Shown here: positions 1 through 64,000 of the stretch, in pieces
Layout of the letters: each line of letters starts with the position of its first letter
Position numbering within the stretch: position 1 is the stretch's first letter
Assembly: GCA_963693315.1 (NCBI GenBank)
Contig: OY856188.1
Span: 221,172,263-221,236,262 of the forward strand
Length of the DNA: 64,000 nucleotides
Reading direction: 5' to 3'
Source: Diogma glabrata
Taxonomy: Eukaryota > Arthropoda > Insecta > Diptera > Cylindrotomidae
Translations under genes and position numbers: made by a program
The notes under the pieces: model-generated
Told to the model about the DNA's origin: nothing
The model's input: the letters and a program-made list of their open reading frames with translations, nothing else
Databases searched by the model: none

Positions 1-661
1 ATATAAGAATCAAGGATTAAGCTTATTTTTTATAAAATCATTTTTGTGAACGTTACTTTTATTACTCGAGTTACTAGTTTATCGTTTCTCAAAGTATAAT
101 ATGCACAACCTTCATACCGTTTAATTAATATGTATAAAACAGTTCAGATTAACATAATTCTGTTTTATGAATAAACCAAAGTTTTCAATTTAAAAGCGTT
201 AAGATTCATATTTTCTCTCATCATGTGAATTGATCATTTATCAATATTGAGATCGTAAATTTCCCAAAAAAATTATAACATCGTTGGTGTATTAAGTTTA
301 AATTAACAATTAGTTTTTTTCGTAAAAGCGGTTAAAAAATTTTTTTAAATTATATTTTTCATTTTTGGGTTGATAATGAAGGCGCCGAAAACCAAATTGG
401 ATTTCATAATTTGCATATTGCATACAACATGAATCAAATAAATGTTTGCATGTGCCGCATCTTATTTCTTTTGTGTGATATTCTACTTCGTTTTTTTCTT
501 TGGTATCATCTTCTTCCTTTGTTATTTTTGCCTGAATCCAATCTTATTATAAAAGCGCACAGTTAAAAAAAGAAGGATAAACTGCAAGAAATTTATTTTT
601 TGCAAACAGTTTTGTTTATTATTTTTTTATTGTCTTTTGTGGTGAACTTGGTTATGTATAT
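1..661. other. AT-rich sequence without recognised features
   Basis: No reading frame, RNA gene or repeat could be recognised on either strand. The stretch is AT-rich with many short homopolymers. It ends at the AAAATAGTA border of the first hairpin module. Confidence 0.5.
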
Positions 662-802
662 AAAATAGTAGATTATACACCAAGGCAGAGAAGTGCATGT
701 TTTTATTCCGAGATGTGCTTGAAGCCCGAGGACGAAGCCTGAGGGCTACATATCACTTAGGGAGATGACATGCTCTCTCTCCCGAGGTGTATATACTATT
801 TT
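662..802. repeat. Long hairpin module H1 (AAAATAGTA-bounded foldback)
   Basis: The segment begins with AAAATAGTA and ends with TACTATTTT, and nearly its whole length folds back. Arm pieces such as TATACACC, GTGCATGT and AGCCC on the left have complements on the right in reverse order. The apex reads GAGGACGAAGCCTGA, related to the apices of the Crypton-upstream hairpins at 18.2 and 29.3 kb. The 3' flank reads TTTGCACGACC. A related copy lies inverted at 50615-50763. What I see is the symmetry and the shared apex; that it is part of a non-autonomous Crypton-like element is inference. Confidence 0.7.
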
Positions 803-848
803 TTGCACGACCAATTATATTATGATATTTAAAATTAAATCTAATAAT

Positions 849-2240
849 TTTAGACGAGGAGATAAAGCACTAAACCTAAGCAAATTGGCAGAGTAAGATG
901 GATGCGGTTTTTTGCATACGATTCAGGAAGCGGTCAGGAAAGTTTGAGAACATTGCCACTTTTCCGCAAAAACCTCTGAAGTACCTAGGGGCCAGGGCGG
1001 GTTATATACACCTCATCTCCCGGAACTTTCCATAAATTCAGCTCGAAATTGATCGAAGCTCGTTACTCGAGAGTTTTTGGGGTCGCTGAACACGAATATG
1101 ATGTCGGCAATGGACCTCGGAGTACCTAAAGCCCAGGGCGGGTATTTCTAACTCATCTCCTAGAACTTTCCATTAATTCAGCTTGAAATTGATTGAAGCT
1201 CGTTACTGGGGGGGGGGGGCCGCTGAACACGAATATGATGTCTGCGACGACCTTTGAGTACCTAGGAGCCAGGGCGGGTTATATACACCCTATCTCCTGG
1301 AACTTTCCATAAATACAGCAAGAAACTGATCGAAGCTCGTTACTGGGGAATTTTTTGGGGTCGCTGAACACGAATATGATGTCGGCGTTGACCTTTGGTG
1401 TACCTAGGGCCCAGGGTGGGTATGTCTAACTCATCTCCTGGAACTTTCCATAAGTTAAGCTCAAAATGATCGAAGCTCGTTACTCGGGGGTTTTTAGGGT
1501 CGCTGAACACGAATATGATGTCCGCGAGGCCCTCGGAGTACCTAGGGCCCAGGGCGGGTATGTCTCACTCATCTCCTAAAACTTTTCATAAATTCAGCCC
1601 GAAATTAGTCGAAGCTCGTTACTCGGGGGTTTCTGGGGCTTCTGAACAGGAATATGATGTCTGCAATGACTTTCGGAGTACCTAAGGGCCAGGGCGGGTT
1701 ATATACACCTCATTTTCTGGAGCTTTCCATAAATACAGCAAGAAATTGATCGGAGCTCGTTACTCGGGGGGTTTTGGGGTCGCTGAACACAAATATTATG
1801 GTGATGATGACCCCTGGAGTACCTAGGACTCGAACTCGTTCAGCGACCCCAAAAACCCCCGAGTAACGATCTCCGATCAATTTCGAGCTGAATTTATGGA
1901 AAGTTCCAGGAGATAAGTTAAACATACCCGCCCTGGGTCCTAGGTACTCTGAGGGTCATTGCCGACATCATACTCGTGTTCAGCGACCCCAAAAACTCCC
2001 GAGTAACGAGCTTCGATCAATTTCGAGCTGAATTTATGGAAAGTTCAAGGAGATGAGGTGTATATAACCCGCCCTGGCCCCTAGATACTCCAGAGATTTT
2101 TGTCGAAAAGTGGCTATGTTTACAAACTTTCCTGACGGCTTCCTGAATTGAATGTAAAAAACCGCATCTCGATCCATTTTACTCTGTCAATTTGCTTAGG
2201 TTTGGCCTATTTTTGTGCTTTATTTCCTCGCCTATTTAGA
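849..2240. mobile_element. Foldback element with internal ~140-bp minisatellite
   Basis: Arms at about 855-985 and 2085-2230 are inverted copies, starting CGAGGAGATAAAGCAC on the left with CGAGGAAATAAAGCAC as its right-hand complement. Between them lie about six direct units of ~140 bp (GTACCTAG recurs near 981, 1124, 1257, 1389, 1533 and 1677), then the array flips orientation near 1810-1850 for about two units. The array is clearly more GC-rich than its surroundings. TTTAGA borders both ends (849-854 and 2235-2240), a candidate target duplication. The related repeat at 50.5-50.6 kb lacks the element at the corresponding point, so it behaves as an empty site. No transposase is encoded. Confidence 0.75.
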
Positions 2241-2464
2241 GAGAACGGAAATTATAATTTTTGATGTTCAAAATAGTAGACGGTTTTTATACAAATTTGT
2301 TGTAATTTATCGTCAAAAATTTCTGTTTCTACTTTCATTGTTGTCATGGTTTGTTATATGTTACTGCCTTGGGAGTAAAAGATGCAATCCACTCCCGCAA
2401 ATGAGGGATCGGAATTGGACTTTATATACAACTCGCGCGAAAAATAATTTTTATTCGCCTACAT
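2241..2464 (+). repeat. Right part of the H1-type repeat (copy inverted at 50.30-50.57 kb)
   Basis: This sequence matches the reverse complement of about 50300-50570, including ATAGTAG near 2274, a GGGAGTAAAA segment and a GATCGGAATTGGAC segment. In the 50-kb copy the middle is a perfect palindrome centred on CCTAGG; here the palindrome is degraded (CCTTGGGAGT). With H1 it forms one repeat unit split by the foldback at 855-2234. Confidence 0.6.
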
Positions 2465-2928
2465 ATTAAAGTGGTACTTTATTACTGTGATTTGCAGCCG
2501 TAAAGTGTCACTTTTTAACCATATATTTTGTTGTCATAGTTACGTTTAAAAAAGTAAAAAACATTTGTATTTGTTTAAATTCTATAAAAACAGAAATTTT
2601 TATCAAAGCAACCTTTAAATTCAAAATTTCATTATCCTATTAAAATTATTGTTATTTATATGTTATACAATTGTGTCATGTCATAGTTATACAATTATTT
2701 TGAAAAAAATAACAAATATTTTGTCATTTCAAAATTTATAACTTTGATTTAGAATAAACAATTTTTTTTGAATGTTTTGCTAGCGGCGAATAAAAAATAG
2801 AAATGAGGCACGGACGTAAGCTATTTTGGACTTAATGTGGATGCAAATCTGGGCTAGCGCCTCGATTTGCAAACTGCACATACGTCCAAAATCTTAACTT
2901 TACGTCTTTGCAACATAATGTACTATTG
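2464..2928 (+). repeat. Repeat family C, copy 1, ending in hairpin H8
   Basis: It shares many blocks with 46430-46882 and, inverted, with 19920-20280 (TTTTGTTGTCATAGTTA, CAAAGCAACCTTT). Its end (about 2792-2928) is a hairpin: GACGTAAG at 2813 pairs with TTTACGTC ending 2906, and TTTTGGAC, ATGTG and GCAAATC are each matched in the opposite arm. Read on the minus strand the apex is CGAGGCGCTAGCCCA, close to the Crypton-upstream hairpin apices. It finishes near TACTATT. Confidence 0.7.
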
Positions 2929-2967
2929 CAGTACAGAATATGCATACTTAAATTATTATATTATTTT

Positions 2968-3600
2968 GTTAACTTCCCGATATGGGAAGTTATTGTTTTT
3001 TTAACTTCCTGATATGGGAAGTTATTGTTTTTGGGTCGATTTTCGAAATCGGAATTTTTGTGATTTCTTTACGTTTCATGACCTTCTAAAGCTGTTTAGA
3101 CTATTTTTAGCTGGCAGTCTGTATGTGTGTGTGTGTATGTGTGTGTATATCGCTGTGTGGAGAATTTTTGCCCAACGCTTTCTCAATAACGGATGGGTCG
3201 ATTTTAACGAAAATGCTCGCAATCGATGTATCTTGACGTAACTGAGAGCCCAGCCCTTTTCTAGCGAAATTAAATCATTTGTTTTTTAGTGGTTTCCAAA
3301 AAACGGAAAATCAACTCTTGCAAATATCATGAGATTAAATAATGCTATCATGACCTTGAATCTTCCATATTGTTTGTCATTATGTCAGACTTTTATAATG
3401 AGGTTTGTTTAAACAATTGCTATCTTAGTTTTTGAGATTTTTAACAAAATGTGAAAAAACTACGTGTTATTTTCTTTATGCAAGCGCATGATATCTGGTT
3501 GAAACTTTTGTATGTAAATGAGCTGCAAACACATTTGAATATCAAAAACCTGAGTTATTTTCTAAATTTTACAAAAAGGTCAGAGGTTCGAGAGTAGATT
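2968..3600 (+). repeat. Dispersed repeat family B, copy 1
   Basis: The repeat opens with the palindromic AACTTCCCGATATGGGAAGTT (given here as its two halves around GATATGGG), partly duplicated at 2971-3030, and continues with a GGGTCGATTTTCGAAATCGG block and a short GT-rich stretch near 3120-3150. Related copies lie at 3618-4170, 24258-24513 plus 28044-28370, and in the tandem duplicate at 26225. Short open frames inside vary between copies and look non-coding. Confidence 0.7.
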
Positions 3601-3617
3601 GCCTGGTTAACTGTTTA

Positions 3618-4173
3618 ATAACTTACCGATATGAGAAGTTATTGCTTTTGGGTCGATTTTCGAAATCGAAATTTTTAATATCTTTACGTTTCAAGACCTC
3701 CTGAAGCTGTTGAGGCTATTTTTAGCTGGCAGTATGTATGTTTGTGTAGGTATGTGCGTGTGTATCATCGTAAGTGGATGAAAATTTATCCAACGCTTTT
3801 TCAACAACGGATGATCAGATTTCAACTTCAATGCTCACAATCGATATATCTTGGTAACGTAACTTACAGCACAGTCCCTTTCTAATGAAATCATTTATTT
3901 TTTAATGGTTTTCAAAAAACAGAAAATCATCTCTTGCAAATATTACGAGAATAAATAATGCTATCTAGACCATTTACCTCCCATTTTATTTGTCATCATG
4001 TGAGACATTTACAATGACATTTGTATAAACAATTGCTATCTTACTTTTTAAGTTTTTTAAGAAAATTTGAAAAATAGGTGTTATTTTCATTACGCAAACG
4101 CATGAGAACTTGATAAAACTTTTGAAATAAAATGAGCTACAAACGCATCGGGGTTTATTTGAATATGGAAAAT
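3618..4173 (+). repeat. Dispersed repeat family B, copy 2 (diverged)
   Basis: A diverged second copy begins at AACTTACCGATATGAGAAGTT and runs through the same blocks as copy 1 until repeat A1 begins at 4174. Many substitutions relative to copy 1 suggest greater age. Confidence 0.65.
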
Positions 4174-5602
4174 ATGGAGGGGCTGAAATCTCACAGCTCT
4201 GAGATATCAAGACTTCGGTCTGGGTAAAGGATTTTGATATAGTTTTCGGCAAAAATCTTTTATGAGGACATGGTTTTTAGTTTTGGGCAGCGATGTATAT
4301 CAAACATAACTCTTTGTTAAAGTACAAATATTTTTTATCTCTGTTTAAAAATTTATTACAAAACTAACACGAAACATCAATACGTTGCCGGAAAATTATA
4401 ATCAAAATTCCAAAAATAATGTTAAATTAAATAAAATCAAACTTTTTCAAAATTCCAAAAATTAGAATAAAATCAAATATTTAAATTTTTTCTAAATTCC
4501 AATAATATTTCAAAAATTCTTAAAAATTCAAACTTTTTCCAAAATTCTAAAAATATTGCAAAAATTATTACAAAATCAATAATACAAACTTTTTCAAAAT
4601 TCCAAAAATATTTCAAAAACTATATCAAATTCAAAAATTTCCATGTCCAATTTCATTTTAAATTACATTTACGTCATAAAAACAGCTTCATTTTTTTCCA
4701 AAAATTGGCTAAAAAAATAAATGAAATCATTTTTTGACACACTTGACATTATTTTTTGACAAACTTATAATGCCATAATTCTCAATAATAATAATAAAAT
4801 ATCATGTCATACAATCTATTAATTTTATTTTTTTCTAAAAAAATTGGGTAAAAAATAAATAAAAACCTTTCTTTTGACACACTTGACAACATTTTTTGAC
4901 AAACTTATAATGCCATAATTCTCAATAATAATAATAAAATTTCATTTCAGAGAAACAATTTTATTTTTTTTCCCAAAAAATTGGGTAAAAAACTAAATAA
5001 AAATCTTTTGACACACTTGACAACATTTTTTTGACAAACTTATAATGCCATAATTCTCAATAATAATAATAAAATTTCATTTCAAACAAACAATTAATTT
5101 TATTTTTTTTCCAAAAAATTGGGTAAACAAATAAAAATCTTTCTTTTGACACACTTGACAACATTTTTTTGACAAACTTATATTGCAATAATCTAGTTTT
5201 TGATCTCACATACCAATCCCTACCATCAAGATTTCTCCAAATTTAATGTTCCTACTCGTAATCACTTAAAATGAACATTTTTTAAGCCAAAAATACGAAA
5301 ATTTGCTATTTTTGACACACATAATGATTTTTTGACACACTTCCGGTACAGTTATCGAACACAGCGTCCTTTCGGACCTGTCCCTTGAGTATACCTATTT
5401 TTAGAAAAAAAAATTTTTGAAATCCCTCCAGCGGTTTTCCCTGCAGCGTAGGTAATGACGGACGGACAGCATACAGACATACATTTTTTTTTTGCTTTTT
5501 TAGAATCAGTAGGTCCTAAAACGTCGAGAAATGCCAAAAAAGGGGGGTAAGATTTTCGCTTTGAACTCATGAATGTAATACTTAGGTCTTTCAGACCGAA
5601 GT
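4174..5602 (+). repeat. Repeat family A, copy 1, with internal minisatellites
   Basis: Starts TATGGAGGGGCTGAAATC and ends near TCAGACCGAAGTAA. ACTTCGGTCTG near the left end has its exact complement CAGACCGAAGT at the right end. Inside are an AAATTCCAAAAATATT-type array (about 4395-4625) and four ~137-bp units beginning TTGACACACTTGAC (4734, 4874, 5008, 5146). Copies: 35911-37205 (same orientation) and about 40912-42862 (inverted). A minus-strand frame at 5352-5705 is partly shared with copy 2, but the copies diverge by frame-breaking changes, so I do not call it a gene. The class is unknown. Confidence 0.7.
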
Positions 5603-5709
5603 AAATATGATATTTTGAATGAGCTATTTTCAAAATTTGGCAAAGGAGTCGGGGAGGATGTCTGTGGATCGTTGAGCAACTGTTTTTTTTAGACTTCAAT
5701 AACACTCAG

Positions 5710-8340
5710 TCCTGACGTTTAATTTTGTTGAAACATAGAGAATAAGGTTTTTGTAATGTTTATAGTAGTTTTGCAACTTGTCACTTTCGGTTAAAAACTT
5801 TATCTTATTCTTTTAAATATATCACAACAACAGCCACAGTTATTAAGTGTTTTTACTGAATGTTTGGTAAAACTTTTTATTTAACATGAGATAGAGCAAA
5901 TTTGCTTTTGAGGTGTCTTGTATATAGTCATCGCCGTTCATCAAACAAATGCTGACCTTTTATCTGACCATAAGGTTAGGTTGTTGTACTGGAGATCATT
6001 TTTGAGATTGATCATTTTAATGATATCTTCAACTTTCAACACCTTCTGAATCGATCTAGACAACTTATTGTAGTTTGCACTCTGAGTGTTAGTATGTTAT
6101 TAAATGTGTGTATAAACATTCAAATCCTATTAAAATTATTACAATTGATGTGCCGTATAATAAATAAATCTTAATTTTGCGTATTTAAGGCTTTAAAAAC
6201 CCTAATATTCACTTTTTGTTGACTTTTTTTCAAATTTGATTTAATATTTATTTTGTATTTTTCGTTTTTTATTTGTATTTATTGCAGTTAAATTATATTA
6301 TACAATTTTTTTTGTTTGATACTTTAGTATACCTTACCCAGTAACTGGTTAGTTTTTGGCGTGGGAAGTGCTTGGCGTGGCCCCTATAGTCACACCCCCA
6401 TCCTACTAGTTTAGGTTTAATCCAATTAGGAAAAGAAACGGATAGTATGTATAATGCTTTTCTTTAAATAGAAAACACACTCTGTTGCTCTTAAAATCAT
6501 TTATGCTGTCAGGTTACCAATAAATAATTGCTTAATAATTTTAAATCAAAACAAAATAATAAATCTTTAAAATTACAGAATTAATTCTTGAAAACTTCTG
6601 TACCGCAAAACAAATCATAAGCCATAGATCAACTAATATTGGTTATTGATAATCGTGATAATTTATTTTATAATCATAATCAATTTAAAATCTTTGAATA
6701 TTATTTCTTTCGTTTATTCTTTACCTTCTTTGAATAAATAATATACGAGGGAAGACAAGAAAGTTTGTGACTGTTTATTTACTTAGAGATAATTCTTTTA
6801 TTCTTGAAATGCAAAGTTGAAGTAGCTTGCAAGTATAGGAAAAACGAGAAATGATTCCTACGGAAACTGGCCAGAAAATCTGAGTCAGGTTTGCATAGAA
6901 TTATTGCTTAATGCTGTCTATTTTTTATCACATCTGTAAACATAGATAAAAATTTATCCAAAAAGGAGATCCAATAACTAAAACTAAAAGAAAAAATCCT
7001 AGTTCTGATTTAATTAGCTGGTTGGATCACGTAATTTTTCTTTCTTTTCTTGTAGATAGCAACAATTTTTGAAAAAAAAAAGTTATATTCTCAAGAGGAT
7101 TTATCTTTAAGCAATTATTTGTTGTTTTATAGATAGTAATTGTTATTTCTTCGTCAAAAGTTCAATTTTATTAGAATGAGTGTGAGAAAATTGTTAGATT
7201 TGTCATTTGGTTGGTTGTCATGATTTAATTTCTACAAAAAAAATAATAAAAACAAAAAATAAGAAAAATTGTGCAAAAAAGTTAAATTTTTAAATTAAAA
7301 TTACTTATTGCATGTATCACGAATTTGGGCTTTAAATTTTAAATTTTATCAATTTATAATGACATTTGAACATAAAATTTAATTACTTATCTTTATTTGA
7401 ACATGTTAAACTGAAGAAAATATTTTTTTTTTGTTTTTCATTTCTTTGTATAAATGGAACTAATTCTGTTATTACTTTTTTTTTGGTATACGGCGTTTAT
7501 AAGTTTATTATATTTATATTTTAATTTATTTAATGTTTTCTTCTTTCTTAACTCTGGTGATAATAAACGAAGATAAAATTAACACTTAATTTAAAAGGTT
7601 AGTGTAGGTGATTGGTGTGCTTTTTTCAAAATTTTCTGTGGTCATTTGTAAAATAAAGGTACATACTTAGGTTATTAGATGCTGTTGTTTTTAGTTTGAA
7701 ATATTAACGTTTGAGGAATGCAATATCGCAAAATAAAATATGTTATTGTCACTGGCAATATGCAAGCTGTTATAATCGATTTGTGTTTTAAGTTCTGCAC
7801 TTCGACCAATTTGAGCATTGAAATGGACTACCACATTTTTAGATCATGGCGCAGCATATTGTGATGATTTGAACATTGACGAACTTGCATTAAATTTTTG
7901 AGTGTGGATTTTAAGCGTTTATTTCTGTTAAGAAGTCGATGGCATGTTGTTGTATTTACTAATATCACACAATTGCATCCTAAATTATCAAAATACTAGA
8001 GTGGATGAATAAAAAATTGATAAATTAAATTTTGGAGTGCATGTGATTGTGATGCAAACAATTGTTTCATATTTGTTTTTGTGTAAATTAAGCCAATAGA
8101 TCTGATTATATTTGTACAAAAATTTGCTTGCGGTAAAGACATCTACCTATAATCTATATTCACTCTAGTTTTTTCTTGTGTGACATTTGAGCTCTATATG
8201 AAAGAGAACTGCATAGCACACAATTTTAACCTTCGTATCTCGTTATAGTATTATAGGCCTATTTTAATTACCTCGAACACATTGAGAAGATTGCTGAGTC
8301 AGCTTTTTCACACTTTTGATTTTAAATGGTTTAGTTGTCG
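5710..8340. other. AT-rich stretch without recognised features
   Basis: Both strands were scanned; only short non-coding-looking frames were seen and no repeat shared with the rest of the window was recognised. Near 6340-6410 a locally GC-richer segment (CAGTAACTGG, TGGCGTGG) stands out but has no identifiable identity. Confidence 0.4.
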
Positions 8341-9030
8341 TACGCATGGAGGGATCAGTTTTTATAAATTTGTTAATTTTTTTCTATTTTTTGATCCACG
8401 GGTGTGACAACCCCGCGTACACCAGTCCCTGCTATTGGCATATGAGTTAACGTGAGATATCACATACCACTGGCAATAGCGGTGAGATATCACTAGCCAA
8501 GGTGATATCTTAGGGGTGCTGGCGGATGAACTGTATTCAGTCAACGGTAGCACTCTCAATCTTAGCTAATGAATATTCCTTGATGCTGGAACGCTGTAGC
8601 TTGCTCGAAGAAACGAGCTTTCATATAACTATATATCTGAGCTTTAATCATTGAAAAATATACTGCGTCCCATAATCAAGGATTATGCCATTAGCAGGAA
8701 TATTGGCAAACCAATTTTAGTTTTGTTCTTGCAAATTTTTAAAACAAATTTGCCTTTTATCTCTTATTTTATTTTTATTTTCTCTATCCTATCACGAAAT
8801 ATCGGCCTATGTCATATTTTATATGTGATAGGATTTATGGTTTAGTTATCCATTATTAAACCAAAAAAATTAAAAAAAACAAAAAAAAACAGATTTGCGT
8901 CCATTAACATCCTTAGAACGCATGTTGTTGTGGGACCTTGGTTTTAAACGGTTTTTATGTGTTGTTGTGACACTATTGTAATGCCTACTACACATCACAT
9001 TTTATTAAAAAAAAAAAAAAAGTTTGAGTC
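8340..9030 (+). repeat. Composite repeat family D, copy 1
   Basis: Reads as the reverse complement of about 56575-57240. It begins with a structured block at 8400-8560 (CAGTCCCTGCTATTGGCATA, a CACTGGCAATAGCGG complement, AAGGTGATATCTTAGGGG) and ends at 8925-9025 with a segment whose orientation and A-rich end resemble a retrotransposon 3' tail. The first block alone recurs at 15590-15740. The repeated segments have no convincing coding frame. Confidence 0.65.
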
Positions 9031-9059
9031 GTATTTTTAAATGTATGTTAACCCTAATG

Positions 9060-10090
9060 GTTACCAACCAAGACAAAAAAAACAACCGGTCCCATTTCTA
9101 GCACTACCTTGTATCGAAAACAATTGTTTTATTTAGATTTTTATAGCTTCTGTGATGAGATGAAAAAGGTTTCAGTCGAATAACTGGTTTAAATTTTGTG
9201 GGTTTGGTTATTATGTTTAGGGATAGTGGTGTTAGCCTCACGCTCAAACTTTTCAAAGTTAGACCCTCAATAATTAGCATTAACAAATATATTTTATCGC
9301 AGTCTTAAAAGAAGAAGGTGTATTGATCACATGATTAGTGGAAGATTATTTATCTATCACAAATTTCAACTTCTTGTTCAGCATTTACACAAAAATATAT
9401 AAACCTATCTTCCACCTATGTTGCTGTCAAATTAGTTCAAAATAATATTACCTGTCACCTTAATATGTCATTTCTCCTACAAATTAAACCATATACATTT
9501 AAATTCCGTTGGTGTTACAATAATTTTAAAACTTTTTTAAACAAAATGAAAATTTACAATTATTGTAACATTATATAACTATTAAATTACATTTTCATTT
9601 ATATAATTACATTAAAATTTTGATATTAAACAAAAAAGAATTAACAAATAAACCTACACCGAATAGGAAACAACTAACTTTTGTAAAACGACACCTTAAT
9701 GTCTGGTAAAGAAAAAATTTCAGGTGAAATAAAAAGCAAAATTGAAAAATGAATGAAAACAAATATTTCTTTAGTTTTATGTTTTCTAAGGAACGTGTTT
9801 CATTTATGAATGAATTACATAAACTTTAAGTGAGTTTTTATTATTGACAATTACTTCATTCGACAATTGGAAAGATTAATTTCTTTGTTACATTTCTTTG
9901 ATCTGTTACATTTTAGTTTAGGAAAAATGTCATGGCATGCTTTCAGTAAGATGTCAATTTATGGAAATTCAGATCATAGTATGAGGCAGACTACTACTTT
10001 GGAGTGAGATTAAATATGTATTGAGTACTAACGTCATACAAATTTGTTTTGATTTAAAATTTTTAAATCATTAAAAATGTATACAAAATG
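9060..10090. other. AT-rich stretch without recognised features
   Basis: No supported coding, RNA or repeat feature was seen on either strand. Confidence 0.4.
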
Positions 10091-10129
10091 TGCGTAGAAC
10101 TTTAAACAAAATGTACTCAGTTGAAAGAA

Positions 10130-10325
10130 AGGATGCAAAAAATCCCGACTATAGCATTATATTAGGGCACCAATCGTTCTCTTTCACTGAGAGGGGTCGG
10201 CGAAGAGTGCTGGGTCAGGTCTTGGTTAGAAATGAAACGCCTCATTCTATCCACGCCGGATCAGGCATCCCTATTCGAACCGGATCAGATCAAATAGGAA
10301 ATTTACTGCTACGGTTATGAAAGAG
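10130..10325. other. Isolated GC-richer island of unknown nature
   Basis: About 190 bp are visibly richer in G and C than the surrounding kilobases and hold a 76-codon plus-strand frame (10090-10320) with no family I recognise. On the minus strand GGTTCGAATAG resembles an RNA polymerase III B box and TAGCAGTAAATT lies upstream of it, so a degraded tRNA-derived SINE is possible. A stray host exon cannot be excluded. Confidence 0.3.
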
Positions 10326-11089
10326 TTTGCCTGAATAAAATGCTAGTCGAGCATATTGTAAAAAAAAATCAATCATATCAAAAAACAAATATAAAATATT
10401 ATCATAGCTAAATTTAAAAAATTAAAAAACTAAATAATTCAAATATTTTATTTTTTTAACTACTAACTTGAGAAATCGTCATTTTTTACTCAATTGCTCC
10501 AATGAGAAGTAATTTTTTTCTATGACAGCAGATGAAAAGTCTATTTTTCTACTCCTATCACAGTAAATTATAAATTACATCACACTACCCATGACATGTA
10601 AATTGATTATTTCAAATAGTGTGCGGCAAGTAAAAAAGTGTGCGGTGATGGATTTTTATATATATACAGTAAAACTCGCTTTTAGCGTACACCATATATA
10701 AAGTACACTTGGTCTATAGAGTACAGCAAATTTTTTTCTTACATCTATAAAAATTTTACAAACAAATTATCCTTCTTATAAGGTACCTCGGCTTATAAGG
10801 TTTAACGTACACAAGTTTAGTCCCGTGAACTATTTTTCTATGTAATTTGCCCAGTTTATAAAGTACGAATAGAAAATAAAAATACAAAATAAACATAAAA
10901 ATTTAAAAGTCGTAAGTATTCGATGCTTTACGATATTTATTATTTTTCTACGAAATGTTTGTGCTTCGTTTCATTAATTTGTTGTGGTTCATGGGTTAAT
11001 TCGCAAGTAAGTGTTGAGAAAATATTTGCTAATTTATCAGTTCGAATTCTTTAATGCTTTCATTCATGTTTTATGAAAATGCTAAAGGT

Positions 11090-11345
11090 GCGATACGGCT
11101 CCAAATCAAATTAAAATGCAAGTGATCACTTTGGCCAATAAATTAAAATGTTTGGCGGAAGTCAATCAAAAGAAGTCTTTCTCAAGTTAGGGTAATGTTT
11201 GGATTGTAGAAAAATTTCTTCCACTGTGCGCAATCGGTTAGAAATTGAAGCAGTTTGTTTGTTCATTGAAACGTAAAAAAATTAGATGTGCTAAATTTCA
11301 CAAAATAGAGGAAGCCGTTAAAAATGGATCAATATAATGAGCTCT
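11090..11345 (+). pseudogene. pogo-type transposase relic (N-terminal DNA-binding region)
   Basis: Conceptual reading gives VITLANKLKCLAEVNQKK, then SSTVRNRLEIEAV in a shifted frame, then IRCAKFHKIEEAVKNG. This matches the order of the pogo/CENP-B N-terminal region: a first helix-turn-helix with L..K...L.E, a STV recognition helix and a later K.P.LEEAL-like segment. Several stops and frameshifts break it. No DDE domain was found downstream. Its position 400 bp inside the left end supports the pogo assignment. Confidence 0.5.
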
Positions 11346-13530
11346 TAAAATGTTTCTCTAAAAATATTGCTCTACAGTCTACACTATCAAGTTCAAATTT
11401 AGGATTTTGTAAACTCTAGTGTATTGAACTTTAAAGTGTAATGGATAGTATGAACATAGTATATCATAGTCGTAGTTTCATTAAGTGTTATTTCTATTAT
11501 TAACCGGTACCGCTCATAATAGTTTCCCAACCATTCATCATCAATAGTCATATTTCCTTTAGTCCCCGTAACTCATCGTTTTCTTATTTTTCTTAAAATT
11601 TAATTAAATTTTCATTAGCTGGACGGACATGTTTGAAGAGAGTTGAACTCCTTGCACTAATTGATTTTAAATTGTAATTAATTAAAAGTTGTCATTACCT
11701 ATAGTAAACTTTCATCTTGATCGAAAATTGTATGAATGTAAAAATTTTCCTTAAATTTTGTCTCTATAAACATTGCTATTTAATTTTGCAATTCACTAAA
11801 ATTAACCCATACTATATTTCCATTCACTTTGGTTCACTCTATTACTTCAATTTGAATTCTCTAAACATCAAACGTAACTTACACAACGAAGTTTTCAAAA
11901 CCTTACAACAGCTGTGCGTTTATTTTTACAGTCATTAACATGCAAAGAAGTATTATCTTGCTTTGTTATACATTCAATCTTTTTTTCTCTTTGCCTGAGA
12001 AAAAGAAAATTTACTTCAAACAATCTTTCCGATATAAAACCGAACTTCACTGTACGACATTTGTAGTTCTGTAATGCCTGAACGCCGTAACGTCGATTAA
12101 ACTTGCAATTGGTTCACTCTAAATTCAATGATAAATGTTATTAATATATCGGAAATAAGTTGTATCGTAAAATTGTTATTGCGCAATATTTTGAAAAACC
12201 AAACAGTTTTGTTTAACTATAAAAATTTCCTAACACTTGATTTGAATTAATTGTTTTACATCTGAAACCCTATATTCGAGGTTTTCGATTTTCAAAAAGG
12301 AATTTTTTTTGGTATATATGGATCGACTGTAGTCTTTTCAAGCTCTTATATTCTATTACGTTGGTATTCAATGGTTGGACGTCAAGTAGTCTATTACTTC
12401 AATTTCTGGTTGATGTTATTTTTGTTTGACATCTTCATGGATTGTGGAGATAAATTGAATCGGATTTCATGTGATTTGATGTGTTTAATTATTTCTAAAA
12501 ATTAAGTTAATTGCTTTAAAAGAAAATTTTTTGAATGTTTAGTGTTGTCTACCGTCCAATAGTGTAGTTGAATAAGTTTTTTTTAAAGTCAAAATTCTGA
12601 TTCAGAAATGTTCATATAAAATAAAACCAAAACCAAAGAGATCGCGGGAACTGTGTAAATGACGTGTAAAGTTTTCTCGGTTAACGGGAGAGGATTTCAT
12701 CTGATTACAAAAGAAAACCCACAGTTATAACAAATAAGGTAACCTTGTTTTTTTTATTGATATCATGCGCTATTTTTGTAATATAACCTTAGGTTATTAG
12801 CGCCTTATAAAATATTAAGTGAATTTGAATAATGATATATTCAAAGTGAATTTGAATAATAATAATGATATATTCCAAGATGTCGGTACATGCCACGTCC
12901 GAACTTCTCGGGAACCTGAAATAACTGTGTGGTAGCTCAACCGGTTTTGGTTTATTTTTGCATACCAAATTTTTTATCTGGTTCAATTCAAGTACCGTTT
13001 ATCGATATAAATTTTTTTTTACGAACATTTATTATTAATCCAAATATACAAGAAAAGAAAATAAAATTTTAAAACATAAGTAAACTAACATTTACGCCTA
13101 ATCTAGAGATAAAAAGAAAAAGATTTATCTGTGTGTGTGTCGTCCCTAGCTAAAATTTTTTTTTGTTGTGATAAAATCAATCAAATAATGTACAAATAAT
13201 TTATAATAAATTAAGTTATGAATGTTTCCTTGCCCTCCTATGGGAATAAATAAATAAATTATATGATGAATATGTTATAAACCGTGCTAAACCAGAAATT
13301 GATTCTCTTTTATTGGAATAAATTGGTGATTTGGAGGTGTGGATCGAAGGAATCTGTGATTTTGGTGTTTCTGCGTGGTGTGATCCAAATGCTCATCTGG
13401 CTTCGACCGATGTATGTGTAGTGACGCTGTGTGAATAATCCTTTGACAGTTACGGGATTAGCGACCTACCCTTGGGGTACATTTACATTAATTATCCAAC
13501 CGCGGCGGATAAACTTACAATTTTTTTTTG
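11345..13530. other. Interior of the pogo-like shell, no recognised features
   Basis: AT-rich sequence with short frames at 11717-11938 (plus) and 12789-12986 (minus) that show no recognisable motif. No further transposase domain was found. Confidence 0.4.
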
Positions 13531-13539
13531 CATATAACC

Positions 13540-14740
13540 GTATTTATGCAACATATCAAATTTATGCTATTACTATCGTATCTCCACGCAACCTTTCTAC
13601 CAGATTTTTCGCTATTACTACTTACTTCAACACAACATTCGTGTCAACGTTGCCCTATTGCTACCGTATATTATACATGGTTAAACGCAACAGTTATATC
13701 AAATAATTTTTGGCTATTACCACGGGATATTATACATCTTTCACCGCAACATCGTTATCGGATTTTGGCTATTACTACTGGATATTAAACCGATTGCACC
13801 GCAACATTGTTATCAAAATTCTGCCGGTATCAACTCTACAGTTACATCAAATCATCTGTTTTACTTATTTCAAATCAACCTTTATAAAATATTTTCGCTG
13901 ATGCTATCGTATAGTTTATATACGTCTACTTAACATTTATAACCAATTTTTGCTGATGCTATCTTACATCAATTCATCTGTTTTACTCATTTCAACTCAA
14001 CATTTATAAAATATGTTCGCTGATGCTATCGTATAGTTTATATACTTCTACTGAACGTTATATATAGGCACCAAATTGTTCAACGTTGCTGATTGCCATT
14101 TTGATTAACGTTTCTACTTAACATTTCATTTTACATTTATAAATTATTCAACACTGCTGATTGCCAGTTACTTAACGATTCATGTTATATTTATAAATTA
14201 TTCAACACTGCTGATTGCCAGTTTAATTAGCTTTGCTACGCAACATTTTATTTTACAATTATAAATTATTCAACATTGCTGATTGCCAGTTACTTAACGA
14301 TTCATTTTACATTTATAAATTATTCAACGCTGCTGATTGCCAGTTTAATTAGCTTTGCTACGCAACATTTTATATTACAATTATAAATTATTCAACACTG
14401 CTGATTGCCAGTTTAATTAGCTTTGCTACGTAACATTTTATTTTACAATTATAAATTATTCAACACTGCTGATTGCCAGTTTGCTTCCGTTTCTACCTAA
14501 CATCTCATTTAACATTTATAAATTATTCAACACTGCTGATTGCCAGTTTAATTAGCTTTGCTACGTAACATTTTATTTTACCATTATAAATTATTCAACA
14601 CTGCTGATTGCCAGTTTGTTTAACGTCTCTACTGAACGTCATATATAAGCACCAAATTGTTCAACGTTGCTGATTACCAGATTGTTTAACGTTTCTACTT
14701 GACATTTCGTACAACGTTTGTACGTGCAACTTCATTCGAC
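13540..14740. repeat. Satellite array, two related ~70-bp subfamilies
   Basis: From about 14060 to 14690 about ten units carry TTCAACACTGCTGATTGCCA with ~52-70-bp spacing; longer units add GTTTAATTAGCTTTGCTACG and ATTATAAATTA while shorter units use an ACTTAACGATTC variant. From 13540 to 13830 a more degraded array has GGCTATTACTAC and GCAACAT every ~70 bp. A transition zone at 13890-14060 repeats GCTGATGCTATCGTATAG. The first part contains overlapping short plus-strand frames that are simply repeat read-through. Confidence 0.8.
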
Positions 14741-14908
14741 ATTATTGTTATACAAGTATTTTCGAGAGATTTTCAACGTGACCACCGTGCGGATGGAGGG
14801 CTGATCTAAACAGGATTTTGGAGGCTAGGAGGATATAACCATGGGTGAGTCGATTTGAATGTTTTTTTTTTCTTCTTTTTTATTATTCTTATGATTTAGG
14901 GGTGTGAA

Positions 14909-14936
14909 TGTGTGTGTGTGTGTGTGTGTGTGGGGG
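14909..14936. repeat. (GT)n microsatellite
   Basis: About ten GT dinucleotides followed by a G run. Overlapping minus-strand frames rich in Thr-His come from this repeat and are not genes. Confidence 0.85.
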
Positions 14937-15246
14937 TATGTGAGTGAACGTGGGGGGGGTTGGACGTGTTGATCGTGGGTCTTTCGCAAATGGGGTCGCC
15001 AGAGTCTCTTTTTTTTTTCACTTGTATTTCCTTCCATTTCTGTAAATTTCCGCGAATAGCGTACATTTCTGTATTTGTGCTGAAGTGGCAGGGTTTCTTA
15101 ATCGTCCCCATGGACTGAAGCTGGCTTGGGGCAATAAAATAAATCTCGCTAAGTACGCTTCCTGCTATGTCATTCTCATTAGTTCGCCAATGAGAAAGCT
15201 CTTCATTACAAAAGATAGAGCGAAAACACTCATAAGGCTTGAAGCC

Positions 15247-15350
15247 ACATACAACAGAAACAGAAACAGATTTTCATACAAATTTTACAGAAACAGAATT
15301 TTTTTCTGTCAATTTGGTATGAAATTCTGTTTCTGTTACTGTTGTATGTG
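15247..15350. repeat. ~104-bp hairpin MITE-like repeat
   Basis: CACATACAACAG at the left is complementary to CTGTTGTATGTG at the right, and the pairing continues through CAGAAACAGA and TTTCATAC blocks to a short AT-rich loop. Nearly the whole length is stem. No protein is encoded. Confidence 0.75.
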
Positions 15351-15589
15351 ATTGTCCTGCTTTAGATGTCGTTCATTTTATTTCGAAGTCGTGATAAAAA
15401 GTTAAAGCAACTACCATAAGCTATTGTCTCAAACAACCTGGGATAACTACGATCGTATACTTCGACAGTAACTGATAAAAGGGAGTTTATTAGACGCCTT
15501 ATACTAAATAGAATCCGAGTATGATAATTTATAGAAATTCGAACAAATTTTTATTTTTGGTCTACGGGAGTGATGATAATCCCTGATAA

Positions 15590-15740
15590 AAACAGTCCCT
15601 GCTATTGACATATATATGAGCTAACGTTAGAAATCACATATCACTGACAATAGCAGTGAGATATTATTAGCCAAGGTGTTATCTTAAGGGTGCTGCCAGA
15701 TGAACTCTATTGTTATGGAATATATCTCGATGATGGCACT
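15590..15740 (+). repeat. Family D structured block, partial copy
   Basis: This matches the first block of the repeat at 8400-8560: CCTGCTATTG, a CAATAGCAGTGAGATAT complement and AAGGTGTTATCTTAAGGG. It directly abuts the 3' tail of the minus-strand retrotransposon relic. Confidence 0.6.
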
Positions 15741-15744
15741 CTAT

Positions 15745-16885
15745 TTTGTTTTTTAAATAAAAAGTTTTATGTTATAAGAGTTACAATATGTGTGACAAAC
15801 GCACATAGATACCTAGTAAAATCTAACTAGTACAACAATATGCGTTCTGAGGTATCGAGAACGCTTTTTTTCAAACCTTAGTGGATCGAAGGCACTTGTG
15901 ACTATTGATTCGGGCAAAGTATTCCATTTGTACGATGTATGGACAAAGAAATCTCTCTTTATTTTATCACTATGGCAATGAGTGACCAGTAAAACACCAT
16001 TGACCATTGACAGGTAAAACAGGGGAAAAATATGGTTGACGCATGATGGATCTGATTTCATCCGAGCACTGCTGGTGACGATATTTATAAAGAACAAGGA
16101 GATCAGAGAATTAAGATTTGAAGTTAAGTTTCAATCACAACTCGTGTAGCACGTTTTTGAACAGAGTTCAAAAGAGTCAGGATGGAAACAGATGCAGTAC
16201 CTTAAACTTGACAACAATACTCCATACAAGGACGAATGTAGGACTTACAAATGTGGAGTAATTAATATGGAGTAAAATATTTTTTACATCTATTGAGGAC
16301 TGAGTTTTTTTGGCGCGCTCTTTGCCATCACCATTATACGATCATTCTAGAGTAAGTCGATAGAAATATTGACGACCAATAAAATTTTTCGCATTTGTCT
16401 ATTTGTTTGTCACACACACTAATCAAAATATCTTTGGCAAACTCGGTCGTTGATCTGGCAACAATCAATAGCCATGTTTTGGTGGAGTTAAATTTGAACA
16501 TATTTCAGCCACCCCAATTGGAAACTTTTGCCAGGCTATCATTTACATGTATGGCAGCGCCTTTCCGGGCGGGCTTTATTCGTTCATGCATTTTCCCAAG
16601 GTAGGAAAACGAACGACTTGTGCAGTGTACTATCATCTGCAAAATTATTAATTGGGTTATTGATGATTTTCATTTCATATAAATTAAAAATAAAGTGGTG
16701 ACAAAACTAAGCCTTGGGGTAAATCAGCATTAATTAATTTAGACGCAGAAGAAAAGCCATCGATGAATACCGAAATGTATCGGTCGGTGAGAAAGTTTTG
16801 AATAAACTACACACCTGCGGGGTTAAATCCGTACGCTACGCGCTTGCTGATCAGGTTTGCAGCCCGGATTTGATCAAATGCAAAT
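15745..16885 (-). pseudogene. Non-LTR retrotransposon relic, reverse transcriptase to C-terminus
   Basis: Read on the minus strand from about 16880, conceptual translation gives FLTDRYISVFIDGFSS, then INADLPQGLVLSPLYF (the canonical motif is VPQGSVLSP), then NNFADDSTLHKSF, which carries the FADD catalytic motif C. Further downstream (15813-16097) KWNTLPESIV resembles the WNSLP motif near the end of CR1/L2/Jockey-group ORF2 proteins. Stops and frameshifts separate the parts. An A/T-rich 3' end lies near 15745. It is a dead 5'-truncated copy. Confidence 0.7.
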
Positions 16886-17532
16886 TGACGACCAAATTGT
16901 AATTAAACTGGAAAATATTATTCAACTGTGCCTTGAACAACAGAAAATTACTGATTATTTTTCAGTAAAAAAATTGTCCATCGAAGCTTAATCTGAGTAG
17001 CCACATATTCAAACATTCTCATTCGAAAATATTAACATACATATGTTTATGTAGCATCGGATTGATTAGCTTTAACATAATTATTTTATAATGAATTGTT
17101 TTTAAAACTGTATGTTGCTATTTTTTGTGATCGCTTTTATATCAATTAACATGTAGTAAATAATTTAATATGAAATACAATGATATAATGAGCATAACAG
17201 GCAAATTTGCTTATGCTTTTTTAATTTTTCTGGATATAACGTACCATGGTGTATAACGTACGCTTACGTCGGTCCCTTGACCGTACTTTATAAACGAGTT
17301 TTACTGTACTACGAAACACTTTTACTAAAAAGAAAAAGTTTTATTTAAAGAAAAATTTGGTTTTTAAAAATTAAATATCTCAATTCATTTTGACAGAGAA
17401 TAATGCAAAGCCTACCACAATTTGTAAACTATTTGCATTTAATTTATAATTAGTAGTTCATTTTTTCAAGTACCTAATTATATGCGTTTAGGCATTAAAA
17501 CAAAGTCGTAGAAAAGGTATATAACAAAACTC

Positions 17533-17632
17533 GAGTTGTAAACATTTTCCATGCTCGTGAAGATACTGCACTCGACGCTACGCGTCTTGTGCGCAATATT
17601 TTCCCTTGCATGTAAAATACTATTTACAACTC
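17533..17632. repeat. Hairpin module H6
   Basis: GAGTTGTAAA at 17533 pairs exactly with TTTACAACTC ending 17632; further inward CATTTTCCATGC-like and GCAC segments pair across. The apex on the minus strand reads GACGCGTAGCGTCGAG, resembling the apices upstream of the Cryptons but with GACGCG instead of GAGGCG. Confidence 0.6.
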
Positions 17633-17874
17633 TAGATATGTAATATACTATTTCAAGCGCCTGTGAAAATGAGTTTTTTCCTCTACTGTAAAAAGAATAA
17701 AAAATTTTAGTTGCTATGGTCTTACTATTTTCATATAATTTTATAAAGTTTTTAAAACAAAGCAACCACGAGAAAATAGAATATGAATTTTGAATGTTCA
17801 AAATCGATTTCTAATTTAATAAGTTCTAATAAATATCGTTTATAAATTTACTATCATAGAAAAAATTGTATTGC

Positions 17875-17983
17875 CTACGCGAGATAAAAACATTTTACGT
17901 TCGTAAAATTGCCACAATCGACGCTAACGCGTCTCGTGAACAAATTTTCCCCCACGAAAAAGCAGCGTTTTCATCTCTTGTAG
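17875..17983. repeat. Hairpin module H7
   Basis: CTAC/GTAG, AGAT/ATCT and AAAAC/GTTTT blocks pair across the segment with interruptions. The minus-strand apex region reads GAGACGCGTTAGCGTCGA, nearly the same as H6. The pairing is weaker than in H4 and H5. Confidence 0.45.
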
Positions 17984-18112
17984 CAAAATGTCTCGGTTGG
18001 GAAGGCAAATATAGACCTCGAACACTATATCCCTCGGTTCTATGCAACAGTTCTCGGTCAATAATAGCTCACTTTTCAGCCTTATTATATAATGCACTAT
18101 TATTTCTAATGA

Positions 18113-18256
18113 AATAGTATATTATATTGTATATTAAGAGCAGAAAGTACTACATTGCTGCTCGTGCATGAAAATTGCTGGTTGAGGCGCAGCCGAAACC
18201 AGCAATCATGTCAGAGCAGCAATGTTACTTTCTGCTCAAAGTATACATACTATTTT
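18113..18256. repeat. Crypton-upstream hairpin H4
   Basis: AATAGTAT at the left and ATACTATT at the right bound a long, almost uninterrupted stem: GAGCAGAAAGTA at 18139 pairs with TACTTTCTGCTC minus one bulge, ACATTGCTGCTC with GAGCAGCAATGT, and ATTGCTGGTT with AACCAGCAAT. The apex is GAGGCGCAGCCGA. It lies about 150 bp upstream of the start of the broken Crypton ORF at 18409, paralleling H5 and the intact Crypton. A recombination site, replication/transcription structure or element terminus are all possible. Confidence 0.75.
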
Positions 18257-18408
18257 TTTAACGACTGCCGACAAATACGATTAAAGTTGCCAAGGAGGCA
18301 TTTATTTGTTGTTTAAAAAACGTATCGGACGTCGGGTTAAAATTTTAAATTAATAAATTTAAAATTTATACAGAGTTTATATCTATTTTTAAACAAAAAT
18401 AATTTAAA

Positions 18409-18990
18409 ATGAGCAGTAGTGGTGAAAGTGATATAATTAGCACTTCACCTCATACACCCAGAAAAAAACTAAGTAAATTTTACAAATTTTTTATAAATAT
18501 ACAACTCACAAATTTTTTTGTAAGTTTACCAAAAATTTCGTACATTACAAAAAAAATTATTTGAAAACACCAAAAATTTATTTGATTTACAAATTATTTT
18601 TGGATTTGAAGGAAAAAAATTGTAGTTTTATCAAAAAAATTTATGTGTTGTATATATAAAAAAATTTTGTAGAAGTGACTTTTATTTTTTTGAGTGTATA
18701 AAAGAAGCAGCCAACAATTTAACTTTAGATCTATTGCCTGAAAAATCTAAAATCCGGTATGAAAAAGCTTACCTATTATTTATCAATTGGTGTAAGAACA
18801 AAAAAAACAGGGAATTTTTATTCTGAAGATTTGTTTTTAGCATATTTTGGTGAACTATTGCAGACAAAAAAGTCTTCAACAATGTGGTCAAATTATTCAA
18901 TGTTAAAATCAACATTCATCATTAAAGAAAATTTGGATATTAGTAAATATAAAAGATTAATGCTTTCTTTGAAACTGACAGCTTTTTGGA
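18409..18990 (+). pseudogene. Crypton tyrosine recombinase, broken N-terminal fragment
   Basis: Starts MSSSGESDIISTSPHTP, comparable to MDNDSDNSIPGTPP of the intact Crypton at 29584. After a 242-bp MITE it resumes with NLTLDLLPEKSKIRYEKAY, then after a frameshift with LFLAYFGELLQTKKSSTMW and LDISKYKRL, each aligning with the N-terminal half of the intact protein. All catalytic boxes are absent: the fragment stops where a retrotransposon tail begins. The divergence shows it is a different Crypton lineage rather than a recent copy. Confidence 0.75.
18455..18696. mobile_element. MITE inserted in the Crypton relic (TA-flanked)
   Basis: Left end CACCCAGAAAAAAA after TA and right end TTTTTTTGAGTG before TA form near-matching inverted termini of a 242-bp AT-rich segment without coding capacity. 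It interrupts recognisable Crypton coding sequence, which proves insertion. The TA flanks suggest a Tc1/mariner-mobilised MITE. Confidence 0.65.
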
Positions 18991-19004
18991 GGCTGTGATG
19001 TAAT

Positions 19005-19241
19005 AGGATTCATTAAGTCCAACCGGATTAGATTGCTGGGTCATGTAGAAAAGACTCCATTAGATAGAATGATAAAAAAAGCGTCCCGACAACAACCAGC
19101 TAGTGTTCGTAGAAGAAGACCTAGACAGCGCTGGCGTGATGTCAACTGGTCATGGAACGAGATGATTGGAAGCTGATTGCAGAAGCCAAAAGTCCTCCAT
19201 GGGATGTAAACGCCAGAGACAAAGAGCATATTTTAAACTAA
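19005..19241 (+). pseudogene. Non-LTR retrotransposon ORF2 C-terminal tail
   Basis: Conceptual translation gives NRIRLLGHVEKTPLDRMIKK, RRRRPRQRWRDVNW and, after a frameshift, DWKLIAEAKSPPWDVNARDK ending in a stop at 19239-19241. The R..R..GHV.R.P..R....., RG RPR RW and final W...A.DR.KW patterns are the usual C-terminal tail of RTE/L1/CR1-like reverse transcriptases. Only the last ~75 residues are present, so the clade cannot be assigned. Confidence 0.7.
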
Positions 19242-19249
19242 ATTTTAAA

Positions 19250-19440
19250 AAAACGTGTAACACATTTCGAAAAATTGATTTTAAACTTTAAAACCCCAAA
19301 ATAAGGGAGAAAACTAAACTTTTTAAAAAATAAGTTTACCGTATTCTACGGGAAAAATGTGCTAACGAAATTAGTGACCGTAGTCATATTAGTGACCGTC
19401 ACTGAAGGCACGGAGGATGGCCAAAAGTTTCTAAAAAAAA
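19250..19440 (+). repeat. Diverged fragment of the 59.9-61.1-kb foldback family
   Basis: Shares the ordered blocks GATTTTAAACT, AAAACCCCA-AATAAGGGAGAAAACTA, CGTATTCTACGG-AAAAA, GTGACCGTCACTGA and GGCCAAAA with the right arm of the foldback at about 60700-60980. Internal deletions and many substitutions mark it as an old relic. Confidence 0.65.
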
Positions 19441-19570
19441 TCCAAAATGGGTGTGTAAATGCACAACCCGTGCATATATTATGTACATGGTGCATATAAT
19501 GTGCATGACATGTGTTATTCACAGTTTTGTGCACGGGCATATTGTGTTATGCACAATTTAATGTACATTT
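19440..19570. repeat. Imperfect palindromic stretch rich in GTGCAT/ATGCAC
   Basis: Repeated TGCATATA, TGTGCATG and GTGCACGGG words occur in both orientations (for example ACCCGTGCAT near 19465 and TGCACGGGCA near 19530), so the segment can fold on itself. It has no coding content. It may be a small MITE or a simple-sequence expansion. Confidence 0.45.
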
Positions 19571-19919
19571 CATATGTATGTTTTTCAAAATTGTTTACGG
19601 GTACATCTTTGTAAACAAGTATATTTTTCTTTTTCTTCATTTCACATGAAGAAGACAATTAACATTTTTTTCTTCGATCGTACCGTAAATTACTATATTT
19701 TATAATTTAAAAATTTCAAGCCTTAAAAGTAATAATAATATATTTTTCTTGTGTATGCACATATCCGGTTTTTTGCAATATATTACAGTGAGTTTGTACA
19801 GCTACTGAAATCATATTACCGATAAGGTTTTAGTGAAAAGTTTTTTGGAGCAAGAAATGAAGCCATAATATAGTAGATTACGATGCAAGAACGTAAAGCT
19901 AAAGGAGTTTGCAAGTCGT

Positions 19920-20280
19920 ATGTGGAGTTTTGTTCGTCCGTCAAAAAATATTTAATCTTAACCAAAATTAAAAATTTGCATAAATTTTGAAATAAAAATA
20001 CATTGAACAAGTAACCTCTGACCAACATATTTGTTATGTTTTTCAAACAAATTGTATAACTATGACCACAAAAATAACAAATATGTTGAATGGATTATGA
20101 AATTTTAAATTGAAAGGTTGCTTTGATAATAATTCTTATTTTTATAACATTTATACAAATTTCAATGTTTTTTACTTTCATGGACGTAACTATGACAACA
20201 AAATATAGGGTTAAGAAGTGACACTTTACGACCGTAAATTACAGTAATAAAGTAAAACGTTAATATGTAGGTGAAAAATA
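19920..20280 (-). repeat. Repeat family C, copy 2 (inverted, partial)
   Basis: Reverse-complement match to the 2464-2790 and 46430-46730 segments: AACTATGACAACAAAATATA, AAAGGTTGCTTTGATAA and GTAATAAAGTAA blocks in the same order. The terminal hairpin is not present here. Adjacent 20310-20385 repeats a GTTGTCACTAATTATTCTG word twice. Confidence 0.65.
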
Positions 20281-20384
20281 GAACAATTAGATAATCAAAT
20301 AGAAACAGTTGTAGCCTGTTGTCACTAATTATTCTGATAAGTCTGACATTATTCTGACAGTTGTCACTAATTATTCTGATAAGA

Positions 20385-20900
20385 AATTTAAAATGTTTAA
20401 TAAAGATTTCAAATTTCCTCATTGGTCCTTTCCACATATGTATGCAGTACAACGCATTATTTCTTCATTTCTTACCTCTTTGCCTATAAATTAAATTAAA
20501 TTAAATTTGCGTATAAGAGCCATTTTCAAAATTTGCTTACATTTGCTGTCCCAGAGGTAAAAATAGAGATATTTAACATAAATTAATCTTTAAAATAAAA
20601 TTAAAGCAGTGTTTTACATAGAGGAGACTGTGTTAAATATTTGTAGCCTAAAAAAATAAAAAAAATATTAAAATGTTTTAAGAAATAAAAGGTTTTAAAT
20701 GTAAAAGTTTGGAAAAATGCTTGTCCCCTTCAAGTTTTATGAAATTTGACTCTTGTTTTTGTTAAATAATTCAGCTTTTTAAAATAAACAGTTTTGTTTA
20801 TTTTAAATATAATCTATATATATTGAACATTTTTAGTAAAAAATTAATTAAATGTTTTTGTATTTTATGATATTACTAAAAAAAGGATGTCTCCCACTTT
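20385..20900. other. AT-rich stretch without recognised features
   Basis: Nothing recognisable on either strand between repeat C copy 2 and the element that starts at 20901. Confidence 0.4.
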
Positions 20901-22815
20901 TTGTCAAGTCCGTTACCATGTAATTAATTTGACAATAAATAGTTCGAAATTTTATCACCAGAAGACAGCACATATACAGAATTATTGCTAAACTAGTCAA
21001 ACATCTTTTTTAGCCATTTTGTATTCTTCGGTCCAGAAGAATTGCAGTAGTGTTAAGAATAGGATTTCTTCAAGGCTGGTATTTTTATTCTTTGTCAAGT
21101 TTGTTACCATTATTTTTGAAACTAACGTAGTATTTTTTATACTTTTTCAGATTGATATTATTTATTGGGTAGGTTTTAAAGGTGATTCTATTTCTCGCTA
21201 ATAATTATTTTTTGCAGATCTGGCTTTTTTTTAGTGTTTTAGTGTTAATGTCAAGTCCGTTACCAGTCAAGTCCGTTACCATGTGGTTGGTAACGGAATT
21301 GACAGAATATAAGAAACTGACAAATAAATTATCACTCGTTTACAAGAAAAATCTCCCTAAATAAAACCCAACTTCTCTTATAGATTTTGATCTGCTGAAC
21401 ACGGAAATCATATTAATTTTTTAGGTTAGCTCTTGTTTTTTAGATATTCGCGGAAAGCCAATTTTTTCTTTGAACAAAAAGGTTATTCCGGTTTTTGGAT
21501 CGCATATTTTACAAAACAAACAAATTTAATATACTAATGATACAAATGCATAGTAAAAACTAACAAACATTTTGAGCTATTTTTTGTAAAAATCCAGCAA
21601 CGATTTTGGAAGTTATACTCGAAAAAGTTGAAAAAAAATCAAAAATTTATGTTTTATTGAAAATTTTCCATATTTAACGCCAAAAATTGTGAACAAACAA
21701 TGATTGTAAATAATTTTAATTTCTTGAAGCCTACAGTTAAGTTAAAAAATACGAATTTAGGTGCAGGATACACCAAGTTATTCAGGTCTTCCCAAAAAAA
21801 GTCAAAACTAAAAATTAGGGAAAAAAAATGTTTACTTAGAATAATTTAAATTCTGCAACATAATTGATTTATATATTAGTCGTTATACATATTTTCGAGT
21901 TAAAATCGCAAGTTATGGTCAAAAGCTGGTGGTTACACAACGTTACAACGTTAAATGAACATTTTCTCTATTGTACCATCTTAAATGTGTTAAGTTACAG
22001 TTGACAAAACTATTTTTCGGCATCCACGGTGTTTATCTTCATTCAATTTTATGCCAAAGTAATGAAGGTATGCAATTCTTATATATGAAGTGATTTTTTT
22101 AGCAGAATGTATTATGCAAATTCCACAAATAAAACAAAATGAAATTGGACTACTTTACACTAGAAAATTCTTGAGATGCCATTCAAATAAATTTAACTTC
22201 AAACTTTACTATTTTAAAAGAATTCTTAACTGATGTTTGAGAACGACTGAGCTTGTAAAATATTTTTGACGATACGGCACAAAAAAAAGGAAAAAATACA
22301 TAAACGCGGTTGAAATAAGGAAAACTCAAAATAGCTCGCAGTTTTTTTTTCGAAAATCGGTATAACAGCATGTAAGTATTGACTTGAAAAATATTATTAA
22401 AGTACATTAGTAACGATTTTGACATTTGGTAAAGGTTTTAGTCAAATCCGTTACCAAATGTCAAATCCGTTACTGCATAGTTTTCAAGGGTATTCATATA
22501 TTAATTAACTTTTTTTATCTTTTAAATTGCCAATTCTCTTTCAACCAAGAAAGACAAATATAATCCAAACGAAAGTAAATACTTTAAATAAATATATACT
22601 TGCTTTATTTAGAAAAGTTCTTCAAAATAATTTAATATTTTAAACTTCTAGGGTAAATTTTGCCTCCAATTTTAATATAAAAAAAGCAAAACTGATCGGT
22701 TGCCTGTTTTCAACTTTGGGAATATAAATCACCTTAAAGCAAGTTGATTTTGAAAATTAAAATTTTTTTTAATGTGAAAATTTTTACGATTTGTGTATGG
22801 TAACGGACTTGACAA
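20901..22815. mobile_element. Non-autonomous element with perfect 19-bp inverted termini and reiterated end motif
   Basis: TTGTCAAGTCCGTTACCAT at 20901 is exactly complementary to 22797-22815. The core GTCAAGTCCGTTACC is repeated internally in both orientations near both ends (about 21092, 21250, 21266, 21283 inverted, 22410 inverted, 22441, 22458), as expected of arrays of transposase-binding sites. The 1,915-bp interior has no convincing coding frame. No clear target duplication was found, so the superfamily is left open. Confidence 0.7.
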
Positions 22816-22982
22816 TTTGCTATGTAGCCCAAGTTGCTACAGCATCTACATGCTAAATTATACAAAAAAGTGTACAACTATCTACTTCTCTATATAGTCC
22901 CAACGTTGGTCTTAGCACCTGTAATTATTTTTAAATGAAATGTTGATTTTTTTTTTTAATTTTTAATCTGAAATGAGACTGA

Positions 22983-23158
22983 GACTGAATCTAACAAAAT
23001 ATGGTGTGCAATTTATGAAAATTTTTTTGCTATCCACAAAATTGTCGATCGATCTAGTTTCGAACCGATAAGAACTTTTTATTACACTTTAAAAAAGTAT
23101 ATCATTCTCATCAGGGCTAGCCGACTAGATACACTACCAAAAAAATTTTTCGCTATAT
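22983..23158 (-). repeat. Direct repeat 1 of a retrozyme-like unit
   Basis: A 176-bp segment is repeated almost exactly at 23437-23612 (offset 454 bp). Each copy carries a hammerhead-ribozyme motif on the minus strand. The 278 bp between the copies is not repeated here except for a piece found inverted at 23725-23778. Long-terminal-repeat-like direct repeats with one ribozyme each are the organisation of retrozymes and of PLE tandem copies; the link to a particular element is inference. Confidence 0.75.
23052..23130 (-). ncRNA. Hammerhead ribozyme, complete core
   Basis: Minus strand, 5' to 3': stem III strand AUCUAGU (23130-23124), cleavage-site C (23123), an 8-nt stem-I hairpin GGCUAGCC (23122-23115), CUGAUGA (23114-23108), a long imperfect stem II opened by G and closed by C (23107-23062), GAAA (23061-23058), stem III strand ACUAGAU sharing its first A. 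All invariant hammerhead core positions are present and stem III has seven Watson-Crick pairs. Stem II pairs GAAU/GGUUC, GAUA/UAUC and ACUUUUU/AAAAAGU. The very short stem I may limit tertiary contacts and activity. Predicted cleavage follows C at 23123. Confidence 0.7.
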
Positions 23159-23436
23159 AAACCTAAAATAGGTCACTACTCTAGCGAAGTATAAGAAACC
23201 AAAAAACTTTCATAAACATATGTTTATTAGATTCAGGTTTAGTCAATTTGTTTCTCTAGTTGATCACTATTGTTGTTATACTCTAACCAAGTTAGAATTG
23301 GATAACAAATTTGTATCGGTAAGAAGAAGATGACCATCTTCACTTGTGTCTATCGACACATTATCTACAATTAATTCAATGAATTATTTGTGATATTACA
23401 TCACTCCGATGGAAATAATCCCATCATGAATAATAA

Positions 23437-23612
23437 GACTGAATCTAACAAAATATAGTGTGCAATTTATGAACATTTTTTTGCTATCCACAAAATTGTC
23501 GATCGATCTAGTTTCGAACCGATAAGAACTTTTTATTACACTTTAAAAAAGTATATCATTCTGATCAGGGCTAGCCGACTAGATACACTACCAAAAAAAT
23601 GTTTCGCTATAT
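23437..23612 (-). repeat. Direct repeat 2 of the retrozyme-like unit, ribozyme core mutated
   Basis: This copy differs from repeat 1 at a few bases. One lies in the ribozyme core: the minus strand reads CUGAUCA instead of CUGAUGA, replacing the invariant G8 that acts in catalysis. It should therefore be inactive. The GAAA box and both stem III strands are intact. Confidence 0.7.
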
Positions 23613-23621
23613 GAGATTATA

Positions 23622-23780
23622 TTTTTGGTAGTGTATCTAGTCGGCTAGCCCTGATGAGAATGATATACTTTTTTAAAGTGTAATAAAAAGTTCTTATCGG
23701 TTCGAATTCGAATAGAATAGAATTCGATTATTTCCATCGGAGTGATGTAATATCACAAATAATTCATTGAATTAATTGAA
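23622..23780 (+). repeat. Inverted third copy, truncated in the ribozyme
   Basis: About 23624-23706 repeats the ribozyme region in opposite orientation, with CTGATGA intact but GAAA replaced by GAAT where the copy breaks. It then jumps to an inverted match (23727-23778) of the internal segment 23370-23421. The missing ~160 bp and the head-to-head arrangement resemble the partial inverted copies common in PLEs. Confidence 0.65.
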
Positions 23781-24257
23781 ATGTAAGCGTTTGGTGAAAA
23801 TGGCCCATAAATTAAATTCAAATATGTATGGCAACTCCAATTTAGTTTATAGGTAATTTATAGGCAATGAGGTCAGAAACGAAAAAATGATGTGTTGCAC
23901 TGGATAATGATGTGGAAAGGGCCTTTCTATTAAGCTCGCTTTGCAATTAGAACTTCCTGTTTCTTTTCTTCATTAACAGTTTGAATAAGCAATGCATTAT
24001 GCTCGATTTATAGTCGGTAAATTTCTCCTTAACATTAACCTAACGTAAAATAGAAATGTATGAAAATACACTAGAACATTTATAGTCGATTCATTATAAG
24101 TTCATTTCGTTTTATCATAAGAATTTATTTGGTTAAGGATTTTTGACGTTTAGTATAAAACCAAATAAAAACTTGAGAAAACTTAAATTTAATTGAAATG
24201 TCCATAAAAATGAAAATTTATTTAATAAGAAATAGACCGGGAGGCAGCGCTGCATTT

Positions 24258-24513
24258 TTAACTTCCCGATATGGGAACTTATTGTTTTTGGGTCGATTTT
24301 CGAAATCGGAATTTTTATGATATCTTTACGTTTCATGATCTCCTGAAGCTGTTTAGACTATTTTTAGCTGGCAGTCTGTATGTGTGTGTGAGTGTGTGTG
24401 TATGTGTGTATACATCGCTGTATGGAGAATTTTTGCCCAACGCTTTCTCAACAACGGATGGGTCGATTTTAACGAAAATGGTCGCAATCGATGTATCTTG
24501 TCATAACTTAGAG
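24258..24513 (+). repeat. Repeat family B, copy 3, left part
   Basis: Starts at AACTTCCCGATATGGGAA and is cut at ACTTAGAG by a hAT insertion; the remainder resumes at 28036. The same left part is duplicated at 26225-26480. Short frames at 24271 and 26238 are repeat read-through. Confidence 0.75.
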
Positions 24514-27500
24514 CAGTGGTTCTCAAAGCGTGTTCCGCGGAACACTGGTGTTCCACGATGCACTTTCCACTGTTCCGCGAAAAAATCAAATGTACAATCA
24601 ATTCAATTAAAAATTGTTTGAAAATAAAAATCAATTCAATGTAAAATTTACACGTACGTAAAATTTACACGTTTCTCGGCTTTGTATGAATAAAAATATC
24701 TTTCGGGTTAAAATTACTTCTTGAAAACATAAAATATTATTGCAGTTATTAAAATTCTCCTTTTACACATAAATAAATAAAAACTGTATGAAGTTTTTGT
24801 TTCACACAATATGAAGAAATGATTGGATAAGAAACCCGTTTACTTCTTCCGAATTTTCTAGTTTTACTTTAAATGAAAAAGAAGAATTGACGTCGCTTTC
24901 TTCAGATCGTGGATTAAAATTACAGTTCCATGAAAACACTCCTGAAAATTTTTCGATCTCTGTTAAAGATGAATACCCGAGTATAAGCAAAAAATTTTTA
25001 CTAATCCCCATCCCGTTTTCAAACTGTAAAGTGTTTTCATGATTGGATTGAAAACGGGTTGAAAACGTTTTTAAAACTGTGTTGAAAAACTGTCAAAAGG
25101 TCAAAAAGCGTTTAATTGTGTTTCATTAATTGTGTTCAATATTTTATTTTTTTATGCTTGATATTGTATTTTTCTTTTAAATAAAGTTAATGAAATAAAC
25201 ATTTTATAAATCAATGTTTTGTAATTAAAAACAAACATAAACATTTTGCTGCGCATGACACGATCCAGTTTTCCGTTTTCATGTATTTTCGAATATTTGG
25301 ATACCGATACGATCCCAAAAAAAATCGAGATCGTATTTTAGAGTGTGTTTTTTTTCTATATCGGAGAAGATCGGAGAGATATTTTAAACGTCAAAAAAAT
25401 TATCTGTGTTTTTTTGCATTCTCGTATATGTCTGATATATTTGTTCCGTGTTTTTTTTCATTCTCGGATATATCTCAGATCATATATTTTCTCTCTGAAA
25501 ACTTTTACAGATATTACAGATATTTTTTTTTTACCGACTGGAAGTCATCGTTTAAAGTATAAATTTAAAAAATTGTAGGTAAAGTTTCGATTAAAAACAA
25601 ATTTAAATAAATTTTTTAATAAAATTTAAATTTATTTAATAAAATTTTTTTATTTTTTTTTTTGCGGAAAAAACTCAGAGAATGTATTTTATATCTGACA
25701 GTTAGTTATCGGAGGAAAAAATTATACGATATATCTGATACAGATTTTATTTTATCGCTCCGATCTCTTCGATATAGAAAAAAAACACACCCTTAAATCA
25801 ACTCCAATTTAGTTTATAGGTAATTTATAGGCAATGAGGTCAGAAACGAAAAAATGATGTGTTGCACTGGATAATGATGTGGAAAGGGCCTTTCTATTAA
25901 GCTCGCTTTGCAATTAGAACTTCCTGTTTCTTTTCTTCATTAACAGTTTGAATAAGCAATGCATTATGCTCGATTTATAGTCGGTAAATTTCTCCTTAAC
26001 ATTAACCTAACGTAAAATAGAAATGTATGAAAATACACTAGAACATTTATAGTCGATTCATTATAAGTTCATTTCGTTTTATCATAAGAATTTATTTGGT
26101 TAAGGATTTTTGACGTTTAGTATAAAACCAAATAAAAACTTGAGAAAACTTAAATTTAATTGAAATGTCCATAAAAATGAAAATTTATTTAATAAGAAAT
26201 AGACCGGGAGGCAGCGCTGCATTTTTAACTTCCCGATATGGGAACTTATTGTTTTTGGGTCGATTTTCGAAATCGGAATTTTTATGATATCTTTACGTTT
26301 CATGATCTCCTGAAGCTGTTTAGACTATTTTTAGCTGGCAGTCTGTATGTGTGTGTGAGTGTGTGTGTATGTGTGTATACATCGCTGTATGGAGAATTTT
26401 TGCCCAACGCTTTCTCAACAACGGATGGGTCGATTTTAACGAAAATGGTCGCAATCGATGTATCTTGTCATAACTTAGAGCAGTGGTTCTCAAAGCGTGT
26501 TCCGCGGAACACTGGTGTTCCGCGATGCACTTTCCACTGTTCCGCGAAAAAATCAAATGTACAATCAATTCAATTAAAAATTGTTTGAAAATAAAAATCA
26601 ATTCAATGTAAAATTTACACGTACGTAAAATTTACACGTTTCTCGGCTTTGTATGAATAAAAATATCTTTCGGGTTAAAATTACTTCTTGAAAACATAAA
26701 ATATTATTGCAGTTATTAAAATTCTCCTTTTACACATAAATAAATAAAAACTGTATGAAGTTTTTGTTTCACACAATATGAAGAAATGATTGGATAAGAA
26801 ACCCGTTTACTTCTTCCGAATTTTCTAGTTTTACTTTAAATGAAAAAGAAGAATTGACGTCGCTTTCTTCAGATCGTGGATTAAAATTACAGTTCCATGA
26901 AAACACTCCTGAAAATTTTTCGATCTCTGTTAAAGATGAATACCCGAGTATAAGCAAAAAATTTTTACTAATCCCCATCCCGTTTTCAAACTGTAAAGTG
27001 TTTTCATGATTGGATTGAAAACGGGTTGAAAACGTTTTTAAAACTGTGTTGAAAAACTGTCAAAAGGTCAAAAAGCGTTTAATTGTGTTTCATTAATTGT
27101 GTTCAATATTTTATTTTTTTATGCTTGATATTGTATTTTTCTTTTAAATAAAGTTAATGAAATAAACATTTTATAAATCAATGTTTTGTAATTAAAAACA
27201 AACATAAACATTTTGCTGCGCATGACACGATCCAGTTTTCCGTTTTCATGTATTTTCGAATATTTGGATACCGATACGATCCCAAAAAAAATCGAGATCG
27301 TATTTTAGAGTGTGTTTTTTTTCTATATCGGAGAAGATCGGAGAGATATTTTAAACGTCAAAAAAATTATCTGTGTTTTTTTGCATTCTCGTATATGTCT
27401 GATATATTTGTTCCGTGTTTTTTTTCATTCTCGGATATATCTCAGATCATATATTTTCTCTCTGAAAACTTTTACAGATATTACAGATATTTTTTTTTTA

Positions 27501-28035
27501 CCGACTGGAAGTCATCGTTTAAAGTATAAATTTAAAAAATTGTAGGTAAAGTTTCGATTAAAAACAAATTTAAATAAATTTTTTAATAAAATTTAAATTT
27601 ATTTAATAAAATTTTTTTATTTTTTTTTTTGCGGAAAAAACTCAGAGAATGTATTTTATATCTGACAGTTAGTTATCGGAGGAAAAAATTATACGATATA
27701 TCTGATACAGATTTTATTTTATCGCTCCGATCTCTTCGATATAGAAAAAAAACACACCCTTAAAATAAATAGTATTCTAAACTGCAATTGTTGATGTTTT
27801 CATGGTGAATTCAATTCGAATTTGGTTTTCAAATCGTTTTGAACTAAGCATGAAAACGTAGTAAATAATGGAGTGTTTTGGCAACCATTATTCTGTTTTT
27901 TATTGCACTTTTGGTTTCAAAAATGTTAGTCACCCTCGCCCCCTGTTGTAAAGTGTATGCTGTATTGTAGATGTTCCGCCTAAAAATGTATCAGAGTTTA
28001 GTGTTCCCCGACTTCAAAAAGTTTGAGAACCAAGG
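24514..28035. mobile_element. Non-autonomous hAT element with 8-bp target duplication, internally duplicated
   Basis: Left end CAGTGGTTCTCAAA follows ACTTAGAG (24506-24513); the right end, read inverted, is CCTTGGTTCTCAAA and is followed by ACTTAGAG (28036-28043). Eight-base target duplications and CAG-like GGTTCTCAAA ends are hAT hallmarks. Because of the tandem duplication a second left end begins at 26481; before it, the element would have been 1,555 bp (26481-28035). No transposase frame remains. Confidence 0.85.
25340..25793. mobile_element. MITE nested in the hAT element (duplicated at 27307-27760)
   Basis: Left end AGAGTGTGTTTTTTTTCTA and right end, read inverted, AGGGTGTGTTTTTTTTCTA, both continuing into ATATCG and a GATCGG-type block, bound an AT-rich 454-bp segment. 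Overlapping plus-strand frames (for example 25281-25562) are unlikely to be genes since they cross the element border. The identical second copy results from the tandem duplication. Confidence 0.7.
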
Positions 28036-28043
28036 ACTTAGAG

Positions 28044-28370
28044 CCCAGTCCTTTTCTAGCGAAATTAAATCATTTATTTTTTAGTGGTTTCCAAAAAACT
28101 GAAAATCATCTATTGCAAATATCAGATTAAATAATGCTATCAAGGTCATGAAGCTTTCATATTGTTTGTCATCATGTCAGACATTTATAATGAGATTTGT
28201 ATAAACAATTGCTATCTTAGTTTTTGAGATTTTTAACAAAATGTGAAAAAACTACGTGTTAACGCATGATATCTGGATGAAACTTTGGTATGTAAATGAG
28301 CTGCAAACGCATCCGGATTTACTTGAATATCCAAAACCTGAGTTTTTTTCTAAATATGACAAAACTCGCG
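28044..28370 (+). repeat. Repeat family B, copy 3, right part
   Basis: Continues copy 3 after the hAT insertion: CCCAGTCCTTTTCTAGCGAAA, TTTGTCATCATGTCAGAC and CTGCAAACGCATC-type blocks align with 3245-3560 (the first block is shared minus one base). Confidence 0.7.
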
Positions 28371-28374
28371 AAAA

Positions 28375-29240
28375 GTAATAGATTCATAAAGATACAAGAA
28401 GAAACATTTTTTAATGTTACAGGACTTTACCCAAATGCAGTACTTTACTCAAACAAACCAGTATAAAAAACTATAGAAAAAATTGAATTTCAATTATTAC
28501 CCACACAGTTGAAAAATGTCAGATTTTGTATCTTTATCTATTTTCTTCAATAACTTTAAATTCTCTGTTATCTAAGCTTGACAAAACTTGGTTTATATAG
28601 TTTATAGTAATTTCAAACATCACCGACAACTGGAGCAAACATTTTAAAGTTGTATTTTATAGTTATAATTTTGGATAGTGTTATATAGTAACGAAGCCCT
28701 TTTTCAAAACTTAAGTATCGTTCAATCCAAAAGATTTAGTTTAACTGAAATCAGTTGGAATAAATATGTTTCCCAAAAAAACATAAAAATCACTAAAAAT
28801 TAATTTCAAATAAAGAAATTCAACAATATTTTCTGTGACATTCTGTTCACATTACTTTGATTTGTCTTTATATCATTTATGTGAAGGGAAAAAAATTTTC
28901 AATAAAAAGTTGTTAAAAATTTTCTTTTTTTTTGCAAATTTTACTTAAACAAAATACTTTATAATTTTCGCTTCATCACAAAGCATTTTTGTGATTTTTA
29001 TTTCTTGCGAAAATGTATCATTTAGTTTCTTATGATTTCGTGACTTGAAATTCAAATAAAATAGAAATATTTGTGTTTTATAATTATTTTTTTTAAAGCC
29101 AAATTATCAATATTCATTTTCGCTGTTTTTCATCTTTGGAAAACTTAGTTATTTCGTTCTTATTTAAAATTTTTTATTTAAGAAAAAATTTCAAATTTTC
29201 ATTTCAATTTTTATTTTATTTTGTCGGTAAATGTAATGTA
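28375..29240. other. AT-rich sequence upstream of the Crypton
   Basis: No coding, RNA or shared repeat signal was recognised. Confidence 0.4.
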
Positions 29241-29241
29241 T

Positions 29242-29372
29242 TGTGTAACGTGTAGGAAAAACGATATATTCCCGGACGAGTATGGAAGTTGCTGGGACGA
29301 GGCGTCAGCCGAGTTCCAGCAATCATAAGAGTCCGGGAATTATAGTTTTTCCACGAGTTACACATACTATTT
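29242..29372. repeat. Crypton-upstream hairpin H5
   Basis: GTGTAAC at the left pairs with GTTACAC at the right; inward, GGAAAAAC/GTTTTTCC, ATTCCCGGAC/GTCCGGGAAT and TTGCTGG/CCAGCAA follow in order, giving a nearly continuous ~120-nt stem with small bulges. The apex CGAGGCGTCAGCCGAG matches that of H4, although the outer stem sequences of the two hairpins are unrelated. It is followed by CATACTATTT, as in H4. It lies about 210 bp upstream of the Crypton start codon. Confidence 0.8.
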
Positions 29373-29583
29373 ATTCTCCAATCGGCAGTATATCGTAGAT
29401 TATCAATTTTATTCATTATATTCTTTAAAATACGCAACATTTGTCAATTTATATTTTCAATAGATTTTACTATCAAAGTTACCTTAGAATTAAAACAATC
29501 GCGTGCGTTTTCAATTTATTTAAATGTCTGTCAAAGCAAACGATACGCGTTGCTAATTTGTAGTACACTTGAATTTAAAAATA

Positions 29584-30713
29584 ATGGACAACGATTCTGA
29601 TAATTCAATCCCAGGTACTCCGCCTGGCATCTTGGAGACGGCAAGATTGACTACAATAAATTTGTTGCCGCAGAAGTCGAGAGAGAAGTACGAAAATGCA
29701 TACAAGCGTTTTATGGATTATCGCAGAAATAACGAGACCAATTCATTTTCCGAAAATGTTTTAATTGCATATTTTGCGGATTTATGTCAAAAGATGAAAC
29801 CGTCAACCTTATGGTCCAGCTATTCGATGCTGAGGTCGACGCTTAGCATTAACAATAATGTTGGTATATCCAAATATCAAAAACTACGCGCATTACTGAA
29901 ACGTCAGTCAGATGGATATAAGCCTAAAAAATCCAAAATATTAACGAAACAACAAATAGAAACATATATGGAACATGCTCCAGATGAGACATATTTAATG
30001 GCAAAAGTATGTTAATATGTACGCGCTCATTATTTATTTACAAAAAATTTGTTTTCTAGGTTGCCTTAATTTTTGGAATTTCTGGCGCATATCGTCAAGA
30101 TGAACTATGCCGAATGAATTTGAATGACATTCAAGAAGTTGGAAATAATATGTTGATTACCATTCCTGTCAGCAAGACAAACAAACCAAGATCATTTATT
30201 GTAAATGCAGTGTATATCGAAATATATCGTAGATACAAAGCATTACGTCCCACTGATTTCGATAACCCTCGATTCTTTTTCAAATTAAAAAACGGTAGAG
30301 GTAACAGACAAGTAGTGGGCATACATCAATTTGGTAAATTGCCCCAAACTGTAGCTACTTATTTGAAGTTGTCAAATGCGAAAGAATACACAGGGCACTG
30401 TTTTCGCAGATCATCTGCTACAATATTGGTAGATACAGGTGCAGATTTAACTTGCCTTAAGAGACATGGTGGTTGGAAATCGTCAACTGTTGCCGAAGGG
30501 TACATTGATGATTCTCTAAATAACAAAATTGAAGTTGCAAACAGAATTTTCAATAGTACCGAACAAAATCCAGGTGTGGACCCTAACATGATCGAAATAA
30601 ACGATAGTAGTGAATCAGTGGCTATAACTAACCTTAATTGTAATCCAAGTGTGCCAATTTTCAACACCTGTACAAATTGTACAATTAATGTAAATATAAC
30701 CAATAATAAATAG
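29584..30713 (+). CDS. Crypton-type tyrosine recombinase, one intron, catalytically complete
   Basis: Two exons, 29584-30006 and 30060-30713, join across a 53-nt intron (GTATGT donor at 30007, TTTTCTAG acceptor ending 30059) to give about 358 residues. Without splicing the frame stops at once after the donor. Catalytic residues of tyrosine recombinases are visible, numbered from the upstream in-frame ATG at 29569 (subtract 5 for 29584): R158 in GAYRQDEL, a lysine near 185-188 (SKTNKPRSF), H259 and R262 in GHCFRRSSAT, H282/W285 in RHGGWKS and Y294 in AEGYIDDS. The N-terminal ~140 residues match the broken copy at 18.4 kb, which supports the start at 29584. Cryptons encode only this enzyme, which cuts and rejoins DNA through a 3'-phosphotyrosine intermediate. 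The resemblance is to Cryptons of insects; a DIRS-type recombinase or a domesticated gene are less likely alternatives since no RT is nearby. Confidence 0.85.
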
Positions 30714-30795
30714 TTCTTAAATATGTACTTTTACAGTTATAATAATAAAAACTAAATAAATTAATATTATATCATGTATTTCTTAAAAACAGATG

Positions 30796-30861
30796 AAAAA
30801 CCGTACTGGAAAGCATTCTCTGCCTAGGCAGAGAATATTTTCTAGTACTGTTTTTAGTAAG
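30796..30861. repeat. Palindrome downstream of the Crypton
   Basis: A perfect 22-bp palindrome occupies 30815-30836 (half-site ATTCTCTGCCT, centre CCTAGG). Outside it AAAAACCGTACT pairs with AGTACTGTTTTT with one mismatch, so the whole 66 nt can form a hairpin. It begins 82 bp after the Crypton stop codon. It could be a transcription terminator structure or the element's 3' recombination site. Confidence 0.65.
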
Positions 30862-32235
30862 TTGCCTAGCAACGCTGTAGTGTCGGGGAATACTTCATTT
30901 TGCTGACAGATAACAAACTAGAAAACTGACGTATTTTATCCGATTTGAGAAAAAGTTCTTTACAATAAATGTTACAATTTCATGAGTTTAATTTTTTGAA
31001 TAAAAATTATAGATTTTACCAAAAGCATTTTTTTAGCATTCTTTGACTCAACAACAATCTTTCTGTGATAATAGGTTAAAATAAATAATCCAATTTCTGG
31101 TGAACATTATATAGTTCAAAATAAAAAATCTACATTGAAAATAAAAATCGATAAAATAGTATGCCAACTAAACGGTATTATACAAACGATTTACTTGTTT
31201 CAAAACTTACAACGATTCCACTAATCAACTTTCAATAAACAAGAACAGCTAAAACGAAATACCTACAACTCACACTGCGAGGTAATTTAAAATGAAAATT
31301 CTCACTCTAAACCTTCACCTTCAATATCTCGCAATTAATTGATATGCAATTTGTATAAATACGTTTAAATTCGTATCTTTGTTATTGATCTTATTACAAA
31401 TTTTACGATTAAAAATGTTCTTTTTATTTAGTTATATCGGTGATTAAATTTATGATGAATAAATTTTTAAACATGAAAACTCTATTACGAAATTCATTTT
31501 TTATAAATATAAATTGCAAGAGACCAAATTTACAAGTTAAACGAATAAAACCAGTAACAGTATCTAGATAATTTTCATGTCATAAACATTTAGAACGACC
31601 ATTTTGTTGTTGCTTATGTTAGATTAGGCTTTACAGTAAGAGTTATACATTTAAAAAAATTACAATATTTCGTCGCCTTAATAATGAAACAACGTATGCT
31701 ATTTATACGTTGTTTTTATATTATAGGTGCGCTGCATTCCCCATAAGGGTATCTTTGAATTGGCGTTTTTACATTTTCGAATTATTTTATGACTGGGGGT
31801 AAGAATTAATAAATTATAAATTAACGTCCATGCAAATGCATGCGCACATCAAACTTTAAACTCAAATATCTCGAAACTATACTTTTGCGTATACGTCATT
31901 TCATTATTAAAGCGACGATTTATATTCCAGATCCCACGATTTTTTATTGAATACTAATCAGGAATCGATGTGAATGATATGATTGTTTTCTAATTTTTTT
32001 TGGTCATTGTTTTTATAAACTAATTTTAGACTAGATTTCATAAAAAGAGAATCAATTATGTAAGTCTTAAGGATATGAACATACGCAGTAGTGTTTTTGG
32101 TTTAGATTTTTCTCCATTTTTTAAATCCATTTTTAGATTCTCGTTTACATTTATGATCGCGTAATTTCGGCGAGTCAAATGACTTGTGAAAATAGCGAGT
32201 TAAATGACTTGTATGACCCCTTGTCAAATGACCCT
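30862..32235. other. AT-rich stretch without recognised features
   Basis: No supported gene, RNA or shared repeat was recognised. Confidence 0.4.
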
Positions 32236-32393
32236 GCAGTCTGCACACTATGATTTTTAAAACTATTCGTTTTAAAAAGTTCGTTGGTATAAATAAAAAA
32301 AATAGAAGACAAAACTGAGCCTTGAAGTACCCCAACGATAGACAACTTAGACTCAGAAGCAAAGCAAATATGGCACAATGCAATATGTCTCAC
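32235..32393 (-). pseudogene. Non-LTR reverse transcriptase fragment
   Basis: Minus-strand translation contains SKLSIVGVLQGSVLSSIFF followed by IYTNELFKTN. This corresponds to the VPQGSVLGPLLFLIYINDL region (RT domain motif 4) of Jockey/CR1-group enzymes, with substitutions such as P to L. Only about 50 residues are recognisable; neither flank continues the RT. Confidence 0.6.
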
Positions 32394-32399
32394 GCAATT

Positions 32400-35080
32400 T
32401 TAACGTCATCTTTGTATTTTTTTATTCCTTAATATATGTAAACTGCCATTAGAAATGCCAATCCCAATTCGAAGCTTTTCTTTTTAAAATCATTAAAAAT
32501 CAATAACACTGTAACTTTAAACATCAGACTATAAAGCAAAAATTTACATGCAACCTAAATAAAAATAAATTTAAAAAATTTCATAAATTCTTATCAATAA
32601 GTTTAAAATAAAAAACCAAAAAACTATAAAATTTTAAAAGAAAAACAACGAAAAAAATTAAATTATAAAACATATAATGAAAACAGTCTTCGAAAATCAT
32701 TTTACTGTTTCCCCAATTAAAAGCCGGCATAAACATCACAAATTATAAAATCAAAAGGCAGCAAAAAGCGATCCGATCATGGTGTTTATTTAATGATCGC
32801 ATCCAAGATCAATCAATTCAACTTTTTCATCTCTTTCCCAAGAAATATTTTTTTTTTGGTAAAGGTGTTTAATTATAACTGTATTTAAAGTTAAAGTTTT
32901 TTTATTTTGTGTTAACAACATAAATACGTTTTCTAATTAAACTAGGCTGGATTAATAAGTAGATAGCTTGTTTTGAAGAATCAATGCCAAATTTAACCAT
33001 AAATAAATTTGATCTCAATCTTATTTAAATTATGTGATAAACGAACGGGAAAGAGCAAAGTTTTTTTTAGACCAGTACGTTAGACAAAAGTATTAAAAGT
33101 GTATACCATTCACTTATCAACTCACTCTACATATGTTGTATATATGATAAACATGATGAGATCTCATATATCGTGTCTTATCATGAAAATTAAAGAGAGA
33201 AAATGAAATTAAAAATATTAAAGACAGAAAAAATAAAGTGCATAAATTTTTAATGTAAGATCATAAAATATAATAATAATAATTTCCATTTGAAAAAAGG
33301 CGGTTACATCAGATTATTTTTGTTTTCTTTCTGATTTTAAAGTTTTGGAACCTTGTCTTGTATTCATCTTGTTATGGACTTATGCAAAAAATATTAAATT
33401 AAAATTTTATGTTACGTATAAAGTGGAGCAAATTTTTTGTGGTAATTAATATTATAATTGACATTGGTTATTTAATTAATTAACATTGATTTACAAGTGA
33501 TTGGAAACCCATAAAGAAGTTGTATTTGATTACTATAGTCACAAGCCAGAGCTAGGCAGCAATTGGAGGTGTAGCGAAGAGTAACTCTAAATATTCTTTA
33601 AGTAATTGAAGAAAATTCTGTGAATGTATAACGTCAAGATTTAATATCAACTGCATTTAAACCGCAGATACCTAAAGGAAAATTGGAAGAAAGATTATCA
33701 ACCCACCTCCTAGTTAGTGGCAAAATTGTAATACATATTTAAAATTAGAATGAGTATTACTTCTATCGTTGGAAGTCGTACAACAGCTGCAGAATAGTCC
33801 TTGACATAAGCATTTCATCATAAAATGTTAAACCAATCAAAAACGTTTTATTTTCAAAAGAGAGATTTTAAATTTTTAAGAAACTTATAATTTCGAATTC
33901 ATCATGTTTAAATCAATACACTTTTCCTATAGCTGTGATAGGATCAACTGTTGTCAAAACATATGTATTATTTTTTTTTTAATATTTATTTCGTACTTTG
34001 TTAAATTTTACACAAGATTTTATCTTGAATATTAACATATATTGTTTTGTATTAGTTTTAATTTAAAATTAAGTTATTTTATAATAATGGCTTAATCTAA
34101 TGAATAGTTAATATATCTGGCAACACAGGGCATTTAAATTATTAAGAAGGACCATGTAGTTCCAAGAAGCTTATTCTCACATAATTATTTTCCTTTGCTA
34201 ACGTCTTACCACGAACATAAGATCTAGTTCTTCTAAACGAATAAAAGAATAACCTTTCCACCCAACTAGAAGAACTAGTACTTTTATTTGAGGTTTGTAT
34301 ACAAACTTTATCACAGACATCTAGTTAATAGTAATTTATTGTGTAAGTGTTTAATGCAATATTTTATTTTTTGTTTCAAATTTGCGAGAGAGTAAAATTC
34401 ATTTAGCCCGAACCCAATACAACGTTTTATTCTTCCGACCAGGTTACACGTATTAATTTAAATTGAATTATTTTAGAATTCATTGATAAAACAAGTAAAA
34501 CGAATGAAGCGAAAAACAACGAATTTTATTTAATTATTTGGTGTAATTAATTTCAAACAATTAATAAATTTGATTGAATTTCGATACCTATTTAATTGCT
34601 TTGTATTTTGAAAATGAATGAAATGATCTACAACGAACGGCATCAAATTTTATACTAATGATAAACCAAAAAACAATCATAAAACAGATAATCTTTTTCA
34701 CAATGGTAGTTTAATTCAATTTCATCATAGTAGCCTTTGCCTTTTCAAATATTCGAGAGAAGGACATGCGCTTTAGTTTGAATGTATTGTTTTTTACATA
34801 ATCAGAGCATAAATGTTTTTTTTGATTTTTTTATAAAATACAATCAAATTTTTATAAAATACAATCAAAAATTAGTACATTATTGATAAATGCTTTATCT
34901 TGTCTCACTAGTCTACGTCAGGTAGCAACACTACCGCGATAACTAATTAGAAAAATGAACGACATAATCTAGCTTATTTCAGGGGAGTCAATAGCAAATT
35001 TTCTAGAGTGATTCGAAGTATTCATTTTTACTAGTAATCGCCCAGTGGCCGAAATTCGAAACACAATAGCTACAACACAT
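32400..35080. other. AT-rich stretch without recognised genes
   Basis: Nothing recognisable except a small inverted repeat: CTAGTTCTTCTA (34224-34235) and TAGAAGAACTAG (34267-34278), 31 bp apart. Confidence 0.4.
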
Positions 35081-35117
35081 TATTTCAGAGTTTGATTAAT
35101 TGATATAATTGATTTTG

Positions 35118-35580
35118 AATTGTGAAACAAATAACTAAAAAAAAACAAAATAACCGAACCAAAAATTCAAAAAATACTCCTATAACGTTTTTCCCCTTTT
35201 TTCTCAAAAAATCGTCAAAATGAAAAAAAAAATTTCGGCACATCTAGTACTCAAGACCTTTCCAACGAAATACTTATTGCCACACTTTTGTCGGGGTAAA
35301 TATTTTGAAATTTTACCACAAAAATAGTGCTTACGTATTTATAAATAGATATAGACATATTTTGAGCTGTGAAACAAATAACTTGAAAAAAACAAAATAG
35401 CCGAACAAAAAACTCAAAAAAATACTCCTATGACATTTTCCCCATTTTTCTCAAAATATCGTCAAAATACAAAAAAAATGTTTTTCAGCACATCTACTAC
35501 TCAAGACGTTTCCAACGATATACATATTGCCACACTTTTTATTTTGTTGAGGCAAATATTTTTAAATTGTACCATAAAAA
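35118..35580. repeat. Direct repeat of ~247 bp, two diverged copies
   Basis: GTGAAACAAATAACT, ATACTCCTAT, TTTCTCAAAA-ATCGTCAAAAT, CAGCACATCTA and CTCAAGAC-TTTCCAACGA occur in the same order at about 35125-35340 and 35370-35580. The array directly precedes the PLE RT and may be its 5' region, since PLEs often carry partial tandem copies. Confidence 0.6.
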
Positions 35581-35589
35581 TTGTACCAA

Positions 35590-38102
35590 ACAAAATCAAG
35601 CCTAAAGCAAATGAATGCAAGAGCACCTGCATTTCAAAATTTACCTAAACTACATAAAGAAAATATTCCTACAAGACCTCTTTTAAATTATATTACGGCA
35701 CCTACATACAAAATTGCTAAATTTATCACTAAAATTATTAGTTCCACTATTATTCTTATAATTATTCAGTCAAAATAATTTAGATTTTATTGAAAAAATC
35801 AACAATATTAAATTATTACCACAACACAAAATGATATCTTTCGATATTTCTAATATGTATTCTAATATGTTTCTGATACCATCAAAATTTTGTAAGATAA
35901 TTTGAAAAAATATGGAGAGGCTGAAATCTCACACCTCTGAGATATCAAGACTTCGGTCTGGATAAAGGATTTTGATATAGTTTTCGGCTTAAAACTTTCA
36001 CGAGGACATGGTTTTTAGTTTTGGGCAGCGATGTATATCAAATATAACTCTTTGTTAAAGTACAAGTATTTTTTATATCTGTTTAAAAATTTATTACAAA
36101 GCTAACTCGAAATATCAATACGTTGCCGGAAAATTATAATCAAAATTCCAAAAATATTGTTAAATTAAATAAAATTAAACTTTTTCAAAATTCCAAAAAT
36201 ATTCCCAAAACTAGATTGAAATCAAATATTTAAACTTTTTCTAAATTCCGATAATATTCCAAAAATTCTTAAAAATTCAAACTTTTCCAAAATTCTAAAA
36301 ATATTGCAAAAATTATTACAAAATCAAAAATTGAAAATTTTTTCAAAATTCCAAAAATTATAATAAAATCAAAAATTTAAAATTTTTCAAAATTCTAAAA
36401 ATATTCCGAAAATTCTTACGAAATCAAAAATTAAAACTTTTTCCGAAATTCTAAAAATATTGCAAAAATTATAACAAAATCAAATATACAAACTTTTTCA
36501 AAATTCCAAAAATATTTCAAAAACTATAACAAATTCAAAAATTTCCATGTTCAATTTCATTTTCAATTACATTTACGTAAAAAATTGGCTAAAAATAAAT
36601 GAAATCATTTTTTGAAACACTTGACAACATTTTTTTGACAAACTTATAATGCCATAATTCTCAATAATAATAATAAAATTTCATTTCAAACAAACAATTT
36701 TATTTTTTCCAAAAAATTGGATAAAAATAAATAAAAATCTCTCTTTTGACACACTTGACAACATTTTTTTGACAAACCTATAATGCAATAATCTAGTTTT
36801 CGATCTCACATACCAATCCTCACCATCAAAATTTCTCCAAATTTAATGTTCCTACTCGTAATCACTTAAAATGAACGTTTTTTAAGCCAAAAATATGAAA
36901 ATTTGCTATTTTTGACACACATAATGATTTTTGACACACTTCCGGTACAGTTATCGAACACAGCGTCCTTTCGGACCTGTCCGTTGAGTATACCTATTTT
37001 TAGAAAAAAAAAATTTTGAAATCCCTCCAGCAGTTTTCCTTGTAGCGTAGGTAATGACGGCCGGCAGACAGACATACATATTTTTTTTTGCTTTTTTAGA
37101 ATCAGGAGGTTCTGAAACGTCGAGAAATGTCAAAAAAAGTGGGGGTAAGAATTTCACTTTGAGCTCATGAATGTAATACTTAGGTCTTTCAGACCGACGT
37201 AAAACAGGACCTTTAAATGATTGTAAAATTCTTGAGCTGATATCATTAATGAAAATTAAATTTAAATCAAAATTATTTTACTTTACAAAATTATTTTACT
37301 TTACAATTTTTTATTCACGAAGAAGGACTTCCGATGGGTTCACCATTAAGTGGATTATTAGCTAATATATACCTTGACTATTTTGAAAATAAATTTATTC
37401 TTTCTAATTCAAATGAATATCAAAATTTGGTTATTTCATATTCAAGATATATTGATGAAATATTTTTATTATTTAATGAAACTTTTCGGCAAATTGAAAT
37501 TTTCAAAAATTATTTGAACAAAATTAACAAAAAGATACAATTTACTCTTGAAATTGAAAAAGACAATTTGTTAAATTTTTTGGATTTAACCATATCAAAG
37601 AATAATAACAATTTTGAGTTTAAAATTTATAGAAGACCTACTACAACTGATATTACAATTAACTCTAGCTCGCACCATCCATATTTTCAAAAAATGTCAG
37701 CTTATAATTCATTTGTAAATAGATTACTTACTATTCCAATTAATCATTTAAATTTTCAGATTTACATGGAGTAATACACTCATTTGGATGCAGCGACGGG
37801 ACGGTCTCTACATTGGCCAAACTGGTCAAAAGCTCGGTTCCCAGTTGAAACAGCACATTAATGATGTAAGATCAAACATAACCAGGACAAATAATACTGC
37901 TGCTTTCGAACATGCTAAAAAAACAGGTCATTCTTTCAATTATCATGATGCAAAAGTTATCGCAAAAGAAGAATCATGGGCCAAAAGACTTACATTGGCA
38001 TCAATTTTCATTTACAATAATAGACGAAAATCAATTAATCTTAGATCAGATATTGATAACTTAAACCCAGCATATACACAAATTCTCAAATTTCAACACT
38101 AA
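35590..38102 (+). pseudogene. Penelope-like element: RT fragments and GIY-YIG endonuclease
   Basis: PLEs retrotranspose using an RT fused to a GIY-YIG nuclease. Here 35590-35780 encodes LPKLHKENIPTRPLLNYI, the PLE RT palm entry; 37205-37774 encodes EGLPMGSPLSGLLA, RYIDEIFLLF and FLDLTI..FKIYRRPTTTD; and 37788-38102 encodes GLYIGQTGQKLGSQLKQH followed by a typical GIY-YIG tail. Breaks: repeat A2 splits the RT, stops flank it, an ~18-bp microduplication lies at 37280-37310, a large linker between RT and endonuclease is missing, and the catalytic YVDD motif reads YIDE. The usual arginine after the GIY-YIG start reads Q (GSQLKQH). It is a dead element. Confidence 0.85.
35911..37205 (+). repeat. 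Repeat family A, copy 2, inserted in the PLE
   Basis: Begins TATGGAGAGGCTGAAATC and ends TCAGACCGACGTAA like copy 1. It separates PLE sequence DTIKIL.DNLKK upstream from NDCKILELISLMK downstream, giving direct evidence that family A moves as a unit. It has only two of the ~137-bp units found four times in copy 1. An A run at both junctions may be a target duplication. Confidence 0.8.
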
Positions 38103-38491
38103 TTTCACTACCATTGTAAACTGGTCAATGGTTCACATCTTGGCTTGTAACAATAATAATTTTATAGATAATAGAATGGTAAAATTAAGTATATAAGATA
38201 GTACTATAATTCAATTTTATTTAATTTCGCTTTTATTTAATCTTTGTTTGTTTATATTTTTATATATTTTAGTACACATAATTTAAGATACACTTAGATA
38301 CAGATGTCAATCATCATATTGACAATTGTATTTAAAATAACATAACCATGCATCTTAAAGTTCTAGTCATCATTGTCCTCACTTTTTAATTAATTTATTT
38401 TTAAATTTGTAATATGTACTATGTAGTGCTGTTTTGTGTTTTTATTATAACTTCATTAGATTCAAATTTTAATTTTATAAAACCTTACTGT
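38103..38491 (+). other. PLE 3' region, first part
   Basis: Non-coding AT-rich sequence following the endonuclease stop; it is cut by the hAT element at 38492 and appears to continue at 40395. The last eight bases (38484-38491) are the target duplication CTTACTGT. Confidence 0.5.
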
Positions 38492-40386
38492 CATTGGCGT
38501 AACTAGGAAATTGTTCTAGGGTGAGCCTGGCCCCATAATATTGCTGAATAAAATAATGAATAAATTTTCCGTTTTTATTTCTTTCTTTTATTTTATTATT
38601 TTCAAATTTACTATCAATTATATTTTTTTTTTCTAGGTTATTTATGTTAGTTTAGTATGCAGTCATTGTCACCAAAACACAACATCAGGACGACATAGTA
38701 AGACCAAAATACGTAGGTAGTGATACCAAAGAATCTCGTTCCCCGACTCGAACTATTTGGAGCTTCTCATGAAGCTAAGTATTTGCGTGAGTTTATAATT
38801 ATCCAGGTCTGTTAGAGTTTTAAATGTGTGCGTTCCAAAAGAGTTTTCCGTAGAAAGAGCGAGTGCTAGACACGTGCAAAGTAGATGAAACGCTGGTTCC
38901 TCCTGATCCTCATCCTTACAGCTCCTTCAATCAGTACTTGGGTGCTCTCCACGGATTCAGTAATCAGTGATGACTTTACCAAAGAACTAATATTCTGCCT
39001 TCTCAAGGATATAAGTTCTTTGGAACGCTGCAGGTCTAGTGTGGAAAGATTAACCTGCTTATCTTGCAGCTAATTTTGTTTGACTACCGCCCTATAGGTT
39101 ACGCGTTTACCCCTGTCACAAGTTAGTTGTTTGAAAGGGGCAAACGACCCGCTAAGAGCTTCCATTTCTTGTAGAAGATCGAGTTCAGTCCCTTGCTTAG
39201 CAAGTGCTTCCGTTATATAGTTGCCCTTAACGCCACTGTAACCCGGCACCTATAGAATATGAACGGTGAAATTAACGGTGTTTAGTGTCACTTTTGATGC
39301 CGTTACTACTACATCTACCGATTTTAATGCAGTTATTTATGTTTATATTTAGATATTTGTTTGTGTAAATAATAAATCTTTAAATCATAAAAATAAAAGA
39401 AAAAATGTTCTTTTTAAAACCGACATTTTTGGCAAATTAAAATTGAAAAAAATCATATAAAATTATAAATTGTATTATAAATTATAAATCCTTACTTAGT
39501 AACTTTCAAACAAACAAAAATTATACAAAATCAATATTCCTAGTCTCTAAATTTCTTAACATATTTTGAGGCACCCGGTGTCAAAGCTATTGAAAAAATA
39601 AAAATTAGTCCAAAAATAACAATTCATTGTTTACAGTAATCACACAGTCCCCAACCATTTAATGCAGTACTGTGCACAACGATCTTTATTTTCAGCCATA
39701 CAGAATTCAGATAATTCCAGAAATTAATCCATCAGACTTCGAATTACGCCATCAATTTGCTAATGGCGATACAAACAAAATTGAAACTACTAGTAGTGTT
39801 GGTGTTTCGGTGTGCTTTTAGGTCTTATGGAGAAATGAGACCGTATTTTTTAAAACGAAGTCTATATTGTTTTTATAGCGATGTTTTTCGTTGAACAAAT
39901 TGGAAGGAGTGGTTTTCCAGAAATTGTGAATTCATTTGAAATTCTGACATCTGATCTGACACGTCACATGTTGGAAAGAAAATGTTTTCTCTTTTAAACT
40001 TCGATAATATGGTGAACCGATAAGATAAGCGACCATTTTGTAGATACTTTGGTGGCAGTGTTATTGGTAGTACTTATTAAATTGAAATGAAGATCAGTGA
40101 TATGAACTGTAAAAATTTTTTTCATACTTGTCAATAAATAGTTCGGTTTGGTTTATTTCTAATACTTTAATGGTAGGTGGTTTTTTCTATCAAAATGATC
40201 ATATATCACAAATGAAAAACAAATAACTTAATTAAATATTGATGCTAACGTTTTGAAATAATTTTGAACAGCAAATTCTTTAGTTCTCTATTTGTTATAC
40301 GCTTCATGAGCTTCGTGTTCTAGGGAGGGCCAAAATTCGTCTAGAGGGGGCCGGGCCCTCTGGCCCCCTACCTAGTTACGCCTATG
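38492..40386. mobile_element. Non-autonomous hAT element, 1,895 bp, perfect 8-bp target duplication
   Basis: Left end CATTGGCGTAACTAGG and right end, read inverted, CATAGGCGTAACTAGG differ at one base. CTTACTGT occurs immediately outside both ends (38484-38491 and 40387-40394). The interior has no hAT transposase; it contains a retrotransposon fragment on the minus strand. The clean target duplication fixes the borders precisely. Confidence 0.9.
38745..39300 (-). pseudogene. Non-LTR retrotransposon 3' end: RNase H and zinc knuckle, nested in hAT
   Basis: From 39290 on the minus strand: VPGYSGVKGNYITEALAKQG, the C-terminal RNase H motif usually W.PGHSG..GNE.AD.LA; further on EEPAFHLLCTCLALA, the C-terminal CCHC-like motif (EEE...HLLC.C.AL). 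Stops and a frameshift lie between. RNase H after RT is typical of the I/R1/LOA group. The RT itself is absent, so this is a 5'-truncated copy that landed within, or was captured by, the hAT element. Confidence 0.75.
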
Positions 40387-40394
40387 CTTACTGT

Positions 40395-40870
40395 ATAAAT
40401 GGAAATCTGTCTTGTTCAAATAAGTTTAATGTTCTAAAAAGTTTACAAAGTACGTATTTATAATTTCAATTTTACAACACTAATTCTTTTTAATTGTTAC
40501 CGAAACCCCCGGTATAGAAGCCATCTACATTTTTTAGCACAATAAAAATCGTGAACTTGTAGCGCCATTTTGAAATTAAAACTCAATATAAAAAAAATTC
40601 AAAAAATCGCCATAACGCTCATAACGCCATCTGGAAAAATAAAACTCCATATAAAAAAAATTCAAAAATATTTAATCAAAAACACTAATCCAATTTTTTG
40701 CATATGGCAATGTTCATTGTTTATTGCAAATGGCGTGAAAGTGTATGGCTATGATATATCGGGGGTTTTGATTGTTACTCTTATTCCTTTTTTTCATAGT
40801 TTCACTGATGACGGGGTCATGATAACCCTGAAATATTTGAAATAAAAAAGTAAAAAAAGAAATTTATGGT
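40395..40870 (+). other. PLE 3' region, second part, with degenerate hammerhead-like motif
   Basis: Resumes after the hAT element. Near its end CACTGATGAC, a GGGGT..ACCC pair and TGAAAT (about 40804-40833) have the order CUGAUGA, stem II, GAAA of hammerhead ribozymes found in PLEs, but the closing G-C pair is missing and no proper stem III follows. A plus-strand frame at 40570-40845 has no recognisable domain. Confidence 0.45.
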
Positions 40871-40911
40871 CTATTACTTGGAAATAGTTTTTGAATAAAA
40901 ACTACTGCATA

Positions 40912-42862
40912 ATTGGATTTTCATTTATTTTTTTTTGGAAAAAAATAAAATGAATTATATGAAATGTTAAATGTGATTGAACATGATGAGATTGGTATGT
41001 GAGACCAAAATCTAGATTATTGCATTATAAGTTTGTCAAAAAAATGTTGTCAAGTGTGTCAAAAGAAAGATTTTACTTCGATTTATTTATTTTTTGGAAA
41101 AAAATAAAATTAATTATTTGTTTTGACATGAAATTTTATTATTAATATACAGAATTATGGCATTATAAGTTTTTTCAAAAAAATAATGTCAAGTGTGTCA
41201 AAAGAATGGTTTTCATTTATTTTTTTTTTAAATAATAAGTTATTTGTATGAAATGAAAATGATATTATTATTATTGAGAATTTTATTGCATTATGTTTGT
41301 CGAAAAAATATTGTCAAGTATGTCAAAAAAATGATTTCATTTGTTTTTTTAGCCAATTTCTTGGAAAAAAAATTTAACTGTTGTAAATGTGACATGGAAA
41401 TTTTTAAATTTGTTATAGTCTTAGAAATATTTTTGGAATTTTGAAAAATGTTTGTATTTTTGATTTTGTGATAATTTTTGCAATATTTTTAGAATTTAGG
41501 AAAAAGTTTTAATTTTTGATTTTGTTATAATTTTTGCAATATTCTTAGAATTTTGAAATAAAAAATAAATTTTTTGAATTTGTGAATTATGTATAAAATT
41601 CACTTTTAGAATTTTGAAAAAAGTTTCAATTTTTGATTTTGTAAGAATTTTTGGAATATATTTAGAATTTTGAAAAAAATTTTAATTTTTGATTTTATTA
41701 TAATATTTGGAATTTTGAAAAAAGTTTCAATTTTTGATATTGTTATAATTTTTGCAATATATGTAGAATTTTGGAAAAGTTTGAATTTTTAAGAATTTTT
41801 AAGAATTTTTGGAATATTATTAGGATTTAGAAAAAGTTTAAATATTTGATTTTATTCTAATCTTTGGAATGTTTTTGGAATTTTGAAAAAAGTTTCAATT
41901 TTTGATTTTGTTATAATTTTTGCCATATATTCAGAATTTTTGAAAAAGGTTCAATCTTTGATTTTGTAATAATTTTTGCAATATTTTTAGAATTTGGAAA
42001 AAAGTTTGATTTTATTTAATTTATACAATATTTTTGGAATTTTGAAAGAAATATGAATTTGTGATTTTGTAATATTTTCTCGAAACGCTAAATGGAGACG
42101 TTTTTGGGTAGTTTACTGATTTTATCATCTTTTCACTAAATTATAGTAGAATTTTTTTGCCAGCGAATTTTTGACAGCTAGGACGCAGCAAGAGACAAAA
42201 GATAAGACAAAAAGTAAAACAGAGATGTATTATTTATTTTGGGATAAATTTGTTTTCAAAACAATTATATTTATTAAATTTCTACTTCTAGTTCGTACCA
42301 TTTGTTTGTTGTGATATTTGTTTCCATAGGCGTCGTTAGTTTTATTATAATTATTTTTAATTATCAAAATTTTGTTACATTGCCTACAAAATCATTAATA
42401 TTTTTACTAGTTTTTGGCTTTCTAATATAATTGGTTGAATTTCAATAGTAATTTATTAATTTTTATGCGTTTTTTTGTCCATTTCAATGGGACCCCAATA
42501 GTTTTTTTTAATATTTTAATCGAGACACTGAAAGTGCAAACAATATGCGCATGTGCAAACAATATGCGCATAACAAACAAATTTTGTGTTCGATGGCAAA
42601 AAAATTCTACTATACGTTAATGTATGATTTGTTATAATTTTCCGGTAAGGTATTGATGTTTCGTGTTAGTTTTGTAATAAATTTCTAAACAGAGATAAAA
42701 AATATTTGTACTTTAACAAAAAGTTATGTTTGATATACATCGCTGCCCAAAACTAAAAACAATGTCCTCATAAAAGATTTCCCCCCGAAAACTATATCAA
42801 AATCCTTAACCAAAACCGAAGTTTTGATATCTCAGAACTGTGAGATTTCAGCCCCTCCATAC
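40912..42862 (-). repeat. Repeat family A, copy 3 (inverted), with expanded minisatellite and MITE
   Basis: Ends CAGCCCCTCCATA, the complement of the family-A start. The ~137-bp units (41000-41340) and an enlarged array of GGAATTTTGAAAAAAGTTT-type units (41400-42060) follow in inverse order. The segment equivalent to the last ~350 bp of copy 1 is missing. A MITE at 42144-42612 interrupts it. Confidence 0.7.
42144..42612. mobile_element. MITE with perfect terminal inverted repeats, TA target
   Basis: TAGTAGAATTTTTTTGCCA at the left is exactly complementary to the right end, and TA flanks both sides. The 469-bp interior lacks coding capacity (the 42435-42620 frame crosses the border). It lies within repeat A3, matching an uninterrupted position in copies 1 and 2. 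A Tc1/mariner-mobilised MITE is the likely class. Confidence 0.75.
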
Positions 42863-43073
42863 ATTCTTATTTATTAAAATATGGTCCGGTAATCAAAGAG
42901 TGTTCTGAAAATAAAGCCATTAAGTGAACATATGTGATTATTTATTTACTATAACTTTATATGGATTTTATTCCTTATTATTTTTGATTGTCATATTATA
43001 ATTATTCTTTCTTACAATTTAATGTTTTTTTTATTTTCATATTTAATCATAATTTTTTTATTTTAATTATATT

Positions 43074-43330
43074 GTAACGTAGAGAAACTAGGCTTGTATT
43101 CGACGTCTATATTTAGTGAACTAAAGCGATGGATTTGCTCTACGTTATAAATGCTAATCGAAGTACTATTCTTTATCTTATTACCAAATATTTCTTCTTT
43201 TATAATTCCTCTTTCTTAATCGTTGTTGTTTGAATAATAATTTTAATTTTATAATATTCTTTTACTATTATTTTCTTCACCTTGTAGTAATTATTTATGG
43301 CTATCTTATATTACTATACCGTATCACTAT
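43074..43330 (+). other. Possible LTR-like repeat starting TGTAACG
   Basis: TGTAACGTAGAGAAAC and later ATGGATTTGCTCTACGTTATA (as two adjacent blocks) resemble 55086-55210, which has TGTAACG and ATGGATTTTCTAAACGTTATA-type blocks at comparable spacing. TGTAACG starts are frequent in BEL-type LTRs, but no CA end, internal region or second LTR was seen. The call is tentative. Confidence 0.25.
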
Positions 43331-43479
43331 TATATTATTAATAACTTGTGTCACTATTTTTCAACTAACTGTATCGTTTATTTTGAACTACTATGGTCAA
43401 CGCATCCTTATGCTAGTAAAAACAATAACAATTATACTCTACATCTACAATATTTTATTATAGAACTTTACATTGAATA

Positions 43480-44020
43480 GCAAAAAACATAATAACAAGA
43501 TCTTCAAAACTCCGAACCTAGTTGTGAAATCTGTGCTTTTTAATTTGTTTATTTACCTAGTCTATCATAGAATGCGTAGTTTTTATTTTATTTTCCTATT
43601 AGATAAAATTATTCAATTTCTTATTGCATGTCATTCTGTGTCTTATTTAGATATTTATTTAGGTGTTATTCAGTTGTAGTGCTTTAGTGGAACTATTTTC
43701 TAGAAAAAAATTTATCAATGGATTTTTTCTACATTGCACTCCGCAATCGTTACAATATATTTAGAAAATGTGCAATATTTGATATAAATTCGTATAATTT
43801 TTTTTATTTATTATAATAATTTTTATTTACTTGGTAAAGTTATGCTATTGATTGCTGGAAGAAACGAGCCTCTATATACCGAACTCTACTTGTGAACTTT
43901 AATCATTGAGAACTACTTGTGAATCATTATCATTTAATCATATCTGAAAATACAATGCTTGCTGTAGTTTGGGTAAATGGATTATATTTCCATGAGGAGT
44001 TTTTGTATACATTGGGTCTA
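43480..44020. other. AT-rich stretch with a short family-D match
   Basis: About 43855-43925 matches 8610-8660 (GAAGAAACGAGC, CTTTAATCATTG). Nothing else was recognised; the frames at 43230 and 43473 look non-coding. Confidence 0.4.
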
Positions 44021-44025
44021 ATGCA

Positions 44026-44126
44026 TAAAACCTAGTAACCAGGTTTTTAAGTGTTTGCTAGGTAGTGTTTTACTCATTAAAACACTAGCAAACAAAAAAA
44101 ACAGTTACTAGGTTTATGCATATGAC
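44026..44126. repeat. ~100-bp hairpin MITE
   Basis: ATGCATAAAACCTAGTAAC at the left pairs with GTTACTAGGTTTATGCAT at the right, and GTTTGCTAG with CTAGCAAAC (allowing bulges) further in, leaving a short loop around ACTCATT. Likely a small foldback MITE. Confidence 0.75.
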
Positions 44127-44129
44127 CGA

Positions 44130-45920
44130 TTGGCTTTAGAAAGTTGGGAAATAAAATTATTCGAGAAAACGCTCGTGGACAAGGAATATTAATGGTTTAT
44201 TAATTATTTTCTAGCTTTCTTCTACGATTGTGACATGTCGATATCTCTTCATTAAGGTTACAAAAAAAGATAAGAACAAAAAATCTTCTATTGACATCTT
44301 TTGAAAATATAAATAACAAATTTCAGCATCACCCAATCCAATCAATTTCTATGTGGAACAAATTCCTTAAGCATCCTTTTTTATGTATTTCGTTGTAATT
44401 TATGATCAATATTTTCCTCTTCATTTTCTTAAGTTATTTAGTTTTTTTTAACTATCCGAAATTCTAAAACAATTTTTGTTTTAATTTAATTTTTTTTGCT
44501 CCTTAATTTTTTTCAATTCAAATTTCTTCACATAATTTTTAGTCAAAATATAAAATAAAAATTAATAAGAAACCAAAAAAAATTAAAATTAGCAACAACA
44601 ATAAGACAAGAGATATTTAGGTTCTTGCTCAGTATTTTTTTAATTTAAATTTCTTATGTTTGTTGTTGTAATTATTCGTAAGTTAACTTTGCAGAAAATT
44701 TATTTTTTTTCTTATTTATTTTTTTTGTTGATGTTTTTTAATTTATGAAAAGAAAAAAATAAGATATTATTTAAGTTTAGTTGTTCGAAAGTCGTTCACA
44801 AGGAAAGACTTTGTCACATTGATTACTCCGAAAAGGTAGTTTTAGAAATAGAATAAAAAGAAAATTGTGATTTTTCTAAAAGTCTGTTGGAGATTTTTGA
44901 ACAAAAATTCGTGTTACTTTACTAACTAACGGTGTCAATTAGCTTGAATTATTTAAAATCTTATAGCCGTTAATTTTTTCAATCTGCAAAAGTAAAAATA
45001 GTGAAAAAATAATTTCATAGAAGATAATGAAGATAAATTAAATAGTTTAAAACTCAGAAAAATGAAAGTGAATTAGATTATTTTATGTGAGAAAAAATAA
45101 CAGAACAACAACTAACGAGTTGATTATAATTTAAATAATTTAAAAGAAAAGTTGTTTGATTAAGGTGTTTTACAAAATTTGTTTTTGGAAAAATCGTTAA
45201 AAAAATTATATTTTTGTTCATATTGATTATTTAACGCGGCAAAGAGATTTATTATGTTCAAGCAAAAACTATTTGTAAGTTTAAAATTTTAAGTTTAATA
45301 TTTAGCTTCTGTGTACTACATATTATTATTTTTGGTAGTTATGTTTATTCTCGAATTTATTAGGTAATTGTTTTATATTTTAAATTTATTTTCTAAATAT
45401 ATTTTCAAAACTGACATGTTCGGTCCATAACTCGAAAATCGAAAATTGCGATATTTATTTCAAAAGTAAAATAGTCTGCAAGAATCCTTTTAATAATACC
45501 TTGATGGATTAACAGTAATTTAAATTTGAAATTTGAAAATATATTATAAGTTGAAAAAAAAACATATTAATAATGCACTTAAACGAAACATTCACATAAT
45601 AATTAGAGTTTATTGTGTTTACTGAAACAGATGCTTTAGTAATATAGTGTAACGAATTTCATTAAAATATATTATTTATTTATAATAAATTTGGTGTTTA
45701 AAATACCATATCTTCTTTGTATAGGAATGACACTCTCTGATAATGAAGCGAACGCTATCCGGATATTTAAAATGACTTGTGTCGACAAATCAATTTTGGC
45801 GCGAATAATAATTTAGATTAAAGTTGAAGTATAGCAATAAGTTTGATACCCTCCGTTATATTTAGTTACTGCTGGCAAAATCAAAAGTTTAAGGATAGGA
45901 AATTTAATGTTTTGTTAAAA
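44130..45920. other. AT-rich stretch without recognised features
   Basis: No supported coding, RNA or shared repeat was seen on either strand. Confidence 0.4.
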
Positions 45921-45924
45921 AGGT

Positions 45925-46020
45925 TTTACTGTCGAGTGGTGAAACAAATTCTCACTCGGGCTGAGATTTGTAACTTTACACCCTTGGCACATAAATAACT
46001 ATTGTTTCACTAGAACAAAA
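45925..46020 (-). repeat. Hairpin-forming repeat, related to 47150-47310
   Basis: GTGAAACAA at about 45940 pairs with TTGTTTCAC near 46005, and ACAAATTCTCA pairs with TGAGATTTGT internally. The reverse complement shares AAGGGTG-AAAGTTA and a GAGT-CCGAGT block with 47160-47215. Confidence 0.5.
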
Positions 46021-46079
46021 ACTGGTGGATTTTGGATCGAATAAAAATATTTTACGAGCTTCAAAATCAATTTTTAGTT

Positions 46080-46882
46080 GCTATTTTAATTTTTTTTATT
46101 CGCCGCAAGCAAAATATTTAAAAAAATTGTTTAATCTAAATCAAAATTAAAAAATTTATAAATTTTGAAATAAAAATATGTCGAACAAATTGTATATCTA
46201 TGACAACAAAGAATAACAAACATTTTAATTGGATTAGGAAATTTGGAATCGAAAGGTTGCTTTGATAAAATTTTCTATATTTATAGAATTTAAACAAATA
46301 CAAATGTTTTTTACTTTTTTGGACGTAACTATGACAACAAAATATACTTTAAGGCCACAAATCACAGTAATAAAGTAACACTTTCATATATAGGCGAATA
46401 CAAAAGTACTTTACTACTGTGATTTGCGGCCTTAAAGTGTCACTTTTTAACCATTATATTTTGTTGTCATATAGTTAAGTCCAAAAAATAAAAAACATTT
46501 TTATTTGCTTAAATTCTATACAAAATAGGAATTTGTATCAAAGCAACCTTTCAATTCAAAGTTTCATAATTCAATCAAAATATTTGTCGTTTTTTGTTGT
46601 CATAGTTATACGATATGTTTGAAAAAGAAATAACAAATATATTGTTTGCTTGTTCAAATTATTTTTATTTCTTTTAATTTTTTAAACTTTTAGATTAAAC
46701 AATTTTTTTTAAATATTTTGCTTGCCGCGAATAAAAATAGTATATGATGCACGGACGTAAGCCATTTTGGACTTAATGTGGGTGCAAATTTCAGCTAGCG
46801 ACTCGATTTGCAAACTCCACATTTACGCCCAAAAACCTTAGCTTTAAGTCCTTGCGTTTACATTACGATAATGTACTATTTT
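46080..46882. repeat. Repeat family C, copy 3: foldback plus terminal hairpin H9
   Basis: The left half (46080-46400) is the inverted copy of the right half (46410-46733); TTTATTCGCCGC-AAGCAAAATATTT pairs with AAATATTTTGCTTGCCGCGAATA (each split). Beyond the right half, 46734-46882 forms a hairpin bounded by AAAAATAGTA and TACTATTTT with minus-strand apex CGAGTCGCTAGCTGA. The 2464-2928 copy equals the right half plus hairpin. Confidence 0.75.
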
Positions 46883-47149
46883 GGAAAATATGCCTTTTGT
46901 AAAATATACCACACAAATTTTCATTTTTGGTCGAGTTAGAGAAAAAAAAGTTTTACTTATATATATTAGGGAGTTTTAATTTTTTTTTCGGTTCCATAGG
47001 CTCATGTTTTAGCATTGGATTTACAAAAATTTCCTAAAATACCTGCTTCCTAGATCCAAACTGGAACGTGAGCAGCGCAAACTGAGTTTGTTTCTCCTGT
47101 AATCAACAAGCGAAAAACGATATTTTTGCTCAAAAATTCATAGCTGTTA

Positions 47150-47310
47150 TAATAGTTATTTATGTACCAAGGGTGCAAAGTTATAAATTTGAGTCCGAGT
47201 CAGAATTTGATGGCGGTAGTCAAGGACAAGGCGGTAGAATGAGGCGGTAGTCAAGGACAACAATTCGCTACGGCTGACATTAACTTTACACCTGTGGTAC
47301 ATCAAACATT
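47150..47310. repeat. Hairpin-forming repeat with 18-bp internal direct repeat
   Basis: TGTACC..GGTG.AAAGTTA at 47162 pairs with TAACTTTACACC...GGTACA ending near 47303. Between the arms GGCGGTAGTCAAGGACAA occurs twice. An overlapping minus-strand frame is unlikely to be a gene. Confidence 0.55.
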
Positions 47311-47509
47311 TTTTAAACTTTCTGCAAGAAAGCGAAACTAACAAAAACAGTACCTACAGTAACAATAAGGGGGCGTATAGGAATAATAAGACGGCGTATA
47401 GTAATAATAAGAGGACGTAAAGTAATAAGGAAAGGGCTTAAAGTAATAGAGGACGTGAATTAAAAGAGGCCACAAGAGTTAAGTTTCTTAGGAATTAAGT
47501 TTTAGGAAC

Positions 47510-47640
47510 TGAATCCGTGGATTTTTTTATATTTAAAAATATGCTCGTTTAAAATTTTCAGAAAAATCAGATTTCCGAGAATGTTCAAACGAGCATTTCT
47601 GAAAATCATAAATTCACGGACTTAATAACTTGGATCTTTT
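47510..47640. repeat. ~125-bp inverted repeat (hairpin)
   Basis: TCCGTG-ATTT pairs with AAAT-CACGGA at the outer ends; GCTCGTTT pairs with AAACGAGC and ATTTTCAGAAA with TTTCTGAAAAT internally. Confidence 0.6.
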
Positions 47641-47744
47641 TTGTAGAAGATTCTTTTGTAGGAGTGTAGAAATTCTCTACAAAACGCTGTTATCTAATTC
47701 TAAATTTTATAACGGTAATTCATATTTGAGCAAAAACGTCGTTT

Positions 47745-48805
47745 TATATCGCATTTACAGCGATATAGCAAACTAGTAGATAGTATATCAATTTGCATCT
47801 TGTCATATTTAATATGAGTTTACAACGTAGATAGCAAATTAAATCCTTTATGATATAAACACATAACACATTTTAATTTAGTTTAGTTTAAATTGCTATC
47901 TGTCAAACTTTTAAAAAAGTAATGAAAAATATGATAATTAGACCATTCCTCAAATTCTTTCTCTGACTGTTGAAAAATATTTGACGGAAAATAGTAGATT
48001 GTATCCCTGCGGTCGTGCGGCAAACTAACTCTTGTTTGGGAAACGCATTCGCACTAGTAATACACACTATTTTTTGTAACAAGTGCGTAAAATTAATAAA
48101 TATTAAATTAATTGTTCATTTAATCATTTATTTAACAAAGTTATAAACAAATTTAAGCTTTTTAAATAATTAAAGTGCGCCATCTTCTTTGTAATAGTTG
48201 TAAATTATACTAGCTCGAAAATATAAACATAAGAATCCAACTAAAACAACACATAGGAATCCAATAAGAGCTGTCAAAACTGTGAACTTTGAAAACCTAA
48301 ATAAATTGTTTTTTCTTGAAATTCAAATGATGCAATGTGTTTAAGTTGTTTTTACTATATGGTAAGCTATTTAAATTATTATTTTGATATTTTAGTGCTA
48401 TAAAAATATTATATATAGATTGATATATGGATAGATTGAACTACAAATCTCACATGCAGGCGGCGTTACGGTCCTGGCTTACAAAATATTTTGTGGTCAT
48501 ATGTGCGGAAAAGTAGTTTTTTCTTTTATTCTATTCTAGTACAAAATTGAATATTTTTTAGGCATGTGTTGCAAAAAAGAAATTTTATTACTTAAAATTT
48601 TTAAGAACAGGAGACGGTGTAGAAATCAAAGATTTTTATTTGCAATGGTGTTTACAGTGTCAATATCAATTTAAAAATAATTGGCTAGATAGTAAAACTA
48701 GATTTCAAATTAGTTGCAAGCTCTCAAAATAAAAAATGTTTACAGCACTGATTTAAATTACATCTACTAATTTGCTATGTCGCTGTAAATGCGGCATTAG
48801 AATCT
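47745..48805. mobile_element. Candidate ~1.06-kb element with ~35-bp inverted termini, enclosing hairpin H2
   Basis: CGCATTTACAGCGATATAGC near 47751 has a near-exact complement at 48773-48798 (GCTATGTCGCTGTAAATGCG) and the match extends through a CTAGTAGAT block. At 47988-48073 a hairpin bounded by AAAATAGTA and CACTATTTT lies inside. No transposase was seen. Borders and target duplication are uncertain. Confidence 0.5.
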
Positions 48806-49007
48806 TAAATTTAGAATCTTTGAAAATTATTTTATCATTTTCTTTAAAATGAACACCTCTGCAGCGAGAATCGTTTGATGTATGTACATATATCGTATGC
48901 GGTAGGCTTGTAGTTCGTTTTGTTTTGCATAGATTGTCATACATTGTTACACATATGTTGGATTTAATATTTGTACCTGGTTTTAACCAAATTAAAAAAT
49001 CTACCAA
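48753..49007 (-). other. Unassigned 84-codon open frame
   Basis: A minus-strand frame with a less biased composition than neighbours (VDFLIWLKPGTNIKSN, MYDNLCKTKRTTSLPHT, CRGVHFKEND). I recognise no family. It overlaps the right terminus of the candidate element at 47745-48805, so it may be chance or a decayed transposase piece. Confidence 0.2.
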
Positions 49008-49019
49008 AATTCCATAGAT

Positions 49020-50290
49020 GTAACTTTGCTTATAATAAATTTTAGTTTTAAAATTTATTTGATAATTCTGTTTGTAATTATTTTTTTTCTATCTAATCTA
49101 ATCTGATACATCCGATTCTACTGGAAGACAAATCTGTCTTCACACGAAATTTAACTATTTCTAGCGGATATCCTGCCGCTTGTACGTTTTTTGTATGCAT
49201 TGGTCAGGGAATTTATTTTTTGAAAATATATTTTCTTTAATAATACCTGATAGTTAAAATAAATATTACAAATTTTCAGTCTGGGAATACGAAGGGGATA
49301 GTTAAATTATAATAATATCGATATGTTTATACTAAGGTTTGGTTTGTTTCCTACACATGCATTAAAATTGAACTACATCGTTTCGAAGTTCTGGGTACGA
49401 TGCTCGACGAAAGTTTCTTTTGTTGTACATTAATCAGAATATGTATTTTCAGACATATGAGCTGTAGTTATTAATTCTAAGCCAAAGATAACGATCAACA
49501 TGACATTAAGGGATATATTTCAATCCTACAAAAATATTAAGTAAAAGTACAACAAAAATCTAAAAATATTGATCTCAATCACTCCAATGTATATAAAAAC
49601 GAAAATAATTATTACTTCCCACGATTATTTTAAAACGATAAGGAAAATTATAAGAAATCGTTTATGTTCATATTATTTTATTAAAATGGCACGTGTGACT
49701 TATCCAAATATAAATAAAATATCCATATGTAACAGAAGTTACGTTGATACAAAGTAAGCAGAGAAACTAAAAAAAATATTTTAACGTATAGCATAGCAGA
49801 GAAAATAAAAAAAATTAAGATGACAAGTTGTTTCTTTTAGCAACATATTGAGATAACGAAAAAAATATTAAACAGATAAATTCAAAAATGGAATAATTGT
49901 AATATATTTAGTATGCATTTATATGATTGCTGCAACATTGTAAACAAACAGATTTTCTGTTAACACAAATTCAATAAAATAAAATATGGAAAGAAACAAT
50001 TTATGGACATTTATTTATTAACATTATGAAAATGTTTAATTAATTAATTTGTTTAATTTTCATACAGTTCTGTAATGACTTCACATGTTTGCATTAAATC
50101 TCACCACTTAATTCAATATCATTAAATATATAATTATATCATATTGATCGTTTTCTTTTACAGTCCAATTGATAAGAATAATTAATAACGCCTAGGTTTA
50201 TGACAGCATACATTCTAAAAACCTTCAAAAAAAAAACATCCATCAGGAATCAAATCTAACACCCTTGTTTGCAGGACTAACCCTTGTCTC
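49020..50290. other. AT-rich stretch without recognised features
   Basis: No supported feature; short frames such as 49569-49757 show no recognisable motif. Confidence 0.4.
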
Positions 50291-50299
50291 AAGACTAAC

Positions 50300-50763
50300 A
50301 TTATTTTTTCCTATTAGATCTTGTTTGCCAAAAACTGTATGGCAAAAAATGAGATATTTTTTGCACGAGTTGTATATAAAGTCCAATTCCGATCACTCAT
50401 TTGCGGGAGTGGATTGCATCTTTTACTCCCTAGGGAGTAAAAAATAACAAACCATGACAACAATGAAAGTTTGCATAGAAACAGATTTACGATAAATTCA
50501 AACAAATTTTCATAAAAACCGCCTACTATTATGAACATCAAAAACTATAATTTTCATTTTCTTTAAATGATTAGATTTAGTTTTTTACAACACAATTATA
50601 TTGTAGTCGTGCAAAAAATAGTAATTAGTATATACACCTCGGAAGAGTACATATTACCTCCCTCAGTGATATGTACTCTTCAGTGATATGTACCCTCGAG
50701 CTCCAAACACACCACGGGAGAAAAACATGCACTTCTCTCGCTTGGTGTATAATCTACTATTTT
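50300..50763 (-). repeat. H-type repeat, inverted copy, with hairpin H3 and CCTAGG palindrome
   Basis: The minus strand starts with hairpin H3 (50763-50615; AAAATAGTA-type borders, TATACACC/GGTGTATA arms) followed by TTTGCACGAC as after H1. It then runs to a perfect 22-bp palindrome at 50421-50442 (half-site TTTTACTCCCT, centre CCTAGG). The point where the H1 copy carries the 1.38-kb foldback is uninterrupted here. A 5' hairpin plus 3' CCTAGG-centred palindrome repeats the layout of the intact Crypton, without an ORF. Confidence 0.7.
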
Positions 50764-50769
50764 AATTTT

Positions 50770-53700
50770 AAACCGTGTACAGATTTTGCTCATTTATTTA
50801 CGAAATCTATGTTTTCCAATGCATATGTAAACTATTATATTTTATAAAACAACTCTACATCACAAATTTAAATGCTCGTCCTTGAACTGTCTTAAACACA
50901 TAAAAACGGATGGTAAAATTTCGTGGTATTCCCCCATAAAGTTTTTTGTTATCTCTACGATATTTATAACAAATATTAAACGGTGTTGTGAATTATGAAA
51001 TGCATTAAACTGCATTAAGTAAAAAAATCATTTATTAAGGTTAAAACTTAAGTTTCAATGTTAAATCATCTCCTTATTATTAATGTTGGCTAACCCATAT
51101 TTTTTACTCTTTTCTTAACTATTGTTGTTTCTTATAAATTCCCTTGCATTGCCTTTGATTGTATAGCAAAAACAAATAAGGGTAGTTTGAAATATTTTTA
51201 TAGTCCAACTAAATTACAATTCATTGTGGACAGCCAAAATTTGTTCGCAGATGAAAGAGAAATGTTATGCTTACAATACAACAGCTTTCATGTGTACAGT
51301 AGTAATTTCCCAAAGCCGGTGATAATTCGTTATAATTTTTTGTGAAATTTCAAGAGCAAGTTGATTGGTAATAGCTATTATCCATTTTCAAAACTTATTA
51401 AAACTATTTATATGCAGTTCTAATAAAGAAGTCCCTCTGCATCTGAGCATCATTGCTGACTATACTTATAAAAACCAAAGAAATCAGAAACAGTCGATGG
51501 TATTGTACGATTCTGTGAACAGAACTTCGAATACAATTCTTTTGAACAGAATCAAAAAGACTAAATAAATTTGGAATATGTCAACAAAATGAAATTGAAG
51601 GAAGATAAAACTGATCCTTAGAAAAGGTATCGAAATGATCGGTTGGTCTGAAAATGTTTAATCAGCTTCACGTTCTCGAGTTTCCATAGTCGGGCCGTCA
51701 AAGTAATAATTTTGCTTTAATCGTAAATTTTCATACATGATATGATGTTTATAACTTATCGGCTCACCTTAATTTATAATAAAAAAAAATTACAAAACTT
51801 TAAGATGATAACGAAAATAAAATTAAATCTTTAAGAATCTTCACATTCTCCCTTTGGAATCTTGTTTTTTTGTTCTTCTAATAAATAATAATTAAAATTT
51901 ATTGTTGAAATTTTTAAGTTTGTTGTCATCTAATTTTTTTTTTCTGCAACATACACAAAAAACTGCAACTTTGGAATTTTTTTTATCTTAAGATTTGGAT
52001 TGTTTTTTTTATGCTCGTACGTTTATATGAATAAGAGGTTAGGGATAGAAAGATTTTTTTGTTTTAGTCAATATTATTATGTACATTTTAATCTTCTGTT
52101 TAGTTTTTGATATATTTTAAGATTTATTTATATTATTTTTTTGCTTTTTGATTTTGGAAGAAATAAACTTTTATTATTCAGACGGTGATGAATAAAATAA
52201 TACATTTTATTTTTTTCATTCAACTTTAATAGCTATTAATATGATTAGTAATTTGGATTGGATGATAGATTTCAGTTCGTGGTCTAGATATATGAAGTTT
52301 GGTTGCATTTTAACGTATAATTTATAGCTTTATATAACTGTATGTATTTATGGTTGTTTTGAGATTTTGGATGAAAGATCATTTTTAGTGCAGTTGTTGG
52401 GTTGATTTTTATTATATATAAAAATCATGGTCACAAATATAGGTCACAAGTTTACTGAAGAATGAACTCGAAATATGTTAAGCAGTAACGAAATTTAAGT
52501 ATTTTATTACTTTTAGAATTTGATTTTGTATCATAGTTAGTAAAAATACTTTACAGTTACTTTCATAACTTTAATAGGATCAAAGTTTTTTTAAAAAAGT
52601 GTAACACCAAAATTGAGTTTAGATTTCATCAATTGTCAAAGGGTGCTTTGGAAAATATAAATAGTATGTATATTAATTATAAATAAATACACCCTTGTTG
52701 TATTTCGCAATATTTCTTTAATATGTTCAATATTTCTTCAATAATTCTCGCAATAATTACATTTGAATTACAAATAAAACGGTCAGGGCGAATAAACATA
52801 AAAGTTTATAACACACATTTTGTGCATATTTTAATTTAAAAGTTCTAAGCTGTAACAAGATATTCAAATTTAAATAATAAACATAATATACGCCTTATTT
52901 TTGTTAAATTGGTTTTTCATTTTACTAAACAACGTATTTCGAAAGCTAAGCTTTCATTGACAGTAGGTTCTAAAAAAAATTTTTATTTTTATTATCTAAT
53001 AAAGACGTTTCTTATAAAAGTCAAAAATAAACCTTCTCAGTAATTGAAATCCTGGAGTATTGGTGGAACTGTAAGTTCAACATGTTTTAGATACTAAATA
53101 TGAAATATTTATTGGTTATAACTCTTTCACCATCCAAGGATGTCAACTACCGGGTTATTTAGTAGATTTAAGTCCACATCTTAAAAAATAATACCAAAAC
53201 ACCCACAATTGAACTTATAACAATTTTTACTAATAGAAGCAGAACAGGAATCAAGTCATTCATCATCTTCGTAAAAGCTAAAAAATTGTAATTTATCTTA
53301 ATGTATGAATTTTTTTTAATATTCATGCAAAACAGAAACTATTTTGCATAAATTTCAATTAATAATTGACTCATCACATAAATAATTATAAACAAAAACT
53401 TTATATTATATTTTTTTAATCGAATGTCCAGTCTCGAAATTACAACAACAAAAGTGGCAATGGACAAAATAATAATAATATAAATAAACGAAAATTCGCA
53501 TATCAGCGATTCTTTCTATTTCGTTGCGTCGCGTCTGATTTGATTCTTTTGTTTAATTTTTTTTTTGTTTTTTAACACAACTTACTTTCGTATGCTATTC
53601 TGAAAAGAAAGTTTGCGGTTAGAAGTTTTGATGGATTATTGTTTTGATAGGACCATAACCACAAAACAGATTGTCGAACCACACTTTTAACATTAGTTAA

Positions 53701-55080
53701 GACATATCATATCGTTTTTCGTTTGCCCACTTTTGGACATTTCTTAAAGTTTTAATTTGTTTTGTCATATAGATTGTGGTATTCAGCTGTCATTTATAAA
53801 AAATAAAATGATTGTGATCAATTAAAGAATGACAACTATACTATATCCAAATATAATAACCAAATCTAATTTAGAACATTTTTGTTTGTAAATGGAAAAA
53901 GTATAAAATATGATATACATTATATCTTATATCGTGTTATGAAGTATATTTGTTTTACTTTTAATAATTGCTATCAAGAGGGTTGAGATAGTTTTTGCCA
54001 TCCTATATGGCGTATGGTTCAAAATTCAAATAAGTCTTTTTTATGACTTAAGTAGGACCCTTATGGGGCCTAGATCGTAGTAGGTTATGCCTAAACAGCA
54101 TCCTAGCTATAGATTATGTTCTATTTTAGATTATATTCAAAAACAACAAGTAGGTGTAATATAAAACTTCATTTCACTTATTTTAATACAATTTCATTTG
54201 GGATTCCTGCAAGTAATTTAAGATGTTGTGTTAAGCAAATTTTGTGAATATATCTACTCACAGTTGCATAGAAGAATAAATATTGAATTTTGTGTGGGTT
54301 TTATTTATAAAATTTTAACATGCTTCTATATTGACCTAGTTATGATATTGTGATAACATCGAAACGTGCGTTACAAATATAATTTATAAATTCCATTCTT
54401 ATCTATTTTTAATGATTTTTTCAAGAAAAGTTTAAGATAAATTTTTGTAATTTGCAATATACGGTTATTTTTACTTTCCAATTTTGATCTTGTAGCAACT
54501 CGTGGAATTGAGTTTTGAATATTAGCAAGTTTTGAAATAAATACATAACAAATTTGATATGAATAAGCAGTGGAATACAACGGCAAAGAAAACTATTAAT
54601 ATATATTATGATTTTTCTAGATTTTATTGAAAGCAATGTATATTATACCCTTTTCCAGTTTAGAATATAACCATTATTCGTAGATTTCATTATTTGTAGA
54701 TTTAGAATTTTGTAAGCAATTAAACTCAAATATCTAAGAGAATCGTTTAGAACGAGTTGCATACAAAACACCCATCGTGTTTCGTGTATGCCGATTCAAA
54801 CCTACATTCTTGAATATCGCTGATTGGAATCAATTTTGTGTAGACACGATATAAATTACACCAATGAGGCAATGATGTTTCGAAATTGATATTTATTTTA
54901 CTCACAACAGTTACTTAAGTTATCCTGTAGCCATCGTTAGAAATACTCGTTTATTTTATTCTATTTCAATACCACTTGTGTGCCACCTTGTGTATTTTTA
55001 GGAAGTTTTGAAAAGAAAAATGCACTAGATGTGTGTCATCTTGGCATTTCGGAAACAAATTTGGAAATGACTTTATGTAT
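50770..55080. other. AT-rich stretch without recognised features
   Basis: More than 4 kb read on both strands without a credible coding frame, RNA gene or repeat shared with the rest of the window. It could be intergenic or intronic; splice sites alone are not informative at this AT content. Confidence 0.4.
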
Positions 55081-55085
55081 ATATA

Positions 55086-55354
55086 TTGTAACGTTTGCAT
55101 ATATATAGTAACGTGCAACGTTTCTTAGTCGAGCTACAATTATTTAGTTCGATCACTAAATCAGGAAATTTAAAACACAATGGATTTTCTAAACGTTATA
55201 GTTTTATTCGTTCAAGATTCTACAATAAAAATATTTCTCCTATTACTATTCCCCTTTTAGTTCTTCTTGTACTACCAATATTTCACCACTTATAATACTT
55301 TTATACTTGTTCACAATATCACTTTTAACTTTCTACTTATAACACTGTTAATTT
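55086..55354 (+). other. Possible LTR-like sequence up to the assembly gap
   Basis: Begins TGTAACG like 43074 and shares an ATGGATTT..ACGTTATA block. It runs into the N gap, so its far end and identity are unknown. Confidence 0.25.
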
Positions 55355-55554
55355 NNNNNNNNNNNNNNNNNNNNNNNNNNNNNNNNNNNNNNNNNNNNNN
55401 NNNNNNNNNNNNNNNNNNNNNNNNNNNNNNNNNNNNNNNNNNNNNNNNNNNNNNNNNNNNNNNNNNNNNNNNNNNNNNNNNNNNNNNNNNNNNNNNNNNN
55501 NNNNNNNNNNNNNNNNNNNNNNNNNNNNNNNNNNNNNNNNNNNNNNNNNNNNNN
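55355..55554. other. Assembly gap, 200 N
   Basis: Exactly 200 undetermined bases. The round number suggests a placeholder or scaffold gap. It removes the catalytic motif C region of the adjacent RT; any frame drawn across it is unsupported. Confidence 0.95.
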
Positions 55555-56477
55555 GTATTTATCACTTTGCTGTCCTTTGTATTGTATTCTGTTTCCAGCA
55601 TCCCGATACATTTCTTTGATTAGATCTACTATTTTCTTCGGGACGCCCATTTCACAAAGTGTCTTCCATATCGCGCTTCTGTTAATTGAGTCGAAGGCGC
55701 GTTCGAAGTCCACGAAGAGGAGATACAATGGTGAGTTCCATTCGTTTGATTGCTCTATTATGATACGGATTGTGTTGATATGATCGGTACTTCCTGGTCT
55801 AAAGCCAGCTTGTTCGTTTCTTAGTTTCATGTTAATTGATGGAGATATTCTTTCGAGAATGATCATCGCTAGTATTTTCAATATTGTGTTGAGCAGAGAT
55901 ATACCTCTCCAATTTTTGCATTCTCTTAGATCACCTTTCTTTGGGATTGTTATGGTTAAACCTTCTTTCCATTTGGTTGGTATTTTCCCTTCGTTCCATA
56001 CATCAGCTAATAGTGGTGTTAGAGCTTCTGCTGTTGTGTTTACATCTGCTTTGAGTAATTCTGCTGATATATTATCTGTACCAGCAGATTTGTTATTCGT
56101 GAGTTTCTGTATGGCATCTTTAACTTCCCGTTCCGTTGGTGGATGGGTGCTGATAGTTTCGTTATAGTTGTCATCCGGAAACTGCAAGTTATCTTCATGT
56201 TGGTGGCAGTTGTCTTCGAAGTATTCTTTCCATCTATTTAGCTGCTGTTCATGTGTTGTGAGGGTTTGACCAGATTCATCCTTTATTGGTGGAGTGTTTG
56301 TATATTTGTTGGTGACCTTTCTCACGCATTTGTGTAGTGTGCGCATATTTCTATTAGCTGCTGCTGTTTCCGCAGTCTTGAGAATGCTTTCTGTATATCT
56401 TCTGCGATCATTCCTTGCCATCTTTTTAACTTGTTTTGCTGTACTTTCATATTTGCTGCGGATCTCGGTTGTGTTCT

Positions 56478-56480
<3 letters not shown>
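55555..56480 (-). pseudogene. RTE-like non-LTR reverse transcriptase, truncated at both visible ends
   Basis: Minus strand, open without a stop from the AT microsatellite at 56480 to the gap, about 308 residues. Visible RT landmarks in order: NNKSAGTDNISAELLKA, TITIPKKGDLRECKNWRG, NEQAGFRPGSTDHI, and motif A LFVDFERAFDS with its catalytic aspartate. The frame extends upstream of the first Met (56421) as QNTTEIRSKYESTAKQV, so that Met is not the real start. The FADD/YADD motif C would fall in or after the N gap. The lack of stops suggests a young copy. RTE-like is my best clade guess from motif wording. Confidence 0.8.

Positions 56481-56555
<75 letters not shown>
56480..56555. repeat. (AT)n microsatellite
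   Basis: About 37 AT dinucleotides abut the 5' truncation point of the minus-strand RT. Ile-Tyr repeat frames on both strands come from it and are not genes. Confidence 0.95.
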
Positions 56556-56557
<2 letters not shown>

Positions 56558-56574
56558 AAAAATATATATATTTA

Positions 56575-57240
56575 ATAAATAAAATGTGTTGTGTAGTAGG
56601 AATTACAATATGTGTCACAATAACACATAAAAACCTTTTAAGACCAAGGTCCCACAACAACATACGTTCAAAGGTGTTGATGGACGTAAATCTTTCTTTT
56701 TTTTTGATTTTTTTTATATTTTTTGTTAAAGAATGGATAACTAAACAAAAAATCCTATCACTGACAAAATATGACATAGGCCAATATTTTATGATAGAAT
56801 AGAGAAAACAAAAGTAAATTAAAAGGTAAATAGCAATTTTTTACAAAAATTCGCTGAAACAAAACAAAACTGTAGTTGCCAATAATCCAGCCGGTTGCAT
56901 ATTCCTTGATCCTGTGACGCACAGTCTTTCTTAATGATTGAAGCCCACACATAGTTATATGAAGGCTCGTTTCTTCAAGAAAGCAATAGCGTCTCATCAT
57001 CAAGGACTATTTCACAGCTAAGATTGAGGGTGCTACCGTTGACTGAATACAGTTTATCCGCCACCACCCCTAAGATGTCACCTTGGCTAGTGATATCTCA
57101 CTGCTATTGCCAGTGGTATGTGATATCTCACGTTAACTCGTATGTCAATAGCAGGGACTGGAGTACGCGGGGTTGTCACACCCGTAGATCAAAAATAAAA
57201 AAAAAATTTCAAAACAATAAAAACTGGTCCCTCCATGCGG
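56575..57240 (-). repeat. Composite repeat family D, copy 2 (inverted)
   Basis: Reverse complement of 8340-9030, including the retrotransposon-like 3' tail near 56575-56680 and the structured block at 57030-57180 (CACTGCTATTGCCAGTGG, AATAGCAGGGACTGG). It ends at the long AT microsatellite. Confidence 0.7.
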
Positions 57241-58556
<1,316 letters not shown>

Positions 58557-58565
58557 ATATATATA

Positions 58566-59862
58566 AAGGGTGTCTCAATTTGAACTTTTTTTCTCAGTAG
58601 GCCTATTTTCGCCTACGGCGAAAGATATGTCAATTTATTTTTTGACATTCTGTTAGTATATAGTCTGCCATTAACTAAAATGAACGCAATTTCTATTGAA
58701 AATCGTATTAAAATTATTCAAATCCATTACGAAAATGGTCGATCTGTGAAAACCATATTTCGTAAAATTATTGATATTTTTGGTCGTTATAATCGTCCAT
58801 TAAAGCCTGCAATTAAGAATTTGGTGGATAAATTCGAGTCAATTGGTTCAGTAAAAAACGCAAGAATATCAACACATACTCGTAGCGGTCGTTCAACTCA
58901 AAATATTGATGCCGTGAGTGAAAGTGTGGCTGATGAACCAAATTTGTCAATTAGACGACGTTCACAGCAATTAGGCATATCCAGATCCACCACATGGCGA
59001 ATTTTGCATAAAGATTTGGCTCCAAAGGCTTATAAAGTCCAGTTGGTTCAAGAACTAAAACCAAATGACCATTTCAACCGTCGAAACTTTGCTGATTTCA
59101 TCATTGAACATGGTGCCAAATTTGCTGAAAAAATCATCTTTTCAGATGAAGCACATTTTCACTTGAATGGTTATGTTAACAAGCAAAATTGTCGAATATG
59201 GGCTTCAGAAAATCCAAGAGTAATTGTTGAACAAGCATTGTATCCAATTCGTGTTACTGTTTGGTGTGGATTATGGGCTGGAGGTGTCATTGGACCATAT
59301 TTTTTTGAAAATGATGCAGGTGAAGCTGTTACAGTCAATGGAATACGCTACAGAAACATGATAACTGAATTTTTATGGCCTATTATTGATGATATGGATA
59401 CTGAAGACATGTGGTTCCAACAGCATGGTGCAACATGCCATACAGCACGTGAAACATTGGAATTAATCCATGAAAAATTTCCTGATCGATTAATCTCACG
59501 TTTTGGTGATGTCAATTGGCCACCAAGATCGTGTGATTTGACACCGTTGGATTATTTTTTATGGGGCTATGTGAAAGATGAAGTTTATAAGAACAATCCA
59601 ACAACAATTCAAGAACTTAAAACCAACATTGAACAAGAAATTCGTGAGATCCAACCTCAATTATGTAAAAAAGTCATTGAAAATTTTACTCAAAGAATCA
59701 ATGTTTGCAAACGTGCTCGCGGTGGACATTTGGATGATATCATTTTTAAACATTAAATTGTAGACTATCTACAACATATTTCAATAAAAATATTCCAAAC
59801 TTTCATTCAAATTGTATGTTTTATTCAAAAATTAAAAAAAAAGTTCAAATTGAGGCACCCTG
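58566..59862 (+). mobile_element. DD41D-class mariner element, 1,297 bp, TA target
   Basis: Left end AAGGGTGTCTCAATTTGAAC and right end, read inverted, CAGGGTGCCTCAATTTGAAC are matching ~25-bp termini, each bordered by TA (58564-58565, 59863-59864). The element contains one full-length transposase ORF and little else, the compact layout usual for mariners. Confidence 0.9.
58680..59756 (+). CDS. mariner-family transposase (DD41D spacing), second catalytic Asp replaced by His
   Basis: An uninterrupted 358-residue ORF. The N-terminus has a helix-turn-helix region (MNAISIENRIKIIQIHYENG, residues 1-60), a linker with SGR, and a second DNA-binding region (RRRSQQLGISRSTTWRILHK, about 97-116). The DDE/D domain has D156 in FSDEAHFHL, the position of the second aspartate in WFQQ-H249-GATCHTA, and D291 in LTPLDYFLWGY; 41 residues separate the last two. 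In this family the middle motif is QQDGA; here codon 249 is CAT rather than GAT, so a metal-binding aspartate is lost. The protein could bind its ends but is unlikely to cut DNA. This is the length expected for a full mariner transposase. Confidence 0.9.
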   Translation: MNAISIENRIKIIQIHYENGRSVKTIFRKIIDIFGRYNRPLKPAIKNLVDKFESIGSVKNARISTHTRSGRSTQNIDAVSESVADEPNLSIRRRSQQLGISRSTTWRILHKDLAPKAYKVQLVQELKPNDHFNRRNFADFIIEHGAKFAEKIIFSDEAHFHLNGYVNKQNCRIWASENPRVIVEQALYPIRVTVWCGLWAGGVIGPYFFENDAGEAVTVNGIRYRNMITEFLWPIIDDMDTEDMWFQQHGATCHTARETLELIHEKFPDRLISRFGDVNWPPRSCDLTPLDYFLWGYVKDEVYKNNPTTIQELKTNIEQEIREIQPQLCKKVIENFTQRINVCKRARGGHLDDIIFKH

Positions 59863-59870
59863 TATATATA

Positions 59871-61060
59871 TGGGGCATTCCACGTGAAGTGGGACGACCA
59901 AAAGTTTGTTTTTTCCCAAATTTTGGGAATGGATAGTACTCCATTAGAAAACGATTTCGTAACTTTTTTAGATTTTTTGGCCAACCCCTTTGCCGTCGGT
60001 CACAAATTTGAATTTTTTTCGTGAACGACAAACGTCTTTGTTTTGTAGGCAGTTTAACGCGTATACAAATTTTTTAGAAATATATTAGTTCGTTAGAATT
60101 TTTTCCATAAAATATTAAAAAAATTTTTGAGAGTAGATTTCTCCTTTATTTTGAGGTCTTACAGTTTAAAATCATTTTTCGGATTTTATGACACGTTTTT
60201 TTTTTAAATTTTTAATTTTTTAAATTTAGTTTAAAATATGCACTTTCAAATAATTTTTATCGCGTGATGGAAATAGTATCGATGTGAGCGCTAGAGGGCG
60301 CTGAAAGTTAAAAACCACCCCAAAAACCAGTTTTCACGATCTTGTGCTGTAAAATGAAAATTAAAATTCAAATAATGTGTTATAAGAGAGTCATAGTCAC
60401 TTAATCCAAGTTCAGGGTCAAATTATTAAAATTCAAAATGGAGGCACCGATATGGCGGCTAATATTTTTAAATTGATGATTTTTGAAAATCGAAAGATGA
60501 ATTCGTAATCTACGTAAAATTTTAATTCAAAATTGTTATGTACAAAATTTTCCTACATGGAGCTATTTCCGAGGAAAAAAATCATAAAGTGTTAGAACTG
60601 TGAAAACATTGTTTTTTTATATTCAGCGCCCTCTAGCGCTCACATCGATACTACTTCCATCACGCGATAAAAATTATTTGAAAGTGCATATTTTAAACTA
60701 AATTAAAAAAAAAATTAAAAAAAAGCGTGTCATACAATCCGAAAACATGATTTTAAACTGTAAAACCCCATAATAAGGGAGAAAACTACTCTCAAAAATT
60801 TTTTTAATATTTTTATCGTATTCTACGGAAAAAATTCTAGCGAACTAATATATTTCTAAAAAACTTGTATACGCGTTAAACTGCCTACAAAATAAAGACG
60901 TTTGTCGTCCACCAAAAAAATTCAACTTTGTGACAGTCACCGACGGCAAAGGGGTGGGCCAAAAAATTTAAAAAAATTACGAAATCGTCGAGTACTATCA
61001 ATTTCCAAAATTTGGGCAAAAACAAATTTTTGGTCGACCCAGTTCACGTGGAATGCCCCA
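59871..61060. mobile_element. 1.19-kb foldback element
   Basis: TGGGGCATTCCACGTGAA at 59871 is complementary to the right end (TTCACGTGGAATGCCCCA), and inverted matching continues through long arms: GCGTGATGGAAATAGTATCG and GAGCGCTAGAGGGCGCTGAA near 60262-60305 mirror 60627-60668. Arms are about 430 bp around a ~320-bp centre. AT-repeat remnants flank both sides. No protein is encoded. A decayed piece of the same family lies at 19250-19440. Confidence 0.85.
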
Positions 61061-61064
61061 TATA

Positions 61065-61780
61065 TATAAATACAGTGGTGGTATTCGAGGAATTTAACAA
61101 CCGGTACGCTTGGAAAAAAATCTATACGTAGATATAGATATACATATCTATTTATTCATTTAAGAAATACAAAGTATATAATAGTTTAAAAATCTTATTA
61201 AATAATTGCCAAATTAAATTTTGTTTTGGGGCGACAGAATAAGAACTGATTCTCTTACACTCTTATCACTTCCCAGATGATGCCCTTGTCTCAACCAACC
61301 ATAGTCTCAACCATAATTTAACATAAGGTATTGCATCAAAATCTTCAATAGATTTTCACATTAAATATATTGACACAAATTATTTTTTAAGCTATATTGT
61401 CATTAATATAAATTTTTTTCATTGAGGATGGATTTTTATATCCAAAACGCGTCTGAAATTTATTTTTAAAAATGTTAACTTTAACACACACTTGGGTCAC
61501 GTATACCCACTAATTTTTATAGAAATTTCACTAATTTAAAAATTTTTAAAAAAAAGATTGCAAAAAGATTAAAAAAGACTAAAAAGAGATTGAAAAAAGA
61601 AACCGACAAGAAAAAAAGGACTGGGTCACATTGACCCAAGTGTGTTAGTTACGGGTTAAAATAAAGTTGTTAGGAAAATATACTTTTTTTATTACATTAT
61701 TAAATTTAATAATTTATAAATTATATTGTCATTTAGTTTTTATCAGAAAAGAATTTCTGAAACTACAAAATGTGCAAATT
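61065..61780. other. AT-rich stretch without recognised features
   Basis: No coding or RNA feature was recognised. The phrase CTGGGTCACATTGACCCA near 61620 is a short inverted repeat. Confidence 0.4.
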
Positions 61781-61789
61781 TAAATTGGT

Positions 61790-62870
61790 CCTTCTGTTGA
61801 GTTTCGAGCTGAACTGACAGAAAAATTCTAAAAAATACACAGAGACAGAAAGTTTTATAAACTCTGTACTAAAACTATAGGCTAAGTGTCACATTATTAT
61901 ATTTCTGCATTTTGAGGGAGTGAGATTGGGGAAGGGTGACAAAATCTTTTTTACCAAAACGAATGCGGTGTTTAATTTAAAAAACAATGCAATTTTTTTT
62001 TAAATTTTGCAGTGCACAGTTTTGAATTATTGTCAACTTTAAGTTGCCTAAACCCTCACCCTTTCGAGCTTAATTGAGAGAATTTGAAGAAATTCACAAA
62101 GCCAGGAAGGTTCATACACTCTTAACTAAAACTATAGCGAAGTGTCTCATAATTATATATCTTTATTTTGAGGGAGTAATAGTGTAGAAAAATGAATAAA
62201 AGCTTTTATTGATCCAAACGTGCGGATTTCATATAGACTAAGAGCCCGCGACGGCCAGACCTTCATTATTTTATAAAAGCTGAAAGTTTCTCTGCGCATA
62301 CCCCCTACTCAGGTAGGAACGATTAGCGACGTATAAAGTTTGGATCATAGTGGCTTTGGCAGGGAGCAGGTTCCAAAGGGGCCTCCAAAGTTTCGTGAAA
62401 ATATAAAAGCTAATTTTTTTATATATTCTTCGGGATAGTATTAAAAGTCACGTCACCCATTGCCAGACACTTACTATCGAGGAAACCCCCTGCCAGACAC
62501 CCTTAAACTATAAAGTTTAAATGTGTCTGGCAGGGGGTTTCCACAAAGGTAAGTGTCTGGCAATGGGTGACGTGACTTCGAATACTATCCCGAAGAATAT
62601 ATAAAAAAATTAGCTTTTATACTTTCACGAAACTTTGGAGGCCCCTTTGGAACCTGCTCCCTGCCAAAGCCACTATGATCCAAACTTCATATGTCGCTAA
62701 TCGTTCCCACCTGAGTAGGGAGTATGCGCAGAGAAACTTTCAGATTTTATAAAATAACGAAGGTCTGGCCGTCGCGGGCTCTCGGTCAAATATGAAAGAA
62801 CAATTAATTTAAAAACATTGCAATTTCTCTTCGAATTTTAAAGTGCACAGTTTTTGAATTATTGTCAATT
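61790..62870. repeat. ~280-bp direct repeat, second unit split by a foldback
   Basis: Blocks CTAAAACTATAG, ATTTTGAGGGAGT, AACG-GCGG and GTGCACAGTTTTTGAATTATTG occur in order at about 61790-62045 and again at 62070-62230 plus 62790-62870, with the 542-bp foldback between the two parts of the second unit. Confidence 0.65.
62241..62782. mobile_element. 542-bp near-perfect foldback element
   Basis: AGAGCCCGCGACGGCCAGAC at the left pairs with GTCTGGCCGTCGCGGGCTCT at the right and pairing continues with few mismatches to a centre near 62512, giving arms of about 255 bp. The loop is only a few bases. It is GC-richer than its surroundings and carries no ORF. Weaker matching of ATTTCATAT outside both ends may be an older extension of the termini. 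Confidence 0.85.
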
Positions 62871-62874
62871 ATTA

Positions 62875-63160
62875 TCGATTTGTTATTTGAATTGATATTG
62901 TTTATTTGCTATTTTAAACCACTTACAAGTTGGTGTAATTGAATCTCTTTTTAGTTACTTTAAACAGCTATCGATAATATTTAACGAGATGAAACATTTT
63001 ATGTATAATTTCGATTAATTTTCAATTTACATTGCTATTGACATCTAAGAGAAAAATTTGTTTTTCATTTGCCTATGGTCTGGCAATATAAAAACTCTAC
63101 AATACAACTATGTATATGTAAATTATTTTTGAATTTTATTCCCATTTTATTCCCACTTAG
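62875..63160. other. AT-rich spacer upstream of the retrotransposon
   Basis: No feature was recognised before composition shifts toward GC near 63165. Confidence 0.4.
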
Positions 63161-63164
63161 GGTA

Positions 63165-63464
63165 GCGAAATCCGAAATTCGACGTCCACGCCGTGCTGCC
63201 TGGGTAATGCTGACAGAGTTAGGTTGGTGTATTGGAGACAAGCAGAGTAAAAACTGCTTAGTCAATGACGCTACATCACGGCGAGTTGGCGCCTTAAAAC
63301 CAATGTGACTCAAGCGTCTGTTCTCCATGTCAGGGGCGGCTTGGAGCGGGCGTCTGTCTTGAATCAAGCGGCTCGCTATATAAACGTGTAAAAAGGTTGT
63401 TTCTGGTGACCTTAATATGCAGAACGGACCCATTCACGACAATTTGGGTTGGGCCTAAGGTTAA
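63165..63464 (+). other. Probable 5' untranslated region of an RTE-like retrotransposon
   Basis: A GC-richer, stop-filled segment directly precedes the endonuclease frame. Frames at 63069-63308 and 63065-63433 lack recognisable domains. Its exact start cannot be set without another copy. Confidence 0.5.
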
Positions 63465-64000
63465 CACCCTAACCCCGGAAAAAACTCATATGTTAAATTT
63501 GGTTATCAGAAAAAGAATAACAGACCCGGACAAAAAAACACAATTTTACCTGGACGTGAAAAAGGACCAGACTACCGAATCGGAACGTGGAACGTGCGCA
63601 GCCTGAGCGCTCCTGATGCTCTTATAAGTCTGGAAACAGAGGCTGAGAGGTATAGGATGGATATAATTGCTCTACAAGAAATTAGACAGCCGATAATCGG
63701 AAAACAAGATTTGGATAGTCACTCTCTATATTGTAGTGGTCATCCTTCCCGAAGAGAATTTGGTACTGGCTTTCTTGTTGGTGCACGCATACAAGAAGCC
63801 GTGATGAAATTCATCCCGGTCAGTGAGAGGATCTGCTACCTACGTGTACGTGGTACATACAACAATATTTCTCTTATTGCCGTGCATGCACCTACTGAAG
63901 CTAAGACCGTCGACGAGAAGGATAATTTCTACATAGCACCGGAAGAGGTTATGAAACAAACACCAACACGCGACTTCATTATGGTTCTAGGTGACTTTAA
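63465..64000 (+). CDS. Apurinic-type endonuclease of an RTE-like non-LTR retrotransposon (partial)
   Basis: The frame is open from 63465 to the window edge. It reads GREKGPDYRIGTWNVRSL, then IIALQEIRQ, SGHPSRREFGTGFLVG, FIPVSERICYLRV, ISLIAVHAPTE and DFIMVLGDF. These are the ordered landmarks of the exonuclease/endonuclease/phosphatase fold: the WN asparagine, the QE metal-binding glutamate and the GDF(N) motif. The enzyme nicks target DNA to prime reverse transcription. There is no clear first Met; TWNVRSL starts near residue 37 of the open frame. RT and the final catalytic His lie outside the window. Opposite orientation to the RT at 55.5-56.5 kb makes it a different insertion. Confidence 0.85.

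What the first reader, a model, noticed from the sequence alone, without database searches (positions are those of the whole stretch)
23052..23130. Complete hammerhead ribozyme in retrozyme-like 454-bp-spaced repeats
The minus strand carries every invariant element: CUGAUGA, a G-C closed stem II, GAAA, and a 7-bp stem III ending in the U-H cleavage site (C at 23123). The 176-bp block is repeated 454 bp away, where the core guanine G8 is changed (CUGAUCA), and partly again inverted. Known families: hammerheads occur in PLE terminal repeats and in retrozymes. Inference: this is an insect retrozyme or non-autonomous PLE with a 454-nt circular or linear monomer and an unusually minimal stem I.
Basis: partly seen in the sequence, partly recalled or inferred. 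Interest (0 to 1): 0.88.

Follow-up and report, generated by a model that had tools for sequence, protein, structure and literature searches.

The report
Self-cutting mobile RNA repeat family
The motif belongs to a small gene-less mobile element with thousands of copies in this animal genome, which probably spreads as RNA that cuts itself with an unusually built hammerhead ribozyme and is copied back into DNA by enzymes of Penelope-like elements.

Summary
The hammerhead motif is real in sequence and belongs to a 452-454 nt unit with thousands of genomic copies: 6,508 places with intact core and stem I and 4,941 matches to a pattern that leaves the motif free. Units lie in tandem, usually in two head-to-head arms. 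In 21 two-arm loci, 13 have one outer end at unit position 191-201 and the other at 255-269; none uses one site twice. Flanks share at least 9 nt in 13 of 28 loci versus 1.3% of mismatched flanks. These are published Penelope-like element (PLE) signatures; three PLE insertions from this genome look alike by eye.

Best reading: a non-autonomous, PLE-mobilised retrozyme. Its hammerhead has type III topology with an 8-nt palindromic stem I, so it should cut as a dimer joined through stem I; in the papers I read, such dimers join through stem III. The 40 essential positions are identical between two families 77% identical elsewhere.

Against: the hammerhead fold lies about 10 kcal/mol above the best fold; Rfam scores nothing (nor the PLE motifs); covariation is not significant. 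Cleavage, circular RNA and the helper PLE are untested.

The parts
22982..23612 (-). Left arm of the insertion: tandem units read on the minus strand, from unit position 16 (at 23612) round to unit position 191 (at 22982)
   Evidence: Unit mapping; repeats
23052..23130 (-). Hammerhead motif 1, core intact, type III topology; predicted cut between C at 23123 and G at 23122
23115..23122 (-). Palindrome GGCUAGCC standing in for stem I; 8-bp duplex predicted at -14.8 kcal/mol between two copies
23506..23584 (-). Hammerhead motif 2, same but with G8C in the core (CUGAUCA), expected inactive
   Evidence: effect of G8C on a PLE hammerhead from PMC11167929
23619..23778 (+). Right arm of the insertion, opposite orientation, with an internal rearrangement (unit part 23619-23706, 19 nt of other sequence, unit part 23726-23778); ends at unit position 259
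23635..23706 (+). Truncated third hammerhead copy: GUC, palindrome and CUGAUGA present, stem III 3' strand lost
37253..38102 (+). Penelope-like element fragment (reverse transcriptase and GIY-YIG open frames) in the same window; shows that PLEs are present, not part of the unit
   Evidence: GIY-YIG match is just below Pfam's cut-off

Best explanation
The locus is one old insertion of a non-autonomous retrozyme moved by PLE machinery. Proposed cycle: (1) tandem units are transcribed (inferred). (2) Two neighbouring hammerheads pair through the palindromic stem I and cut at GUC|GGC, releasing 452-nt monomers that are closed into circles (inferred). (3) A PLE reverse transcriptase/endonuclease cuts DNA and starts copying inside the RNA at two sites, unit positions about 196 and 258-266, one from each side of the break (fixed, unequal ends and target-site duplications are shown; the enzyme is inferred). 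(4) Copying runs repeatedly round one RNA circle, giving homogeneous tandem units; the two arms are joined head to head at scattered positions (arrangement and homogeneity shown; circular template inferred).
For: Thousands of copies. Head-to-head tandem arms in 17 of the 21 loci and in 21 of 28. Of 42 outer ends in the 21 two-arm loci, 14 lie at 191-201, 20 at 255-269, 8 elsewhere; 13 loci have one of each, none two of the same (windows set after seeing the data). Flanks share at least 9 nt in 13 of 28 loci versus 1.3% of mismatched pairs. Locus-private variants are fixed in all units of both arms in 5 of 17 two-arm loci, 10 states in all, and in all ten listed units of C1:66420271-66424733. 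Same architecture in three PLE pairs of this genome, read by eye, and in published PLEs (PMC3846280; PMC11167929). Motif: 40/40 essential positions identical between families A and B versus 287/373 elsewhere, Fisher p=1.1e-4. Unit RNA folds far better than shuffles, z=-5.65, 0 of 100. The unconstrained dimer fold makes the 8-bp stem I and both stems III between molecules.
Against: The hammerhead fold (-11.2) is about 10 kcal/mol above the minimum (-21.0), which buries CUGAUGA in a 10-bp hairpin; its predicted share is 5e-8, the dimer fold buries it too, and the competing pairing is kept in family B. No Rfam match. Covariation not significant (90 of 500 shuffles). Within family A, 0 of 18 shared states fall in the 79-nt motif (p=0.03) but for the 40 essential positions alone p=0.19; a length change in the stem II T-run is shared, and two loci share G12A at a CpG. 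No sequence similarity of the unit to three PLEs. 8 of 42 ends miss the two sites and 7 of 28 loci have one arm only in the stretch held.
Confidence: 0.65

Rival explanations
1. Same PLE-mobilised element, but the template is a linear multimeric transcript of an existing array rather than a circle; the hammerhead only trims RNA.
For: PLE loci are transcribed as multimers, and ribozyme mutants did not affect insertion in vitro for one PLE (PMC11167929). Eight locus-private states are shared by some but not all units of an array.
Against: Young arrays are nearly uniform (L046, L052) and private variants often occupy every unit of both arms, while old arrays hold many single-unit changes that a linear template should pass on in order.
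Confidence: 0.22
2. PLE-mobilised repeat whose conserved structure is the hairpin CUGAUGAGAA/UUCUYAUYGG (a protein-binding or promoter element); the hammerhead match is coincidental or dead.
For: That hairpin is the minimum-energy fold in both families and is kept by one-sided changes. Chance strict matches occur at 0.005 to 0.017 per 64-kb window. Rfam gives nothing.
Against: The hairpin does not need C17, GAAA, stem III or the palindrome, yet all are conserved between families. The published PLEs carry hammerheads in the same place (PMC11167929, PMC7761336 passages), and a chance strict match inside one given 452-bp unit would be far rarer than per window.
Confidence: 0.12
3. A foldback-type DNA transposon or satellite whose inverted arms are tandem repeats, spread by transposase or unequal crossing-over.
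For: Inverted arms made of tandem subrepeats resemble foldback and Galileo-type elements (recalled; a Galileo paper appears in the listing, not read).
Against: The two ends differ by 62-70 nt of unit sequence in 13 of 13 loci that use both sites, whereas transposase ends should match. Shared flanks vary in length and the centre is scattered.
Confidence: 0.03

Closest known systems
Metazoan non-LTR retrozymes (PMC7229834, passages read)
   Same: Tandem non-coding repeats of a few hundred nt, AT-rich, no LTR seen, target-site duplications longer than 4 bp, hammerhead in each unit, PLEs in the same genome
   Different: Those carry type I hammerheads; here the topology is type III with a palindromic stem I. 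Head-to-head arms are not mentioned there (the word 'inverted' does not occur).
Penelope-like elements (PMC3846280 passages; PMC11167929 text parts 1-2 of 4)
   Same: Head-to-head inverted copies, a tail on one end, duplications of about 9 bp, two internal start sites, hammerhead upstream of them
   Different: The unit has no reverse transcriptase or endonuclease frame; PLE hammerheads are minimal type I with a reduced or palindromic stem III
Plant LTR retrozymes (PMC7761336 and PMC7229834 passages)
   Same: Type III hammerhead topology and a proposed circular RNA intermediate
   Different: Those have LTRs of about 350 bp, primer binding site, 4-bp duplications and normal looped stems I and II
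Double hammerheads of newt satellite, ASBVd and PLEs (PMC6466107, PMC6155905 passages; ASBVd named only)
   Same: Weak single motif expected to become active by pairing two copies through a palindrome
   Different: Those are joined through stem III; here the palindrome is stem I. The cricket satellite pDo500 is drawn with stems I and II shared (PMC2837043).

Membership tests
Hammerhead ribozyme | Conserved core CUGANGA, GAAA and UH cleavage site with adjoining pairs | tested here: met
   6,508 genomic places with core, palindrome and 5 bp of stem III intact
Hammerhead ribozyme | Three stems that can form | tested here: inconclusive
   Stems II and III form; stem I closes only 2-3 bp in one molecule, 8 bp between two; the motif fold is not the energy minimum
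Hammerhead ribozyme | Match to curated covariance models | tested here: not met
   the same library also misses the by-eye PLE motifs of L054 and L056
Hammerhead ribozyme | Self-cleavage | not testable with these tools
   Needs in vitro transcription
Metazoan non-LTR retrozyme | Tandem non-coding repeats of about 150-450 nt | tested here: met
   452-454 nt spacing; no frame of 110 aa or more in the unit's window interval
Metazoan non-LTR retrozyme | Type I hammerhead | tested here: not met
   Order of elements is type III; no type I reading found in the window
Metazoan non-LTR retrozyme | Circular RNA | not testable with these tools
   No RNA data
Penelope-like element | Reverse transcriptase and GIY-YIG frame | tested here: not met
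   None in the unit; PLEs elsewhere in the genome have it
Penelope-like element | Head-to-head copies, tail at one end, target-site duplication | tested here: met
Plant LTR retrozyme | LTRs, primer binding site and 4-bp duplications | tested here: not met
   Inverted arms, shared flanks of at least 9 nt in 13 of 28 loci; no binding site seen by eye
Foldback DNA transposon | Same terminal sequence at both ends | tested here: not met
   13 loci with two different ends, 0 with two equal ends among 21

The most novel reading that the evidence does not exclude
A new class of double hammerhead, joined through a palindromic stem I in type III topology, releases RNA circles that a PLE enzyme copies from both sides of one DNA break at two different start sites; each genomic array is then a frozen record of rolling-circle reverse transcription of a single RNA circle.
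Probability: 0.5. Interest if true: 0.87.

Novelty: new variant of a known kind. Interest (0 to 1): 0.74.

Why it matters
Which machinery moves animal retrozymes is open, with PLEs named only as a strong candidate (PMC7229834). Here a ribozyme-bearing non-coding unit carries PLE insertion marks at many loci, and the arrays may reveal from sequence alone that one RNA molecule templated both arms. The stem I palindrome would be a permutation of the known stem III dimer trick, and gives a direct test of which stem can be shared in a double hammerhead.

Tried and rejected
Rfam at gathering and relaxed E-values: only spurious microRNA, snoRNA and small-RNA matches, the strongest caused by the inverted repeat; little power. 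DNA search of the own genome with the 177-nt block returned nothing because that search skips very common words; pattern searches then found thousands of copies. Exact patterns in viral contigs: 0 in four scans. Phages and plasmids: no match. Genome contigs: three bacterial matches to an 18-mer, taken as chance and not followed.

LTR/TRIM reading: no TG..CA ends or primer binding site seen by eye, and inverted arms do not fit. Foldback transposon: disfavoured by unequal ends. Inner ends at the predicted cut, as expected if linear monomers were the template: 3 of 38 inner ends lie at unit positions 45-57 where about 1 is expected; suggestive at most. Four of the 38 read 1 or 2 and may be artefacts of where the reference unit was cut. 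Stem covariation: one two-sided change, 90 of 500 shuffles as good. Similarity of the unit to three PLEs: nothing convincing, so the helper PLE is not named. A search for other stem I palindromes did not complete.

Rows dropped: the end-pair count uses 21 of the 28 loci; L034, L045, L047, L049, L006, L015 and L028 show one arm only. Listings are capped and cover the first part of the genome. The count of intact 22-mers was made by eye. The L057-L076 loci were chosen for an older flank state.

Full report
1. The observation. The minus strand of 23130-23052 carries stem III, GUC, stem I, CUGAUGA, stem II, GAAA, stem III in that order, i.e. type III topology. Stem III has 7 bp; stem I is the 8-nt palindrome GGCUAGCC. 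The 177-nt block recurs 454 bp away with G8C, and a third, inverted copy lacks the stem III 3' strand. Strict descriptors are met 0.005 times per order-3 Markov window or once in 60 shuffled windows; loose ones hit 28% of order-3 windows. The motif alone proves little. Rfam gives no hammerhead match, nor on the PLE loci L054 and L056.

2. The genome. The window lies in a 1.33 Gb genome. A 22-mer of the stem II loop occurs 2,008 times. Core, palindrome and five stem III pairs with a free loop occur 6,508 times; the control pattern, read backwards, 0 times. A pattern anchored just 5' of the motif and about 175 nt downstream, leaving the motif free, occurs 4,941 times; of the 100 places listed, 78 keep CTAGTCGGCTAGCCCTGATGAG intact, counted by eye. 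Two families are seen: A (the window) and B, with a different distal stem II.

3. Architecture. In 17 of the 21 loci (20 fetched loci and the window) units lie in two arms, head to head in the hammerhead sense; L034, L045, L047 and L049 show one arm. L052 has seven full units in one arm and nine in the other plus partial ones, 99.7-100% identical to the reference for full units. With seven further 3-kb loci, 21 of 28 have two arms. Of their 42 outer ends 14 lie at unit positions 191-201, 20 at 255-269 and 8 elsewhere (106, 102, 155, 171, 173, 173, 215, 247). Thirteen loci have one of each and none two of the same; the longer end is left in 5 and right in 8. The two windows were set after seeing the data. 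Flanks share at least 9 nt in 13 of 28 loci against 1.3% of mismatched pairs; the window's own 7 nt is not significant. Inner ends are scattered. Two B arrays with both ends fetched were read by eye: L078/L079 has one end at each site; L081 has one end at the second site and one shortly before the first.

4. One template per insertion. Private variants occupy every unit of both arms in 5 of 17 two-arm loci: 3 in L036, 2 each in L038, L044 and L048, 1 in L050. Four partly shared states lie in both arms and four in one ('private' means at most 3% among the other 20 loci, so some may be subfamily states). In one search all ten listed units of C1:66420271-66424733, seven on one strand and three on the other, share one stem III change that keeps a G-U pair. 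This fits repeated copying of one RNA circle from each side of a break; a linear multimer is not excluded.

5. Link to PLEs. Published PLEs have pseudo-LTRs, mostly head-to-head inverted copies, an optional 31-bp tail on one of them and short duplications, 9 bp in one case (PMC3846280, passages). A purified PLE protein cuts and extends both strands and starts copying at two adjacent internal sites that match the tail (PMC11167929, text parts 1-2 of 4). The window holds a PLE fragment with a reverse transcriptase match above and a GIY-YIG match just below Pfam's cut-off. The genome search scored 150 of 9,353 PLE candidates, several with open frames of 802-813 aa and several in head-to-head pairs. 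In the three pairs fetched, one end stops at ..TTTAA or ..TTTTAA and the other runs further, by eye. L056 shows CTGATGA..GAAACCGGTC, a minimal type I hammerhead with a stem III palindrome; L054 a variant core with GAAACGCGTC (by eye). The unit has no convincing similarity to these PLEs, so the link is by insertion marks.

6. Selection on the motif. Between A and B the 40 essential positions are 40/40 identical, distal stem II 30/39, the rest 287/373 (Fisher 1.1e-4 against the rest, 1.0e-3 against distal stem II). B was first found with a motif-containing pattern, which biases this; the motif-free pattern then returned the same two forms. Within A, 18 states shared by at least four of 48 loci all lie outside the 79-nt motif (p=0.03), but p=0.19 for the 40 essential positions, and a T-run length change lies in distal stem II. 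Two loci share G12A at a CpG. Covariation is not significant. Of 73 motif copies over the 21 loci, 56 are identical to the reference; the rest include core changes.

7. Folding. The 79-nt motif prefers a fold (-21.0) that buries the core; the hammerhead fold is at -11.2. B has the same competing pairing. The dimer fold makes the 8-bp stem I and both stems III between molecules but still buries CUGAUGA. The whole unit RNA is far more folded than shuffles (z=-5.65).

8. Comparison. Passages read describe animal retrozymes and PLE hammerheads as type I, and double hammerheads as joined through stem III (PMC7229834, PMC7761336, PMC6155905, PMC6466107). Type III variants in animals are mentioned there for HDV-like circular RNAs. 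Searches for such elements listed none by title and abstract, but Lunse 2017 and Cervera 2014 are not held, so absence from print is not established.

9. Verdict. A PLE-mobilised, non-autonomous retrozyme family with a permuted minimal hammerhead: a new variant of a known kind. The mobile-element part is well supported; catalysis, dimer cutting and circularity are inferred.

Noticed in passing
23832-27764: Direct tandem duplication of 1,966 bp at 99.95% identity starting about 50 bp after the element; a very recent duplication or an assembly artefact.
   Followed up: no
29557-30713: Two adjacent open frames with a phage-integrase-type (tyrosine recombinase) match, possibly a Crypton-like or related element (label recalled).
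   Followed up: no
58584-59756: Open frame of 390 aa, DUF4817 and DD41D/Tc3-like transposase relatives, best match 91% identical over 92% of the query.
   Followed up: partly
62227-62797: Large palindrome, arms about 274 nt at 94% complementarity with 4 nt between them.
   Followed up: no
4169-5605 and 35907-37203: Repeats at 84-92% identity, the second lying directly upstream of the PLE fragment; probably PLE-related tandem pieces.
   Followed up: no
L042, L043 unit position 113; one search list: Old copies often change at CG dinucleotides (by eye), suggesting CG decay in this genome.
   Followed up: no
L049: One-armed array with a long shared flank (up to 16 nt), so single-sided insertions also seem to occur.
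   Followed up: no
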